A stretch of 64,000 bases of DNA from Petropleomorpha daqingensis (GTDB taxonomy: Bacteria; Actinomycetota; Actinomycetes; Mycobacteriales; Geodermatophilaceae). Below are positions 1 to 64,000 of the stretch, piece after piece. Both the position numbers and the translations under genes were made by a program. Location: positions 2,604,001 to 2,668,000 of the forward strand of contig NZ_JACBZT010000001.1 of NCBI RefSeq assembly GCF_013408985.1. The letters run 5' to 3'. Position 1 is the stretch's first letter. Each line of letters opens with the position of its first letter. The notes under the pieces were generated by a model. That model was not told the origin of the DNA. It was given only the letters and a program-made list of their open reading frames with translations, and ran no database searches.

Positions 1-2
1 GC

Positions 3-3000
3 CTGACCACGTCGGGCGACCTGGTGATCGGCACGGCCTACGACTACTACGGCCCCGGCAACCTCGAGGGCTCCTTCGTGGCCAAGGCCGACGGCGGCAC
101 GATCGTCGAGGTCAACGACTGCCGCGGTGACACGTACTCCAGCTACGCGACCGACGGCGTGATCTACGTGGCCAGCCACACGCACGACTGCGGCGCGATC
201 AACGGCTTCCCCGAGCAGCCGGTGCGGGTGCACAAGTTCGGCACCGCCTACACGCTGGCGCCGACCCAGACCCTCAAGACGCACCTGCTGAAGAACAACA
301 ACTTCCTGGGCCAGCCGGCCGGCTCGCAGCTGGACTGGTTCCCGACGCTGACCCCCGGCACCTTCACCGGTCAGGGCCAGGCGGGCTGGAGCGTCACCGG
401 CAACGGCCAGTACGTCGTCTACGGCGGCGAGTTCCCGCGGGTCAACGGCACTGGCCAGCAGGGCCTCGTGCGCTTCGCCGTCGCCGACATCGCGCCGGAC
501 ACGATGGGTCCGGACGTCTCCGACGCCCTCACCCCGGTCGTCACGGCCGGCACGACCGCCGGCACGGCCAAGCTGACCTGGACCGCGACCAGCGACCCGG
601 ACAACGAGAACCTGACCTACCAGGTCTTCCGCGACGGCGAGGCCGCCCCGGTCTACGCGGCCGTGCAGGCCTCCCGGTGGTGGCAGCTGCCGGCCATGTC
701 GTTCACCGACAGCGGCCTGACCAGCGGCACGCACCGCTACCTGGTCACCGCCACCGACCCGTTCGGCAACAGCGTCTCCTCGGCCGAGGTCTCGGTCGCC
801 GTCACCGGCGCGGCCGCGCCGGGCAGCGCGCAGAGCTACGGCGACGCCGTCCGGGCCGACGGCGCCACCAACCAGTGGCGGCTCGGGGAGTCGACCGGCA
901 CGACGGCGGCCGACAGCATCGGCGGCTCGCCGATGACCGTCGGCACCGGCGTCAGCAGGAGCGTCAGCGGCGCCCTGACCGGCGACTCGAACACCGCCTT
1001 CTCCTTCAACGGCACCTCGTCGGCGACCCTGTCGACGCAGACCGCGGCCGCGGCTCCGACCACCTTCACCGAGGAGGCGTGGTTCCAGACCACGTCGACC
1101 AAGGGTGGCCGGATCCTCGGGTTCGGCAACGCGAAGACGGGCACGAGCTCGAGCTACGACCGGCAGGTCTACCTGGACAACCGGGGCCGCGTGACCTTCG
1201 GCGTGAGCAGCCGGCTCCTGTTCTGGAACGTCCAGAGCACGGTGTCCAGCTCGGCCTCGTTCAACGACGGCAAGTGGCACCACGTCGCCGCGACCCTCGG
1301 GTCCAACGGCATGGCGCTCTACGTCGACGGGGTTCTCGTGGACTCCCGCACCGACGTCACGTCGGCGCAGGCGTTCACCGGCTACCTGCGCGTCGGCAGC
1401 GACAAGGCCATGGGGGGCGTGGACACCTTCACCGGGCGCATCGACGAGGTCGCGCTGTACGGCAAGGCGCTGACGGCCGAGCAGATCGCCGCGCACCGCG
1501 CGCTGGGCATCAACGGCAAGCCGGCGAACCTGGCCCCCACCGCCCGCTTCGCGAACACCAAGGCCGACACGACGGTCGCCTTCGACGCCACTGCGTCGGT
1601 CGACCTCGACGGCACGATCGCGAGCTACGCGTGGGCGTTCGGCGACGGCAGCACCGGCACCGGCAGGACCGCGTCGCACACCTACCCGGGGACCGGCACG
1701 TACAACGCCACGCTGACGGTCACCGACGACAAGGGCGCGACCGGCACCATGACCGTCCCGGTCTCCGTCGTGGCCAACCGGCTGCCGGTCGCCACGTTCA
1801 CCAGCGCGGTCACCGACCGCACGGTGCGCGTCGACGGCTCGTCGTCCTCCGACGCCGACGGCTCCGTGGCCCGCTGGGCCTGGGACTTCGGTGACGGCGG
1901 CACGGCCACCGGCGCGACGGCGTCGCACACCTACGCCGCCGACGGCACCTACACCGTCACCCTCGTCGTCACCGACGACAAGGGCGCGACCGGCACCCTG
2001 CGCCAGGACGTCGCCGCCCTCGGCACCCAGGTGCTCGCGGCCGACACCTTCGGCCGGACGACGACCGGGGGCCTCGGCTCCGCCGACACCGGCGGCGCCT
2101 GGACCTCCTCGGCCGGCGCTCCCCGCCAGTCGGTGACCCCGGGTGCGGCGCAGCTGCGCCTGGACGCGGCGAGCCAGAACGACACCGCCTACCTCGGCGG
2201 CGTCGCGGCCACCACGACCGACGTCCGCACGTCGTTCTCGCTCTCGGCGACCCCGACCGGCAACGGCACCTACGTGTTCGTGACCGGCCGCCGCGTCGAC
2301 GGGGTGGGGGAGTACCGGGTCCGCGTCCGCGTGGCGCCCGACGGCTCGGTCGGCCTGTCGCTGTCGCGGCTGGTCGGCACGACCGACGGCTACCCCGGCG
2401 GCGAGACCGTCGTCCCCGGGCTGACCTGGACGCCGGGCACCGTGCTCAACGTGCGGGTCCAGACGTCGGGCACCGCCACCACCGAGGTCAGGTCGTCGGT
2501 GTGGGCGGCCGGCACGGCCGAGCCCACGACGCCGACGATCACGCGGACCGACGCGAACGCCGCGCTGCAGGTGGCCGGGGCCGTGGGCCTCACCGCCAGC
2601 CGGCCCGGCGGCACGACCGCAGCCACGGTCGTGACGGTGCACGGGTTCCGGGCGATCGTCCCGGGCGCCGGGGCCACCGCGAACCAGGCGCCGACCGCCG
2701 CCTTCCGGCACGGGGAGTCCGCCCTGACGACGACCCTGGACGCCTCGCCCTCGGCCGACGCCGACGGCACGGTGGTCTCCTACGCCTGGGACTTCGGTGA
2801 CGGCACCACCGGTGCGGGTGCGGCGGCGACGCACACCTACACCGCGGCCGGCACCTACCCGGTGCGGCTGGTCGTGACCGACGACTCCGGGACCTCCGCG
2901 GTCCTCGACGCGCAGGTCACCGTCAGCCCGACCGCCGACCAGCCGGTCGTGCTCGCGGCCGACGCGTTCAACCGGACGGTCGGCAACGGGCTGGGCACCG

Positions 3001-3587
3001 CCGACGTGGGCGGGGCGTGGACCGTCGCCTACGGCAGCAACCGCCAGTCGGTGACCCCGGGTGCGGCCGAGCTGCGCCTGGACGCCGCGGGCAACCAGAC
3101 CGGCTCGTTCCTCGCCGACGTGGCGCAGACCAGCGCGGACGTGCGCACCACGTTCTCGCTGACCGCCGCACCGACCGGCGGCGGCACCTCGGTCTACGTC
3201 ACCGGCCGGCGGGTGGACACCTGGCTGCAGTACCGGGCCCGGGTGCGCTTCCTCGCCAACGGCACCGTGGGCGTGGGGATCACCAAGCTCACCGGCGGCA
3301 CCACCGAGCAGCTCGTCGGCTCGGAGGTGATCGTGCCCGGCCTCAGCTACACGCCGGGGACGCCGATCTCGCTGCACCTGGTCGTCTCCGGCACGGGGAC
3401 GACGCAGCTGACGGCCACGGTGTGGACGGGCGCGACCGAGCCGGCGACGCCGACGGTCACCCGCACCGACACCGAGGCCGTGCTCCAGGTGCCCGGTGGC
3501 GTGGGCCTGCTGGCCTACCTGTCCGGGAGCGCGACCTCGCCCCTGGCGGTCCGGTTCACCGACTTCTCGGTGACCGTGCCGCGCTGA
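3..3587 (+). CDS. Giant secreted surface protein with FN3, LamG and PKD domains (5' end outside window)
   Basis: The reading frame is open to the window edge, so the start and any signal peptide are missing. Visible order by position: the end of a beta-propeller-like region (to about 480), an FN3-like domain (530-800), a LamG/concanavalin-like domain (835-1500), two PKD domains (1530-2010, each with a DFGDG or AFGDG core), a roughly 210-residue unrecognised beta-rich domain (2030-2670), a third PKD (2690-2925) and a second copy of that domain (2940-3584). It is a close paralog of the next gene, which has only one PKD-plus-terminal-domain unit, so this copy has an internal duplication. A role in adhesion or glycan binding at the cell surface is inferred from the domains. 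No catalytic residues were recognised. Confidence 0.8.
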   Translation: MTTSGDLVIGTAYDYYGPGNLEGSFVAKADGGTIVEVNDCRGDTYSSYATDGVIYVASHTHDCGAINGFPEQPVRVHKFGTAYTLAPTQTLKTHLLKNNNFLGQPAGSQLDWFPTLTPGTFTGQGQAGWSVTGNGQYVVYGGEFPRVNGTGQQGLVRFAVADIAPDTMGPDVSDALTPVVTAGTTAGTAKLTWTATSDPDNENLTYQVFRDGEAAPVYAAVQASRWWQLPAMSFTDSGLTSGTHRYLVTATDPFGNSVSSAEVSVAVTGAAAPGSAQSYGDAVRADGATNQWRLGESTGTTAADSIGGSPMTVGTGVSRSVSGALTGDSNTAFSFNGTSSATLSTQTAAAAPTTFTEEAWFQTTSTKGGRILGFGNAKTGTSSSYDRQVYLDNRGRVTFGVSSRLLFWNVQSTVSSSASFNDGKWHHVAATLGSNGMALYVDGVLVDSRTDVTSAQAFTGYLRVGSDKAMGGVDTFTGRIDEVALYGKALTAEQIAAHRALGINGKPANLAPTARFANTKADTTVAFDATASVDLDGTIASYAWAFGDGSTGTGRTASHTYPGTGTYNATLTVTDDKGATGTMTVPVSVVANRLPVATFTSAVTDRTVRVDGSSSSDADGSVARWAWDFGDGGTATGATASHTYAADGTYTVTLVVTDDKGATGTLRQDVAALGTQVLAADTFGRTTTGGLGSADTGGAWTSSAGAPRQSVTPGAAQLRLDAASQNDTAYLGGVAATTTDVRTSFSLSATPTGNGTYVFVTGRRVDGVGEYRVRVRVAPDGSVGLSLSRLVGTTDGYPGGETVVPGLTWTPGTVLNVRVQTSGTATTEVRSSVWAAGTAEPTTPTITRTDANAALQVAGAVGLTASRPGGTTAATVVTVHGFRAIVPGAGATANQAPTAAFRHGESALTTTLDASPSADADGTVVSYAWDFGDGTTGAGAAATHTYTAAGTYPVRLVVTDDSGTSAVLDAQVTVSPTADQPVVLAADAFNRTVGNGLGTADVGGAWTVAYGSNRQSVTPGAAELRLDAAGNQTGSFLADVAQTSADVRTTFSLTAAPTGGGTSVYVTGRRVDTWLQYRARVRFLANGTVGVGITKLTGGTTEQLVGSEVIVPGLSYTPGTPISLHLVVSGTGTTQLTATVWTGATEPATPTVTRTDTEAVLQVPGGVGLLAYLSGSATSPLAVRFTDFSVTVPR

Positions 3588-3604
3588 TCGCGGGTCCTCC
3601 CACG

Positions 3605-3639
3605 ACGACCCCGGGCCGGGAGATCCGGCTCGGGGTCGT
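3605..3639 (+). terminator. Rho-independent-type hairpin after the first PKD gene
   Basis: A 15-bp stem with one G-T pair (arms 3605-3619 and 3625-3639) and a 5-nt loop lies 17 nt after the stop codon. There is no long T tract, as is common in high-GC actinobacteria. Confidence 0.6.
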
Positions 3640-3795
3640 TCACTCTGTGTAATTGCTGTGAATACGCAAAAGTGCAGTTCGCTGACCGTTTCGGGTGAGC
3701 AGGCGGTGTTCTTCGACCCGAACAGCCGTTACTCTCTGTATCAGCGATTCGCCGTGGTCGACCGACCGGGGCATCCAGGAACACGGGGGAACTCG

Positions 3796-6700
3796 ATGTC
3801 CGCACGTGCACGCATCCCGGGTCGGCGCGCGGTCGCCGTCACGCTCGGGCTCCTGCTCCTCTCGGCCGGCCTCGGGGTCGCCGTCCCGGCGTCGGCGCAG
3901 GCCGACTCCGCACCGGCCACCCCGTCGGCCGCCACGCCGACCACGGTCGCCGCCGACGGGCTCCCGACGGTGCAGATCGACGGCGTCGCCTGGTCGCAGG
4001 TCGTCGTCGGCAACACCGTCTACGTCGCGGGCAAGTTCACCTCCGCGCGCCCCGCCGGCTCCGCAGCCGGGACGAACGAGACGCCGCGGGCCAACCTGCT
4101 CGCCTACGACATCCGCACCGGTGAGCTGGTCCCCGGCTTCGCCCCGGTCCTCGACGGCCAGGCGCTGGTCGTGGTCGCCTCCCCGGACGGTTCGCGGATC
4201 TACGTCGGCGGCGACTTCACCACCGTGAACGGGCAGCCCCGCCGGCGCGTCGCCGCGTTCGACACCGCGACGGGCTCGCTCGTCGCGGCGTGGCACCCCA
4301 GCATCAGCAGCCAGGTCCGGGCGATCGCCGCGACCGCCGACACCGTCTACCTCGGCGGCAGCATCACCGCGGTCGGCTCGACGTCGCGGACCAAGCTCGC
4401 CGCGGTCAGCGCCGCGGACGGTTCGCTGCTGCCCTGGGCGCCCGTGCCCGGTCCGGGGTCGACGGCATCCAACAAGGAGCCGGGCAAGACCGCGGCCCAG
4501 GAGGCCACGCTCGACTACGACGTCCTCTCCCTGGTCGTCACCGGGGGTGGGGACCAGGTCGTGGCCGCCGGCCGGTTCGACACCATGAACGGCAGCAAGG
4601 CCACCGGCGTCGCCGCGCTCGACCCGGTGTCCGGCGCCAACCGTCCGTTCGCGATCAACCAGATGATCACCAACCAGGGGATCAACTCGGCGATCTACAG
4701 CCTGTCGACCGACGGCTCGACGGTCTTCGGCACCGCCTACGACTACTACGGTCCCGGCAACCTCGAGGGCGACTTCCAGGTCACCGCGGACGGCGGCCGG
4801 ATCATCGCCATGAACACCTGCCACGGGGACACGTACTCGAGCTACGTCACCGGCGGGGTCCTCTACCTGGCCAGCCACGAGCACGACTGCAGCAGCATCA
4901 ACGGCTTCCCGGAGCAGAACCCGCGGGTCAACAGGTTCGCCACCGCGATGAGCGTCGCGCCCACGCAGACCCTGGGCAGCGCGAGCGGCACGTGGAGCGG
5001 CCAGCCCGGCGTCAGCCAGCTGCCCTGGTTCCCGTCGGTCACCGCCGGCACCTTCACCGGCCAGGGGCAGGCCATGTGGAGCGTCTCGGGCGCCGGCTCC
5101 TACGTCGCCTACGCGGGGGAGTTCACCGCGGTCAACGGCGTGGCCCAGCAGGGCCTGGTGCGCTTCGCGCTCCCGTCGATCGCGCCGAACAAGGTCGGCC
5201 CGACCCCCGCGAAGGGGCTCACCCCGACCGTGACCGCGCCGGTCGCGGGCCTGGCCCGCGTCTCCTGGACGGCGACCAGCGACCCGGACAACGAGTTCCT
5301 GACCTACCGGGTGTTCCGGGACGGCGCGAGCACGCCGGTCTACACCACCACGCAGTCCTCGCTGTGGTGGCGCACGCCGACGCTGTCGTACGCCGACGTG
5401 GGCGTCGCGGCGGGCACGCACAGCTACAAGATCACGGTGACCGACCCGTGGGGCAACAAGATCGGCGGTGGCGCGGCCACCTCCGTGACCGTGCCGGCCG
5501 GGACGTACACGCCGCGGGCCTACGCCGACACCATCCGCGCCGACGGCGCGCAGAGCTACTGGCCGCTCGGGGAGTCCTCGGGCACCACGGCGCTGGACTA
5601 CGCCGGCAACAGCGACCTGACGGTCAGCGGCGGGGTCACCCCGGGCCGCGCGGGCGCGCTCACCGGTGACGCCGACACCGCCTTCGGGTTCAACGGCAGC
5701 AACGGCCTGGCCGCCACCCGGACGGCCGCGGCGGCACCGGCGCTCTTCACCGAGGAGGCGTGGTTCCAGACGAGCTCGCGCCAGGGCGGGAAGATCATGG
5801 GCTTCGGCACCGCCGCCAGCGGCCTGTCGGGCAGCTACGACCGGCACGTCTACATGGACGGCAGCGGCCGGGTGCTCTTCGGCGTCTACCCGGGCTCGAT
5901 GCAGACCGTGCAGAGCGCGACCGGCTTCAACGACGGCAAGTGGCACCACGTCGTCGCGTCGCTGAGCTCCTCGGGCATGGCCCTGTACCTGGACGGCGTC
6001 CTGGTCGCCTCGCGCACCGACGTGACCACCGCGCAGAGCTACAACGGCTACTTCCGCATCGGCGGGGACAACACGTGGACCGGTGCGAAGTACTTCAGCG
6101 GGAGCGTCGACGAGGTCGCGCTCTACTCGACCGCGCTGCCGGCCGACCGGGTGGCCGCGCACTACACGCTCGGCCGCACCGGCAAGGCGACCAACGCCAA
6201 GCCCACGGCGTCGTTCACCAAGACCGTCCGCAAGGCGACGGTGAGCGTCGACGCGTCGGCCTCGGCCGACCCCGACGGCAGCATCGCGTCCTACGCCTGG
6301 GACTTCGGTGACGGGACCACCGCCTCCGGCGTCACGGCCGCGCACACCTACGCGAGCGCCCGCACCTTCCCGATCACCCTCAGGGTGACCGACGACGAGG
6401 GCGCCACGGCGACCTCGACCTCGTCGGTGACGGCCACGCCGAACCAGGCCCCGACGGCGTCGTTCACCTCGACGGTGACCGACCGGAGCGTCGCGCTCTC
6501 GGCCACGGCCGCGGACGCCGACGGCACGGTGGCGTCCTACGCGTGGACCTTCGGGGACGGCGCGACCGCCACCGGGGCCACCGCGGCGCACACCTACGCC
6601 GCCGACGGCACCTACGCCGTCGGCCTCACCGTCACCGACGACGAGGGGGCGACGACGACGGTGACGCACGACGTCTCCGTGGCCGCGCCGGTCTTCCTGG

Positions 6701-7332
6701 CCTCCGACACCTTCAACCGGACCGTCGCCAGCGGGCTGGGCACCGCCGACGTCGGTGGCGCCTGGACGATGTCCAACGGCACCACCCGCCAGTCGGTGGC
6801 TCCGGGGGCGGCCACGCTGCGGCTCGACGCGGCCGGCAACCTCACCGGGTCCTACCTCGGTGCGGTGTCCCAGACGGCCGCCGACGTCCGCACGTCGTTC
6901 TCGCTCTCGGCGGCGCCGACGGGTTCCGGGGCCTCGGTGTACGTCACCGGCCGCCGGGTCGGCACGAACCTGGAGTACCGGGCCCGGGTGCGGTTCCTGG
7001 CCACCGGGAGCGTCGCGGTGGCGATCACCAAGCTCGCCGGCTCCTCCAGCGAGGTGCTGGTCGGCAGCGAGGTGACGGTGGCGGGGCTGACCTACACCCC
7101 GGGCACGCCGGTCAACGTGCACCTGGTCGTCACCGGCACCGGGACGACGCAGCTGGCGGCGACGGTGTGGACGGGCACGACCGAGCCGGCGACGCCGACG
7201 GTCACCCGCACCGACACCGAGGCCGCCCTGCAGGCACCGGGCGCGGTGGGCCTGTCGGACTACCTGTCCGGCAGCGCCACGGCGCCGCTCGCGGTCCGGT
7301 TCACCGGCTTCACGGTGGCCGTGCCTCGTTGA
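3796..7332 (+). CDS. Secreted FN3-LamG-PKD surface protein, tandem paralog
   Basis: About 1178 residues. The ATG at 3796 is chosen because GGGGGA lies 5 nt upstream and a clean signal peptide follows (RR at 10-11, Leu-rich core at 17-22, cleavage likely after ASA-34). The frame also opens earlier at a GTG (3658) without a ribosome site. Domains: beta-propeller-like region about 55-480, FN3-like 470-570, LamG about 575-790, two PKD domains 798-965 with DFGDG and TFGDG cores, and a C-terminal unrecognised beta-rich domain 965-1178. There is no LPXTG or transmembrane anchor, so it is probably released or held non-covalently. Its neighbours downstream make surface polysaccharide, which fits a cell-envelope role, but the function itself is unknown. 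Confidence 0.85.
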   Translation: MSARARIPGRRAVAVTLGLLLLSAGLGVAVPASAQADSAPATPSAATPTTVAADGLPTVQIDGVAWSQVVVGNTVYVAGKFTSARPAGSAAGTNETPRANLLAYDIRTGELVPGFAPVLDGQALVVVASPDGSRIYVGGDFTTVNGQPRRRVAAFDTATGSLVAAWHPSISSQVRAIAATADTVYLGGSITAVGSTSRTKLAAVSAADGSLLPWAPVPGPGSTASNKEPGKTAAQEATLDYDVLSLVVTGGGDQVVAAGRFDTMNGSKATGVAALDPVSGANRPFAINQMITNQGINSAIYSLSTDGSTVFGTAYDYYGPGNLEGDFQVTADGGRIIAMNTCHGDTYSSYVTGGVLYLASHEHDCSSINGFPEQNPRVNRFATAMSVAPTQTLGSASGTWSGQPGVSQLPWFPSVTAGTFTGQGQAMWSVSGAGSYVAYAGEFTAVNGVAQQGLVRFALPSIAPNKVGPTPAKGLTPTVTAPVAGLARVSWTATSDPDNEFLTYRVFRDGASTPVYTTTQSSLWWRTPTLSYADVGVAAGTHSYKITVTDPWGNKIGGGAATSVTVPAGTYTPRAYADTIRADGAQSYWPLGESSGTTALDYAGNSDLTVSGGVTPGRAGALTGDADTAFGFNGSNGLAATRTAAAAPALFTEEAWFQTSSRQGGKIMGFGTAASGLSGSYDRHVYMDGSGRVLFGVYPGSMQTVQSATGFNDGKWHHVVASLSSSGMALYLDGVLVASRTDVTTAQSYNGYFRIGGDNTWTGAKYFSGSVDEVALYSTALPADRVAAHYTLGRTGKATNAKPTASFTKTVRKATVSVDASASADPDGSIASYAWDFGDGTTASGVTAAHTYASARTFPITLRVTDDEGATATSTSSVTATPNQAPTASFTSTVTDRSVALSATAADADGTVASYAWTFGDGATATGATAAHTYAADGTYAVGLTVTDDEGATTTVTHDVSVAAPVFLASDTFNRTVASGLGTADVGGAWTMSNGTTRQSVAPGAATLRLDAAGNLTGSYLGAVSQTAADVRTSFSLSAAPTGSGASVYVTGRRVGTNLEYRARVRFLATGSVAVAITKLAGSSSEVLVGSEVTVAGLTYTPGTPVNVHLVVTGTGTTQLAATVWTGTTEPATPTVTRTDTEAALQAPGAVGLSDYLSGSATAPLAVRFTGFTVAVPR

Positions 7333-7339
7333 TCCACCG

Positions 7340-7373
7340 GTCCCGGGCCGGCCGTGCGCGGCCGGCCCGGGAC
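7340..7373 (+). terminator. Strong hairpin after the second PKD gene
   Basis: A perfect 15-bp GC stem (7340-7354 with 7359-7373) and a TGCG loop begin 8 nt after the stop codon. Confidence 0.7.
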
Positions 7374-7452
7374 TCCGGTGCGCCGGGCGAGGGGGAGATC
7401 CGGGTGAGGCCGCGCGTCTTCCCACCCCGACCGGCGCGTTTCCGCTGAGAGG

Positions 7453-8733
7453 ATGGTCGTCGTGTTCGGACGGCTCGGGGGGCTCCTGCGCAGACGCGCG
7501 ACGGGCGCCGTCTTCGGGCAGGTGACGCAGGCCGCCGCGGGGCTCGTCCTCTCGGTCGCCGCGGCCCGCTTCCTGGGCGCGGCCGGCCTGGCCACCTTCT
7601 CGCTGATCTACGGCGCGATCGTGCTGGTCACCGCGGTGTCCAGCGGCATGGTCGGCGACTCGCTGACCGTCCTCGACCGGCACGAGCCGCGGGTGCGGGC
7701 CGGCCTGCACGTCTGGGCGGTGGTCGTCTCGGTCGGAGCGGGCGTCCTCGGGGCCGTCGTCGCCGTCCTCACGAACACCGTCGAGCCCGTCGTCGGTGTC
7801 GTGCTCGCCGTCGCGGTCACCGCCTACGTGGTCGAGGACGCCCTGCGCCGGCTGCTCATGGCGGCCGGGCGCTACTGGACGCTGCCCGCCGTCGACGCGA
7901 CCAGCCTCGTCTTCTCCCTCGCCACCCTGGTGGCGTTCGCGCTGAGCGGCCCGCTCACCCTCACCTCGTTCCTGTGGGCGCTGGTGGCCGGGCAGCTCGC
8001 GGCGGCGCTGGTGGCGTGGCTCTGCGCACCCGCCCGCGAGCGGCCGCGCGGGCCATGGCGGCGCCCGGCCATGGGCGAGGTGTGGTCGTTCGGCGTCTGG
8101 CGGGCGGCCGGGCAGATGGTCCGGCCCGGCCTGCTCACCGCGCTGCGACTCGTCGTCGTCGCTGCTCTCGGGGCGGCTGCCTACGGTCCGCTCGAGGCGG
8201 CCCGCGTCTACACGGCCCCGACGCTCATCCTGGTCCAGGGCCTCGGTTCCTACCTGCTGCCGCACTACGTGGCCACCCGCGACCGGGCCCCGCGGCGGGC
8301 GATCCGGGCGGCCGACGGCGCCGCGCTCGGGCTGGCCGCGGCGGTCGCCGCCATCACCGCGGTCGCCGTGCTGCTGCAGCCGGTCGTCGAGCCGCTGCTG
8401 ACCGGCGGCAACTACGCGGTGCCGGTGCTGTGCATCGTCGGCTGGGGCACCTACGCCGTCTCGGCCGCCTTCCTGCTGCCGTACTCCGGCCTGGCCACCG
8501 TGCACCGCCGGCAGCGCCGGGTGCTGTTCCTCCGGCTGCTGGAGTTCGCGGCGCTCGGCGTCGTCGTGTGGCTGGTGTACCGCGTGCCGGACGGCGAGCT
8601 CTGGGCCCCGCTGGCGCTGGCGATCGGCCCGGTGCTGGTCGCGATCGCCGTGCGGCAGTTCGTCCTGCGTCCTCTGGTGCGCACCGAGTCGGTGCCGGAC
8701 GCCGACGAGGTCGCCGCGCCGCTGCCGGTGTGA
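7453..8733 (+). CDS. Polysaccharide flippase (Wzx/MATE-like membrane protein)
   Basis: A 426-residue, strongly hydrophobic protein with about 12 predicted membrane segments and the N-terminal pattern of oligosaccharide flippases (GQVTQAAAGLVLSVAAARFL). Such proteins move lipid-linked sugar units across the plasma membrane. The ATG at 7453 directly abuts GAGAGG, so translation may start instead at the in-frame GTG at 7462, which has a normal 9-nt spacing. It converges with a glycosyltransferase gene only 5 bp away and lies next to polymerase- and chain-length-like genes, supporting an exopolysaccharide or capsule pathway. The sugar substrate cannot be read from sequence. Confidence 0.8.
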   Translation: MVVVFGRLGGLLRRRATGAVFGQVTQAAAGLVLSVAAARFLGAAGLATFSLIYGAIVLVTAVSSGMVGDSLTVLDRHEPRVRAGLHVWAVVVSVGAGVLGAVVAVLTNTVEPVVGVVLAVAVTAYVVEDALRRLLMAAGRYWTLPAVDATSLVFSLATLVAFALSGPLTLTSFLWALVAGQLAAALVAWLCAPARERPRGPWRRPAMGEVWSFGVWRAAGQMVRPGLLTALRLVVVAALGAAAYGPLEAARVYTAPTLILVQGLGSYLLPHYVATRDRAPRRAIRAADGAALGLAAAVAAITAVAVLLQPVVEPLLTGGNYAVPVLCIVGWGTYAVSAAFLLPYSGLATVHRRQRRVLFLRLLEFAALGVVVWLVYRVPDGELWAPLALAIGPVLVAIAVRQFVLRPLVRTESVPDADEVAAPLPV

Positions 8734-8738
8734 CCGGC

Positions 8739-9800
8739 TCAGCGGCGAGCGGCGACCTGCTCGGCCAGCGTCGCGCGGATCCGGCCGACCACCTCCGACC
8801 AGCTCGGCACCGCCACCTCGGGGCTCGGGCTGGGGGAGGGGCGGCCGAGCTCGTCACCGATCGCCGCCCCGATGGCCGCTGTGCTCATCGGGTCGAAGAA
8901 GGCCGCGCCGGGTGCGAGCTCGCGGAAGGCCGGGATGTCGCTGAGCACCATCGGGGCGCCGGACAGCGCCGCCTCGACCACCGGCAGGCCGAAGCCCTCG
9001 TCCAGCGAGGGGAAGACGAACAGCCGGCACTGCTCGTAGAGCCACTTGAGGCCCTCGTCGTCCACCCCGCCGAGGAAGCGGACGCGACGGTCGTCGGCGT
9101 CGGCACCCCGGATGGCCAGCCCGTTCGGCTCGCCGACGACCACCAGCGGGAAGTCGGGGCGGACCAGGTCGGCGGCCAGGACGGCGTCGATCAGCCGGTC
9201 GACGTTCTTGCGGACGTTGAGCCGGCCGACGCAGAGCAGGAACCGGCCCGGCTCCACGCCGGCGCCCGGGTCCTTCGCCACCCGGGTGCGGAACGCCTCC
9301 GGGACGCTCAGCCCGACCGGGCGGACCTTGCCCGCCAGCCGGGGACGCACCCGCGCGATGCGGGCCGCCTCGGCGGCGGTGGAGGTCAGCACGACGTCGG
9401 CGCCGCGGGCCGACCACGGCATGCCGGCGAAGTACGCGCGCTCGACGCGACTGAAGAACTCCGGGTGCTCGTCGAACATGAGGTCGTGGATGAACACTGC
9501 CCGGACCGCGCGGGCGCGCAGCGGCGTGTAGTTCTGCGACAGGACCGCGTCGGCGTCGCGGGCCAGCCGGCCGAGCTCGGTGAGCACGCTGACGCCGTGC
9601 GGGCGCGCCCGCACCGGGTGCAGCGTGAGCGGCGCGCCGCCGGCGAAGGCACGGGCCTGGTCGAGGTGGCGGGCCGGCACCGCGGCGCTCAGCTCGTCCT
9701 CCGGCCAGTCGGCCAGCCAGGTGCGCAGGAACGAGTCGACGACCCGGCGCCCCGACGGCTGGCCCTCCACCCACCAGTACGCGTCGAAGAGCACCTTCAC
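8739..9800 (-). CDS. Glycosyltransferase family 4 (GT-B fold)
   Basis: A 353-residue retaining GT4-type enzyme. The C-terminal half carries the diagnostic EGFGLPVVE (E-x7-E) donor-binding signature, followed by GAPMVLSDIPAFREL, and the middle has the LCVGRLNVRKN segment typical of this family. It should add a sugar from a nucleotide donor to a lipid-linked acceptor on the cytoplasmic face. The GTG start has GGAGGA just upstream. The gene is convergent with the flippase and divergent from the ligase/polymerase gene; the roughly 100-bp gap to the latter must hold both promoters. Confidence 0.88.
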   Translation of the reverse strand: MKVLFDAYWWVEGQPSGRRVVDSFLRTWLADWPEDELSAAVPARHLDQARAFAGGAPLTLHPVRARPHGVSVLTELGRLARDADAVLSQNYTPLRARAVRAVFIHDLMFDEHPEFFSRVERAYFAGMPWSARGADVVLTSTAAEAARIARVRPRLAGKVRPVGLSVPEAFRTRVAKDPGAGVEPGRFLLCVGRLNVRKNVDRLIDAVLAADLVRPDFPLVVVGEPNGLAIRGADADDRRVRFLGGVDDEGLKWLYEQCRLFVFPSLDEGFGLPVVEAALSGAPMVLSDIPAFRELAPGAAFFDPMSTAAIGAAIGDELGRPSPSPSPEVAVPSWSEVVGRIRATLAEQVAARR

Positions 9801-9904
9801 CGGCTGTCCTCCGTAAGTCTGACCTGCGGCGGGAAACGCCCCGATCCGTTCCCTGCGCCCGTAGCATGCCGCCTCGTGACCATGCAGGCGTCCGCGGGGG
9901 CGGC

Positions 9905-11149
9905 ATGAGGCCCGGGCTGCTCCACGGCCCCCTCGGTCGGCTCGCCGTGGCGTTCCTGCTCGTGGCCAGCACCGTCGGGTGGCGGCGGGGGCAGTACTTC
10001 TCCGGTTCTCTTGACCCGGTCGTGGTGGCCAAGGGCGGTCTGTCGGCGCTCGCGCTGGCGCTGGCGTTCTACGCCGCGCAGACCGCGGGCCGCCGCCGGC
10101 TGGGCACCGGGTCGATGTGGGTGCTCGCCGTCGTCCTCGGGTGCTCGGTCTTCGGCGCGCTGACCTACGGGACCCTGCTGGCCAGCGGGCTGGTCGCCGT
10201 CCGGGTCGCCGTCCTGGCGCTCACCGTGTTCTTCCTGCTGCGCACCGCCACGGTCTACGAGTTCTTCGCCGCGCTGGCGATCGCCAGCGGCACGATCTGC
10301 CTGGTCGCGGCGGTCACCGGCCTGCCGACGCTGTCCAGCGGCCGGCTCTCCGGGGGCATCCCGCCCCTGACGCCCAACGAGATGGCGCTGCTGGCCAGCA
10401 TCGTCGTCCTGTTCGTCGCCTGGCGGGTCGTGCTCGGCGAGAGCGGCTGGCTGCGCGCCGGCGCCGCGCTGGTCGCCCTGGGCATCATCTGGGTGACCGG
10501 ATCGCGGACGGCGCTGCTCATGCTGCTCGTGGCGCTGGCGGTCATGGCGCTGCACATGCGCCGGGCCCGGGTCGGCCTGGTCACCGGCGCGCTCGTGGTG
10601 GCCGCGGTGGGCTCCGTCGTCGTGATCACCACCGGCGTGCTCGGCTCGTTCATCGAGCGCAACGGCACCGGCACGAGCACCCTCGACTCCCGCTTCATCG
10701 CCTGGCGGGCCGCCGCGACCTGGGCCGACAACGTCTGGCAGCTGGTGTTCGGCGGCGGGCTGTCGGTGAAGATCATCCAGGTGCAGGGCCAGTGGTGGAA
10801 CGAGCAGCCGCTGGACAGCAGCTGGGTCTCCGCGCTCGTGCAGACGGGCCTGCTGGGGCTGCTCGTGTGCGTCGGCTGGGGGATCTGGGTGCTCCGCGGC
10901 TCGCTGCGGGCGCCGCACCCGCACCGGGTGCTGTTCCTCGGGGTCGCCGTCTTCGTGCTCGGCCGCAGCCTCCTGGAGAGCGGCCTGTTCGACGCGACGC
11001 CGGCGTTCCTCATGTTCTTCGCCGTCTCGCTGCTCGCCGAGGGCGGGTCCCGCGCGCGGCTGCGCGAGGAGCTGCGGGGGGCCGCCGTCCCGCCGATGCT
11101 GCGGCGCTCCCGCGATCCGCTGCCCGTCGTCGTCCCCCGGGTGCCCTGA
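9905..11149 (+). CDS. O-antigen ligase / Wzy-like polysaccharide polymerase
   Basis: About 414 residues with some 10-12 membrane segments and the O-antigen ligase family pattern: a large loop with PLTPNEMALLAS and a following segment ending in GSRTALLML. Such enzymes join or transfer lipid-linked glycans on the outer face of the membrane. The ATG at 9905 is chosen because a G-rich ribosome site (GGGGGCGG) sits just upstream; the frame also opens at 9866 without one. Ligase and polymerase cannot be told apart by sequence. The flippase and Wzz-like neighbours favour polymerisation of an exopolysaccharide. Confidence 0.75.
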   Translation: MRPGLLHGPLGRLAVAFLLVASTVGWRRGQYFSGSLDPVVVAKGGLSALALALAFYAAQTAGRRRLGTGSMWVLAVVLGCSVFGALTYGTLLASGLVAVRVAVLALTVFFLLRTATVYEFFAALAIASGTICLVAAVTGLPTLSSGRLSGGIPPLTPNEMALLASIVVLFVAWRVVLGESGWLRAGAALVALGIIWVTGSRTALLMLLVALAVMALHMRRARVGLVTGALVVAAVGSVVVITTGVLGSFIERNGTGTSTLDSRFIAWRAAATWADNVWQLVFGGGLSVKIIQVQGQWWNEQPLDSSWVSALVQTGLLGLLVCVGWGIWVLRGSLRAPHPHRVLFLGVAVFVLGRSLLESGLFDATPAFLMFFAVSLLAEGGSRARLREELRGAAVPPMLRRSRDPLPVVVPRVP

Positions 11150-11162
11150 CCCCCTGAGTCCT

Positions 11163-11234
11163 CGCTCTTGCGGTGTTGTGCGCGCTCTTGCGGTGCTGCA
11201 GGACCGCGGAAGCACGAGTTCGACCGCTAGAGCG
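11163..11234. repeat. Nested palindromic intergenic repeat, family 1, copy A
   Basis: The unit CGCTCTTGCGGT occurs twice in direct orientation (11163-11174 and 11183-11194), followed by the CTGCAG centre (11196-11201) and degenerate inverted copies (11203-11212 and 11223-11234). The same plan recurs at 28982, 61955 and 62997. It lies between convergent genes. Confidence 0.7.
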
Positions 11235-11251
11235 GCGCCCCGCAACGCAGA

Positions 11252-11282
11252 GAGCCGCCCCCGGGAATCCCGGGAGCGGCTC
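11252..11282. terminator. Bidirectional hairpin between convergent genes
   Basis: A GC stem of about 14 bp with one mismatch and a short AAT loop separates the polymerase-like gene (+) from the Wzz-like gene (-), ending close to the latter's stop codon. Confidence 0.65.
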
Positions 11283-11296
11283 TCAGTCGGACGGTC

Positions 11297-12520
11297 TCAG
11301 CGGTTGGCGCCCGTGGGCTCGGCGCCGAGGCCGGGGCGGCCCTGGGTGCTGACCGCGGTGTTCGCCGGGCGCGGCGCGGACGGCGCAGCGGCCTTCGTCG
11401 CCGTCGGGGCCGGTGCCGGCGTGGCGGCCTTCCGCCCGCGGCGCGGCGTCACGACGATCGCCAGCGTCTCCACGGAGGTGGCGCGCAGCAGCACGCGCAT
11501 CTCCTGCAGCTCGGCGGCGTCGACCCGACCGGCCGCAGCCACGAGGACGGCGCCGTCGTAGTGCTCGGCGACCTGGCGCCAGAAGGCGAGGGGGGCCAGC
11601 GGCTCGGCGACGGTCAGCAGCACGCCGGGGCCGTCGTCGGTGCCCGCCCGCGCCGCGGCCTCCTGGCCGGTGACGACGGCGTCGAGGCCGCGACGGCGCA
11701 GCTCCGCGGCGACGTCCTCGGCGAGCACGCGCGCGGCGTTCTTCTCCGACGGCGACGGCGAGAGCAGCACCACGCGGACGCGGCGCTCCTCGGCGGTGAA
11801 CTCCAGCCGGCGCGCGAGCTCGGTCGCCGCCCGGCCGGTGAGCTCGCTGCGGCGGGCACGGCCGCGCCGCGGCACCAGCACCTCGAGGCCCGGCTCCGAG
11901 CCCCAGGCCCGGCGCACGTCCTCCTCGGAGTACACGCCGGTGTCCAGCCGGCTGCGCACCACGGCGACCGCGAGACCGACGAACAGGCCGACGAACAGGC
12001 CCAGGCCGATGTCGTAGAGCGCCACGGGCGAAACGGGCTTGGTGGGCACCGACGCCGGGTCGCTGACCGTCAGGGTCACCGGGCGGTTGCCGGACGACGG
12101 CGTCTCCAGGTCGGCGACGACGCCGGTGAGCTCGTCGGCGACCGCGTTGGCGACCTCCGCCGCCTCGCGGGCGTTGCGGCCGGTCACGCTGACGTTGACC
12201 TGCGAGGTGTCCACCGGCACCGAGGCGGTGACGCGGGCCCGCAGCTCGGCGACGGACTCGTCGAGGCCCAGGCGCTGGATGACCGGCCGGAGCACGGCGG
12301 CGCCCTCGGCCACGTCGGGGTAGGTCTTCACCCGCTGCGCCACGAACTGCGCGCTGTTCGGGATGGAGGGGGACACCGACACGAAGACCTGGGCCGTGGC
12401 CTGGTAGGTCGCGGGCGTCACCTGGAAGGCCACCACGCCCACGACCGCACCGAGCAGCGTGATGCCGACCCACGTGAGCCAGAAGCGGCGCAGCGCCGCG
12501 AGGTAGTCAGTCAGTTCCAT
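11297..12520 (-). CDS. Wzz-type chain-length determinant fused to a degenerate tyrosine-kinase-like domain
   Basis: 407 residues. Membrane segments at about 13-34 and 168-190 bracket an extracytoplasmic Wzz domain, with the family's proline-rich PTKPVSP just before the second segment. This is the plan of polysaccharide co-polymerases that set chain length. The cytoplasmic part (from about 245) aligns in outline with bacterial tyrosine kinases, but the place of Walker A reads LLSPSPSEKNAARVL, lacking the GKS/T residues. No Walker A' DxD and no C-terminal tyrosine cluster are visible. I infer a pseudokinase or structural domain. The C-terminal tail is Ala/Pro-rich. Confidence 0.8.
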   Translation of the reverse strand: MELTDYLAALRRFWLTWVGITLLGAVVGVVAFQVTPATYQATAQVFVSVSPSIPNSAQFVAQRVKTYPDVAEGAAVLRPVIQRLGLDESVAELRARVTASVPVDTSQVNVSVTGRNAREAAEVANAVADELTGVVADLETPSSGNRPVTLTVSDPASVPTKPVSPVALYDIGLGLFVGLFVGLAVAVVRSRLDTGVYSEEDVRRAWGSEPGLEVLVPRRGRARRSELTGRAATELARRLEFTAEERRVRVVLLSPSPSEKNAARVLAEDVAAELRRRGLDAVVTGQEAAARAGTDDGPGVLLTVAEPLAPLAFWRQVAEHYDGAVLVAAAGRVDAAELQEMRVLLRATSVETLAIVVTPRRGRKAATPAPAPTATKAAAPSAPRPANTAVSTQGRPGLGAEPTGANR

Positions 12521-12703
12521 GTCCGTCCCTGGTCTGCCCGTCGGTCACAAAGCAGACGGGAGCAGGTGGTCCGTGGACGGCCCCCCCGGCTGTCCGTGAG
12601 CCTCTCTGGTCTCGATGCTAGACGGGGGCATGCGCCTCACCAGCGGTTCCGCGACCGGGGTCACCCGTTCGGGGCGGACGGCGGGGTGCTAGAAGGGGCC
12701 CGG

Positions 12704-13909
12704 TCAGGGCGTCTGGACCTGCCAGCCGGGGGCCCCGACGAGGGTGACCAGGTCCGGTGCGGCCGCCGTGATCAGCTTGCTGCGACCGGCCGCCTTGGGC
12801 GCGATGACGGTGATCGGCACGGTGGTGTGGATGCACGCGCCGGTGGTGTCGGCGGCCGTCGTCCCCGCGTTGCTGCCGGGGAAGCGGGGCGTGGTGAACA
12901 CGATGTCCGAGCCGCCGGTCACCGTCACCTGGCCCCGGCTCTGTCCGCTGACGTTGGAGTTGAACACCCACAGGTCGTCGATCGTGATGTCGGTGCCGCC
13001 GGTGATCTGCACGCCGGCCAGCTGGGTGGCGTCGGTCCCGCTGCGGTTGCTCGCGTCGACGAGGGTGCCGGCCAGCCGCAGCCCCGTGCCGTTGCCGCTG
13101 ATCCGCACGCCGTAACCGCCCTGCGCGGTGATGTAGGCACTGCCGACGACGGACTGACCCAGGCTGTGCAGGTCGAGATACGGCTGGTCAGGGGGCAGTT
13201 GGCCGCTCACGAAGTGGGCACCGCGGGTGAAGAGCCAGCAGTCGCTGCCCCCGATCCGCACCGCGGAGTCGGTCACCGCCTGCACGTACGCGGGCTGGAA
13301 GTCCAGGCGCAGGCACGAGCCCTCGATCAGCGTCGATCCGCTGTTGTAGCCACCGCCGAGGATGCGCACGTCGGTCCAGGCGCCACGGGAGTTGTCCAGC
13401 GGGATCGGCTCGAGCACGTGGTCGGTGACCTTGCAGGACAGGTTCTCCAGCGTGATCGACCCGACGCCGCGCTCGTAGGCGATCAGCCCGCCCGACGGCA
13501 GGGTGATCCGCTGGCTGGTGAGGAACTCGTCGCCGAACGGGAAGGCCATGAGGTGCAGGCCCGCGTACGGCCTGATCGGCCGGGTCAGCGTGTACGACCC
13601 GTTGGGGACGACGATCGCCGGCTTGTACGTCCGGGCCGCCGCGTAGCGCACCGCCTCGGCCAGGGCGTCGTCGTCGCTGCCACCGGAGGGGCGGAAGTCC
13701 TCGATCGAGACCAGCCCGAGGCCGCGCGGGGTCGGCACCGGTGCGTCGGCCGGCGGCTGGTCGGGGCCGGCGGTCGCGGTCGGCGCCTCACCAGGGACGA
13801 GGGCCGCACCCGCCAGCGCCCCGGCGCCCGCGGTGCTCAGCAGCAGCGCCGCCCGGCGGCTCAGCCAGCGGGCGTCCCGGCGCACCGGCGGTGCGTCTGC
13901 CTCGTCCAC
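12704..13909 (-). CDS. Tat-exported right-handed beta-helix protein
   Basis: 401 residues from the GTG at 13909, which has a GGGGGGA ribosome site four bases upstream. The longer frame to 14164 reaches almost to the next gene and has no such site. The N-terminus has a twin-arginine signal (RR at 18-19 in LSRRAALLLS) and a hydrophobic stretch. The mature part has the IEDFRPSGGSDDDALAEAV opening and repeated short beta turns of pectate-lyase or depolymerase-like parallel beta-helices. It may bind, trim or modify the polysaccharide made by this locus. Catalytic residues cannot be assigned by eye. Confidence 0.75.
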   Translation of the reverse strand: MDEADAPPVRRDARWLSRRAALLLSTAGAGALAGAALVPGEAPTATAGPDQPPADAPVPTPRGLGLVSIEDFRPSGGSDDDALAEAVRYAAARTYKPAIVVPNGSYTLTRPIRPYAGLHLMAFPFGDEFLTSQRITLPSGGLIAYERGVGSITLENLSCKVTDHVLEPIPLDNSRGAWTDVRILGGGYNSGSTLIEGSCLRLDFQPAYVQAVTDSAVRIGGSDCWLFTRGAHFVSGQLPPDQPYLDLHSLGQSVVGSAYITAQGGYGVRISGNGTGLRLAGTLVDASNRSGTDATQLAGVQITGGTDITIDDLWVFNSNVSGQSRGQVTVTGGSDIVFTTPRFPGSNAGTTAADTTGACIHTTVPITVIAPKAAGRSKLITAAAPDLVTLVGAPGWQVQTP

Positions 13910-14180
13910 GTGGTCCCCCCGTCGGCCCCTGCGCGCTCCGCGTCCCGCCGCGGAGGACCCGCATCCTGGCATCCGGAACCGGCTCCGCGGGGTCACGGTG
14001 CTGCCCAAATGAGTGAAGTGGCGAGCGAACCTCACCGTGCGTGACCCGATCTCCGGTAACTTCCCAGCTCGGCAAGCCGTCGTGCGCCACAGCAGTCGCT
14101 CGGCATGACTCAGAGTAGTCGGGCAGGTGCGTGCCGTCGGTGCGTATCCGAAGACGACGGACAATGGGGGGCTAGAGAGA

Positions 14181-14639
14181 ATGACCGTGATCGGCTACGC
14201 ACCAGGCGCGTACGACCTCTTCCACATCGGGCACCTGAACATCCTCCGGCACGCACGGGAGAACTGCGACTACCTCATCGCCGGGGTGGTCTCCGACGAG
14301 ATGCTGCTGCGGGCCAAGGGCAAGCTGCCGGTGATCCCGCTCGCCGAGCGGCTGGAGATCGTGCGCAGCATCCGCTTCGTCGACGACGTGCACGCCGAGG
14401 TCGTCCCCGACAAGCTGGACACCTGGCAGCAGGTCCGCTTCGACGTGCTCTTCAAGGGCGACGACTGGCGGGGCACCCCCAAGGGCGACAAGCTCGAGCG
14501 CGACTTCGCCGCGGTGGGCGTCGAGGTGAAGTACTTCCCGTACACGATGCACACCTCGAGCACGATCCTGCGCAAGGCGCTGACGGCGATCGACGCGGAG
14601 GAGCCGGTGGGCCGGGTGGCCCGCGCGCTCACCTCCTGA
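14181..14639 (+). CDS. Cytidylyltransferase-like nucleotidyltransferase (TagD type)
   Basis: 152 residues. It opens with GYAPGAYDLFHIGHLNIL, the HxGH (residues 15-18) nucleotidyltransferase motif, and near the end has HTSSTILRK, the counterpart of the second substrate-binding motif in glycerol-3-phosphate cytidylyltransferases. It should couple CTP to a phosphorylated polyol such as glycerol-3-phosphate to give a CDP-activated unit for surface polymers. Ethanolamine-phosphate or sugar-phosphate substrates are also possible. The ATG at 14181 follows GAGAGA; the frame extends upstream to 14127 with no good ribosome site. It is divergent from the beta-helix gene. Confidence 0.82.
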   Translation: MTVIGYAPGAYDLFHIGHLNILRHARENCDYLIAGVVSDEMLLRAKGKLPVIPLAERLEIVRSIRFVDDVHAEVVPDKLDTWQQVRFDVLFKGDDWRGTPKGDKLERDFAAVGVEVKYFPYTMHTSSTILRKALTAIDAEEPVGRVARALTS

Positions 14640-14662
14640 GCGACCTGATCGGAAGACGGCGA

Positions 14663-14700
14663 GGGCCGGTTCCCGGGGACTAACCTGGGGAGCCGGCCCC
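14663..14700 (+). terminator. Hairpin after the cytidylyltransferase gene
   Basis: Arms of about 12 bp (GGGCCGGTTCCC with its complement, one G-T pair) close a loop of about 13 nt, 24 nt after the stop codon and upstream of mfd. Confidence 0.6.
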
Positions 14701-14751
14701 CGCCGCATCCGGCGGTCGTTGCGCGGCCCCATCAGCAGGAGGAATTCCCCC

Positions 14752-17700
14752 GTGACCTTGCGCGGCGTGCTGGACGTCGTCCTCACCGACGCGGGCATGG
14801 CGCGCGTCGTGGCCGCGGCCGGCGCCGCCGAGCTCACCGTCACCGCGCCGCCGCCGGTCCAGCCGCTCGTGGCGGCCGCGCTGGCCACCTCCGACGTGCC
14901 CGTGCTCGTCGTGACGGCGGGGGAGCGGGACGCCGACGCCACCGCCGATGCGCTGCGCTGCTTCCTGCCCGGCCGCCGGGTCGAGACCTTCCCGGCGTGG
15001 GAGACCCTGCCGCACGAGCGGCTCTCGCCCCGCGCCGACACCGTGGGCCGCCGGCTCGCCGTCCTGCGCGACCTGGCCCACCCCGGTGCGAACGGGACGA
15101 TCGACGTCCTCGTCGCCCCGGTGCGCAGCGTGCTGCAGCCGCTGGCGCCCGGCCTCGGCGAGCTCACCCCGGTCGAGCTGGCGCCGGGCGACACCGCCGA
15201 GCTCGACGACGTCGCCCGCGCCCTGGTCGACGCCGCCTACACCCGGGTCGAGCTGGTCGAGAAGCGCGGTGAGTTCGCGCTGCGCGGCGGCCTGCTCGAC
15301 GTCTTCCCGCCGACCGAGCCGCACCCGGTGCGCGTGGAGTTCTGGGGCGACGAGGTCGACGAGCTGCGCTACTTCTCCGCGGCCGACCAGCGCTCGCTCG
15401 ACGACCGTCCCGAGCGGCTGTGGGCCCCGCCGTGCCGCGAGCTGCTGCTCACCGACGAGGTCCGCGCCCGTGCCGTCGTGCTGGCCCACGAGCACCCGGG
15501 ACTGCGGGAGATCCTCGGCAAGCTCGCCGAGGGGATCGCCGTCGAGGGCATGGAGTCCCTGACGCCGGCCCTCATCACCGGCGAGATGGATCTGCTCACC
15601 GACCTCGTGCCGCGCGGCACGCACGTGCTGGTGCTCGACCCCGAGCGGGTGCGCAGCCGGTCGGCCGACCTGGTCCGCACCGCCGCGGAGTTCCTCGCCG
15701 CCTCGTGGGCGACCGCGGCCGAGGCGGGGGAGGCCCCGCTCGACCTCGGGGCGTCGTCCTTCCGCGAGCTGGAGGACGTCGAGACCGCCGCCCGCTCGCG
15801 CGGCCTGCCCTGGTGGACCACCGGCGCGTTCACCCTCCAGGTCGAGGACGACGACACCCACGTCACCCTCGGCGCGACGACGGTCGAGCGGTTCCACGGC
15901 GACCAGGGCAAGGCCACCGAGCAGCTGCGCACGTGGTCCCGCGACGGCTGGCGGGTCGTGCTCACCTTCGCCGGCCCGGGCCCCGCGCAGCGCGCCGCCG
16001 ACCAGCTCACCGAGGCCGATCTGGGTGTCCGGCTGGTGCCCGATCTCCCCTCGGCCCCCGACGCCGGCCTGACCCACGTGACCCAGGGCAACCTGGAGGC
16101 CGGCTTCGCCTTCCCGGGCGTGGGACTGGCGCTGCTCACCGAGCACGACCTGACCGGGCAGCGCGGCACGACGATGCGCGACGCGGTCAAGATGCCGGCC
16201 CGCCGCCGCAACGCCGTCGACCTGGTGCAGCTGCAGCCCGGCGACCTCGTCGTCCACGAGCACCACGGCATCGGCCGCTACGTCGAGATGGTCAGCCGCA
16301 CGATCAACGGCGGCCAGCGCGACTACCTGATCGTCGAGTACGCGCCGAGCAAGCGGAACCAGCCGCCGGACCGGCTGTTCGTGCCCACCGACGCGCTCGA
16401 CCAGCTCACCCGCTACGTGGGCGGGGAGCAGCCGGCCCTGTCCAAGCTCGGCGGCGCCGACTGGCAGAAGACCAAGGGGCAGGCGCGCAAGGCGGTCAAG
16501 CAGATCGCCGCCGAGCTGATCCGGCTCTACTCGGCGCGCATGGCGACCAAGGGGCACGTCTTCGGCCCCGACACCGTCTGGCAGCGCGAGCTCGAGGACG
16601 CCTTCCCGTTCCAGGAGACCCCCGACCAGCTCGCCGCGATCGACGAGGTCAAGGCCGACATGATGCAGCCGGTCCCCATGGACCGGATCATCTGCGGCGA
16701 CGTCGGCTACGGGAAGACCGAGATCGCGGTGCGGGCGGCGTTCAAGGCGGTGCAGGACGGCAAGCAGGTCGCCGTCCTGGTGCCGACGACGCTGCTGGCC
16801 AACCAGCACTTCAAGACCTTCTCCGAGCGGATGAGCCAGTTCCCGGTCAAGGTGCGCGTGCTGTCCCGGTTCCAGTCCGACGCGGAGTCGCGGGTGGTCC
16901 TCGAGGAGCTCGCGTCGGGCGAGATCGACATCCTCGTCGGGACGCACCGGCTGCTGCAGCCGACCACCCGGTTCAAGGACCTCGGGCTGGTCATCGTCGA
17001 CGAGGAGCAGCGCTTCGGCGTCGAGCACAAGGAGTACCTGAAGACGATGCGGACGGCGGTCGACGTCCTGTCGATGTCGGCCACCCCGATCCCGCGCACG
17101 TTGGAGATGAGCCTGACCGGCATCCGCGAGATGTCGACGATCCTCACCCCGCCGGAGGAGCGGCACCCGGTGCTGACCTACGTGGGCGCGTGGGACGACA
17201 AGCAGATGGCCGCCGCGATCCGCCGCGAGCTGCTGCGCGACGGCCAGGTCTTCGTGATCCACAACCGGGTGCAGTCGATCGACAAGGCGGCGGCGAAGAT
17301 CCGCGGTCTCGTGCCCGAGGCCCGGGTCGCCGTCGGCCACGGGCAGATGAAGGAGCACGAGCTCGAGCGGATCATGGTCGGCTTCTGGGAGAAGGAGTAC
17401 GACGTCCTGGTCTCGACGACGATCGTCGAGTCGGGCCTGGACATCCCGAACGCCAACACGCTGATCGTCGACCGCGCCGACACCTTCGGCCTGTCGCAGC
17501 TGCACCAGATCCGCGGCCGCGTCGGCCGCGGGCGGGAGCGGGCGTACGCCTACTTCACCTACGACCCCTCGCGCCCGCTGACCGAGACGTCGGTCGACCG
17601 GCTGACCACCATCGCGCACAACACCGACCTCGGCGCCGGGATGGCCGTGGCCATGAAGGACCTCGAGATCCGCGGCTCGGGCAACCTGCTCGGCGGCGAG

Positions 17701-18282
17701 CAGTCCGGGCACATCGCCGGCGTGGGGTTCGACCTCTACGTGCGGCTGGTCGGCGAGGCGGTGGCCGACTACCGCGCGCAGATCAGCGGCGAGGAGGCGC
17801 CCGCCGAGCCGCTGGAGGTCCGGGTCGACCTGCCGGTCGACGCCCACCTGCCGCACGACTACGTGCCCGGCGAGCGGCTGCGGATGGAGGCCTACCGCAA
17901 GGTCGCCTCGGTCCAGGACGACGACCAGGCCGCGGCCGTGCTCGACGAGCTCACCGACCGCTACGGCGCCCCGCCGGCCCCGGTGCTCAACCTGCTGGCG
18001 GTCGCCCGCTTCCGCGCGGCCATGCGCCGGCTCGGTGTCACCGAGGTGTCCCTGCAGGGCCGGGCGATCCGGATCAGCCCCGTGCCGCTGCCGGAGTCCA
18101 AGCAGCTGCGGCTGGCCCGGCTGGCCGACGGCGCCACCTACAAGTCGGCGGTCGAGACGATCTCGCTGAAGGTGCCGGTCGGCCCGGACCGACGCACGCC
18201 GCTGCGGGACGTGGCGCTGCTGGAGAACCTGCACTCCCTGCTGACCTCGGTGCTCGCCGAGCCCGCCAAGGCCGCCAGCTGA
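14752..18282 (+). CDS. mfd: Transcription-repair coupling factor Mfd
   Basis: 1176 residues, the usual length. Mfd recognises RNA polymerase stalled at DNA damage, pushes it off with its translocase and recruits UvrA. Order: UvrB-like N-terminal part, CarD-like RNA-polymerase-interaction domain at about 499-560 (DLVVHEHHGIGRYVEM), then the RecG-like motor with Walker A GDVGYGKTE near 650 and DEEQ near 751, motifs GLDIPNANTLIVDRAD and QIRGRVGRGRERAYAY, and the C-terminal TRCF domain. The GTG at 14752 is preceded by AGGAGGAA at good spacing. It opens the conserved mfd-mazG-eno block. Confidence 0.97.
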   Translation: MTLRGVLDVVLTDAGMARVVAAAGAAELTVTAPPPVQPLVAAALATSDVPVLVVTAGERDADATADALRCFLPGRRVETFPAWETLPHERLSPRADTVGRRLAVLRDLAHPGANGTIDVLVAPVRSVLQPLAPGLGELTPVELAPGDTAELDDVARALVDAAYTRVELVEKRGEFALRGGLLDVFPPTEPHPVRVEFWGDEVDELRYFSAADQRSLDDRPERLWAPPCRELLLTDEVRARAVVLAHEHPGLREILGKLAEGIAVEGMESLTPALITGEMDLLTDLVPRGTHVLVLDPERVRSRSADLVRTAAEFLAASWATAAEAGEAPLDLGASSFRELEDVETAARSRGLPWWTTGAFTLQVEDDDTHVTLGATTVERFHGDQGKATEQLRTWSRDGWRVVLTFAGPGPAQRAADQLTEADLGVRLVPDLPSAPDAGLTHVTQGNLEAGFAFPGVGLALLTEHDLTGQRGTTMRDAVKMPARRRNAVDLVQLQPGDLVVHEHHGIGRYVEMVSRTINGGQRDYLIVEYAPSKRNQPPDRLFVPTDALDQLTRYVGGEQPALSKLGGADWQKTKGQARKAVKQIAAELIRLYSARMATKGHVFGPDTVWQRELEDAFPFQETPDQLAAIDEVKADMMQPVPMDRIICGDVGYGKTEIAVRAAFKAVQDGKQVAVLVPTTLLANQHFKTFSERMSQFPVKVRVLSRFQSDAESRVVLEELASGEIDILVGTHRLLQPTTRFKDLGLVIVDEEQRFGVEHKEYLKTMRTAVDVLSMSATPIPRTLEMSLTGIREMSTILTPPEERHPVLTYVGAWDDKQMAAAIRRELLRDGQVFVIHNRVQSIDKAAAKIRGLVPEARVAVGHGQMKEHELERIMVGFWEKEYDVLVSTTIVESGLDIPNANTLIVDRADTFGLSQLHQIRGRVGRGRERAYAYFTYDPSRPLTETSVDRLTTIAHNTDLGAGMAVAMKDLEIRGSGNLLGGEQSGHIAGVGFDLYVRLVGEAVADYRAQISGEEAPAEPLEVRVDLPVDAHLPHDYVPGERLRMEAYRKVASVQDDDQAAAVLDELTDRYGAPPAPVLNLLAVARFRAAMRRLGVTEVSLQGRAIRISPVPLPESKQLRLARLADGATYKSAVETISLKVPVGPDRRTPLRDVALLENLHSLLTSVLAEPAKAAS

Positions 18283-18301
18283 CCGTCCCGGTCAGGACGG
18301 T
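18282..18301. terminator. Small hairpin overlapping two convergent stop codons
   Basis: A 7-bp stem (ACCGTCC with GGACGGT) spans the mfd stop and the stop of the convergent transporter gene, which are 9 bp apart. It is probably a shared terminator. Confidence 0.45.
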
Positions 18302-19173
18302 GTCCCCGACAGGGAGCCGTCGGGTGCGGGCACCGGGGCACGGGACAGCAGCGCGACCCCGGCGAGGATCGCGACCAACCCGGCCGCGGCCACCGCGAGG
18401 TGTCCGCCGCCGCGCTGGAACCGCTCGCCGAAGACCGAGATGCCCAGCCACACGCTGCTGAGCAGCATCACCGAGTTCGTGCTGGCCATGGCCGGGGCGA
18501 GGGCGCCGGTGCGCAGCGACGACTGGCCGAGGACCAGCCCGACGAGCCCCGCGGCCAGCAGGGCGTAGAGCTCCCAGCTGCCGAGGACCGCGGCCGCCCC
18601 CTGGCCGACCACGTCGGTGACGGCCTTGGTGAGGGCCGACGCCATGCCGAACCCCAGCCCGGCGGCCGCGCCGAAGAGCAGCGCCTGCCGGCTCCCGGTC
18701 CGGCTCCGGCCGGCCCACACCAGGACGCCGACCAGGCACAGCGAGCCCAGTCCGGCCAGCCACCACGACGCGGCGGTCGGGTTACCGGTGCCGCCCTCCG
18801 GGTTGCCGACGGCGACGAACAGCACGATGCCGAGCACCATCGCGCAGGCCCCCAGCACCACCGGCGGGGTGATCTGCTGGTCGGTCAGCCAGGCGCCGAA
18901 CGGCAGGGCGATCACCAGGCTGGTCGTGGCCAGGGCCTGGACCACCACGAGCGAGCCCCGGTGCAGGGCGATCGCCTGCAGCACGCCGCCGACCGCGGTC
19001 ACGGCGCCGCCGAGCAGCCACACGGGTCGCCGGAGCAGCCCGACGACGAAGCCGACGCCCCCCACCCCGGCCCGGTCCGCCGCACCGCCGTCGTCCAGCA
19101 GGGTCCCCTTCTGCTGCAGGACCGTGCCCAGCGCGAACGCGGTCGCGGCCAGCAGCGACAGCAGCACCACCAC
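18292..19173 (-). CDS. DMT-family (EamA-like) membrane transporter
   Basis: About 293 residues and 9-10 membrane segments. It has the family's opening pattern (LLAATAFALGTVLQQKG) and two similar halves. The substrate is unknown. The start is uncertain: the frame is open to 19368, but the extra 65 residues are polar and overlap the promoter and start of the divergent lipoprotein gene. I therefore place the start at the first GTG of a GTG triplet (19173), directly before the first membrane helix. The gene interrupts the mfd-lipoprotein-mazG order seen in mycobacteria and points the opposite way, so it is probably a lineage-specific insertion. Confidence 0.75.
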   Translation of the reverse strand: MVVLLSLLAATAFALGTVLQQKGTLLDDGGAADRAGVGGVGFVVGLLRRPVWLLGGAVTAVGGVLQAIALHRGSLVVVQALATTSLVIALPFGAWLTDQQITPPVVLGACAMVLGIVLFVAVGNPEGGTGNPTAASWWLAGLGSLCLVGVLVWAGRSRTGSRQALLFGAAAGLGFGMASALTKAVTDVVGQGAAAVLGSWELYALLAAGLVGLVLGQSSLRTGALAPAMASTNSVMLLSSVWLGISVFGERFQRGGGHLAVAAAGLVAILAGVALLSRAPVPAPDGSLSGTPS

Positions 19174-19264
19174 GAGCCGAGTCGACGCCTCGTCCGGGCC
19201 GCTGCCCTCGCCCCGCGCGGATGGTCGCCGCGCCGCGGGACCCTGCCGCAGGGCCGCGTGCGAC

Positions 19265-19289
19265 GGCTCCCACACCTCGTGTGGGAGCC
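19265..19289. promoter_or_regulatory. Perfect 11-bp inverted repeat in a divergent intergenic region
   Basis: GGCTCCCACAC and its exact complement with a 3-nt CTC loop lie 8 nt before the GTG of the SurA-like lipoprotein gene and upstream of the divergent transporter gene. It could be an operator for both or a 5' hairpin in the lipoprotein mRNA. Confidence 0.5.
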
Positions 19290-19297
19290 TCGGTCGC

Positions 19298-20302
19298 GTG
19301 CGCACGCGATTCGTCCGCCGGCCGGTGGTCGCCGGCTTCCTCCTCGCCGTCGCGGTCGGCGGCCTCACCGGCTGCCGGACCTCGCCGACCGTCGCCGCCT
19401 ACGTCGGCGAGGAGACGGTCACCGTCTCCGAGCTGCAGTCCGCCGAGGACTCCCGGCGGCAGGACGACGCCATCGACGCGTACGCGAAGGACAACGAGGA
19501 GGCCTTCACCCGCCAGGTGCTGAGCGTGCTCGTGGGCAAGGAGGTCTACGCCGCGGCCGCCGAGCACTGGCACGTCAGCGTCTCCGATGCCGAGGTGAGC
19601 GACCGCATCGACACCATCCTCGACGGCGCCGACCCCTCCGCCCTGTACGACCAGGCGGCCTCGCAGGGCCTCGGCAAGGCGGACGTGTTCGAGCTCGTCC
19701 GCGAGCAGCTGCTCCGGCAGGAGATCGCGCGCGCCGAGGGCCTGGACGACCCGCTGTCCGAGGCGGCGCTGCAGAAGCAGTACCAGCAGAACCGCGACCA
19801 GTACAAGCAGTACGTCTTCGGCTACATCGCCGTCCCGGACCAGGCCACCGCCGACGGCGTCCTCGCCGCGCTGACCGCCGACCCGAGCAGCTATCCGGCA
19901 GTGGCCGCGGGCTACGACAACGGCGTGACGCTGCTGCAGCCCGAGGCGCGGCCGGCCGACCAGCTGCCCCAGGTGCTGGCCCAGCAGATCGCCGCGACCC
20001 CGCCCGGCTCCGGGTTCACCGTCCCCGTGCAGGACGTCGGGGTGGTCGTCGCCTTCGTCACCGACGTCACCTTCCAGGCCTACGCCGACGTGAAGGCCGA
20101 CCTGCAGGACGCCGCCCGGTCGCAGGTCGACGACGCGGCGACGAAGGCGGTCTCGGACTTCCGCGACGGCCTCGACGTGACGATCAACCCGCGCTACGGC
20201 GTGCTCAAGGAGAACCGGGTCGTCGCGGACGACTCCGGCGTGGTGCAGATCGTCTCGGACACGAGCAGCGCGGCCGCCCCGTCGAGCTCGACCGGGGGCT
20301 GA
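19298..20302 (+). CDS. SurA N-terminal-domain lipoprotein (periplasmic chaperone-like)
   Basis: 334 residues from the GTG at 19298. It has a lipoprotein signal with lipobox LTGC (Cys26), then a SurA/PpiC-type N-terminal helical domain (VGEETVTVSELQSAEDSRR; LVREQLLRQEIARAEGLDD). A poorly conserved prolyl-isomerase-like segment follows near 175-260, and a Ser/Ala tail ends the protein. It probably assists folding of exported proteins at the outer face of the membrane; isomerase activity is doubtful. In mycobacteria a lipoprotein (LpqU) sits at about this place in the same neighbourhood, but I cannot say that the two are homologous. Five bp separate it from mazG, so they are likely co-transcribed. 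Confidence 0.8.
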   Translation: MRTRFVRRPVVAGFLLAVAVGGLTGCRTSPTVAAYVGEETVTVSELQSAEDSRRQDDAIDAYAKDNEEAFTRQVLSVLVGKEVYAAAAEHWHVSVSDAEVSDRIDTILDGADPSALYDQAASQGLGKADVFELVREQLLRQEIARAEGLDDPLSEAALQKQYQQNRDQYKQYVFGYIAVPDQATADGVLAALTADPSSYPAVAAGYDNGVTLLQPEARPADQLPQVLAQQIAATPPGSGFTVPVQDVGVVVAFVTDVTFQAYADVKADLQDAARSQVDDAATKAVSDFRDGLDVTINPRYGVLKENRVVADDSGVVQIVSDTSSAAAPSSSTGG

Positions 20303-20307
20303 CCCCG

Positions 20308-21213
20308 GTGCCCGTCGCCGTCGAGGTCTGCGTCAGTCCGCGGTTGCCCGGCCTGCTCGGCCCGGCCGGCTGGCGCGAGGTCTCCGGCTCCCGGCCGCTG
20401 GTCGCGCTGCCCGGCGCCGCCGCGACCGCCGCCGCGCTGCGGGCCGCCGGTCTCGCCGTCACCGACGTCCCCGGGTTGGCGGCCGCGCAGGGCCGTCCCG
20501 ACGACGTCGTCGTCCTCGGGACGGCGGAGGAGCTCGCGGGCCTGGACGCGATCGACGGCGCCCCCGAGCCCCCCGGCGCCCGGCTGCTCGACGTCGTCAC
20601 GGTCATGGACCGGCTGCGCTCGCCCGGCGGCTGCCCCTGGGACGCCGAGCAGACCCATGCCTCGCTGCGCGGCTACCTGCTCGAGGAGGCGCACGAGGCC
20701 TACGACGCGATCGTCGACGACGACTACCCGGCGATGCGCGAGGAGCTGGGCGACGTGCTGCTGCAGGTCGCCTTCCACGCCCGCGTGGCGCAGGAGGCGG
20801 GCGAGCGGGCCTTCGACATCGACGACGTCGCCGGCGACCTGGTCGACAAGCTGGTCCGCCGGCACCCGCACGTGTTCGGCGACGCGGGTCCGCGGGACGT
20901 CGAGCAGGTCGAGGCGGGCTGGGAGGAGATCAAGAGGGCGGAGAAGCAGCGGCGCTCGCCCACCGAGGGCGTCTCCCGCTCGCAGCCGGCCGCCTCGTGG
21001 GGCGCGGCGCTGGTGCGGCGAGCGGCCCGGGCGGGGCTGGACACCCCGCCGTCGGGGGAGCTGTCGGTGGACAGCCCGGAGGCGCTGGGCGAGCGGCTGC
21101 TCGGCGTGGTCGTGGCGGCCGCCGAGCGCGGCTGGGACGTCGAGGACGCGCTGCGCGAGGCGGTCCGCCGCTACGCCGGGGAGCTGGACGCGCAGGCCGA
21201 GGCCCGGGGGTAA
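20308..21213 (+). CDS. mazG: Nucleoside triphosphate pyrophosphohydrolase MazG
   Basis: 301 residues from a GTG. The first 90 or so residues are an actinobacterial extension. The catalytic MazG domain begins at VMDRLRSPGGCPWDAEQTH and carries the metal-binding acidic helices LLEEAHEAYDAI and EELGDVLLQVAFHA. It hydrolyses NTPs (including damaged ones) to NMP and pyrophosphate, cleaning the nucleotide pool. A partial second helical repeat is seen toward the C-terminus. It lies 5 bp after the lipoprotein gene, and a roughly 185-bp gap with no recognised gene follows. Confidence 0.93.
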   Translation: MPVAVEVCVSPRLPGLLGPAGWREVSGSRPLVALPGAAATAAALRAAGLAVTDVPGLAAAQGRPDDVVVLGTAEELAGLDAIDGAPEPPGARLLDVVTVMDRLRSPGGCPWDAEQTHASLRGYLLEEAHEAYDAIVDDDYPAMREELGDVLLQVAFHARVAQEAGERAFDIDDVAGDLVDKLVRRHPHVFGDAGPRDVEQVEAGWEEIKRAEKQRRSPTEGVSRSQPAASWGAALVRRAARAGLDTPPSGELSVDSPEALGERLLGVVVAAAERGWDVEDALREAVRRYAGELDAQAEARG

Positions 21214-21397
21214 ACATCCGATCGGCGTGAACCATCGCACCACCGATCGATGTGACATCCGGTAGCGGCTTTTCCTAGCGTGGGGGGAGCCCGGTCGGGC
21301 GCCGGCCCCGTGTGCGTGCCGGCCCCCGGGCGAACCGGCGGTGCCGCCGCGACGACGCGCGGACCGCCCGTCCCCGATCCCCGAGGAGTGAGTTCCG

Positions 21398-22570
21398 CTG
21401 TTCTCCGGACCTTCCCCGTCCGCCGTCCCGTCCGCGGCACCCGCCGCCGTCCAGGGGCTGCTGCCCGACGCGACGTGGGCGCTGCTGCTGGTGCTGGCCG
21501 GCGTGGCGGTCGCCGCCTGGCTGGTCGCCGCCGGCCTCGGCGCCCTCGTCACCCGCCTGGCCGCCCGCCGCGCCCTGGTCGGCGACCTGTCCCGCCGCGC
21601 CCGCCGGCCGTTCCGCCTGGCGGCGGTGCTGGTGGCGCTGCTCGTCGTGCTCGACTCCGCGACCGCCGTCGGCGACTGGCGCGGGCCCGTCGTCCGGATC
21701 CTGGGCCTGGCGCTGATCGGCACGATCGCCTGGCTGGTCGGCGTGGCCGCCTTCGCGGTGGGTGACCTCGCGCTGCGCCGCTACGACGTCGACGTCGTCG
21801 ACAACCGCCACGCCCGGCGGGTGCGCACGCAGATCTTCCTGCTCCGGCGGCTGGTCGTGGTGGTGATCGCCGTCCTGGCCGCCGCCGCGATGCTGCTGAC
21901 CTTCCCGGCCGCCCGGGCCGCAGGGGCGAGCATCCTGGCCAGCGCCGGGGTGATCTCCATCGTCGCGGGCCTGGCCGCCCAGACCTCCCTGGCGAACGTG
22001 TTCGCCGGGCTGCAGCTGGCCTTCACCGACGCCATCCGCGTCGACGACGTCGTGGTGATCGACGACGAGTGGGGCCGGATCGAGGAGATCACGCTGACCT
22101 ACGTCGTCGTGCACATCTGGGACGACCGGCGGCTGGTGCTGCCCTCGACGTACTTCACCACCAACCCGTTCCAGAACTGGACCCGCAAGGAGTCCGCCGT
22201 GCTCGGCGCGGTGGAGCTCGACGTGGACTGGTCGACGCCGTTCGACCGGCTGCGCGCCGAGCTGGACCGGCTGCTCGCCGACAACCCGCTGTGGGACCGC
22301 CGCGTCGGGGTGCTGCAGGTGACCGACGCGGTCGGCACGCTGGTCCGCGTGCGCGTGCTGGTCAGCGCCAAGGACGGGCCGACGCTGTTCGACCTGCGCT
22401 GCCACGTGCGCGAGGGCCTGGTCGTCTACCTGCAGCGCGAGCACGCGCACGCCCTGCCGCGGGTACGCACCGAGGGCGTCGAGGGCGGCTCGCCGTCCGG
22501 CAGCCGGGCGCCGTCGACCGCCGAGGGGCTGTTCACCGGCGACGAGCAGCGCGCGACGGCGTTCGCCTAG
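21398..22570 (+). CDS. Small-conductance mechanosensitive channel family protein (probable CTG start)
   Basis: About 390 residues. There are five hydrophobic segments, then the MscS pore-lining helix and beta domain (ASAGVISIVAGLAAQTSLANVFAGLQL; DAIRVDDVVVIDDEWGRIEEI; the PSTYF and NPFQNW motifs). It should open under membrane tension to release solutes. The start is odd: an in-frame stop lies at 21389, and the only starts before the first membrane helix are CTG codons. CTG 21398 has GAGGAG nine bases upstream, while the first GTG (21491) would cut into helix 1. I therefore favour CTG. Confidence 0.85.
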   Translation: MFSGPSPSAVPSAAPAAVQGLLPDATWALLLVLAGVAVAAWLVAAGLGALVTRLAARRALVGDLSRRARRPFRLAAVLVALLVVLDSATAVGDWRGPVVRILGLALIGTIAWLVGVAAFAVGDLALRRYDVDVVDNRHARRVRTQIFLLRRLVVVVIAVLAAAAMLLTFPAARAAGASILASAGVISIVAGLAAQTSLANVFAGLQLAFTDAIRVDDVVVIDDEWGRIEEITLTYVVVHIWDDRRLVLPSTYFTTNPFQNWTRKESAVLGAVELDVDWSTPFDRLRAELDRLLADNPLWDRRVGVLQVTDAVGTLVRVRVLVSAKDGPTLFDLRCHVREGLVVYLQREHAHALPRVRTEGVEGGSPSGSRAPSTAEGLFTGDEQRATAFA

Positions 22571-22581
22571 TTCGGGCTGAC

Positions 22582-24950
<2,369 letters not shown>

Positions 24951-24960
24951 GGTCCACCGG

Positions 24961-25557
24961 GTGAGCAGCGTCCGGGGCCGGCGGGGGACGTCGTCCTCCC
25001 GCCAGCCCGGTCGGCGCACCGGCGCCCGGACGGTCGCCCGCGCCGCCGGTCCGGTGCACACCGGGCCGGTGCGCACCGGCGTGCGCTCGACCGCGCCGCG
25101 GCGGCCGGGGCAGCGGCGCTCGGTGCGCCGTCCGGGCCGCACGACCGGCACCCGGCGACGCCCGCTGTTCACCGGCCGGGCGGTGCTGCTCGGCGCGCTG
25201 GTGCTGCTGCTCGCGCTGACCCTGGCCGGCCCGGTGCGCCAGTACCTCGCCGGTCGCACCCAGCTGGTGCAGCTGGCCGCCGAGCGCACCCGCCTCGAGC
25301 AGCGGGCCCAGGCGCTGCAGGACCAGCTGGACCGTCAGGCCGACCCCGCCTACACCGCCCGCCAGGCCCGGGAGCGGCTCACCTACGTGCTCCCGGGCGA
25401 CCGGCTCGTCGTGGTGGTCGACGGCCGGACGGTGGCGGGGGACGCCGGCACGCTGCCCAGCGACGCGGGCGGTTCGGCCGACCGCCCGCCGTGGTACGAG
25501 GGCCTCATGGACTCGCTCTCCACGGCCGACGGCGACCCGGCGGGGTCCGGTGGCTGA
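24961..25557 (+). CDS. FtsB/DivIC-family septum formation initiator
   Basis: 198 residues from GTG. The N-terminal 70 are Arg/Pro/Gly-rich and cytoplasmic. A single membrane helix follows at about 72-93, then a short coiled coil (QLVQLAAERTRLEQRAQALQ) and a C-terminal globular tail with the typical LTYVLPGDRLVVVVD. DivIC-type proteins join the divisome and bridge to FtsL/FtsQ. The orthologous position next to eno in mycobacteria supports the call. It overlaps the DUF501 gene by 8 bp, implying translational coupling. Confidence 0.9.
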   Translation: MSSVRGRRGTSSSRQPGRRTGARTVARAAGPVHTGPVRTGVRSTAPRRPGQRRSVRRPGRTTGTRRRPLFTGRAVLLGALVLLLALTLAGPVRQYLAGRTQLVQLAAERTRLEQRAQALQDQLDRQADPAYTARQARERLTYVLPGDRLVVVVDGRTVAGDAGTLPSDAGGSADRPPWYEGLMDSLSTADGDPAGSGG

Positions 25558-26053
25558 ACGGACCCCCGTCACCCCCGAGGAGCGGGAGATCATCGCCCGC
25601 CAGCTCGGTCGCCCCCCACGGGCGCTGGTCAACGTCGCGCACCGCTGCCCCTGCGGCCAGCCGGACGTGGTGGAGACCGCGCCGCGGCTGGAGGACGGCA
25701 CCCCGTTCCCGACGCTGTACTACCTGACCTGCCCGCGCGCCGCGGCGGCCGCCAGCCGGCTCGAAGCGGCCGGCCGGATGAAGGAGTGGCAGGCCGAGCT
25801 GGCCACCGATCCGGAGCTCGCCGCGGGCTACCAGCACGCCCACGAGAGCTACCTCGCCGAGCGCGACGCCCGCGAGGTGCTGCCCACCCGCACCACCGCC
25901 GGTGGGATGCCCGACCGGGTGAAGTGCCTGCACGCCCTCGCCGGGCACGCCCTGGCTGCCGGTCCGGGTGTGAACCCGATCGGCGACCGGGCGGTCGAGG
26001 GGATGGGGGAGTGGTGGGCCGCCGGCCCCTGCGCCCAGGAGGAGGGCGCATGA
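25550..26053 (+). CDS. DUF501 family protein
   Basis: 167 residues, with the DUF501 conserved blocks: IIARQLGRPPRALVNVAHRC, then CGQPDVVETAPRL, PTLYYLTCP, and a C-terminal VKCLHALAGHALAAGPGVNPIGD. Several Cys and His (RCPCG, TCP, KCLHALAGH) could bind a metal, but this is inference. The function of the family is unknown. It is almost always found between divIC and ppx in actinobacteria. Start overlaps divIC by 8 bp and the stop overlaps ppx by 4 bp, so the three are one translational unit. Confidence 0.9.
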   Translation: MAERTPVTPEEREIIARQLGRPPRALVNVAHRCPCGQPDVVETAPRLEDGTPFPTLYYLTCPRAAAAASRLEAAGRMKEWQAELATDPELAAGYQHAHESYLAERDAREVLPTRTTAGGMPDRVKCLHALAGHALAAGPGVNPIGDRAVEGMGEWWAAGPCAQEEGA

Positions 26054-26997
26054 GCCGGGTCGCCGCGATCGACTGCGGCACGAACTCGATCCGCCTGCTG
26101 GTCGCCGACGTGCCCGACGAGGGTCCGCACACCGACCTGGTCCGCCGGATGGAGATCGTCCGGCTCGGTCAGGGCGTCGACGCCACGGGCCGGCTGGCAC
26201 CGGAGGCGATCGAGCGCACCCGCCGCGTGCTCGCCGAGTACGCCGAGACGTGCCGGGAGCTGGGCGCCACCGCCGTCCGGATGGTCGCCACCAGCGCCAC
26301 CCGGGACGCGGCGAACCGCGAGGACTTCGAGCAGATGGTGGTCGCGACCCTCGGCCAGAAGCCGGACGTCGTCCCGGGGCGGGAAGAGGCCGAGCTGTCC
26401 TTCCTCGGCGCGACCGCCTCCCTGGACGCCGCCGCGCAGGCGCACGGCAACCCGGCGCCGCGGCCGCCGTTCCTGGTCGTGGACATCGGCGGCGGGTCGA
26501 CGGAGTTCGTGCTCGGGGACGCCTCGGGCGTGCGCGCCGCGGTCTCGGTCGACATCGGCTGCGTGCGGCTGACCGAGCGGCACCTGCACGGCGATCCGCC
26601 GTCCGCCGACGAGATCCAGCGGACCGAGGCCGACATCCGCGCCGCGCTCGCCGTGGTCGCCGACCAGGTGCCCGTCGCCGAGGCGGCGTCGCTGGTCGGG
26701 CTGGCCGGCTCGGTGACCACCGTCGCGGCCCTCGCGCTGAAGCTGCCGGAGTACGACCCGGTGGCGATCCACGGCTCCCGCATCCCGGTCGGCGGCGTCC
26801 GGTCGGTCACCGCCGGGCTGCTCACCGCCACCCGCGAGCGCCGGGCGGCCCTGCCGGTGATGCACCCGGGCCGGGTCGACGTGATCGGCGCCGGATCGCT
26901 CGTGCTCCGCGTGATCATGGATGCCTTCGACCTCGACGAGGTCGTCGTCAGCGAGCACGACATCCTCGACGGCATCGCCCTGCGTCTGGCCCGCTGA
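26050..26997 (+). CDS. ppx: Ppx/GppA-family exopolyphosphatase
   Basis: 315 residues, the short one-module actinobacterial form (ASKHA fold only, without the HD domain of E. coli Ppx). Motifs: AAIDCGTNSIRLLVAD near the N-terminus, ATSATRDA, and the phosphate-binding DIGGGSTEFVLG near 145. It likely removes terminal phosphates from polyphosphate or the gamma/5'-phosphate of pppGpp. Its ATGA start overlaps the DUF501 stop. As recalled, mycobacterial Rv1026 occupies this position. Confidence 0.9.
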   Translation: MSRVAAIDCGTNSIRLLVADVPDEGPHTDLVRRMEIVRLGQGVDATGRLAPEAIERTRRVLAEYAETCRELGATAVRMVATSATRDAANREDFEQMVVATLGQKPDVVPGREEAELSFLGATASLDAAAQAHGNPAPRPPFLVVDIGGGSTEFVLGDASGVRAAVSVDIGCVRLTERHLHGDPPSADEIQRTEADIRAALAVVADQVPVAEAASLVGLAGSVTTVAALALKLPEYDPVAIHGSRIPVGGVRSVTAGLLTATRERRAALPVMHPGRVDVIGAGSLVLRVIMDAFDLDEVVVSEHDILDGIALRLAR

Positions 26998-27000
26998 CCG

Positions 27001-27768
27001 GTGGCGGTCGACGAGGCCGGTTTCCCGGTCACCCGGTCTGCCGCCGGGGTGGTGCGCTCCGCGGCCGGCGCGCGCACGCTGTCGGTGCTCGACGCCCGCA
27101 TCTCCGGCTGCTACGCCTGCCCGCGGCTGGTCGCCTGGCGCGAGGAGGTGGCGCGGGTCAAGCGCGCCTCGTTCCGCGACTGGGACTACTGGGGCCGCCC
27201 GGTCCCTGGGCTCGGGCCGGACGACTCGCGGATCGCCGTCGTCGGCCTGGCCCCTGCGGCGCACGGCGGCAACCGCACCGGGCGGGTGTTCACCGGCGAC
27301 CGCAGCGGCGACTCGATCTTCGCCGCGCTGTGGCGGGCCGGCCTGGCCAACCAGCCGACGTCCACGCACGTGGGCGACGGGCTCGAGCTCACCGACGTCC
27401 GGGTGGCGGCCGCGGTGCGCTGCGCCCCGCCCGCCAACGCTCCCACGCCCGAGGAGCGCGACACCTGCAACCCCTGGCTGGCCCGCGAGCTCGCGCTGCT
27501 GCCGCGGTTGCGGGTGGTCGTCGTCCTCGGTGGGTTCGGGTGGACGGCGCTGTGGCCGGTGCTCGCCGCAGCCGGCTACGCGCTGCCCCGGCCGCGCCCG
27601 GCGTTCGGTCACGGCGTGGAGGTGGAGCTGGCCGGTCCGCGCGGCCCGCTGACCCTGCTGGGCAGCTACCACGTCAGCCAGCAGAACACCTTCACCGGCA
27701 AGCTCACCGAGCCGATGCTCGACGCCGTCCTGTCCCGGGCGAAGGAGCTCGCTCAGGCGACCACGTAG
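27001..27768 (+). CDS. Family 5 (UDGb-type) uracil-DNA glycosylase
   Basis: 255 residues. It carries the family 5 motifs GLAPAAHGGNRTGRVFTGD (active-site loop, Ala in place of the usual Asp/Asn) and GSYHVSQQNTFTGKL (minor-groove loop). Four cysteines at 37, 40, 141 and 156 fit the iron-sulphur cluster of this family. It excises uracil and other deaminated bases from DNA, which matters in a GC-rich genome prone to cytosine deamination. It starts 3 bp after ppx and is therefore probably in the same operon. Confidence 0.9.
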   Translation: MAVDEAGFPVTRSAAGVVRSAAGARTLSVLDARISGCYACPRLVAWREEVARVKRASFRDWDYWGRPVPGLGPDDSRIAVVGLAPAAHGGNRTGRVFTGDRSGDSIFAALWRAGLANQPTSTHVGDGLELTDVRVAAAVRCAPPANAPTPEERDTCNPWLARELALLPRLRVVVVLGGFGWTALWPVLAAAGYALPRPRPAFGHGVEVELAGPRGPLTLLGSYHVSQQNTFTGKLTEPMLDAVLSRAKELAQATT

Positions 27769-27815
27769 CCGTCCGGGCCGCACCGCCGGGCGGCGGACGA
27801 CGCGGCCGGGCGGGT

Positions 27816-27821
27816 TACCGT
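27816..27821 (+). promoter_or_regulatory. Probable -10 element of the tRNA gene
   Basis: TACCGT (TANNNT) ends 13 bases before the mature tRNA 5' end. The same hexamer precedes the genes at 36780, 51661 and 59551. Confidence 0.4.
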
Positions 27822-27834
27822 GCTGTCCGATCCC

Positions 27835-27908
27835 GCCCCCGTAGCCCAATTGGCAGAGGCAGGCCCCTTAAAAGGGTCCCAGTGTCGGTTCGAGCCCGAC
27901 CGGGGGTA
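27835..27908 (+). tRNA. tRNA with anticodon UAA (Leu by anticodon) but a short class I body
   Basis: A full cloverleaf is readable: acceptor 27835-27841 with 27901-27907 (first pair G-T), D arm with GG at 27852-27853, and anticodon stem 27862-27866 with 27874-27878. The loop CTTAAAA gives anticodon TAA, and the T arm is 27884-27900 with TTCGAGC. The discriminator is A and no CCA is encoded. The variable region is only five bases (27879-27883), although normal tRNA-Leu has a long variable arm. The D stem has one C-A mismatch. The body therefore looks more like a Lys/other class I tRNA. It would read UUA, not the UAA stop. I have the impression that similar short Leu-anticodon tRNAs exist in other actinobacteria but cannot confirm it. 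Confidence 0.75.
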
Positions 27909-28095
27909 CTCCCCGCCCGTCGCGGCGATCCAGCGGCGGTTGGATGGCCTGCCCAACCAGTTGTGGGTCAGGAGTTCACTCTGCGGGGTCAACTGGGGTT
28001 TTCAGGAACGTCCGCACCGCGCGGGGCGTTGACCTGACCGAGTGCTGTCCAGCACCGTGGACGCACGGACCCACCGGTCACCTCGAGGAGATGAC

Positions 28096-28896
28096 ATGCC
28101 CAGCAGCAACCCCGCTTTCGGGCGCGGCTTCCAGAGCGCCACGCGGAGCGGGCAGTTCGGCGCCGCGGGCTCCACCTACGCCCCGCCGGCGCCGCACGAC
28201 CCGTATGCCGCGCCGTCGCCCTACGCGCGGTCCACCACCCGCTACCTGACGATGGACGACGTCGTCACCAAGACCGGGCTCACCTTCCTGGTCACCGTCG
28301 TCGCGGCCGCGGCGGTCTGGGCGCTCCCGGGGACGACCGGCTGGGCGCTCGCCCTCCCGGCGGTCCTGGTCGGCCTGGTGCTCGGCCTGGTGATCGCGTT
28401 CAAGATGATCTCCAACCCGGCGGCGACGCTGGCCTACGCCGCCGTCGAGGGCGTGTTCCTCGGTGCGATCAGCGAGGCCTTCGACATGCGCTGGCCCGGG
28501 ATCGTGATCCAGGCCGTGATCGGCACGCTCGGCGTCTTCGCCGGCATGCTGGTGGTCTACAAGACCGGCGCGATCCGCGTGACCCCGAAGTTCACCCGCT
28601 GGATGATCGGCGCGCTGGTCGGCGTCCTCGTCCTGGTGCTGGTCAACCTGATCGCCTCGTTCATCACCCCGGGCGGTCTGGGCCTGCGTGATGGCGGCCC
28701 CATCGCGATCATCTTCAGCCTGGTCGTGATCGGCGTCGGCGCGCTGTCGCTGCTGCTCGACTTCGACATGGCCGACGAGGCGATCCGCCGCGGCGCCCCG
28801 GCGAAGTTCGCGTGGTACATCGCCTTCGGCCTGCTGGTCACCGTCGTCTGGCTGTACCTGGAGATCCTGCGGCTGCTCAGCTACCTGCGCAACTAG
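28096..28896 (+). CDS. Bax inhibitor-1/YccA family membrane protein
   Basis: 266 residues: a polar Pro/Ala/Tyr-rich N-terminus of about 60 residues, then seven membrane segments with the BI-1 pattern (KMISNPAATLAYAAVEGVFLG; RMISEAF-like ISEAFDMRWPGIVIQA) and a charged C-terminal end (DMADEAIRRGAPAKFAWYIAFGLLVT). BI-1 proteins are proton-sensitive calcium leak channels in the cases studied; the bacterial role is unclear. The ATG at 28096 has GAGGAG five bases upstream. A strong hairpin follows. Confidence 0.92.
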   Translation: MPSSNPAFGRGFQSATRSGQFGAAGSTYAPPAPHDPYAAPSPYARSTTRYLTMDDVVTKTGLTFLVTVVAAAAVWALPGTTGWALALPAVLVGLVLGLVIAFKMISNPAATLAYAAVEGVFLGAISEAFDMRWPGIVIQAVIGTLGVFAGMLVVYKTGAIRVTPKFTRWMIGALVGVLVLVLVNLIASFITPGGLGLRDGGPIAIIFSLVVIGVGALSLLLDFDMADEAIRRGAPAKFAWYIAFGLLVTVVWLYLEILRLLSYLRN

Positions 28897-28913
28897 CCTG
28901 AGCCAGACGCACC

Positions 28914-28946
28914 GGTGGCCCGGTCCCCTGAGGGGGCCGGGCCACC
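28914..28946 (+). terminator. Strong hairpin after the BI-1 gene
   Basis: A 15-bp stem with one G-T pair (28914-28928 with 28932-28946) and a TGA loop lies 17 nt after the stop codon. Confidence 0.75.
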
Positions 28947-28981
28947 GTCGTCTTCGGAGAGCCTCGCCTCGGCGGCTCATT

Positions 28982-29047
28982 CTCGCGGCTCTCCTGCAGC
29001 TCTTGCGGTTCTGCAGGACCGCAAGAGCTGCAGGAAAACCGCGAGAG
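28982..29047. repeat. Nested palindromic intergenic repeat, family 1, copy B
   Basis: A perfect 17-bp inner stem (28993-29009 with 29018-29034), with CTGCAG in the loop, is enclosed by CTCGCGG/CCGCGAG outer arms. It lies between the convergent BI-1 and thiolase genes, just after a conventional terminator. Confidence 0.8.
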
Positions 29048-29059
29048 CGGCTCGGGACA

Positions 29060-30280
29060 TCAGCTCAGGCGCTCGAGCACCATCGCCATGCCCTGGCCAC
29101 CGCCGACGCACATCGTCTCCAGGCCGAAGGTCTTGTCCTTGGTCTGCAGACCGTTGATGAGCGTGCCGGTGATGCGGGCGCCGGTCATGCCGAACGGGTG
29201 GCCGACGGCGATCGCGCCGCCGTGCACGTTCAGCTTGTCGATGTCGATGCCCAGGTCGCGGTAGCTCGGGATGACCTGCGCGGCGAACGCCTCGTTGATC
29301 TCGACCAGGTCGATGTCGTCGATCGTCATCCCGGCCCGCTTGAGCGCGAGGTTGGACGCGTCCACCGGGCCGTAGCCCATGATCTCCGGCGACAGGCCGG
29401 TGACCGCGGTGCTGACGATCCGGGCCAGCGGCGTGAGACCGAGCTCGCGGGCCTTCGTGTCGCTCATGACGATCACCGCGGCGGCACCGTCGTTGAGCGG
29501 GCAGGCGTTGCCGGCGGTGACCCGGCCGTCGGGGCGGAACACCGGCTTGAGACCGGAGATGCCCTCCAGCGTCGTCCCGGCGCGCGGGCCGTCGTCCTTG
29601 GAGACGACGGTGCCGTCGGGCAGCGTGACCGGGGTGATCTCCCGCTCCCAGAAGCCGTTGTTGATGGCCTCCTCGGCGAGGTTCTGGCTGCGGACGGCGA
29701 ACTCGTCCATCTCCTGCCGGCTGACGTCCTTGAGCAGCGCCAGGTTCTCCGCGGTCTGCCCCATCGCGATGTAGATGTCGGGCACCTCGCCGTCCTGACG
29801 CGGGTCGCGCCAGCTGTCGGCGCCGCTCTCGGCGACCTTGGCCACCCGGCCCTGCGCGTCGGCGAACGCGGGGTTGTGGGTGTCGGGCAGCGAGTCGGAG
29901 TTGCCCTTCACGAAGCGGGACACCATCTCCACGCCCGCGGAGATGAAGACGTCGCCCTCGCCGGCCTTGATCGCGTGCATCGCCATCCGCGTGGTCTGCA
30001 GCGACGAGGAGCAGTAGCGGGTGATCGTCGTCCCGGGCAGGTGGTCGTAGCCGAGGAGGACGCTCACCACGCGGCCCATGTTGTAACCCTGCTCGCCGCC
30101 GGGCAGGCCGCAGCCGAGCATGAGGTCGTCGATGTCGGCCGGGTCGAGCGCGGGCACCTTGTCCAGGGCCGCCCGCACGATGGTGGTGGCGAGGTCGTCG
30201 GGCCGCAGGTCCTTCAGCGACCCCTTGAACGCACGCCCGATCGGGGAGCGCGCGGTCGCGACGATGACTGCTTCGGGCAC
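29060..30280 (-). CDS. Acetyl-CoA C-acyltransferase (thiolase)
   Basis: 406 residues, standard thiolase length. The nucleophile is Cys90 (TRYCSSSLQ), with NEAFA, the catalytic His361 in [16 protein letters not shown], and Cys391 in MCVGGGQG. It makes or cleaves beta-ketoacyl-CoA, most likely in fatty-acid beta-oxidation; a biosynthetic acetoacetyl-CoA role is possible. GTG start with GGAGGA upstream. From memory, M. tuberculosis has a thiolase (fadA3) followed by a GDSL-type exported protein in the same order, which supports orthology. No partner dehydrogenase is next to it here. Confidence 0.93.
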
Positions 30281-30351
30281 GAGGGTCCTCCGAGGGGTGC
30301 GGGCTCCGACGCTGGAGCGGTTCCTACCCGCCCGAAACTACTCCGCAGTAG

Positions 30352-31374
30352 TCAGCCGGCGATGGGTGCCTCGGCGGCCCGCTCGGCCTCTTCGGGGGTG
30401 GGCAGCTCCGACGGCCGACGGCGGCGCAGCAGCGCCCACGGGCCGCGTGGGCCGGTCTCGGAGCCACGGACCTCGGTGGGCTGCACCTCCGTGCCGGGGC
30501 GGCTGGCCGCCCGCGCCGCGGCCTGCGCGACCGGGCGGACGCTGTCGCGGCGCATCCCGAGCCGCCCACGGTCGGCGGCGGCCGGCCAGACGTCGATGGC
30601 GTCGGCGACCGAACGCAGCAGCACCGCCGCGGCCGCGGCGTACCCGGCCGCGCTCGGGTGGAACTCGTCGACGCTGAACATCGAGCGGTCGGAGGCGAAC
30701 GTCGGGCCGAGGACGTCGCCCAGCGACACGGTGCGCCCGCCGGCGGCGACGACGGCGATCGTCTGCGCGGCCGCCATCTGACGGCTCCACCGGCGCGCGA
30801 GCAGCCGCAGCGGGACACCGATCGGGCGGATCGTGCCGAGGTCGGGGCAGGTGCCGACGACGACCTCGCACCCGGACTCGACCAGCCGGGTCACCGCGTC
30901 GGAGAGCTGCCGCACCGCGACCGACGGCCGGGTCCGGGTGGTGACGTCGTTGGCGCCGATCATGATCACGGCGACGTCGGGCTGCTCCATGAGCGCCTTG
31001 TCCACCTGGTCGTGCAGCTCGGCCGAGACCGCGCCGGAGACGGCCAGCCGCACCAGGCGCACCGGCCGCTCGGCGAGCTCGGCCAGCGCGGCGGCGATCA
31101 GCACACCGGGCGTCTCGGAGGCGCGCTCGACACCGAGCCCGACCGCGCTGGAATCACCCAGGACGGCGAAGACGATCGGCTTGCCCCGGCCGCGGCCGTA
31201 GATCCCGTCTCCGGACGGCGGGTCGTCCTTGGCGGTCCGGGCCTCGACCTTGCGGCGGGCTGCCCGGGCCTGCTCGCGCAGCAGGGCGACGAGCCCCGCG
31301 CCGGCCAGGGTGAGACCCCCGCTGCCGTACGCGGCCCCCGTCGCCAGCCGCCGCGCTGTGCTCGCCCGCGTCAC
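30352..31374 (-). CDS. SGNH/GDSL-family hydrolase, membrane-anchored or exported
   Basis: 340 residues. An N-terminal hydrophobic segment (GSGGLTLAGAGLVALL) precedes the SGNH fold. Block I is VLGDSSAVGLG with Ser75, block III is IGANDVTTR with Asn, and block V is DEFHPSAAGY with the catalytic Asp and His. The C-terminal 80 residues are Arg/Pro-rich and not part of the fold. It is an esterase or acyl hydrolase acting probably at the cell envelope; the substrate is unknown. It lies upstream of the thiolase gene on the same strand, with a gap of about 70 bp. Confidence 0.85.
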   Translation of the reverse strand: MTRASTARRLATGAAYGSGGLTLAGAGLVALLREQARAARRKVEARTAKDDPPSGDGIYGRGRGKPIVFAVLGDSSAVGLGVERASETPGVLIAAALAELAERPVRLVRLAVSGAVSAELHDQVDKALMEQPDVAVIMIGANDVTTRTRPSVAVRQLSDAVTRLVESGCEVVVGTCPDLGTIRPIGVPLRLLARRWSRQMAAAQTIAVVAAGGRTVSLGDVLGPTFASDRSMFSVDEFHPSAAGYAAAAAVLLRSVADAIDVWPAAADRGRLGMRRDSVRPVAQAAARAASRPGTEVQPTEVRGSETGPRGPWALLRRRRPSELPTPEEAERAAEAPIAG

Positions 31375-31458
31375 GCCGCCTCCGTCCTCGCGTTCCTTCT
31401 TCGCAGGTTATCCGCAGGCAGGCCCCTGGAACCCTGACCTGCCCCGGACGGGGGACGG

Positions 31459-31923
31459 CTACCGGATCGGCAGCTCGATGATCATCCCGCGGTGCGCCCC
31501 CACCGGCCGCAGGTCGTACTCCTCGGTGACGATCGCGAAGCCGCACCTCTCGTAGAACCCGACCGCCGGCTTGCGGGCGTCGCACCACACCAGCTGCGCA
31601 CCGCGGGCCGAGAGCCGCGTCAGGCCCTCCGCGACGAGCGCCCGGCCGGCGCCGAGCCCCCGCACCCGTGGATCGGTGGCCATCCCGCGCAGCTGCCAGG
31701 ACCCCTCGGTGTCCCGCCACGGGCAGTCCCGGGGATGAAACCGGACGACGCCGACGATCTCGCCGCCGTCGATCCGCGCCGCCAGGTGCAGCGTGTACGG
31801 GGCGTCGTCCTCCTCGATCTCCACGGGACGGCCCTGGCGGAGCTCCTGCGCGCGCAGCGGGTACGTGGCCGCCGCGTCGACCTGCTCGATGGTGATGGTG
31901 CCGGTCAGGGCGTCGGAACTCAC
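31459..31923 (-). CDS. GNAT-family N-acetyltransferase
   Basis: 154 residues from the GTG at 31923; the frame runs much further upstream, but only as a shadow of the VWA gene. It has the acetyl-CoA binding motif RVRGLGAGRALVAEGL (motif A) followed by GAQLVWCDARKPAVGFYERCGF (motif B), and begins with a PLRAQELRQGRPVEIEEDD block seen in a small actinobacterial GNAT subgroup. Substrate unknown. It lies 14 bp after the VWA gene stop, so it may be the last gene of the MoxR-VWA operon. Confidence 0.85.
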   Translation of the reverse strand: MSSDALTGTITIEQVDAAATYPLRAQELRQGRPVEIEEDDAPYTLHLAARIDGGEIVGVVRFHPRDCPWRDTEGSWQLRGMATDPRVRGLGAGRALVAEGLTRLSARGAQLVWCDARKPAVGFYERCGFAIVTEEYDLRPVGAHRGMIIELPIR

Positions 31924-31937
31924 GTCCCCAGTGTCCT

Positions 31938-33923
31938 CTAGCGGGCTCGGCGTCCCCGCCGGGTCCTCAGGTAGTCGGCCACCACGTACTCGCCCAGCCG
32001 GTCGGCGTCGGGCTGGAACACCCGGCCGCCGGCCCGCTGGGTCATGTCGTGCACGAAGTGCACCAGCCCGGGATCGGGGTCGAGGGCGAACACGTTGACC
32101 GTGGCCCCGGTGCGGGCCACCCGCTCGACCTCGGCCACGGTGCGCGCGATCGTCTCGGGCATCGGCGGCCAGCAGAAGAACGGCGTCCCGTCGTCCTCGA
32201 GGTGGGCGGTCGGCTCGCCGTCGGTGACGATGAGCACCACCGGCTCGGCATCGCGGTGGTGGGACAGGAACCGCCGGGCCAGCATCAGCCCGTGCTGCAG
32301 GTTGGTGCCCTGCAGCGTGTCCACCGACAGCTCGGCGAGGGTCTCCGGCCGCAGCACCTGCGCGGTGGAGGAGAACCCGATGATCTGGATGGCGTCCTGC
32401 GGGAAGCGGGTGGTCACCAGCGAGTGCAGGGCCATCGCCGTCGACTTCGCCGCGCCCCAGGTGCCGCGCAGCGCCATCGAGTAGGAGAGGTCGACCAGCA
32501 GCGCGACCGCGGCGCCGGTGCGCCGCTCGGTCTCGACCACCTCGAAGTCGTCGACGGCGATCTTGACCGTGCGCTCGCCCTCGGCGCGGGGTTCGGCAGC
32601 GGTGCGCAGGACGGCGTTCTTCACCGTCCGGACGACGTCCAGCGGCTGCTCGTCGCCGAAGCGCCACTCCCGCGAGCTGCCGGTGAGCTCGCCGGCAGCA
32701 CCGGCGTCGGCGACGTCGTGCTCGCCCCGCCCGGTCGCGGTGAGCTTGGCGAACACCCGGCGCAGCGCCGTGGCGCCCAGCCGGCGCACCGCCTTCGGGG
32801 AGAGCTCCAGCTTGCCGTCGGAGCGGTTGAGGTAGCCCTGCCGCTCGAGCTCGCGCTCCATCTGCCGCAGCGCGGCGAGGTCGTCGACGGCCGGCCGGCC
32901 GAGTGCGCGCTCGAGCAGCTCCTCGTCGACGTCGGCCAGCGAGGCGCCGGCGTAGCCCTGCGAGAGCTGGTTGGACAGCGCCTCGAGGTCGGCCAGCTCG
33001 GCCACCGCGGTGGTGGCATCGCCCATGCCCAGGGGCTGGGAGCCGTCGGGCACCTGGCCGCGCTGCCCCCACGGCAGGTCGGGCCGGGCCTGCCGCAGCG
33101 CGTCCTGCAGGTGCGCCATCTCGCTGGCCAGGCCCATGTCCTGCATGGTCTGGGCCATCAGGTCGGCCAGTTCCGCCCGCTGCTCGGGCGACATCCCGGC
33201 CATCATCCGTTCCTGGGCGGCGGCGCGGCGGGCGAGCTGGTCGATCAGCTCGTCGATGTTCTCCGGGTTCTCCGGGAAGAACTGGCCGTGCTTGTCCATG
33301 AAGTCGCGGAACTGCTCGTCGGTGTCCTCGCCGCGGTTGTGCGCGTCGAGCAGGTTGGACAGGTCGGCGACCATGTCCTTGACCGCCTGCAGGTCCTCCG
33401 GCGTCGCGTTCTCCAGCGCGTTCTTCATCGAGGCGAACGAGCTGTCGAGCACCTCGCGGCGCAGCAGGTCCTGGATCTGCTCGTAGGCCTGGCGCGCCTC
33501 GTCCGAGCGCCACGAGTAGTCCTTGAGCCCCCGGACGGCGCCCGCGGTGTCCTCGGGCAGCGCGTCGAGCTCGGCCTCGGCCAGCCGGGCGCTGTCGTCG
33601 GGATCGGGGAACAGCTCCCGCCGCTCGGCGGTCAGCGCCTTGTCCAGGAGCTCGCGGACCTCCTGCAGGGTTCCGTCCATCCGGCCGGCGTTGCGCGCCT
33701 GTCGGAGCCGGTCGCGCACGCTGCGCCGCAGCTCGTCCAGGCCGCGGCGGCCCTGCATGCCGCGGCGCATCAGCTCGCGCAGCGCCTCCCGGACGCCGCT
33801 GCCGGCCAGCACCGAGTCGCCGATCTCGTCGACGGCGTCGCCGAGGTCGTAGGGGGGTGCGAGCGGGTCGGGACCGCCGTGCCAGCGGCCGTACCGGTAG
33901 CCGCGGCTGCGTCGCTGGACCAT
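31938..33923 (-). CDS. VWA-domain protein, partner of the adjacent MoxR-type ATPase
   Basis: 661 residues. A long Arg/Glu-rich helical N-terminal region (about 1-400) precedes a C-terminal von Willebrand A domain from about 470. Its metal-dependent adhesion site reads DLSYS (DxSxS), with later T and D contacts (LQGTNLQHG; VTDGEPT). Such proteins pair with AAA+ ATPases of the MoxR/magnesium-chelatase class as chaperones or insertases. The start is one base after the ATPase stop, so the pair is translationally coupled. M. tuberculosis Rv0959-Rv0958 is, from memory, the matching pair. The client is unknown. Confidence 0.85.
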   Translation of the reverse strand: MVQRRSRGYRYGRWHGGPDPLAPPYDLGDAVDEIGDSVLAGSGVREALRELMRRGMQGRRGLDELRRSVRDRLRQARNAGRMDGTLQEVRELLDKALTAERRELFPDPDDSARLAEAELDALPEDTAGAVRGLKDYSWRSDEARQAYEQIQDLLRREVLDSSFASMKNALENATPEDLQAVKDMVADLSNLLDAHNRGEDTDEQFRDFMDKHGQFFPENPENIDELIDQLARRAAAQERMMAGMSPEQRAELADLMAQTMQDMGLASEMAHLQDALRQARPDLPWGQRGQVPDGSQPLGMGDATTAVAELADLEALSNQLSQGYAGASLADVDEELLERALGRPAVDDLAALRQMERELERQGYLNRSDGKLELSPKAVRRLGATALRRVFAKLTATGRGEHDVADAGAAGELTGSSREWRFGDEQPLDVVRTVKNAVLRTAAEPRAEGERTVKIAVDDFEVVETERRTGAAVALLVDLSYSMALRGTWGAAKSTAMALHSLVTTRFPQDAIQIIGFSSTAQVLRPETLAELSVDTLQGTNLQHGLMLARRFLSHHRDAEPVVLIVTDGEPTAHLEDDGTPFFCWPPMPETIARTVAEVERVARTGATVNVFALDPDPGLVHFVHDMTQRAGGRVFQPDADRLGEYVVADYLRTRRGRRAR

Positions 33924-33924
33924 G

Positions 33925-35373
33925 TCAGGCTCCGTAGATCGTGCGCGTTCCGTCGGTGTCCTTGGCCAGCCGGCGGGTGAGGTAGAGGCCCTCGAGGGCG
34001 AACTCCACCGCCGCCGCGGCCTGCTCCGCCGACTGCTCTCCCTCGGGGACGCCGAGCCGGCCGAGCAGCTCGGCCAGCCGCGGGATGGTGCCGAGCTGAC
34101 CGAGCAGCGCGGCCGCCGGCACCAGCTCGCCGGACTCGACCGTGTCGCCGCCGGTGAAGTGCTCCTGCAGCCCGGTGAGGTCCAGGCCGGCGCACCGGGC
34201 GCGGAAGGTCTGCGCCGTCGCCTGCCGGAGCAGGTGCTCGAGGATCTCCAGCTCCCGCTCGTCGTCCGGGTCGGAGCCGGCGTCGGCGAACTCCACCTTG
34301 CCGCGGCTGGCCGGGACGATCGCCGGCAGGTCCACCACGCGGGCGACGGGCCGGGTCTCGCCCGAGATCGCGGCCCGGCGGACGGCGGAGGCGGCGATGG
34401 TCTCCAGTCCGGCGATGGCGAACCGGGCGCTGACGCCGGAGCGCTGGTCGACGTGGCTGGACTCGCGGACCAGGCGGGCGAAGCGGGCGACGATCTCGGC
34501 GAGGTGCTCGGGGATCAGCGGGGTGTCGAGCTGCGTCGTCCCCCACGCGACCAGGGCTTCCTGGTGCAGCAGCCGGATCTCGTCGGCCAGCTCGATCGGG
34601 TAGTGGGTGCGCACCTCGGCGCCGAAGCGGTCCTTGAGCGGGGTGATGATCCGCCCGCGGTTGGTGTAGTCCTCGGGGTTGGCGCTGGCGACCAGCAGCA
34701 GGTCCAGCGGCAGCCGCACGCGGTAGCCGCGGATCTGGATGTCGCGCTCCTCGAGCACGTTGAGCAGCGCGACCTGGATCCGCTCGGCGAGGTCGGGCAG
34801 CTCGTTGACGCTGAAGATGCCGCGGTTGGTCCGCGGCACGAGGCCGTAGTGCACGGTCTCGGGGTCGCCGAGGGTGCGGCCCTCGGCCACCTTGATCGGG
34901 TCGACGTCGCCGATCAGGTCGCCGACGCTCGTGTCGGGGGTGGCCAGCTTCTCGCCGAACCGGTCGCTGCGGTGCAGCCAGCCCACCGGCGTCGCGTCGC
35001 CGTGCTCGGTGAGCTGCCGGTGCGCCCACACCGAGACCGGGTGCAGCGGGTGCTCGTTGAGCTCGCTGCCGAGCAGCACGGGCGTCCACTCGTCGAGCAG
35101 GCCGATCAGCGTGCGGATCAGCCGGGTCTTGCCCTGGCCGCGCTCGCCGAGCAGGACCAGGTCGTGGCCGGCGATGAGCGCGCGCTCGACCTCGGGGACG
35201 ACGGTGTCCTCGAACCCGACGATGCCGGGCAGGGTGTCCTCGCCGGCGGCGAGGCGGGCGAGGAGGTTGGCGCGCAGCTCGGCCTTGACGGTGCGGTAGA
35301 CGGCGCCGCTGTCGCGGAGCTCGCCGAGAGTCGTGGGTGCGGGGGCGGTGCGGGGGTCCGTCACCCCCGCCAC
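33925..35373 (-). CDS. MoxR/magnesium-chelatase-like AAA+ ATPase
   Basis: 482 residues. Walker A is GERGQGKT (76-83), the Walker B region is GIFSVNELPDLAERIQVALL, and sensor 1 is LLVASANPEDYTNRGRI, followed by the arginine-rich KDRFGAEVRTHYP. This is the chelatase-like AAA+ group with a long C-terminal helical part. It presumably remodels a protein together with the VWA partner. GTG start uncertain: the alternative GTG at 35361 is also possible. It is divergent from ilvA with about 60 bp between them. Confidence 0.88.
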   Translation of the reverse strand: MAGVTDPRTAPAPTTLGELRDSGAVYRTVKAELRANLLARLAAGEDTLPGIVGFEDTVVPEVERALIAGHDLVLLGERGQGKTRLIRTLIGLLDEWTPVLLGSELNEHPLHPVSVWAHRQLTEHGDATPVGWLHRSDRFGEKLATPDTSVGDLIGDVDPIKVAEGRTLGDPETVHYGLVPRTNRGIFSVNELPDLAERIQVALLNVLEERDIQIRGYRVRLPLDLLLVASANPEDYTNRGRIITPLKDRFGAEVRTHYPIELADEIRLLHQEALVAWGTTQLDTPLIPEHLAEIVARFARLVRESSHVDQRSGVSARFAIAGLETIAASAVRRAAISGETRPVARVVDLPAIVPASRGKVEFADAGSDPDDERELEILEHLLRQATAQTFRARCAGLDLTGLQEHFTGGDTVESGELVPAAALLGQLGTIPRLAELLGRLGVPEGEQSAEQAAAAVEFALEGLYLTRRLAKDTDGTRTIYGA

Positions 35374-35434
35374 GGTACGACGCGGAGGTGGCTCCGGTCA
35401 CCGGTCCGACGTCGCCGCCTGCGAGGATCGCGCC

Positions 35435-36658
35435 GTGCCCGCTGACGACGTCCCCTTGGTCACCGGCGCGGACGTCGAGGCCGCGGCCGCCCTGCTCGAC
35501 GGCATCGTCCGTCGCACCCCTCTCGAGCACTCCCGCGCCCTCGCCGAACGCGTCGGCGGCCCGGTCTGGCTGAAGTGCGAGAACCTGCAGCACACCGGCT
35601 CGTTCAAGATCCGCGGGGCGTACACGCGGATCTCCCGGCTGAGCGACGCCGAGCGGGCGCGGGGCGTCGTCGCGGCCAGCGCCGGCAACCACGCCCAGGG
35701 CGTGGCGCTCGCCGCGCGACTGCTCGGCGCGAAGGCCACCGTGTTCATGCCCGAGACGGCGCCGCTGCCGAAGGTCGCCGCGACCAAGGCCTACGGCGCG
35801 GAGATCCACCTGGGCGGCCAGTCGCTGGCCGAGCCCCTGGTCCTCGCCGCGGAGCACGCCGAGCGGACCGGCGCGGTCTTCATCCACCCCTTCGAGCACC
35901 GCGACGTCATCGCCGGCCAGGGGACCGTCGGGCTGGAGATCCTCGACCAGTGCCCGGACGTGAAGACGGTGGTCGTCTCCGCCGGCGGCGGGGGGCTGCT
36001 GTCGGGGATCGCGGTCGCGGTGAAGAGCCGCCGTCCCGACGTGCGGATCGTCGCGGTGCAGGCGGAGGGCGCCGCGGCGTTCCCCGGCTCGCTCGCGGCC
36101 GGCCGGCCGGTGCCGCTGCCCGCGATGGCGACGATGGCCGACGGCATCGCCGTCCCGGCGCCCGGCGACCTGACGTTCGCGCACGTGAGCGAGCTGGTCG
36201 ACGAGATGCGCACGGTGAGCGAGGAGGACCTCTCCCGGGCGCTGCTGTTCTGCCTGGAGCGGGCGAAGATGGTCGTCGAGCCCGCCGGGGTGGCCGCCGT
36301 GGCCGCCGTCCTGGCCGATCCGGCGTCGTTCGCGCCGCCGGTGACCGCGGTGATCTCCGGCGGCAACATCGACCCGGTGCTGCTGCTCAAGGTCGTGCAG
36401 CACGGCATGGCCGCCGCCGGGCGGTACCTGTCGCTGCGGCTGCGGGTGCCCGACCGCCCCGGTTCGCTCGCCGCGGTGCTCGCCGAGCTGGCCGCGGTCG
36501 GCGCCAACGTGCTCGAGGTGGAGCACGAGAGGACGGCGACCCGCCTGGACGTCGGCGAGGTGGAGGTCTTCGTCGTCCTGGAGACCCGTGGGCCGGACCA
36601 CGCCGCGGAGGTGACCGCCGCGCTCGTGCGGGCGGGGTTCGCGCCGACCCCCGAGTGA
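35435..36658 (+). CDS. ilvA: Threonine ammonia-lyase with C-terminal ACT domain
   Basis: 407 residues. A PLP enzyme: Lys58 in SFKIRGAY forms the Schiff base, the glycine-rich phosphate loop is SAGGGGLLSG, and Asn is in SAGNHAQG. The C-terminal ACT-like domain (from about 330, RVPDRPGSLAAVLAELA) is single, as in the shorter catabolic/allosteric type. It converts threonine to 2-oxobutanoate and ammonia, feeding isoleucine synthesis. The GTG at 35435 has GAGGAT six bases upstream. No other ilv genes are near. Confidence 0.93.
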   Translation: MPADDVPLVTGADVEAAAALLDGIVRRTPLEHSRALAERVGGPVWLKCENLQHTGSFKIRGAYTRISRLSDAERARGVVAASAGNHAQGVALAARLLGAKATVFMPETAPLPKVAATKAYGAEIHLGGQSLAEPLVLAAEHAERTGAVFIHPFEHRDVIAGQGTVGLEILDQCPDVKTVVVSAGGGGLLSGIAVAVKSRRPDVRIVAVQAEGAAAFPGSLAAGRPVPLPAMATMADGIAVPAPGDLTFAHVSELVDEMRTVSEEDLSRALLFCLERAKMVVEPAGVAAVAAVLADPASFAPPVTAVISGGNIDPVLLLKVVQHGMAAAGRYLSLRLRVPDRPGSLAAVLAELAAVGANVLEVEHERTATRLDVGEVEVFVVLETRGPDHAAEVTAALVRAGFAPTPE

Positions 36659-36766
36659 CCCTCCGGCGATGAGTTCCGCCGCCGGTCGCGGTCTGCACCG
36701 GCATGCGATTCGAACAGATGTTCCGCCGAGCGCGAAAAGCGGTCGGATTCGGTCACCCCCGGGCCC

Positions 36767-36772
36767 TACCGT
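36767..36772 (+). promoter_or_regulatory. Probable -10 element of the DrrA-type gene (leaderless arrangement)
   Basis: TACCGT ends exactly 7 bases before the ATG at 36780, with no ribosome site in between. Confidence 0.5.
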
Positions 36773-36779
36773 GCACGCC

Positions 36780-37772
36780 ATGACCGACGCGATCGTCGTC
36801 GAAGGTCTGGTCAAGCGTTTCGGCGACACGACAGCACTGGACGGCGTGAGCCTGGCCGTCGCCGAGGGCAGCGTCCTCGGCCTGCTCGGCCCGAACGGGG
36901 CGGGCAAGACCACCGTCGTCCGCATCCTCAGCACGCTGCTGACCGCCGACGCGGGCCGGGCGGAGGTGGTGGGCCTCGACGTCGCCCGCGACGCCGACGC
37001 CGTCCGTGCCGCCATCGGCCTGACCGGTCAGTACGCCGCGGTCGACGAGTACCTCACCGGCTTCGAGAACCTGGAGATGGTCGGGCGGCTCTACCGGCTG
37101 CCCAAGCGCGAGGCGCGGGCGCGGGCCGGCGAGCTGCTGGAGCGCTTCGACCTCACCGACGCGGCCGACCGCACGGCCAAGACCTACTCCGGCGGCATGC
37201 GCCGGCGGCTGGACATCGCCGCCTCGCTCATCGCCCGGCCCCGCGTGCTCTTCCTCGACGAGCCGACGACCGGTCTGGACCCGCGCAGCCGGCAGTCGAT
37301 GTGGGAGTTCATCGCCGACCTCGCCGACGGTGGGACGACGATCCTGCTCACCACGCAGTACCTGGAGGAGGCCGACCGGCTGGCCGACCGCATGGTGGTC
37401 ATCGACCACGGGAAGGTCATCGCCCGCGGCACCGGCGACGAGCTGAAGGCCCAGGTCGGCGGCCAGCGGCTGGAGTTCACCGTCACCACGGCGGCGCTGC
37501 TGCCCGATCTCGCCGAGCGGCTGCGCCCGCTCGGCGTCGACGAGCCGCGGCTCGACGAGCAGACCCGCCGGCTGACCCTGCCCGTGCGCGGTGGCGCCGA
37601 GACGCTGGCCGAGGCGCTGCGGCTGCTCGAGGGCAGCACCGAGGAGATCGTCGACGTCGGCCTGCGCCGGCCCGACCTCGACGACGTCTTCCTCGCCCTG
37701 ACCGGCCACGCCGCCGAGGAAGCGGCCGGTGAGCCCGAGCCCGCTCCCGCATCGCCCGGAGGTGCCCGATGA
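36780..37772 (+). CDS. ABC exporter ATPase, DrrA type
   Basis: 330 residues. Walker A GPNGAGKT (37-44), signature YSGGMRRRLDIA, Walker B VLFLDEPTTGLD, followed by the DrrA-group C-terminal domain. The segment GLTGQYAAVDEYLTGFENLEM is typical of daunorubicin-resistance-type ATPases. It powers the permease encoded by the next gene, probably exporting a hydrophobic compound or lipid. The ATG at 36780 is favoured by a -10 element seven bases upstream; the frame itself opens earlier. Stop and next start overlap by 4 bp. Confidence 0.93.
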   Translation: MTDAIVVEGLVKRFGDTTALDGVSLAVAEGSVLGLLGPNGAGKTTVVRILSTLLTADAGRAEVVGLDVARDADAVRAAIGLTGQYAAVDEYLTGFENLEMVGRLYRLPKREARARAGELLERFDLTDAADRTAKTYSGGMRRRLDIAASLIARPRVLFLDEPTTGLDPRSRQSMWEFIADLADGGTTILLTTQYLEEADRLADRMVVIDHGKVIARGTGDELKAQVGGQRLEFTVTTAALLPDLAERLRPLGVDEPRLDEQTRRLTLPVRGGAETLAEALRLLEGSTEEIVDVGLRRPDLDDVFLALTGHAAEEAAGEPEPAPASPGGAR

Positions 37773-38572
37773 CCTCGCTCGCCCAGGCCGTCGGTGACGG
37801 CCTGACCGTCACCCGCCGCAACCTCATCAAGGTCAAGCGGGTCCCCGACCTGATCGTCTTCGCGACGCTGTCGCCGATCATGTTCGTGCTGCTGTTCGTC
37901 TACGTGTTCGGCAGCGCCATCCCGATCCCCGGCATCTCCTACGCGGAGTTCCTGCTGCCCGGGATCCTGGCCCAGACCGTGATCTTCGGGTCGACGATCA
38001 CCGGGGCGAGCATCGCCGAGGACATCCAGAAGGGGCTGATCGACCGCTTCCGGTCGCTGCCGATGAGCCGCTCGGCGGTGCTCGTCGGCCGGACCGCGGC
38101 CGACGTCGGCCTGAACTCGATCTCGATCGTCGTCATGGTGATCACCGGCCTGATCGTCGGCTGGCGGATCCACTCCTCGGTCGGCGAGGCGATCGCGGGC
38201 TTCGCCCTGCTCCTGCTGTTCGCCTACGCGTTCAGCTGGGTGATGGCGACCGTCGGGCTGATGGTCCGGACGCCGGAGGTGGTGAACAACGCCAGCTTCA
38301 TCGTGATCTTCCCGCTGACGTTCATCGCCAACACCTTCGTGCCGACCAACAACTTCCCGCCGGTGCTCAAGGCGATCGCCGACTGGAACCCGGTCTCGGC
38401 GGTGGTGGCGTCGGTGCGCCAGCTGTTCGGCAACGTCCCGCCGGGGCTGCCGGTCTCCGACGCCTGGTCCCTGCAGCACCCGATCGTGTACTCGCTGATC
38501 TGGGCCGCGGTGCTGCTGATCGTGTTCGTCCCGGTGTCGGTGCGCCTCTACCAGCGGACGGCGAGCAGGTGA
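37769..38572 (+). CDS. ABC-2 type permease, DrrB type
   Basis: 267 residues with six membrane segments and the ABC-2 pattern (FLLPGILAQTVIFGSTITGASIAEDIQKGLIDRFRSLPMSRS is the conserved region, positions about 60-100). It forms the pore with the ATPase encoded just upstream (ATGA overlap). There is no local regulator gene, unlike the other two exporters in this window. Substrate unknown. Confidence 0.92.
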   Translation: MTSLAQAVGDGLTVTRRNLIKVKRVPDLIVFATLSPIMFVLLFVYVFGSAIPIPGISYAEFLLPGILAQTVIFGSTITGASIAEDIQKGLIDRFRSLPMSRSAVLVGRTAADVGLNSISIVVMVITGLIVGWRIHSSVGEAIAGFALLLLFAYAFSWVMATVGLMVRTPEVVNNASFIVIFPLTFIANTFVPTNNFPPVLKAIADWNPVSAVVASVRQLFGNVPPGLPVSDAWSLQHPIVYSLIWAAVLLIVFVPVSVRLYQRTASR

Positions 38573-38701
38573 CGTGACCCCTTGCGGCTCGCGGACGGGG
38601 CCCGAAGGGTTCCGGACGCGGGCCGTGGCGGGGCTCCACGCAGGAGGGGGACGGCACCTGGTCGCGGTGCCGCCCGGAAGGGCGGCGGATAGTAGAGCCC
38701 G

Positions 38702-40762
38702 ATGAGCGCCTCTGACTCCGTCCCCGCCCTGTCCGCCGACAACCCGCTGGCGGCGCCGTCGTCGCTGCCGTTCGAGCTGCCGCCGTTCGCCGGCATCACC
38801 CTCGAGCACTGCCGCGAGGCGCTGCTGACCGGCATGGCCGAGCAGCGCGCGGAGGTGGCGGCGATCGTCGGCTCCGACGAGCCGCCGACCTTCGACAACA
38901 CCGTGGTCGCGCTCGAGCGCTCCGGGCGGCTGCTGTCCCGGGCCGGGCTGGTGTTCGGCAACCTCGCCTCGTCGGTGTCCACCCCGCGGCTGCGGGAGAT
39001 CGAACGCGAGCTGGCCCCGCTGGAGGCGGCGCACGCCGATGCCATCCGCCTGGACCCGGCGCTGTTCGCGCGCATCGACGCCGTCCACGCCGCGCGGCAC
39101 GAGTCGGGCCTGGACGACGAGCAGGTGCGCCTGGTCGAGCGTTACCACCTGGACTTCGTGCTCGCCGGTGCGCAGCTCGACGAGGCCGGCCGGGCACGGC
39201 TGACCGAGCTGAACCAGGAGCTGTCGGAGCTGGCGACGACGTTCGGCCAGAACCTGCAGATGGCCACCGAGGCCGCCGCGGTACGGGTCGCCGACGCCGC
39301 CGAGCTCGACGGCCTGGACGACGAGGAGATCGCCGCCGCCGCGGGGGCCGCCGCCGAGCGGGGCGTCGAGGGCTACCTGCTCACCCTGCTGCTGCCCACC
39401 GGCCAGCCGGCGCTGGCCAAGCTGCGCAACCGCGAGCTGCGCCGCCGGGTGTTCGAGGCGTCGGTGTCGCGGGCGTCCTCCGGCGAGCACGACAACCGGC
39501 CGGTCGCCGCGCGGATGGCGCAGCTGCGCGCCGAGCGGGCGCGGCTGCTCGGCTTCGCCACGCACGCCGACCTGATCGCCGCCGACCAGACCGCGAAGAC
39601 CACCGAGGCGATCGACGCGATGCTCGGTTCGATGGTCGCGCCCTCGGTCGCCAACGCGGAGAAGGAGGCCGAGGCGCTGCGCGAGGCGGCCGCCCGCGAC
39701 GGCGTGGAGCTGGCCGCCTGGGACTGGGCGTTCTACAGCGAGCAGGTGCGGGCCGAGCGCTACGCCGTCGACACGGGGGCGCTGCGGCCCTACTTCGAGC
39801 TCGACCGGGTGCTGGTGGACGGCGTCTTCCACGCCGCGGAGCTGCTGTACGGCTACCGGTTCACCCCGCGCCCGGAGCTGGAGGGCTACCACCCCGACGT
39901 CCGCGTCTGGGAGGTCAGCGGCGCCGACGGCGCGCCCGTGGGCCTCTACCTCGGCGACTACTTCGCCCGCGAGGGCAAGCGCGGCGGGGCGTGGATGAGC
40001 TCCTTCGTCACGCAGTCCCGGCTGCTCGGCACGCAGCCGGTGGTGCTCAACAACCTGAACATCACCAAGGCCGCCGCCGGTCAGCCGACGCTGCTCACCC
40101 TCGACGAGGTCAACACGCTCTTCCACGAGTTCGGGCACGCGCTGCACGGGCTGTTCTCGGCGGTGACCTACCCGCGGTTCTCCGGCACCAGCGTGCCGCG
40201 GGACTTCGTGGAATACCCGAGCCAGGTCAACGAGATGTGGGCGCTGTGGCCGGAGGTCCTGGCGCACTACGCCCGGCACGTGGAGACCGGCGAGCCGCTG
40301 CCGTCGAGCGTGGTCGAGGCGATCGACGCGGCGAAGTTGTGGGGCGAGGGCTTCGCGACCCTGGAGTACCTCTCGGCCACGCTGCTCGACCAGGCCTGGC
40401 ACCGGATCACGCCCGAGACCGAGATCGGCGACCCGATCGAGTTCGAGCGGGTCGCGCTGGAGAAGGCCGGCGTCGCCTCCGAGCTGGTGCTGCCGCGCTA
40501 CCGGACGACGTACTTCCAGCACATCTTCGCCGGGGGCTACGCGGCCGGGTACTACAGCTACATCTGGTCGGAGGTGCTCGACGCGGACACCGTCGAGTGG
40601 TTCAAGGAGAACGGCGGGCTGCGCCGCGCCAACGGCGACACCTTCCGCGACCGGCTGCTCTCCCGGGGCGGTTCGGTCGACCCGCTGGCCGCCTTCCGCG
40701 CCGTCCGGGGCCGCGACGCCGACCCGGCGCCCCTGCTCCGCCGCCGCGGTCTCGCCGCCTGA
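38702..40762 (+). CDS. M3-family metallopeptidase (peptidyl-dipeptidase Dcp/oligopeptidase type)
   Basis: 686 residues, the normal length for the family. The zinc motif is FHEFGHALHGLFS with His475, Glu476 and His479, and the third ligand glutamate is expected in the following MWALWPE segment. No signal peptide is present, so it acts in the cytoplasm, cutting short peptides to dipeptides. A single-gene unit preceded by a 130-bp gap after the DrrB gene. It converges with the PAP2 gene. Confidence 0.94.
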   Translation: MSASDSVPALSADNPLAAPSSLPFELPPFAGITLEHCREALLTGMAEQRAEVAAIVGSDEPPTFDNTVVALERSGRLLSRAGLVFGNLASSVSTPRLREIERELAPLEAAHADAIRLDPALFARIDAVHAARHESGLDDEQVRLVERYHLDFVLAGAQLDEAGRARLTELNQELSELATTFGQNLQMATEAAAVRVADAAELDGLDDEEIAAAAGAAAERGVEGYLLTLLLPTGQPALAKLRNRELRRRVFEASVSRASSGEHDNRPVAARMAQLRAERARLLGFATHADLIAADQTAKTTEAIDAMLGSMVAPSVANAEKEAEALREAAARDGVELAAWDWAFYSEQVRAERYAVDTGALRPYFELDRVLVDGVFHAAELLYGYRFTPRPELEGYHPDVRVWEVSGADGAPVGLYLGDYFAREGKRGGAWMSSFVTQSRLLGTQPVVLNNLNITKAAAGQPTLLTLDEVNTLFHEFGHALHGLFSAVTYPRFSGTSVPRDFVEYPSQVNEMWALWPEVLAHYARHVETGEPLPSSVVEAIDAAKLWGEGFATLEYLSATLLDQAWHRITPETEIGDPIEFERVALEKAGVASELVLPRYRTTYFQHIFAGGYAAGYYSYIWSEVLDADTVEWFKENGGLRRANGDTFRDRLLSRGGSVDPLAAFRAVRGRDADPAPLLRRRGLAA

Positions 40763-40769
40763 GCAAGGA

Positions 40770-40820
40770 CCCCGCTGCACCCCACGCCTCGCACGCTCGG
40801 CGCGGGCCCCTACAGCGGGG
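40770..40820. terminator. Long-loop hairpin between convergent M3 peptidase and PAP2 genes
   Basis: CCCCGCTG (40770-40777) pairs with CAGCGGGG (40813-40820) across a 35-nt GC-rich loop. The hairpin overlaps the PAP2 stop codon. Confidence 0.4.
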
Positions 40821-41478
40821 CCGTCGAAGCGACGTGCCCACGCAAGGGCAGGGCATCGAGACCGAACGCGAGGCCGAGCGTCACGACGACGGCGGTGCCG
40901 AAACCGGCCACCGTGTCCGTGGCGTAGTGGGCGTGGATCGACACCATGACCAGTCCGACGACCCCGGCGCCGGCCAGCGCGGTGAGGAACAGGGCGACCG
41001 CCGCGGCCACCACCTGCCCGCGGCGTCGGCTCAGGACGAGCAGGCCGGCCACCACGAGGACCGACGCGGCGCCCGCGGTGTGCCCGCTCGGATAGGCGAG
41101 ACCTCCGTGGATGGTGCGGTCGACGACGTGTTTCGCGCTCTCGACGACCAGCGTGGTGAGGCCCGGGGCGGCGATCGCCAAGGCGGCCGCCCGCCAGCGG
41201 CGCGCGGCGGCGCAGAGCGCAGCCAGGACGAGAGCCACCGCGGTGACCAGCACGGGCACCGCGGTCGCCAGCCCGCCGAGCAGCTGGTGGTACGCGCCGG
41301 TGGCGTCGGAGAGCTCGCTGTACACCCGGGCATCGAGCCGGCCCGCCCGTGCGTCGTCGTGGTAGCGGACACCGAGCGCCGTGACCAGCGCGGCGCAGAG
41401 CACGAGCACCACGAGGGCGGGGCGGCGGAGCTGCGGCGGCAGGAGGCGCGGCTCCTGCCGCGGGACGGAACGGGTCAT
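40810..41478 (-). CDS. PAP2-family phosphatase (membrane)
   Basis: 222 residues from the ATG at 41478. Five or six membrane segments and the three phosphatase motifs: KHVVDRT (motif 1, KxxxxxR-like), YPSGHTAG (motif 2, catalytic His) and SIHAHYATDTVAG (motif 3, here SIHAHYATD, so the usual Arg after Ser is replaced). It probably dephosphorylates a lipid phosphate such as undecaprenyl pyrophosphate or phosphatidate at the outer membrane face. The altered motif 3 lowers certainty about activity. Confidence 0.82.
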   Translation of the reverse strand: MTRSVPRQEPRLLPPQLRRPALVVLVLCAALVTALGVRYHDDARAGRLDARVYSELSDATGAYHQLLGGLATAVPVLVTAVALVLAALCAAARRWRAAALAIAAPGLTTLVVESAKHVVDRTIHGGLAYPSGHTAGAASVLVVAGLLVLSRRRGQVVAAAVALFLTALAGAGVVGLVMVSIHAHYATDTVAGFGTAVVVTLGLAFGLDALPLRGHVASTAPL

Positions 41479-41540
41479 CGGGGGCGACGGTAGGCCCGGC
41501 CGCTGGACCGCACCTGTGAACCGCCGTCCGCCCGAGTTTG

Positions 41541-41620
41541 GATCAGGTGCCCTGATCAACGGCTGTCCTCCCGCACCAACGTTGCCGCGGGAGGACAGTT
41601 TTTGATCAGGTCACCTGATC
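41541..41620. repeat. Twin palindromes (GATCAGG-CCTGATC) flanking a hairpin with T tract
   Basis: Two copies of a 21-bp unit (GATCAGGT, two variable bases, CCTGATCAACG) start at 41541 and 41604. Between them is a 12-bp stem (41563-41574 with 41587-41598) followed by TTTTT on the + strand. Both neighbouring genes are on the - strand. Confidence 0.7.
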
Positions 41621-41635
41621 AACGCTGCGCCCCGG

Positions 41636-41959
41636 TCACAACCAGGGGAGCGAGAGCACCAGGTCGAGATCGTCGGGGGCGTCGCCGTCGCGGACGAGCC
41701 GGTTGGGCTGGCGGTGGCCGCACGCTGTGCAGCGGTGCACCACCTGCCAGCCCTTCCCGGACTTCTCGACCAGGCCGACCGGCTCCATCAACGCCCGGCA
41801 GTCGCTGGCGCGATCACCGGGCAGGTCGTCGACGTGCAGCGACCACAGGCAGAACGGGCAGTGGTTGCGGTAGTGCCCGTCGGTGTTCGCCGGGACGTCG
41901 GCGGCGCAGTGCCCGCAGACGAAGCCGGTGTTCTCCGCCCGCCGCGAGCGAACGCTCAC
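41636..41959 (-). CDS. RNHCP-domain zinc-ribbon protein
   Basis: 107 residues. It has the RNHCP core: FVCGHCAADVP, HYRNHCPFCLWSLHVD, PGDRASDCRALMEPVGL, and VVHRCTACGHRQPNRL. Three CxxC-like pairs (CGHC, CPFC, CTAC) suggest two zinc sites. Function unknown. The gene starts 8 bp after greA on the same strand, so they are likely co-transcribed; a transcription or translation link is only a guess from that position. Confidence 0.88.
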   Translation of the reverse strand: MSVRSRRAENTGFVCGHCAADVPANTDGHYRNHCPFCLWSLHVDDLPGDRASDCRALMEPVGLVEKSGKGWQVVHRCTACGHRQPNRLVRDGDAPDDLDLVLSLPWL

Positions 41960-41967
41960 CGGACGGG

Positions 41968-42471
41968 TCAGGGGACGAACGGCTCGATGCCGACGACCTC
42001 GACGGAGATGTCCTTGCCGTTCGGCGCCTGGTAGGTCACCTTCGCGCCCGGCTTCGCGCCCATGATCGCCGAGCCCAGCGCGGACTCGGGGGAGTAGACC
42101 GTCAGGCCCGTCGTCCCGGCGATCTCGCGCGAGCCGAGCAGGAACTTCTCGGTCTCGTCGTCACCCTCGAACTTGATCGTGATGACGGTGCCCGTCGCGG
42201 CCTTGTCGGCCTTCTTCGGGGCGTCGCCGACCGTCGCCTTGCGCAGCAGGTCGGTGAGCTGCCGGATGCGGGCCTCCTGCTTGCCCTGCTCGTCCTTGGC
42301 GGCGTGGTACCCGCCGTTCTCGCGGAGGTCGCCCTCCTCGCGACGGGCGTTGATCTCCGCGGCCATGGCCGGGCGGCCCGCCACCAACTCGTCGAGCTCG
42401 GCCTTCAGCCGGTCGTGGGCTTCCTGGGTCAGCCAGACGCCCTGGTCGTGCTCGTCAGTGGGGGTGGACAC
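41968..42471 (-). CDS. greA: Transcription elongation factor GreA
   Basis: 167 residues from the GTG at 42471, which has AGGAG seven bases upstream. The N-terminal coiled coil carries the acidic tip (NARREEGDLRENGGYHAAKDEQ), and the C-terminal domain has the FKBP-like fold ending in SVEVVGIEPFVP. It inserts into the RNA polymerase secondary channel and stimulates cleavage of backtracked RNA. As recalled, greA lies just before mca in mycobacteria as well, on the opposite strand, as here. Confidence 0.96.
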   Translation of the reverse strand: MSTPTDEHDQGVWLTQEAHDRLKAELDELVAGRPAMAAEINARREEGDLRENGGYHAAKDEQGKQEARIRQLTDLLRKATVGDAPKKADKAATGTVITIKFEGDDETEKFLLGSREIAGTTGLTVYSPESALGSAIMGAKPGAKVTYQAPNGKDISVEVVGIEPFVP

Positions 42472-42718
42472 GTAGGTACTCCTGAAACTCGGGTGGCCGC
42501 CCCCCGGAGGGAACGGCCTTGAGGTCAATCGAGCCAAGCTAACACCGTCGTCGCTGCACATGCACGGTTCGAGCGCGGCTCCCGGAATCCGAAACCGTAC
42601 CGGACAGTGCCGTGACCATCACCACTTTTCCGCCCGTGGTGCTACCCGAACAGGGGTTTCCGGAGGGCGGCTTCCCGGCATCCGCCGTCCTGTCCCCAGG
42701 ACGAGGGACAATGCCCGG

Positions 42719-43630
42719 GTGACCCCGCCCGACCCGCAGCCCGACCAGCAGCCCGACCAGCTGCGACTGCTCGCCGTCCACGCCCATCCCGACGACGAGT
42801 CGAGCAAGGGCGCGGCGACCATGGCCCGCTACGTCGCCGAGGGTGCGCGCGTCCTGGTGGCCACCTGCACAGGCGGCGAGCGCGGCTCGGTGCTCAACCC
42901 GGCCATGGACCGCCCCGAGGTGTGGGAGCGGCTGCCGCAGATCCGCGTCGAGGAGATGGCGAAGGCCCGCGAGATCCTCGGCATCGAGCAGGAGTTCCTC
43001 GGCTTCGTCGACTCCGGTCTGCCCGAGGGCGACCCGCTGCCGCCGCTGCCCGAGGGCTGCTTCGCGCTGGTGCCGATCGAGGAGGCCGCGGCCCCGCTGG
43101 TGGAGGTGATCCGCCGGTTCAGGCCGCAGGTCATCACCACCTACGACGAGCGCGGCGGCTACCCGCACCCCGACCACATCAAGACGCACGAGATCTCGGT
43201 GCACGCCTTCGAGGCCGCCGGCGATCCCGACCGCTACCCCGAGCTCGGCGAGCCGTGGCAGCCGAGCAAGCTCTACTACCACATGAGCTTCTCGCTCGAC
43301 CGCACGCGAGCGCTGCACGAGGCGATCCTCGCCCGCGGTCTCGAGTCGCCGTACGAGGAGTGGCTGGCCAACTGGGACCCCGCGCGCGACGTCTCGCACC
43401 GGGTCACCACGCGCGTGCCGTGCGCCGAGTACTTCGAGGTCCGCGACGCCGCGCTGATCGCGCACGCCACCCAGATCGACCCGACCGGCCGCTGGTTCGC
43501 CTGCCCGATCGAGGTGCAGCAGGAGATCTGGCCGACCGAGGACTACGAGCTGGCCCGCTCGCTGGTGGACTCCCCGGCGCCGGAGGACGATCTGTTCGCC
43601 GGCATCCGCAGCCAGGTGGGGGTCCGATGA
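42719..43630 (+). CDS. mca: Mycothiol conjugate amidase Mca
   Basis: 303 residues of the MshB/LmbE fold. [21 protein letters not shown] carries the zinc ligands (His23, Asp26) and catalytic Asp25; HPDHIKTHE supplies the third His. The [17 protein letters not shown] segment is that of Mca rather than the deacetylase MshB. It cleaves mycothiol S-conjugates to release mercapturic acids during detoxification, so the host makes mycothiol. GTG start; GACAAT lies six bases upstream, which may indicate a leaderless transcript. The small membrane gene overlaps its stop by 4 bp. Confidence 0.95.
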
Positions 43631-43935
43631 ACCTGCTCGCCGAGGCCAGCAACCAGCTGCCCGAGGACGTCGGCAAGGCCGGCCCGATCGGTCTCCTGCT
43701 GATCGTCCTCCTGCTGATCGTGACCGCGTTCCTGGTCAAGTCGATGGGCAGGCACCTCAAGCGTGTGCCGGCCAGCTTCGACCCGCCGGAGGTCGTCGTC
43801 CCGGACGACGCCTCGGAGCTGTTCGAGGAGAAGCCGCAGCCGGGGCAGGACCTGCTCGACACGCTGCGCCGCGCGCCGCTGGCGATCGAGCCGCCGCGCG
43901 ACGACCGGCCGGCCGACCCCGACGTGCGGGGCTGA
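43627..43935 (+). CDS. Small single-pass membrane protein linked to mca
   Basis: 102 residues: a short polar N-terminus, one membrane helix at about 20-38 ([19 protein letters not shown]), a basic [11 protein letters not shown] stretch and an acidic Pro-rich tail. The ATGA start overlaps the mca stop. An unassigned small gene follows mca in mycobacteria too (Rv1083 from memory), so this is a conserved partner of unknown role. A short perfect hairpin (GGCCGGT-C-ACCGGCC) lies directly after the stop, shared with the convergent ABC permease gene. Confidence 0.85.
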
Positions 43936-43953
43936 CCGGCCGGTCACCGGCCT

Positions 43954-44781
43954 TCACATCGAGCGCTGGTAGGCGCCGAACGCCCGCGTCGCCAGCCACG
44001 CCATGACGGCGGCGAGCGCGGTGAGCAGCCCCAGCCGCGACCAGACCACGCCCCAGTCGGTGCCCGAGGACAGCGCCTCGCGGGCGGCGACGACCGCCCA
44101 GTCGACCGGGTTGTACTTCGCGACCGTCTGCACCCACTCCGGCGACAGGCTCGTGTCCATGATCGCCGAGGACAGGAACTGCAGCGGCAGCACGATGAAC
44201 TGGCTGATCCCGATCAGCGCCTCCTGCGAGCGCAGCAGCAGCGCCAGCGCGTTGGACAGCGAGGCGATGATCACCGAGATCAGGATCGCCGCCAGCACCG
44301 TGATCACGACCCCGACGACGCCGCCCGGGAAGCGGGCGCCGACGAGCAGCGAGATGCCCAGCACGACCAGCGTCTGGATCACCGTGGTCAGCCCCTGGTA
44401 GGCCAGGGTGCCGATCATCATCGCGCCGCGGCGGACCGGTGAGGCGAGCAGCCGGTCCATGACGCCGCGGTTCATGTCCTCGATGTAGACCGTGCCCGCC
44501 CAGCCGCTGGAGAACAGCGCCGTCATGATCACGACGCCGGGGGTGATGAACTCCAGGTAGGAGCCGTGCTCGGCGGCGAACCCGGGGATGTCGGCGACCG
44601 GCCGGAACAGCTCGCCGAACAGCAGCAGCCAGATGATCGGCTGCACCAGCGTGGCGATGGCGAACGCCGGCTGCCGCCACAACGCCCTGGTGGAGCGGGC
44701 GGTGAGGAACCCGGCGTGCGCGAGCAGGGACGCCCGCGGCACCCGCGGCGTGCGGACGGCGTCCGCGACCAGGGTGCTCAT
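43954..44781 (-). CDS. ABC-2 type permease of the PadR-associated exporter
   Basis: 275 residues, six membrane segments, with the ABC-2 core at about 75-125 (FITPGVVIMTALFSSGWAG ... EDMNRGVMDRLLASPVRRG). It pairs with the ATPase gene upstream (ATGA overlap at 44778-44781). Substrate unknown; probably a multidrug or lipid exporter under control of the PadR protein encoded upstream. Confidence 0.92.
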   Translation of the reverse strand: MSTLVADAVRTPRVPRASLLAHAGFLTARSTRALWRQPAFAIATLVQPIIWLLLFGELFRPVADIPGFAAEHGSYLEFITPGVVIMTALFSSGWAGTVYIEDMNRGVMDRLLASPVRRGAMMIGTLAYQGLTTVIQTLVVLGISLLVGARFPGGVVGVVITVLAAILISVIIASLSNALALLLRSQEALIGISQFIVLPLQFLSSAIMDTSLSPEWVQTVAKYNPVDWAVVAAREALSSGTDWGVVWSRLGLLTALAAVMAWLATRAFGAYQRSM

Positions 44782-45755
44782 GCCGCCACCTCCATCGCGC
44801 GCCCGACGTGGCGCAGGTACACGTCGTCGAGCGAGGGCCGGGCCACGGTCACCGAGAGCACCCCGATGCCCGCCGTCTCCAGCGCGGCGAGGACGGCCGG
44901 CACCGCGCCGGCCCCGCCGTCCGCCCGCGCGCGCAGCGTCGCCCGGTCGACGGTGACGTCGGCCAGCCCACGGACCCCCGACAGCGCGGCGAGCCCGGCG
45001 GGGACGTCGTCCTCACCGACCTCGACCACCACGGTGTCCCCGCGCAGCTCGCGCTTGAGCTCCTCCGGCGTCCCCTCCACGACCACCCGCCCGGCGTCGA
45101 CGATCGCCAGCCGCGCGGCGAGCCGGTCGGCCTCGTCGAGGTAGTGCGTGGTGAGCAGGACGGTGACGTCCTCCTCGACGGCGAGCCGCTCGATCTCGCC
45201 CCACATCTCCGCGCGCGCCTCCGGGTCGAGGCCGGTGGTCGGCTCGTCGAGGAAGAGCACCCGCGGCGCGTGCACGATGCCCAGCGCCACGTCGAGCTTG
45301 CGGGCCATGCCGCCGGAGTAGGTCTTCACGAGGCGGTCGGCGGCGTCGGTGAGGGCGAACCGCGCGAGCAGCCGGTCGGCGCGCGCGGTCGCCTCGGTGC
45401 CGGAGCAGCCCTGGATCCGCGCGGCCAGCACGAGGTTCTCCCGGCCGGTGGCCATGGGGTCACCGGAGGGCTTCTGCGAGACCAGGCCGATGGCCCGGCG
45501 GACGGCGTCGGGCGCCCGGAGGACGTCGATGCCGGCGACGGACGCGCTGCCGGAGTCCGGCCGGGACAGGGTGGTGAGGACCTTGACCGTGGTGGACTTG
45601 CCGGCGCCGTTGGGGCCGAGCAGGGCGAAGACGGTGCCCGGCTCGACCGCGAAGGACAGCCCGTCGAGCGCGCGGACCGGCGGTGCGCCGCGGCCGCCCT
45701 TGTAGGTCTTGACCAGGTCGGCGGCCGCGAGGGCTGCCGAGGTCTGCGTGTGCAT
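44778..45755 (-). CDS. ABC exporter ATPase (PadR-associated)
   Basis: 325 residues from the ATG at 45755, which has GGGAG nine bases upstream. Walker A GPNGAGKST (47-55), signature YSGGMARKLDVALG, Walker B VLFLDEPTTGLD, then the C-terminal domain common to drug-exporter ATPases. It powers the permease gene that overlaps its stop. The padR gene lies just upstream on the same strand, separated by a strong hairpin, so the exporter may have its own promoter in the 140-bp gap. Confidence 0.93.
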   Translation of the reverse strand: MHTQTSAALAAADLVKTYKGGRGAPPVRALDGLSFAVEPGTVFALLGPNGAGKSTTVKVLTTLSRPDSGSASVAGIDVLRAPDAVRRAIGLVSQKPSGDPMATGRENLVLAARIQGCSGTEATARADRLLARFALTDAADRLVKTYSGGMARKLDVALGIVHAPRVLFLDEPTTGLDPEARAEMWGEIERLAVEEDVTVLLTTHYLDEADRLAARLAIVDAGRVVVEGTPEELKRELRGDTVVVEVGEDDVPAGLAALSGVRGLADVTVDRATLRARADGGAGAVPAVLAALETAGIGVLSVTVARPSLDDVYLRHVGRAMEVAA

Positions 45756-45856
45756 GGTCTGTGCTCCCTTTCGGGGGATGGGGAGCGGGACCGACGCGCC
45801 TATCGTGGGAGTGCGCCTCGGGACGGGCCGCGTGCGGTCCTGCTCGGGTGTTCGGG

Positions 45857-45888
45857 CCCCCGTCCGGTGTTGCCGCACCGGACGGGGG
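45857..45888 (-). terminator. Strong hairpin after padR
   Basis: A perfect 13-bp stem (45857-45869 with 45876-45888) lies 7 bp beyond the padR stop codon. Confidence 0.7.
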
Positions 45889-45895
45889 TTCTGCG

Positions 45896-46591
45896 CTACC
45901 GGTCCTTGCCCGGCGGCAGCTGGACGAGCGGACGGGCCTCCTCTCCGAGGTGGGCGACCGGGTCGCCGAGCATCTCCTCGAACGAGATCCCCTCGGCCCG
46001 CAGTTCGTGCATGCGGCGCCAGACGGCGGTGCCGCCGAAGTGGCCGGAGCGGATGTCGTCGGCCAGCCGGCGGACGAACTCCAGCTCGGCGGTGAGCATC
46101 GCCCGCCGGAACATGTTCTCGACCATGAAGATCTCGGGCAGCTTCTGCTCGTCGCCGTAGGCGAACATCGCATCGAGCGCGCCGATCTCCATCTGCAGCT
46201 TGCCCGCGCGCTCGGACAGCAGGCGGGCCACCTCGTCCGGCGGCATCGCGGCCATCAGCGAGAGCCCGGCCTCGAGCGAGGTGTAGTCGCGCACCGGCGT
46301 GCTGAGCAGCTCGGCCAGCCAGTCCTCGAACTCGTCCTGCCCCGCGGCGGTGATCTCGTAGACGGTGCGCTCGGGGCGCCGTCCCTCCCGGGTGGTCTCC
46401 CGCGCCGAGATGAGCCCGTGCTTCTGCAGCGACTCGACGACGGAGTACAGCGACCCGTAGTTGAGCTTGATGCTCTGCTCCTTGCCGCGGGTCCGCAGCG
46501 TCGTCGAGATCTCGTAGGGGTGCATCGGCCGCTCGGACAGGCAGCCGAGGACGGCGAGGGCGAGGGGGTTGGATACCCGGCGTCGAGTCAT
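45896..46591 (-). CDS. PadR-family transcriptional regulator
   Basis: 231 residues from the ATG at 46591 (GGAGG four bases upstream). The N-terminal winged helix carries the PadR pattern: LAVLGCLSERPMHPYEIS, then YGSLYSVVESLQKHGLI and RTVYEITAAGQDEFEDWL. The C-terminal half is helical, as in the longer subfamily that dimerises through it. It probably represses the adjacent ABC exporter and itself. A candidate operator (TACTC-N6-GAGTA) lies 13 bp upstream of its start. Confidence 0.9.
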   Translation of the reverse strand: MTRRRVSNPLALAVLGCLSERPMHPYEISTTLRTRGKEQSIKLNYGSLYSVVESLQKHGLISARETTREGRRPERTVYEITAAGQDEFEDWLAELLSTPVRDYTSLEAGLSLMAAMPPDEVARLLSERAGKLQMEIGALDAMFAYGDEQKLPEIFMVENMFRRAMLTAELEFVRRLADDIRSGHFGGTAVWRRMHELRAEGISFEEMLGDPVAHLGEEARPLVQLPPGKDR

Positions 46592-46603
46592 TCTGCCTCC
46601 GAT

Positions 46604-46619
46604 TACTCGAAATGGAGTA
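46604..46619. promoter_or_regulatory. Candidate PadR operator
   Basis: The inverted repeat TACTC-GAAATG-GAGTA lies immediately upstream of the padR ribosome site. The heptamer ATACTCC recurs at 57514-57520 beside the other PadR-linked exporter. Confidence 0.5.
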
Positions 46620-46661
46620 TCCGAGTGTGTGTACCCGGCGTCAAGCCCTCGGGACGACGAA

Positions 46662-46694
46662 CGGCCGGCCACCTCGCAGGGAGGCGGCCGGCCG
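46662..46694 (-). terminator. Hairpin after the AMIN-like gene
   Basis: A 9-bp CGGCCGGCC stem with an additional CCTC/GAGG inner stem lies 15 bp past the stop codon. Confidence 0.6.
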
Positions 46695-46708
46695 CGGGGG
46701 AGGAGCGG

Positions 46709-47254
46709 TTACCAGGCGTGCGCGACGTCGATGACCAGCCGCTTCTGGCCGGCGGCCGGGCCGTCGAGCACGAGCGCGCGGAACGGCAGGCGGGCCCGCA
46801 CCCCGAGCCCGAGGACGGTCACGCCCTCGAACGAGCCGCCCGAGGCGACCTGCCGGAAGGTGCGGTAGCCGGTGACGTTCGCGATGTGGTTGCGGTCGGC
46901 GAAGGTCAGCGACTCCCCGTGCGCGCGCAGCGTGATCGACAGGTCGCCGTCGCCGGCCAGGGGGATCGGGTCCCCGGTGGCGACGCCGCGGACCGTCGTG
47001 TAGCCGACCGTGTAGCTGACCGGTCCGGACACGCTGCCGAGGTCGAGGACCAGGCGGTCGTAGCAGTCGTGCTGCCCGGTCCGGACGCCGGTGAGGGTCG
47101 TCGACGGGGTCGCCGTCGTCCCGGCCGACTTGGTGAGCGAGCCCCACGTGATGCCGCAGTACGGGCTCGTGGCGGCCGAGGCGGGGACGGAGAGGGCGAG
47201 CGCGGCGAGAACGCTCGTGACGGCGAGAACGATCAGGCGGAAAGGTGTTCTCAT
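46709..47254 (-). CDS. Secreted AMIN-like domain protein
   Basis: 181 residues from the ATG at 47254, with AAGGAGG six bases upstream. It has a standard signal peptide with cleavage likely after ASA-28. The mature protein has the AMIN-like signatures HDCYDRLVLDLGS, LPFRALVLDG and KRLVIDVAHAW. Two cysteines (in SPYCGITWG and GQHDCYD) may form a disulphide. AMIN-type domains bind cell-wall glycans in other proteins; here that is inference. It is a single-gene unit with its own terminator. Confidence 0.82.
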   Translation of the reverse strand: MRTPFRLIVLAVTSVLAALALSVPASAATSPYCGITWGSLTKSAGTTATPSTTLTGVRTGQHDCYDRLVLDLGSVSGPVSYTVGYTTVRGVATGDPIPLAGDGDLSITLRAHGESLTFADRNHIANVTGYRTFRQVASGGSFEGVTVLGLGVRARLPFRALVLDGPAAGQKRLVIDVAHAW

Positions 47255-47455
47255 GGCGGGCCTCCTTGTGGTTGCGCCGCCGTCAGAATCCGCTGACACC
47301 CCACGCGCAGCTATAGGCAGAAGACGCTGTTGATCACGAAGTTCTGAGCGTCCGCTTGGCATTTCCTGATAGTTCTACCGGCGTGGGAACTTGCACTCCT
47401 GCCTGTCGCGCGCTAGGGCGACCGCCGCTTCACCCACGGTGACCGGCGTCGCAGG

Positions 47456-48328
47456 TCACGTGAGGACGGTGTCCTCGTATCGCGCCGCCGCCGGCTCCCC
47501 GGTGTCGATCAGCTCCCAGTCCCGCATCCAGCTCTGGGTCCGCTCGAACATGTCCGGGGTGTAGGGCTGCGGCACGACCCGCTCGCCCGGGCCGAAGCGG
47601 CGGACGTCGACCAGCTCCAGCAGATCGGCCGGCATCTCGCGGGCCCAGTGCCGGGCGTAGCGGGGCAGCTCGAGGTCGATCTCCTGCTGGGCCCGCAGCA
47701 GCGCGGCGAAGTAGCGCTCGACGTCGTCCGGAGCGGCCTGTTCCGAGACGAGGAACCCCATGACGAAGCTGGTGTCGACCAGCTTGCGGAACCCCTGCTG
47801 CTCGAGCAGGTAGGCCTGCGCACCCCAGACGTTGACCGCGGGCGATCGGCCGGTCAGCGCCAGCCGCACCCGGTCGAAGGGTCGCCCGACGAAGCCGAGC
47901 GCGATCTGCTCCCGGTCGAGGAAGGACTCCAGAGCCTGGAGGGCGGAGTAGTGGCTGCCCGAGTGGAAGCCGACCCCGACCTCCACGCCGGCGAGGTCCT
48001 CCGGCCGGCGCAGCGGTGAGTCCTCGGCGACGTAGATGCCGGCCGGGCACACCGAGTACGCCTTGCCGTACATCTTCCCGTGGCCGGCGCCGGCCGCCGC
48101 GTTCACCGCCCAGTGGCAGGCGCAGGAGACGTCGGAGGAGCGGCCCTTGGCCATGTCCTCCAGCGCTCCGCTGCGCACGGGCCCGTCCGCGGCCGGGCTG
48201 ACCGAGGCCGAGCCCATCGCGAACCCGTCGGCCTCGAAGACGTGGTCGAGCCCCTCGGCCGCGAAGAAGCCGTTCTCCTCGGCCACCCACTCCTGCAGCC
48301 GCACGTGCGGCTGGATCCGGAACACCAT
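47456..48328 (-). CDS. Substrate-binding-protein-like (NMT1/PBP-II fold) protein without signal peptide
   Basis: 290 residues from the ATG at 48328, with GGAGG upstream at a long spacing. It resembles the periplasmic-binding-protein type II fold of NitT/TauT/NMT1 proteins (QEWVAEENGFFAAEGLDHVF; DLAGVEVGVGFHSGSHYSALQALE; YFAALLRAQQEIDLELPRYARHW). It lacks a signal peptide or lipobox, and no ABC permease or ATPase for uptake lies nearby. It may therefore be a cytoplasmic enzyme of the same fold (thiamine-synthase- or decarboxylase-like) rather than a transporter part. Function uncertain. Confidence 0.65.
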   Translation of the reverse strand: MVFRIQPHVRLQEWVAEENGFFAAEGLDHVFEADGFAMGSASVSPAADGPVRSGALEDMAKGRSSDVSCACHWAVNAAAGAGHGKMYGKAYSVCPAGIYVAEDSPLRRPEDLAGVEVGVGFHSGSHYSALQALESFLDREQIALGFVGRPFDRVRLALTGRSPAVNVWGAQAYLLEQQGFRKLVDTSFVMGFLVSEQAAPDDVERYFAALLRAQQEIDLELPRYARHWAREMPADLLELVDVRRFGPGERVVPQPYTPDMFERTQSWMRDWELIDTGEPAAARYEDTVLT

Positions 48329-48390
48329 CGCGGTGGACCTCCGTTCCCGCGGACGAAGCCTGGCCCACCCAGAGTGCGCCGTGGCGGCGG

Positions 48391-49530
48391 TCACCCGCGA
48401 GCCCTGCCGGCGGGTGCGCTCAGGCCGACGGCGTCGGCGTAGGAGTGCGGCGGCACCGGGTCGAGGCCGTCCGGCGTGTCGAGGTATCCGGGCGCGCTGC
48501 CGGGGACGCCGGTGTGGCCGTACTGCCACACGATCGTGTCCCGGGCGGGGTCGAGGACGATCACGCGGTGGTCGGCGTCGTCGTTGAGCAGGATGTCCCC
48601 GTTCGGTAGCCCCAGGGCCAGCGACGGGTGATCCAGCCTGCCGTTCCCCGTGCTCGGGTTCCACCGCCACAGCGCCCTGCCCGTCGCGTCGAAGACGACG
48701 ACCTGGCCCGGGTTCGAGTAGTCCACGGTCATGAACTGCCCCGGCCGATACTGGTTGGAGTCGGACGGGTAGGCCACGCCGTCCGGGTGGGCCGACCAGT
48801 AGACGTGACCCGCCCGGTCGATCTCGTCGACCCAGTCGCCGCGGATCTCGGTGACCAGGAAGTGGCCGTCCGGCAGCGGGAAGACCCCGTTGGGGCTGCC
48901 GAAGCCGTCCGGCGGTGCGTGGCTGCACCGGCCGAGCGTCCCCAGGGTCCACACCGGCGAGGGTGAGGACGGCGAGAGCTCCACCAGCCGGCAGTTCTTG
49001 ATGTCGGCGGCGATCACGGTCCCGTCGGGGAGAGCCATCGCGTCGTCGGGGTTCCACAGCTGACCCGGCCCCGACCCGTGCACCCCCGGGGTGCCGTACC
49101 GCCAGACGATCCTCCGGCTGGCGAGATCGATCTCGGTGACGACGAAGTCGTCCTCCTCGGTGGCGACGACGGCCCTGCCGTCGGGGGTGAGGAACGCGTC
49201 GTCCGGGACGAGGAAGGTCTGCCCGGGGGCGAGGTCGCCGGGTTGCGGCCATTCCCACAGCACCTGTCCCTCGGGGCTGACCACCAGCAGCCGGTTGTTG
49301 CCCTTGTCCGCGATGAGCACCGGACCGGGCAGCACGCTCGGATCCGAACCGGGCGCCAGGTACCCCGCCGTCCCGGCTGCGGCCGCCGGTGGCCACCGGC
49401 GCGTGGGCTCCGGCGACGTCGTGGCCCGCGGCGGGGAGGGGGCCGCGGTGCGGCCCGGCGCCCCGCCGGAGCAGGCGGAGACCGTCATCAGCAGCGCCAG
49501 ACCCAGGCCGGCGAGCCGGCTGCCGAGCAC
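48391..49530 (-). CDS. Beta-propeller lipoprotein (ASST/NHL-like)
   Basis: 379 residues from the GTG at 49530. The frame runs to 49608, but that would overlap the divergent gene. The short signal peptide ends in a lipobox-like VSAC, followed by a Pro/Thr linker to about residue 60. After it come repeated blades with LPDG-type turns (LIADKGNNRLLVVSPEGQ; NPDDAMALPDGTVIAADIKN; PNGVFPLPDGHFLVTE; LGLPNGDILLNDDADHRVIV), as in arylsulfotransferase-like or NHL propellers. The catalytic His of arylsulfotransferases was not recognised. It is probably surface-anchored, with an unknown ligand. Confidence 0.75.
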   Translation of the reverse strand: MLGSRLAGLGLALLMTVSACSGGAPGRTAAPSPPRATTSPEPTRRWPPAAAAGTAGYLAPGSDPSVLPGPVLIADKGNNRLLVVSPEGQVLWEWPQPGDLAPGQTFLVPDDAFLTPDGRAVVATEEDDFVVTEIDLASRRIVWRYGTPGVHGSGPGQLWNPDDAMALPDGTVIAADIKNCRLVELSPSSPSPVWTLGTLGRCSHAPPDGFGSPNGVFPLPDGHFLVTEIRGDWVDEIDRAGHVYWSAHPDGVAYPSDSNQYRPGQFMTVDYSNPGQVVVFDATGRALWRWNPSTGNGRLDHPSLALGLPNGDILLNDDADHRVIVLDPARDTIVWQYGHTGVPGSAPGYLDTPDGLDPVPPHSYADAVGLSAPAGRARG

Positions 49531-49606
49531 GGCGACCGAGTGTGCGACCCCAACCTGCGGATGACCTGTGAGACGGCCTCGCGCTGCGTGCGGGATGGTG
49601 GAGCGC

Positions 49607-51601
<1,995 letters not shown>

Positions 51602-51617
51602 CAGCCCCTGCCCGGCT

Positions 51618-51644
51618 TACCGTGTAACTGTGTAATCAACACGG
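51618..51644. promoter_or_regulatory. Promoter -10 overlapped by an inverted repeat (candidate operator)
   Basis: TACCGT (51618-51623) is a likely -10. CCGTGT (51620-51625) and ACACGG (51639-51644) form an inverted repeat over it, and GTGTAA occurs twice in direct orientation inside. The downstream gene may encode the binding protein. Confidence 0.5.
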
Positions 51645-51660
51645 ATGCCGGGAGGGCGTC

Positions 51661-52263
51661 ATGCACGGACACCACCACGCCGGAGGGCCGTTCGCCCGCG
51701 AGTTCGCGCGGGCCTGGGGCGGCCGAGGCCGCGGGGGACGAGGCGGGGAGAGCGGACCGCCGCTGGACCGGTCGGAGGTCGCCGGCTGGTTCGCCGGACG
51801 GCTGCCCGACGGCTGGTTCACGGGAGCGCCGGAGCTCATCGTCGACCGCGACGAGATCACCGTCGTCGGCACGCTGCCCGAGCCCGAGGCGGGCGAGGGC
51901 GACCAGGCCGCGGCCCGCGCCGGGCGGATCTCGCGGTTCCGAGAGGACACCCGCGAGCAGCGCATGGCGATCGCCGATGCCGCGCAGGAGCGCTACGGCC
52001 GCTCGGTCGCCTGGGGCGCGGTCTGCGGCGACGCCCGCGAGATCTTCACCAACCAGTCGGTGCCGGTGATGACCCGGCTGCGCCAGCCCGAGCGGCTGGT
52101 GCTCGACACCCTGGTCGACGCCGGAGTGGCCCGCTCCCGCTCGGAGGCGCTGGTCTGGGCGGTGCGGCTGGTCGGGGAGCACGCCGACGAGTGGCTCACC
52201 GAGCTGCGCGAGGCGATGGCCTCGGTCGAGGAGGTCCGGGCCCGCGGTCCGCAGGTCAGCTGA
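51661..52263 (+). CDS. Hypothetical protein with a possible ribbon-helix-helix C-terminus
   Basis: 200 residues. The His/Gly/Arg-rich start (MHGHHHAGGPFAREFARAWGG) is followed by WFAGRLPDGWFTGAPELIVDRDEITVVGTL, a small beta domain at about 36-70, and then a helical part. Near 140-185, VMTRLRQPERLVLDTLVDAG followed by ARSRSEALVWAVRLV resembles a beta strand plus two helices of ribbon-helix-helix DNA-binding proteins. Autoregulation through the inverted repeat just upstream is a guess. GGGAGGG precedes the ATG by 5 nt. I do not recognise a named family. Confidence 0.7.
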   Translation: MHGHHHAGGPFAREFARAWGGRGRGGRGGESGPPLDRSEVAGWFAGRLPDGWFTGAPELIVDRDEITVVGTLPEPEAGEGDQAAARAGRISRFREDTREQRMAIADAAQERYGRSVAWGAVCGDAREIFTNQSVPVMTRLRQPERLVLDTLVDAGVARSRSEALVWAVRLVGEHADEWLTELREAMASVEEVRARGPQVS

Positions 52264-52281
52264 ATCCGGGACACTGGGCAC

Positions 52282-53517
52282 GTGCCCGAGCCGACCTCGA
52301 CCGACGTCCTCGTCGTGGGCGCCGGTCCCGCCGGCTCCGCGGCGGCCGCCTGGGCCGCCCGCGCCGGGCACGACGTCGTCCTGGCCGATGCCGCCGTCTT
52401 CCCCCGGGACAAGGCGTGCGGCGACGGGCTGACCCCGCGCGCGATCGCCGAGCTCGAGCTGCTGGGGCTGGGGGAGTGGGTCGGCAAGCGCGGCCGCAAC
52501 CGGGGCCTGCGCGCCGCCGGGTTCGGCCAGGAGCTGCTGCTGCCGTGGCCCAGCGGCTCGCTGCCCGCCCACGGCGGGGCCGTGCCCCGCACCGAGCTCG
52601 ACGCGCGCATCCGCGAGGTGGCGCTCACCGACGGCGCCGTCCCGGTCGAGGACGCGCGCGCCGTCGAGGTCGAGCGGGACGGCGACCGCGTGCGCGCCGT
52701 CGTCTTCACCCGGAGCGACGGCACCCGGACGACGATCCGGTGCTCGCGGCTCGTCGTGGCCGACGGCGCCCGCTCCCCGCTGGGCCGCGTGCTCGGCCGC
52801 GAGTGGCACCGCGACACCGCGTACGGGGTGGCCGCGCGGGGCTACATCCGCTCCGGCCGCAGCGACGACGAGTGGATCTCCTCGCACCTGGAGCTGCGCG
52901 GCGCCGACGGCGAGCTGCTCTCCGGTTACGGCTGGGTGTTCCCGCTCGGCGACGGGGAGGTCAACATCGGCGTCGGCACGCTGGCGACCGCCCGTCGTCC
53001 CGCCGGTGTGCAGCTGAAGGCGCTGATGGGGCTCTACGCCGAGAGCCGGCGCGAGGAGTGGCAGCTCGACGGGGAGGTGCGGGCACCGGCCTCGGCGCTG
53101 CTGCCCATGGGCGGCGCCGTCTCCGGGGTGGCCGGTCGCAACTGGGCGCTGGTCGGCGACGCCGCGGGATGCGTGAACCCGCTCAACGGCGAGGGCATCG
53201 ACTACGGCCTGGAGACCGGCCGCGACCTGGCCGCGCTGCTCTCCGAGGAGGACTGGTCGGCCGCCTGGCCGGCGACGCTGCGGCACAACTACGGCGCGGC
53301 GTTCTCGATCGCCCGGCGGCTGGCCGGCCTGCTCACGGTGCCGCGGCTGCTGCCCGCAGCCGGGCCGGTCGGCATGCGCTCGCGGTACCTGATGACCCTC
53401 GCCCTGCGCGTGATGGGCAACCTCGTGACCGACGAGGACACCGACTGGGTCGCCCGCACCTGGCGTCGCGCCGGCGCCTGGTCGACGAAGCACGACGCCC
53501 GCCCACCCTGGACCTGA
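52282..53517 (+). CDS. Geranylgeranyl-reductase-family FAD-dependent oxidoreductase
   Basis: 411 residues. FAD-binding GAGPAG (13-18), the family motif FPRDKACGDGLTPRAI, YGWVFPLGDGEVNIGVG, and the second flavin motif LVGDAAGCVNPLNGEGIDYGLETGR. Members reduce isoprenoid double bonds; in mycobacteria one (MenJ) saturates the menaquinone side chain. A quinone or lipid-carrier substrate is likely, and the nearby Z-prenyl synthase gene fits that theme. The GTG start lies 18 bp after the preceding gene. Confidence 0.9.
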   Translation: MPEPTSTDVLVVGAGPAGSAAAAWAARAGHDVVLADAAVFPRDKACGDGLTPRAIAELELLGLGEWVGKRGRNRGLRAAGFGQELLLPWPSGSLPAHGGAVPRTELDARIREVALTDGAVPVEDARAVEVERDGDRVRAVVFTRSDGTRTTIRCSRLVVADGARSPLGRVLGREWHRDTAYGVAARGYIRSGRSDDEWISSHLELRGADGELLSGYGWVFPLGDGEVNIGVGTLATARRPAGVQLKALMGLYAESRREEWQLDGEVRAPASALLPMGGAVSGVAGRNWALVGDAAGCVNPLNGEGIDYGLETGRDLAALLSEEDWSAAWPATLRHNYGAAFSIARRLAGLLTVPRLLPAAGPVGMRSRYLMTLALRVMGNLVTDEDTDWVARTWRRAGAWSTKHDARPPWT

Positions 53518-53520
53518 CGG

Positions 53521-53562
53521 GGTTTCGCGTGCTTAACCGCGCGCGGTTGAGCACGCGAAACC
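53521..53562. repeat. Long palindrome, family 2, copy 2, between convergent genes
   Basis: A 42-bp palindrome with one T-G exception: arms GGTTTCGCGTGCT and complement around the same TAACCGCGCGCGGTTG core as copy 1 (22582-22627). The two arm changes relative to copy 1 are compensatory, so pairing is conserved. Confidence 0.8.
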
Positions 53563-53569
53563 GCGGGGA

Positions 53570-54388
53570 TCAGCCGGCGAAGGGGGAGTTGTACATCGCG
53601 AAGTAGACGGCGATGTAGTGGCAGATCGCCGCCAGGATGGTCATCGCGTGGAAGACCTCGTGGTAGCCGAAGACGCCCGGCCACGGGTTGGGCTTCTTCA
53701 TCGCGTAGGCCACGCCGCCGAGGGTGTACAGCACGCCGCCGATCGCCAGCAGCACCAGGGACGCCACCCCGGCGATGTGCAGGATGTCGGTGAGCACGAA
53801 GACGGCGACCCAGCCCAGCGCCAGGTAGAGCGGGACGCCGACCCACCGCGGCGCCGTCGGCCAGGACAGCTTCAGCGTGACGCCGAGCAGCGCACCCGCC
53901 CACACCGTGCCGAGCACCCAGTAGCCGGCGGGGTCGCTCACAGCGAGCAGCGAGAACGGCGTGTACGTGCCGGCGATGAACAGGAAGATCATCGAGTGGT
54001 CGAGCCGCTTCATGATCTTCCAGCCGCGCGGTGACCAGCGGCGGCGGTGGTAGAGCGCACTGATGCCGAACAGCCCGCAGATCGTGAGGCAGTAGACCGC
54101 CACCGAGAAGCCGGCCCGTGCGCCGAGCACCGACGCGAGCGGGATGAGCACGGCCCCGGCGACGATCGCGCCGAAGAACGCGAACAGGTGCAGCCAGCCG
54201 CGCAGCCGCGGCCGGGTGTCGGGGTGGTCCCAGTCGTCGTCGGCGAAGTCGGCGGCGGTCCACGCCCGCTCGACGTGCTCGCCCTCCTCCAGGACGGCGG
54301 TGACGGCGGCCTGGGCGCTGGGCGCCTCGAGTTCCGCGCTGTCCGCCTCGACGCGGACCGGCTCGGAGTCGGGGGGAAGAGCGCTCAT
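53570..54388 (-). CDS. trhA: Hemolysin III / PAQR-family membrane protein
   Basis: 272 residues. It has an acidic N-terminus of about 70 residues (unusually long for the family), then seven membrane segments with the PAQR/HlyIII motifs: ISALYHRRRW (S..H), LDHSMIFLFIAGTYTPF (D..H) and GYHEVFHAMTILAAICHY (H...H). These residues bind zinc in studied members. Despite the name, the family is linked to membrane homeostasis. A palindrome and TAGCCT lie 6 bases upstream of the ATG. As recalled, Rv1085c holds the same position in mycobacteria. Confidence 0.93.
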   Translation of the reverse strand: MSALPPDSEPVRVEADSAELEAPSAQAAVTAVLEEGEHVERAWTAADFADDDWDHPDTRPRLRGWLHLFAFFGAIVAGAVLIPLASVLGARAGFSVAVYCLTICGLFGISALYHRRRWSPRGWKIMKRLDHSMIFLFIAGTYTPFSLLAVSDPAGYWVLGTVWAGALLGVTLKLSWPTAPRWVGVPLYLALGWVAVFVLTDILHIAGVASLVLLAIGGVLYTLGGVAYAMKKPNPWPGVFGYHEVFHAMTILAAICHYIAVYFAMYNSPFAG

Positions 54389-54394
54389 GCACCG

Positions 54395-54411
54395 AGGCTA
54401 CGGATCCGTAG
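54395..54411 (-). promoter_or_regulatory. Probable leaderless promoter with a 14-bp palindrome (hemolysin III gene)
   Basis: On the - strand TAGCCT (54400-54395) ends 6 bases before the ATG, overlapped by the perfect palindrome CTACGGATCCGTAG (54398-54411). Confidence 0.45.
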
Positions 54412-54498
54412 GTCGCGCGGCACTGTGACCTTCCCACCAACTACGCGACGCGTACGCGCAGGTCCGGAACGGTACGAGAGCGTGACCGAGCGGGGGCC

Positions 54499-54504
54499 TA
54501 GGGT
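54499..54504 (+). promoter_or_regulatory. Probable -10 element of the Z-prenyl synthase gene
   Basis: TAGGGT ends 7 bases before the GTG at 54512. This favours that GTG over the in-frame GTGs at 54503 and 54482. Confidence 0.45.
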
Positions 54505-54511
54505 GACCGTC

Positions 54512-55291
54512 GTGGGGGCGCGTCAGAGGGTCCGCGACGTACTGACCCAGGTCTACGAGCACCGGCTGGCCCGGGCGCTGGAGACCGCCGAACTCCCGCG
54601 GCACGTCGGGGTGATCATCGACGGGAACCGCCGCTGGGCTCGCGACATGGGCCTGGAGGACGTCAGCGAGGGCCACCGCCGGGGCGCCGACAAGATCGCC
54701 GACTTCCTGGGCTGGTGCGACGAGGCGGGCGTCGGTGTCGTCACGATCTTCCTGCTCTCCACCGACAACCTGTCCCGGGCCGAGCCGGAGCTGGTGCCGC
54801 TGCTGCGCATCATCGAGGACGTCGTCGCCGACCTCTCCGCCGTCGACCGGCGCTGGCACCTGCGGGCGATGGGCGCGCTGGAGCTGCTGCCCGCGGAGAC
54901 CGTCGCCGTCCTCAAGCAAGCGGAGGAGCTGACCCGCGACCGGCCGGGCGCCACGGTCAACCTGGCCGTCGGCTACGGCGGACGACGCGAGATCGCCGAC
55001 GCCGTCCGCTCCCTGCTCGCCGAGCACGCCGAGCGCGGCACCCCCCTCGACGAGCTGGTCGAGCTGCTCGACGTCGAGCACATCGCCGAGCACCTCTACA
55101 CCCGCGGCCAGCCCGACCCCGACCTGATCATCCGGACCAGCGGCGAGCAGCGGCTGTCGGGCTTCCTGCTCTGGCAGACCGCGCACTCGGAGTTCTACTT
55201 CACCGACGTCTACTGGCCGGACTTCCGGCGGATCGACTTCCTGCGGGCGCTGCGTGATTACTCCGCGCGGCATCGCCGGTTCGGTAGCTGA
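54512..55291 (+). CDS. uppS: Z-prenyl diphosphate synthase (UppS family; possibly short-chain Z-FPP type)
   Basis: 259 residues. It has the cis-prenyltransferase motifs HVGVIIDGNRRWARDMG (catalytic Asp37), FLLSTDNLSR, AVGYGGRREIADA and RTSGEQRLSGFLLWQTAHSEFYFTDVYWPDF. It condenses isopentenyl diphosphate in Z configuration toward decaprenyl/undecaprenyl phosphate. Mycobacteria have two such enzymes, and the one beside hemolysin III (Rv1086) makes Z,E-farnesyl diphosphate, so synteny suggests the short-chain type here. Product length cannot be read with certainty. Confidence 0.9.
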   Translation: MGARQRVRDVLTQVYEHRLARALETAELPRHVGVIIDGNRRWARDMGLEDVSEGHRRGADKIADFLGWCDEAGVGVVTIFLLSTDNLSRAEPELVPLLRIIEDVVADLSAVDRRWHLRAMGALELLPAETVAVLKQAEELTRDRPGATVNLAVGYGGRREIADAVRSLLAEHAERGTPLDELVELLDVEHIAEHLYTRGQPDPDLIIRTSGEQRLSGFLLWQTAHSEFYFTDVYWPDFRRIDFLRALRDYSARHRRFGS

Positions 55292-55304
55292 CAAACTCGG
55301 GGGC

Positions 55305-56519
55305 ATGGCGAGCCCCGTCGACGTCCCCCTCGAGTACGTGCGGCTCGGCCTGCGCTTCGACCGCCTGGAGTCCGGCTTCGTCGACGCCTACACCGGCGAC
55401 CCCCGCGTACGCGCCGAGGTCGTCGACGAGCCGGCCCCGACGCCGCAGCAGCTGCGCGACCAGGCCCGAAGCCTGCTCCGCGAGCTGGACTCGGCCGGGC
55501 TGTCCGACGAACGGACGGCGTACCTGCGCGGCCAGCTGACCGGGCTGGAGTGCACCGCCCGGAAGATGAGCGGCGAGCCGGTCGGGTTCGTCGACGAGGT
55601 GGCGGCGTACTTCCAGGTCGACGTCGAGCTGGGCGATCCCGCCGTGTACGCCGCGGCGCACGCCGAGCTCGAGGCGCTGCTGCCCGGCGACGGGACGCTC
55701 AGCGAGCGGTTCGCCCTCCACCGGCGCCGCGAGGAGTGCCCGCCGGACCGGCTGGAGGTGGCGGTGCTGGCGCTGTCCAGCGCGCTGCGCGACCGGGTGC
55801 GGCTGGACTACGGGCTGCCCGAGGTCGAGACCGTCACCTACGAGGTGGTCACCGACCAGCCGTGGTCGGGGTTCAACTACTACGAGGGCGCCTTCCGCTC
55901 GCGGGTGGCGATCAACGCCGATCTGCCGCACCGGCTGGCCCAGCTGCCGCACCTGGTCGCGCACGAGTCCTACCCCGGCCACCACACCGAGCACTGCCGC
56001 AAGGAGCTCGGCCTCGTGGAGAAGGACGGCCGCGTCGAGCACACGGTCTTCCTCGTCAACACCCCGGAGTGCCTCATGGCCGAGGGGCTGGCCGATCTCG
56101 GCATCGAGGCCACCGTGGCCGCCGGCTGGGGGCCGTGGGCGGCCGAGATCCTCGCCGACCTGGGGCTGCGCTTCGACGGCGAGCTCGCCGAGCGGGTCAC
56201 CGCCGCCGCGGCACCGCTGAACCGCGTGCGCCAGGACGCCGCGATCCTCCTGCACGACCGGGGCGCCGACCCCGACGAGGTGGTGGCGTACCTGCAGCGC
56301 TGGTCGCTGGTCGGCACCGACCGGGCGCGCCAGCAGCTGCGCTTCCTCACCCATCCGCTGTGGCGGGCCTACATCTCCACCTACGTCGAGGGCTACGACC
56401 TGCTCGCCCGCTGGTTGGGCGACCGCACCGGGGAGCAGTCGGTGGCCGACCGCTTCCTCCGGCTGCTCGACGAGCCGCTGACGCCGGCGCGAGTGGCCGC
56501 GGAACTGCGCGGCGCCTGA
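55305..56519 (+). CDS. DUF885-like putative metallopeptidase
   Basis: 404 residues from the ATG at 55305. Helical N-terminal half, then HESYPGHHTEH (His220), the HExxPGHH variant of the gluzincin zinc motif, with the downstream TPECLMAEGLADLG glutamate as likely third ligand. No signal peptide, so probably cytoplasmic. The substrate is unknown. It begins 13 bp after the prenyl synthase gene and may be co-transcribed with it and with the small membrane gene that follows. Confidence 0.85.
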   Translation: MASPVDVPLEYVRLGLRFDRLESGFVDAYTGDPRVRAEVVDEPAPTPQQLRDQARSLLRELDSAGLSDERTAYLRGQLTGLECTARKMSGEPVGFVDEVAAYFQVDVELGDPAVYAAAHAELEALLPGDGTLSERFALHRRREECPPDRLEVAVLALSSALRDRVRLDYGLPEVETVTYEVVTDQPWSGFNYYEGAFRSRVAINADLPHRLAQLPHLVAHESYPGHHTEHCRKELGLVEKDGRVEHTVFLVNTPECLMAEGLADLGIEATVAAGWGPWAAEILADLGLRFDGELAERVTAAAAPLNRVRQDAAILLHDRGADPDEVVAYLQRWSLVGTDRARQQLRFLTHPLWRAYISTYVEGYDLLARWLGDRTGEQSVADRFLRLLDEPLTPARVAAELRGA

Positions 56520-56522
56520 GCC

Positions 56523-56828
56523 ATGAGCCGGACCCCGCAGCAGTCCCGCTTCGTGGGCCTGTGGACGGCGAGCTGGCTGTTCGTGTTCCTGCTCGGCCTG
56601 CTGCTGTGGGTCGGGGACCTGCGGGTGCAGTGGCCGGCGCTGCTCGTTCCGGTGGTCTGGGCCCTCGTCGCGTGGGTCCGGGGCCGGCGCAGGGCGGTCC
56701 GCCGTCCGCCCGAGGACGACGACGTCTGGCCACCGGAGGACGACGACGTCCCGCCGGCGCCCCGCCAGCCGCCCACCCGCGAGCTGCCCTGGCTGCCCGA
56801 GGTGCCCCGGGATCGCCGGGAGGAGTGA
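56523..56828 (+). CDS. Small two-helix membrane protein with acidic repeat
   Basis: 101 residues. Two membrane helices (about 12-30 and 36-52) with a short loop, then a basic RGRRRAVRRP stretch. The Pro/Asp-rich cytoplasmic tail contains a perfect tandem PPEDDDV unit. No family recognised. It starts 3 bp after the DUF885 gene, so it is probably in the same operon. Confidence 0.75.
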   Translation: MSRTPQQSRFVGLWTASWLFVFLLGLLLWVGDLRVQWPALLVPVVWALVAWVRGRRRAVRRPPEDDDVWPPEDDDVPPAPRQPPTRELPWLPEVPRDRREE

Positions 56829-56871
56829 CGCCGGGTACCCCGCGCACGCGCTGCCGGGGCACAGTGAGCGC

Positions 56872-57492
56872 ATGTCGACCACGCGGCTGCTGCTGCTCGG
56901 GGCGGTCCGGATCTTCCAGCCGGTCCACGGCTACCTGCTGCGCCGGGAGCTGCTGAGCTGGCAGGTGCAGGACTGGGCGCACGTCAACCCCGGGTCGATC
57001 TACTCCGGTCTGCGCACCCTGGCCAAGCAGGCGCTGCTGGACGAGCTGCCCGGCGACCCGGTGGCCTACCGGCTCACCCCCGACGGCGAGGTCGAGTACC
57101 AGCGGCTGCTGGCCCTGGCCCTCCGCGAGCCCGACTGGAGCGATCCGACCCGGCTGCTCGGCGGCCTGTGCTTCTTCACCACGCTGCCGCGCGACGAGGT
57201 GCGGGAGGCGCTGCGCGCCCGGGCGCTGGTGCTCGAGGCGACCGTGTCGGCGACGTCGTCGGCGGTCCGGTCGATCGAGGCGAACCGCACCGCGCCGGCG
57301 GCTACCACCGAGCTGTTCCGGGTCGCCGGGCACTGGGTGGAGGGCGAGCGGGCGTGGGTGCGGGAGATCTGCGAGCGCATCGACGCCGGGCACTACCGCT
57401 TCGCCGGCGAGGAGCCGGGGCCCGACCACCCGGTCGAGGGCATCTGGCCGCCCGCCGTCCTGACCGACCTGCCGACCGGTAAAACCGCTTGA
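56872..57492 (+). CDS. PadR-family transcriptional regulator
   Basis: 206 residues. Winged-helix N-terminus with the PadR layout (LLLGAVRIFQPVHGYLLRRELLSW; VNPGSIYSGLRTLAKQALLDE; AYRLTPDGEVEYQRLL) and a helical C-terminal domain. It lies 33 bp upstream of an ABC exporter operon on the same strand and should repress it. The candidate operator is at 57501-57518. It is only distantly similar to the other PadR protein in this window. Confidence 0.9.
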   Translation: MSTTRLLLLGAVRIFQPVHGYLLRRELLSWQVQDWAHVNPGSIYSGLRTLAKQALLDELPGDPVAYRLTPDGEVEYQRLLALALREPDWSDPTRLLGGLCFFTTLPRDEVREALRARALVLEATVSATSSAVRSIEANRTAPAATTELFRVAGHWVEGERAWVREICERIDAGHYRFAGEEPGPDHPVEGIWPPAVLTDLPTGKTA

Positions 57493-57500
57493 CCGCCTCG

Positions 57501-57518
57501 TAGTCAAAGTTGAATACT
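57501..57518 (+). promoter_or_regulatory. Candidate PadR operator over the ABC exporter promoter
   Basis: TAGTCAAAGTTGAATACT holds the inverted TCAA-AG-TTGA. Its last six bases (AATACT) end 7 bases before the GTG at 57526, so the operator would cover the -10 of a leaderless transcript. Confidence 0.5.
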
Positions 57519-57525
57519 CCGCGGC

Positions 57526-58524
57526 GTGATCCACGCCCGCGGACTCGTCCGCACGTTCCGCAAGAAGAAGCAGGAGGTGCGCGCCGTCGACGGCGTGGAC
57601 CTCGACGTCGAGGCCGGTGAGATCGTCGGCTTCCTGGGCCCCAACGGGGCCGGCAAGACCACCACCCTGCGGATGCTGACCACGTTGCTGGTGCCGTCGG
57701 CCGGTACCGCGACGGTGGCCGGCTGCGACCTGCTCACCGACCCGGTGGGCGTCCGCCGCCGCATCGGCTACGTGTCGCAGAGCGGGTCGACCCAGCCCGA
57801 GGCGCTGGCGGGGGAGGAGGTCGTCGACCACGCCCGGCTCTACGGCATGAGCACCGCCGACGCGACCGCCCACGGCCAGCGGCTGTTCTCCGAGCTCGAC
57901 CTCGAGGGGCTGTGGGACCGCAAGCCCAAGGCGATGTCCGGTGGGCAGCGCCGTCGTCTGGACATCGCGATGGGCCTGGTGCACGAGCCCGGCCTGGTCT
58001 TCCTGGACGAGCCGACCACCGGGCTCGACCCGCAGGCGCGGGCCAACCTGTGGCAGCACATCCGGGGGTTGCGGGAGGAGCGGGGGACGACGGTCTTCCT
58101 CACCACCCACTACCTCGACGAGGCCGACGCCCTCTGCGACCGGATCCTCGTCATCGACCACGGCGTCATCGTCGCGGCGGGGACGCCGGACCAGCTGAAG
58201 TCGGGGGTGGGCGGCGACGTCCTCACCGTGACCGTGGCCGACCCTGCCGCGACCGCCGAGGTCGCGCGGCTGGTCGGCGGGCTGCCCGGCGCCGAGCCGC
58301 CGCAGGTGCAGGACGACCGCGTCATCGGCCGGGTGCCCAACGGCGGTGCGGCGCTGGTGCGCCTGGTCCGCGAGCTGGACACCGCCGGCGTCGAGGTGGC
58401 CGGCATCGAGAGCCGCCGGCCCAGCCTCGACGACGTGTTCCTGCAGCTGACCGGGCGGTCGCTGCGCGAGGAGGGCGCCCCGTCCGCGGCGCCCGCCCCC
58501 GAACCCGAAGGAGCCCTCCGATGA
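57526..58524 (+). CDS. ABC exporter ATPase (second PadR-associated system)
   Basis: 332 residues. Walker A GPNGAGKTT, signature MSGGQRRRLDIAMG, Walker B LVFLDEPTTGLD, and the DrrA-like C-terminal extension (VFLQLTGRSL near the end). It energises the permease gene that overlaps by 4 bp. The GTG at 57526 has no ribosome site, consistent with a leaderless mRNA. Substrate unknown. Confidence 0.93.
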   Translation: MIHARGLVRTFRKKKQEVRAVDGVDLDVEAGEIVGFLGPNGAGKTTTLRMLTTLLVPSAGTATVAGCDLLTDPVGVRRRIGYVSQSGSTQPEALAGEEVVDHARLYGMSTADATAHGQRLFSELDLEGLWDRKPKAMSGGQRRRLDIAMGLVHEPGLVFLDEPTTGLDPQARANLWQHIRGLREERGTTVFLTTHYLDEADALCDRILVIDHGVIVAAGTPDQLKSGVGGDVLTVTVADPAATAEVARLVGGLPGAEPPQVQDDRVIGRVPNGGAALVRLVRELDTAGVEVAGIESRRPSLDDVFLQLTGRSLREEGAPSAAPAPEPEGALR

Positions 58525-59309
58525 GCGCCGCGACCCTGCCCGTGATGGGCAGCAGCGTGCCCCGCGACACCCTGACGATCTTCAACCGCGCCATGCGGCT
58601 GTCGCTGCGCAACCCGGCGTGGGTGGTGATCGGGCTGTCGCAGCCGATCCTCTACATCGTGCTGTTCGGGCCGCTGCTCAAGCCGCTGTCCGGCTCTCTC
58701 GGCGCCGCGGGCAACGCGTACCAGATCTTCGTGCCCGGGATCCTGATCCAGGTCGGGATGTTCGGGGCGCTGTTCGTCGGCTTCGGGCTGATCGCCGAGT
58801 GGCGGGCCGGCGTCATCGAGAGCCAGCGGGTCACGCCGGCCAGCCGGACGGCGCTGCTGCTCGGCCGGGTGCTGCGCGACGTCGTCGTCCTGGTCGTGCA
58901 GAGCGTGCTGCTGGTCCTGGTCTCGCTGCTGTTCGGGCTGCGCGCCCCGCTGGCCGGCGTCGTCCTCACCCTCGTCGTGGTCGCGCTGCTCGGCGCCGCG
59001 CTCTCGGCCGTGTCCTACGCGCTGGCGCTGACGCTGAAGAGCGAGGACGCGTTCGCGCCGCTGCTCAACGCCGTCGTCTTCCCGATCCTGCTGCTCTCGG
59101 GGATCCTGCTGCCGATGAGCCTGGCTCCCGGCTGGCTGCAGACGATCAGCGACGTCAACCCGTTCAAGCACATCGTCGAGGGCGCCCGCGCGTTCTTCGC
59201 CGGGAACTACAGCACCTCGACGGCGTGGTGGGGGCTCGGCCTGACGCTGGCGTTGGTGCTGCTGGGCTGGTGGTTCGGGGTCCGGCGGTTCAAGCGGGAA
59301 TCGAGCTAG
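58521..59309 (+). CDS. ABC-2 type permease (second PadR-associated system)
   Basis: 262 residues with six membrane segments and the ABC-2 core IFVPGILIQVGMFGALFVG followed by IAEWRAGVIESQRVTPASRT. It forms the exporter with the preceding ATPase (ATGA overlap). DrrB-like; the exported compound is unknown. The gap of 241 bp downstream leads to phoH2 and contains its probable promoter. Confidence 0.92.
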   Translation: MSAATLPVMGSSVPRDTLTIFNRAMRLSLRNPAWVVIGLSQPILYIVLFGPLLKPLSGSLGAAGNAYQIFVPGILIQVGMFGALFVGFGLIAEWRAGVIESQRVTPASRTALLLGRVLRDVVVLVVQSVLLVLVSLLFGLRAPLAGVVLTLVVVALLGAALSAVSYALALTLKSEDAFAPLLNAVVFPILLLSGILLPMSLAPGWLQTISDVNPFKHIVEGARAFFAGNYSTSTAWWGLGLTLALVLLGWWFGVRRFKRESS

Positions 59310-59392
59310 ACGGTTGGGGCGAACGGGGTAGGTGGGTCCCTCGGAGGGGGGACACGCCGCCTCGTCGTCACGCTTCTGTCACCTGCCGGTTC

Positions 59393-59550
59393 TACCGTCC
59401 GGGGTGGAAGGCGAGCTCACCTCGCCGTCCACGGGAGGCCCGGTTGGTGCTGACGAGTTCGTCGACCAGAGGGGCCGGTGCCCGGCTTCTCAGCCGGGGC
59501 CCGGCCACCTTCGAGCCGGGGCGCCGCGCGCGCCCCACGGGAGTCGACTC
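59393..59550 (+). promoter_or_regulatory. Probable phoH2 promoter and structured 5' leader
   Basis: TACCGT at 59393-59398 is a likely -10, which would give a leader of about 145 nt. The leader contains a stem-loop at 59473-59506 (outer GGCCGG/CCGGCC, inner CCCGGC/GCCGGG, loop TTCTCA) and a GGAG ribosome site nine bases before the GTG. No known riboswitch was recognised. Confidence 0.35.
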
Positions 59551-60846
59551 GTGACCACACGCCGCACGTACGTCCTCGACACCTCCGTCCTGCTCTCCGA
59601 CCCCGGCGCGCTGCTGCGCTTCGGCGACTCCGACGTGGTGCTCCCGCTCGTCGTGATCGGGGAACTCGAGGACAAGCGGCACCACCCGGAGCTCGGGTGG
59701 TTCGCCCGGCAGGCTCTGCGCATGCTCGACGACCTGCGGGTGCAGCACGGCCGGCTGGACGCGCCGGTGCCCATCGGTGAGGCCGGCGGCACGCTGCACG
59801 TCGAGCTCAACCACAGCGATGCGGCGGTGCTGCCGGCCGGCTTCCGCAACGACAGCAACGACTCGCGGATCATGGTCGTCGCGCTCAACCTGCGCGCCGA
59901 GGGCCGCGACGTCTGCCTGATCACCAAGGACGTGCCGCTGCGGGTGAAGGCGGCCGCGGTCGGCCTGGACACCGACGAGTACCGGGCGCTGGACGCCGTC
60001 GACGCCGGCTGGACCGGCATGGCCGAGCTGTCCCTGGAGGACGCCGAGCTCGACGCCCTGTACGAGTCCGGCGAGGTGTTCGTGCCCGGGGCCGCCGAGC
60101 TGCCGCCGCACACGGGGCTGGTGCTGCTGTCCTCGCGCGGTTCGGCGCTGGGCCGGGTGACGCCGGACAAGCAGGTGCGGCTGGTGCGCGGCGACCGCGA
60201 GGCGTTCGGGCTGCACGGCCGCTCGGCGGAGCAGCGGATCGCCCTCGACCTGCTGCTCGACCCGGAGATCGGCATCGTGTCCCTCGGCGGGCGGGCCGGC
60301 ACCGGCAAGTCGGCGCTGGCGCTGTGCGCGGGGCTGGAGTCGGTGCTCGAGCGGCGGGCGCACAAGAAGGTCGTGATCTTCCGGCCGCTCTACGCCGTCG
60401 GCGGCCAGGAGCTCGGCTACCTGCCCGGCGGCGAGGGCGAGAAGATGTCGCCCTGGGCGCAGGCGGTCTACGACACGCTCGGTGCGCTGGTGTCCTCGAA
60501 CGTGCTCGAGGAGATCGCGGCCCGCGACCTGATCGAGGTGCTGCCGCTGACCCACATCCGCGGCCGGTCGCTGCACGACTCGTTCGTGATCGTCGACGAG
60601 GCGCAGTCGCTGGAGCGCGGCGTGCTGCTCACTGTGCTGTCGCGGCTGGGCTCCGGCTCGCGGGTGGTGCTCACCCACGACGTCGCGCAGCGGGACAACC
60701 TGCGCGTCGGCCGGCACGACGGGATCGCGGCGGTGGTCGAGCAGCTGAAGGGGCACCCGCTCTTCGCGCACGTGACGCTGACCCGCTCCGAGCGCTCGCC
60801 GATCGCCGCGCTGGTCACCGAGATGCTGGAGGACCTCCCGCTCTAG
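59551..60846 (+). CDS. phoH2: PhoH2: PIN domain fused to PhoH ATPase
   Basis: 431 residues. The N-terminal PIN ribonuclease domain begins [12 protein letters not shown] (metal Asp10), with ELEDKR and NDSRIM as further acidic sites. The C-terminal PhoH helicase/ATPase has Walker [10 protein letters not shown] (246-254), [20 protein letters not shown], Walker [11 protein letters not shown] and the [11 protein letters not shown] end. Such fusions are RNA-unwinding ribonucleases; in mycobacteria a small antitoxin gene (phoAT) can precede phoH2, but no such gene is visible here. The stop codon TAG (60844-60846) lies inside the target duplication of the IS481 element. Confidence 0.95.
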
Positions 60847-60847
60847 C
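60842..60847. repeat. IS target-site duplication, left
   Basis: TCTAGC, identical to 61933-61938. It contains CTAG, matching the NCTAGN target preference described for IS481, and includes the phoH2 stop codon. Confidence 0.9.
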
Positions 60848-60898
60848 TGTCGCGACCAGACACGTTGTTGACAGTCGGCGTGGTGGCTTGATCACGAA

Positions 60899-60956
60899 GG
60901 AGACCTCCGGAAGGAGTGGCGGTGCTTGACGTCGCCGTTCCCAACCGGAGGTCTCC
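60899..60956 (+). promoter_or_regulatory. Perfect 12-bp hairpin covering the transposase ribosome site
   Basis: GGAGACCTCCGG (60899-60910) pairs exactly with CCGGAGGTCTCC (60945-60956), which ends directly before the original transposase start at 60957 and holds its GGAGG ribosome site. It may limit transposase translation. Confidence 0.6.
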
Positions 60957-61040
60957 GTGGCTCACGCTAATGCCCGCACGACTGTCTATGCCCGCAAGCT
61001 GATCGTCGCTCGTGTCCGAGCTGGTCACCGCCCCGGCGGA
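60957..61040 (+). pseudogene. Frameshifted N-terminal part of the IS481 transposase
   Basis: From the GTG at 60957 the frame encodes MAHANARTTVYARKLIV and on to RAGHRPG, a usual IS481 N-terminus. It then leaves the transposase frame because of one extra G in GGCGGAGG (61035-61042). Confidence 0.7.
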
Positions 61041-61911
61041 GGTCGCCAAGCAGCTCGGAGTGAGCCGCCAAACGGTCTACAAGTGGGTGCGCCGCTGGCG
61101 GGCCGAGGGCGAGGCTGGGCTGGCCGACCGCTCCTCGCGGCCGCATCGGCTGCCGCGGCGCACCTCGGCCGAGAGGACCGCGGCGATCGTGGCCGCGCGC
61201 AAGGCCCACCATGCCGGGCCGGTGCGGCTGGCCGCGATCCTCGGGCTGGCGGCCTCCACGATCGGGGCGGTGCTGCGCCGGGCCGGCCTGCCCCGGCTGG
61301 CCGACGTCGACCGGCTGACCGGCGAGCTGCTGCGCGGCCGCCGGCACAGCCAGGTCCGCTACGAACGCGAGCACCCCGGCGACCTGCTGCACGTGGACGT
61401 GAAGAAGCTCGGCCGGGTGCCGGTCGGCGGTGGCTGGCGCATCCACGGCCGCCGCGAGGAGGTGCGCGGGCGCGGCATCGGCTGGGACTACGTGCACGTG
61501 GCCATCGACGATCACACCCGGCTGGCCTACGCCGAGGTGCTGCCCGACGAGCGCACCGGCACCTGCGCCGGCTTCCTGACCCGCGCGGTGGCCTGGTTCG
61601 CCGCCCAGGGCGTGACCATCGCCCGGGTGCTGACCGACAACGCCAAGAGCTACCGGATCGGTGCCGCCTGGATCGCGGCCTGCGCCCAGCTGGGCATCGC
61701 CCGCCGGTTCATCAAGCCCGGCCGGCCCTGGACCAATGGCAAGGCCGAACGGTTCAACCGCACCCTGCAGAGCGAGTGGGCCTACGCCACCGCCTGGGCA
61801 TCGAACGAGGAGCGCACCGTCGCGCTGGACGGCTGGCTCGAGCACTACAACACTGCCCGTAGCCATTCCGCCCTCGGAGGTCACCCGCCGGTCAGCCGCC
61901 TCGCCGCGTGA
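61012..61911 (+). CDS. IS481-family transposase (DDE; 5' end lost to frameshift)
   Basis: 299 residues in the main frame, opening at a GTG at 61012. It has an HTH of the IS481 type (EVAKQLGVSRQTVYKWVRRWRAEGEAGL), then the rve/DDE domain: LHVDVKKLGRVP (first Asp), VLTDNAKSY (second Asp) and NGKAERFNRTLQSEWAY (Glu), ending HSALGGHPPVSRL. The catalytic triad is intact. Only the first 27 or so residues of the ancestral protein are out of frame. Translation from 61012 might still give an active protein, but its MSELVTAP start is not native, so activity is uncertain. Confidence 0.9.
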   Translation: MSELVTAPAEVAKQLGVSRQTVYKWVRRWRAEGEAGLADRSSRPHRLPRRTSAERTAAIVAARKAHHAGPVRLAAILGLAASTIGAVLRRAGLPRLADVDRLTGELLRGRRHSQVRYEREHPGDLLHVDVKKLGRVPVGGGWRIHGRREEVRGRGIGWDYVHVAIDDHTRLAYAEVLPDERTGTCAGFLTRAVAWFAAQGVTIARVLTDNAKSYRIGAAWIAACAQLGIARRFIKPGRPWTNGKAERFNRTLQSEWAYATAWASNEERTVALDGWLEHYNTARSHSALGGHPPVSRLAA

Positions 61912-61932
61912 ACAACCTGTCCGGTCACGACA

Positions 61933-61938
61933 TCTAGC
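61933..61938. repeat. IS target-site duplication, right
   Basis: TCTAGC, exact copy of 60842-60847. Confidence 0.9.
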
Positions 61939-61954
61939 GGGGCTCGCTCCCGCG

Positions 61955-62028
61955 GCACTCTTGCGGTCTTTCTCGTGCTCTCGCGGTCCTGCAGAACCGC
62001 AGAAGGACGAGAACGACCGCAAGAGTGC
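61955..62028. repeat. Nested palindromic intergenic repeat, family 1, copy C
   Basis: Perfect 14-bp outer arms (61955-61968 with 62015-62028), inner TTCTCGT/ACGAGAA and GCGGT/ACCGC pairings, CTGCAG centre at 61989-61994. It ends 4 bp before the stop of the AbiEi/DUF559-type gene. Confidence 0.8.
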
Positions 62029-62032
62029 TGCC

Positions 62033-62935
62033 TCAGCGGCGCGCGAACGCGCGGCGCAGCCGGTCGCCGATGACCAGCGGTGTGCCCAGCTCCCGCCAGA
62101 TCCAGCGGGCGACCTTCCAACCGTGATCGCGGATGTCGTCCTCGCGCAGCTTCTCCTCGAACACGGCATCGCCTGGCTCCTGGCCGGGCCGCAGCAACCG
62201 CCCGTACTTGATCCGGCCGTCGAACTCGGCGATGGTCCGGTGCTCGCGCCAGCCGAAGTCGCACCGGGCGACCTCGCTACCGTCGAGGCGGCGAAGCCTC
62301 ACCTGCAGGTCGGGAGCCGGCAGTCCGAGCCGCTTCATCAGCACGCGGCTGCGGCTCTCCCCGACGCTCTCACTGCGCCCGTCGGCGAACGCCACCACCC
62401 GGGCCGCCCGGCGCACTCCCGGCACGGCGCCCATGCGGGACAGGCGGTCGGAGAGCAGCTCTTTCGTCGTCCACCCGGTGGCCAGAGCGGCGTCGAGCGT
62501 GACGACGGCCTGCTCGAACGGCAGTGTGCGCGCGACGTCGACGGCGGTCCGGGAGAGGTCGGTGACCTCGAGTCCGTTCAGCTCCGTCACCTCGTCGTCC
62601 GCGAGACGGGCGATGTGCAGGTGGATGCGACGGGTCCCGCTACCGCTCGCCGGCGGCCGGCGCGTGATGTGCACCCGGTCGAAGCGGACGTTCCAGGTCG
62701 GCAGGCCGTGCAGCACGGCGGCCGAGAGATGGCTGACCACGCCGGGCAGGCGCAGCCCGGCGACAGTTGCCATCACGACGGCGGCGTGCCGCTCGTCGTC
62801 ACCTGCTGGCGGATCGCCGGGCGTGTACGTGCCGCGCTGCAACCGGACCAGCTCTCCGCGCCGGACGAGCCGGGCCAGTTCGTCGTCGGTCATCCCGTCG
62901 GCGAGGGCGGCGGCGCGGCGCAGCAGATCGGCCAT
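62033..62935 (-). CDS. AbiEi-like / DUF559-type protein (possible nuclease fold)
   Basis: 300 residues from the ATG at 62935, with GAGGA seven bases upstream. The N-terminal winged-helix-like region (DDELARLVRRGELVRLQRGTY) matches the opening of AbiEi-family antitoxin domains. The middle resembles the AbiEi core (VVSHLSAAVLHGLPTW ... VHITRRP). The C-terminus has a DUF559/Vsr-like segment: CDFGWREHRTIAEFDGRIKYG and FEEKLREDDIRDHGWKVARWIW, with D, E and K residues arranged as in PD-(D/E)XK nucleases. No AbiEii-type toxin gene is adjacent, so it is an orphan. It is bracketed by repeat copies C and D. Confidence 0.8.
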   Translation of the reverse strand: MADLLRRAAALADGMTDDELARLVRRGELVRLQRGTYTPGDPPAGDDERHAAVVMATVAGLRLPGVVSHLSAAVLHGLPTWNVRFDRVHITRRPPASGSGTRRIHLHIARLADDEVTELNGLEVTDLSRTAVDVARTLPFEQAVVTLDAALATGWTTKELLSDRLSRMGAVPGVRRAARVVAFADGRSESVGESRSRVLMKRLGLPAPDLQVRLRRLDGSEVARCDFGWREHRTIAEFDGRIKYGRLLRPGQEPGDAVFEEKLREDDIRDHGWKVARWIWRELGTPLVIGDRLRRAFARR

Positions 62936-62996
62936 GACCGGATCCTCGCGCCGATCCGACCGCCTCCACGAGAGCTGACACAGGGTTGTGGATGGT

Positions 62997-63069
62997 CGCT
63001 CTTGCTGTGATTTCGGTGCTCTTGCGGTGCTGCAGCACCGCAAGAGCCGGTGAACAACCGCAAGAGTGG
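62997..63069. repeat. Nested palindromic intergenic repeat, family 1, copy D
   Basis: A perfect 30-bp palindrome (63018-63047) centred on CTGCAG is enclosed by CGCTCTTGCTGT (62997-63008) and ACCGCAAGAGTG (63057-63068). It lies 61 bp upstream of the AbiEi/DUF559-type start and just after the stop of the 82-residue membrane gene. Confidence 0.85.
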
Positions 63070-63084
63070 CGGCAGCGAGGAGCG

Positions 63085-63333
63085 CTAAGGGGCGGGGGAG
63101 GGCTCCTGGGGTGCGGCGTCCAGGTCGGCCGCCTCCGTGCCACGAACGGCGTCCTTGCGGCGCGGCTGGGCGGCGAAGCGCAGCAGCGCCACGACGACGT
63201 AGCCACCGAGCAGGCACCACGGCAGCCGGCCGGTCATCTCCTCGACGGTGAGGTCGCCGCGCAGGTAGAGCGCCAGCAGCGGCAGGGCCAGCACGAACCC
63301 GACCCCGAGCACGTCCCAGCGGAAAGGGCTCAT
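63085..63333 (-). CDS. Small two-helix membrane protein
   Basis: 82 residues: MSPFRWDVLGVGFVLALPLLALYL forms the first helix, then a short loop (RGDLTVEEMTGRLP) and a second helix WCLLGGYVVVALLRF, followed by a basic then acidic polar tail. The ATG overlaps the stop of the upstream gene by 4 bp, so the two are translationally coupled. No family recognised. Confidence 0.75.
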   Translation of the reverse strand: MSPFRWDVLGVGFVLALPLLALYLRGDLTVEEMTGRLPWCLLGGYVVVALLRFAAQPRRKDAVRGTEAADLDAAPQEPSPAP

Positions 63334-63998
63334 GCCTGGAGCGTCTCCAGCCGCTCGCAGAGCACCGACGCCCAGCGGTGCGCGGTGGCCGGCACGCCGT
63401 CGAGGAGGGCCACGGGCGTATCCACCCGGGCGAGCACCGCGGCCGGGTCGACGGACAGGTCGGCGTCCTGGACGACGAGCGCGTCGGCGCGGGGCAGCCC
63501 GCCGAGCCACTGCTCGAGGTCCTCCGGCTTGCGGGTGGCCTCGACGACGGCCCACACCGCGGTCGGCGACCAGATCGCCAGCATCTGCGACATCCAGTAG
63601 GCGTCGGTGCGCAGCGGGGCGTCGACGGCGACGATCGTCATGGTCCCGGAGCGCTCGGCGTCCTGCCGGCGGCCGATGGCGGCGTCGAGGGTGGTGATCC
63701 GGTTGCCCTTCGGCGCCAGCGCGGCCAGGTCGCCACGGGTCGCCCACAGCACGCGCTCGGGGTCCAGCCGCAGCGAGGCGGCCAGCGAGCGGGCGGCGCG
63801 GAGGGTCTCGACGCCCGGGCCCACGAGGAACAGCACCTCGCCGGGGCCGGTCGGCAGCTGCGGCGCGGCCGGCAGCCGCACGGCCAGCGCCGCGGTCAGG
63901 GCGGCGTAGGTGCCGTGCGCCGCGGCGTCGGCGGCGAAGCCGGCGCCGAGCAGCTGCTCGGTGAGCCCGAACGACACCAGCCGGGTCACCAGGTCACC
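63330..63998 (-). CDS. Unrecognised protein, 5' end beyond window (possible degenerate P-loop-like domain)
   Basis: At least 223 codons, open to the window edge, so the N-terminus is missing. GPGVETLRAARSLAASLRLD sits where an SRP/FlhF-type GTPase would have its P-loop, but it lacks GKT/S. A beta-alpha pattern follows (MTIVAVDAPLRTDAYWMSQML; AVWAVVEATRKPEDLEQWL; DTPVALLDGVPATAHRWASVL). This could be a nucleotide-binding-like fold that has lost activity, or an unrelated Rossmann-like domain. It is coupled to the small membrane gene downstream. Confidence 0.6.
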   Translation of the reverse strand, partial: GDLVTRLVSFGLTEQLLGAGFAADAAAHGTYAALTAALAVRLPAAPQLPTGPGEVLFLVGPGVETLRAARSLAASLRLDPERVLWATRGDLAALAPKGNRITTLDAAIGRRQDAERSGTMTIVAVDAPLRTDAYWMSQMLAIWSPTAVWAVVEATRKPEDLEQWLGGLPRADALVVQDADLSVDPAAVLARVDTPVALLDGVPATAHRWASVLCERLETLQA

Positions 63999-64000
63999 GG

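Follow-up and report, generated by a model that had tools for sequence, protein, structure and literature searches.

In a 64,000-nucleotide stretch of an actinobacterial chromosome (the window; G000:C1:2604001-2668000 of a 5.38-Mb genome whose relatives are the Geodermatophilaceae), a gene for a protein with an AbiEi-like DNA-binding region and a C-terminal Vsr/EDxHD-fold nuclease is bracketed by two copies of one palindrome, and the arrangement recurs, with other palindromes, at most related genes. We hypothesize that gene and palindromes are probably two parts of one selfish element, which follows the logic of the RAYT/REP system with a non-homologous enzyme. No published link between AbiEi/DUF559 proteins and palindromes was found in the open-access literature (subscription journals and preprints lay outside this scope), and this kind of selfish element looks undescribed.

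The window gene (62033..62935, minus strand, 300 aa) runs from an ATG at 62935 to a stop codon at 62033-62035. Palindrome copy C, at the 3' end of the cassette (61952..62031; dyad score 26, 82.5 bits with covariance model R1), starts 1 nt past the stop codon and so abuts the gene, and copy D, at the 5' end (62999..63066), stops about 63 bp ahead of the ATG. The whole cassette (61952..63066, minus strand), as delimited by comparison of occupied and empty sites and by an allele swap bordered by the palindromes, is about 1.1 kb long. Each copy is predicted to form one long hairpin (z = −9.4 for C and −4.0 for D relative to shuffles). The palindrome, about 72 bp long, is nested (CTCTTGCGGT-N10-CTCTTGCGGT-N8-ACCGCAAGAG-N10-ACCGCAAGAG), its copies align nearly gap-free (13 aligned), and comparison with known RNA families gave no score near a gathering threshold. 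The bracketing, already proposed in the first-pass annotation, is exceptional for this chromosome: strong dyad pairs 0.4-2.5 kb apart number only 14 in 464 kb of the same genome, and C and D are by far the most similar of these pairs (score 37; the next scores 26 and the rest 15 or less).

The neighbors of the cassette comprise a PIN-PhoH gene, one gene for an IS481 transposase and two ORFs with no Pfam match; the PhoH-type gene lies on one side, with the IS481 element interposed, and a gene at 63085-63333 lies on the other. The IS481-family transposase gene (61012-61911) belongs to an element at 60849-61935 with likely inverted ends, placed between the PhoH-type gene and copy C. An IS element beside the cassette had been pointed out before; it is indeed adjacent, but only as a neighbor, and we rejected IS481 as the mover, as it is a single adjacent element and the relatives' cassettes that were viewed are without it.

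Pfam identified only AbiEi_4 in the window protein (residues 7-39, E = 3.6e-6), and the PADLOC AbiEi model also matches it (E = 3e-21). Among 24 scanned family members, Pfam matches were confined to AbiEi_4, REase_MTES_1575 (MTES_1575), DUF559 and AbiEi_1, and all 24 match PADLOC AbiEi models. The AlphaFold (AF2) model of the window protein is confident (mean pLDDT 94.9), and its best Foldseek matches are the AbiEi of S. agalactiae (6y8q, E = 2e-7) and Rv2827c (1zel). Weaker matches, to I-Bth0305I (3r3p, prob 0.98) and Vsr (1cw0, prob 0.97), have E-values of only 0.13-0.19 and were assigned to the C-terminal domain. These results agree with the AbiEi-like front and Vsr/DUF559-like end that had been read from the sequence. 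Residues E194, D227 and E238 are invariant across distant paralogues, which suggests that the nuclease of this family is kept active. No known transposase domain, DDE or other, was detected in the window protein or the 24 scanned members, among which the Y1 (HUH) domain (Transposase_17) is likewise absent. As the first-pass annotation had also noticed, there is no partner toxin: no gene for an AbiEii-like nucleotidyltransferase was found among the neighbors of the window cassette.

In a strict pair test with matched controls, a homologous palindrome pair brackets 70 of 118 related genes versus 1 of 548 other genes, and stringent flank similarity gave 72 of 118 versus 2 of 548 (genes in the control regions were called by a simple GC-frame method). 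A gap-permissive flank-to-flank alignment had looked strong, yet it also reached 25-45% among ordinary genes, and was replaced by the stringent version. About 40% of the related genes fail the strict pair test, mostly through decayed 5' copies. Palindromes were seen on both sides of most genes in a flank scan of the ten members in this genome and 29 relatives, and 80 named loci from Geodermatophilus, Modestobacter, Blastococcus, Pseudonocardia, Rhodococcus, Nakamurella, Jiangella, Nocardia and others gave 46 strict pairs, whereas the non-focal pairs across these 1.2 Mb numbered 11. Members of the same palindrome family also bracket the closest homologues from other genera, whose proteins are 62-66% identical; in a phylum-wide sample, the stringent comparison gave 14 of 36. 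The spacing is regular: the 3' copy mostly begins −25 to +30 nt from the stop codon, and the 5' copy mostly ends 85-200 nt upstream of the match start. At two Jiangella loci (L190 and L211), the cassette ends resemble long inverted repeats rather than simple palindromes, with flank similarity of 71-83 in inverted orientation only. A distant member, L357 (G047:C19), has a different arrangement, being bracketed by tandem repeats of about 75 bp in inverted orientation (score 167).

The palindromes follow the protein lineage. Similarity between the 5' and 3' copies of one gene has a median of 38 (mostly 28-60), versus a mean of about 10 between genes, and palindrome similarity drops as protein identity drops (Mantel r = 0.57, reached in 0 of 2000 permutations). 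Most paralogues in this genome are flanked, each by its own palindrome family. The enrichment of family-1 palindromes at paralogues, which had been put forward as a check of the pairing, was therefore not found, and such a test would miss the effect.

A candidate DnaA box accompanies the cassette. The site, CCATCCACA (62987..62995, minus strand), lies just inside the 5' palindrome of the window gene and was recognized from the motif and a cited consensus: the high-affinity DnaA box of Mycobacterium and Streptomyces is TTGTCCACA (PMC4285127), which the cassette motif matches at the level of sequence. The motif YY(G/A)TCCACAG, mostly YYGTCCACAG, is found in 106 of 119 relatives (89%), between −80 and −140, versus a background of 5% in random windows and 2% in control genes, and the median gap between it and the 5' palindrome's inner edge is 22 nt. 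TCCACA or its complement is present within 200 nt upstream at 110 of the 119 loci, nearly always on the coding strand. Only 2 of the 36 phylum-wide relatives have the motif, and thus it is not essential to the design.

In the Geodermatophilaceae, the cassette occupies one site, with the same neighbors, between two convergent genes. A presence/absence comparison, which the first-pass annotation had suggested for strains, revealed empty sites among relatives: where the gene is missing, the neighbors' ends are 29 (G002), 73 (G013), 174 (G010) and 96 bp (G021) apart, versus about 1.16 kb at the occupied sites of G022 and G012. The empty site of G021 holds an unrelated small perfect palindrome, CGTGCGTCCTCAGCCACCGACGTCGGTGGCTGAGGACGCACG (L380, G021:C1:3027250-3027800, offset 232-274). 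Modestobacter species carry one of two cassette alleles, with proteins 48-55% identical, in flanks that are 93-96% identical, and the sequence identity breaks at the outer edges of the palindromes, near the neighbors' stop codons. At two Blastococcus loci (L167 and L171), the gene points the other way with respect to both flanks, and the breakpoints fall within the intervals of the palindromes; crosswise flanks at Rhodococcus L201 and Pseudonocardia L175, where the proteins are divergent, also point to inversion. Multiple full-length copies at different sites were not found, there being one full copy of the window type at a site that is fixed family-wide. Since the cassette stays at one site across the family, movement of the gene itself must be rare. 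In place of the dispersed cassette envisaged earlier, there is thus a cassette with a single conserved position on the chromosome, subject there to loss, swapping or inversion, and the dispersed part consists of solo palindromes. The RAYT/REP-like pairing of protein and palindrome survives in this amended form, as other genera share it and most paralogues show it with palindromes of their own, but it is not dispersed as a cassette.

The covariance model places the window palindrome at 15 positions in the 5.38-Mb genome, namely C and D and 13 solo copies, two of which lie in the window: copy A at 11161..11235 (G000:2615161-2615235) and copy B at 28976..29050 (G000:2632976-2633050). In the alignment of solo copies, the arms covary, with 107 compensatory cells (both sides changed) versus 78.5 ± 7 in shuffles, and sliding the arm pairing lowers all measures; the dyad test was also run for family 1. 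Because the sequences are related, this covariation is support rather than proof that solo copies keep their dyad symmetry. One solo site is filled in two Modestobacter species and clean-empty in three, and a second solo copy is missing from two species. At the first of these sites, the one clean solo insertion, no target-site duplication is evident, and the inserted piece exceeds the palindrome in length.

Solo copies are concentrated between convergent genes (36 of 53, versus 13 of 137 control gaps), and only 5 of the 53 lie between divergent genes. This distribution bears on an alternative in which the palindromes are regulatory, with the 5' copy serving as an operator for autorepression and the 3' copy as a terminator in both directions; the dispersed copies would then be a regulon or a set of terminators of the same protein. 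The position of the 3' copy at the stop codon and the preference for convergent gaps would suit a terminator, and AbiEi antitoxins repress their own promoters via inverted repeats, as described in one report (PMC7319586). However, solo copies avoid divergent gaps, where operators belong, and we rejected an operator-regulon on this ground; a terminator need not share the operator's sequence or follow the protein lineage, and copy D shows no T-run terminator pattern. The nuclease domain and the swap of the gene together with both palindromes are left unexplained by either regulatory role, and we consider a purely regulatory function unlikely.

Alternatively, the palindromes might be an independent REP- or MITE-like repeat that accumulates by chance beside these genes, in the manner of a composite unit, with the protein taking no part in the spread. 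Palindromes do outlive their cognate gene. The 40 B-type solo copies in six Modestobacter genomes group into orthologous sets with two to five members each, apart from four singletons, and fossil B-type copies remain where the resident cassette of the genome is A-type. A strict switching of solo palindromes to the new type after a cassette swap, which we had entertained, is for this reason only partly true. At one site (L273; G041:C91:15797, G043:C3:611773, G044:C9:506347), one Modestobacter has a B-type palindrome whereas others have A-like ones, as though conversion from one type to another had taken place in situ. Several other palindrome families of this genome reach tens of copies or more, which would also suit an independent repeat; these genome-wide counts, up to about 139, are rough extrapolations from 464 kb (for the window family, the extrapolation gave 46 copies versus 15 found). 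Solo copies are few for several paralogues, and the families of L012, L014 and L017 have none in the 464 kb. Against a chance association stand the specificity of the bracketing for this protein family among hundreds of control genes, the separate palindrome of each lineage with its regular spacing to start and stop, and the co-occurrence of protein and palindrome across genomes: among 25 genomes of the family Geodermatophilaceae, R1 palindromes are present in 13 of 15 with the window protein type versus 1 of 10 without it (p = 2e-4), some of the R1 matches being the cassette's own ends. Given this, we regard an independent repeat as very unlikely.

It is still less probable that the gene is a solitary defense or restriction factor (an orphan AbiE-type module) whose palindromes mark self DNA or restrain the nuclease. 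The PADLOC AbiEi matches and the nuclease fold would suit this reading, as would the turnover of alleles at a fixed site, a typical trait of defense loci. However, the AbiEii partner is lacking beside the window gene, the neighbors are not recognizable defense genes, and none of 50,697 phage records matched the protein, with only 3 matches among plasmid records.

Returning to the two-part selfish element, its closest counterpart is the RAYT/REP system, in which two REPs invariably flank the gene for the Y1 transposase (PMC2817692). Both have a gene between two cognate palindromes, a cognate palindrome per protein lineage, and dispersed extragenic copies with preserved dyads. By contrast, the enzyme described here combines AbiEi with a Vsr-type nuclease and has no Y1/HUH match; its palindromes are mostly 60-80 bp long, and no constant GTAG or CGTC head is present in the aligned copies; the cassette carries a DnaA-box-like site; and many paralogous systems coexist in one genome. 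The AbiE type IV toxin-antitoxin protein AbiEi and Rv2827c share the N-terminal and middle fold (6y8q, 1zel) and likely inverted-repeat binding, but the present protein has no toxin partner, an extra nuclease domain, and palindromes both at its two ends and scattered. The C-terminal domain resembles in fold the EDxHD homing endonuclease I-Bth0305I (3r3p) and Vsr (1cw0), and allele replacement at one fixed site is reminiscent of homing; however, no intron or intein was seen, and palindromic ends, scattered solo palindromes and an AbiEi-like DNA-binding region set our element apart. Like IS elements and MITEs, it is a short unit with inverted-repeat-like ends, non-autonomous solo copies, and occupied and empty sites, but no known transposase domain is present, both ends are palindromic in themselves, the autonomous unit stays at a fixed site, and no target duplication was seen.

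According to the report cited above, AbiEi proteins bind inverted repeats at their promoters (PMC7319586), and therefore recognition of the palindrome by the AbiEi-like region is plausible. In the mechanism that we propose, this region would bind its own palindrome, and the Vsr/EDxHD-fold domain would cut DNA at that place, probably while the palindrome, in the course of replication, is extruded as a hairpin. When the break is repaired, palindromes, and occasionally an entire cassette with its gene and both palindromes, could be copied into the gaps that separate convergent genes; such repair could also convert cassette alleles and invert the cassette, while the DnaA-box-like site in the promoter region might tie expression to the initiation of replication. 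Palindrome binding and cutting, mobilization in trans and the role of DnaA are the parts of this model that we infer.

Such genes are common in actinobacteria as orphan 'AbiEi antitoxin' or DUF559 annotations, with up to 14 per genome, and no role for them was found in the open-access literature; the association with palindromes offers them a testable one. Whether they constitute a large, independently evolved class of palindrome-spreading systems in the Actinomycetota is, in our judgment, evenly balanced: these would be AbiEi-Vsr nucleases that recognize palindromes of their own and copy them in time with replication, and would form a convergent counterpart of RAYT/REP built on a nuclease type not known to move DNA in this way, often with several orthogonal systems per genome. 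It would suggest that the RAYT/REP logic was invented twice, by unrelated enzymes. Should the pairs of protein and palindrome prove orthogonal, they would also amount to a naturally occurring set of sequence-specific hairpin nucleases for study.

The association also supplies a likely source for several families of palindromic repeats in these genomes. In the window, the GGTTTCGCGCGCTTAACCG... palindrome at 22581-22625 and 53518-53568 is of the family found on both sides of paralogue L016 (G000:2835672-2836385), for which the estimate is about 139 copies genome-wide, and a palindrome at 41563-41599 resembles that beside paralogue L011 (ACTGTCCCCCCGCACCAACGTTGGTGCGGGGGGACAGT).
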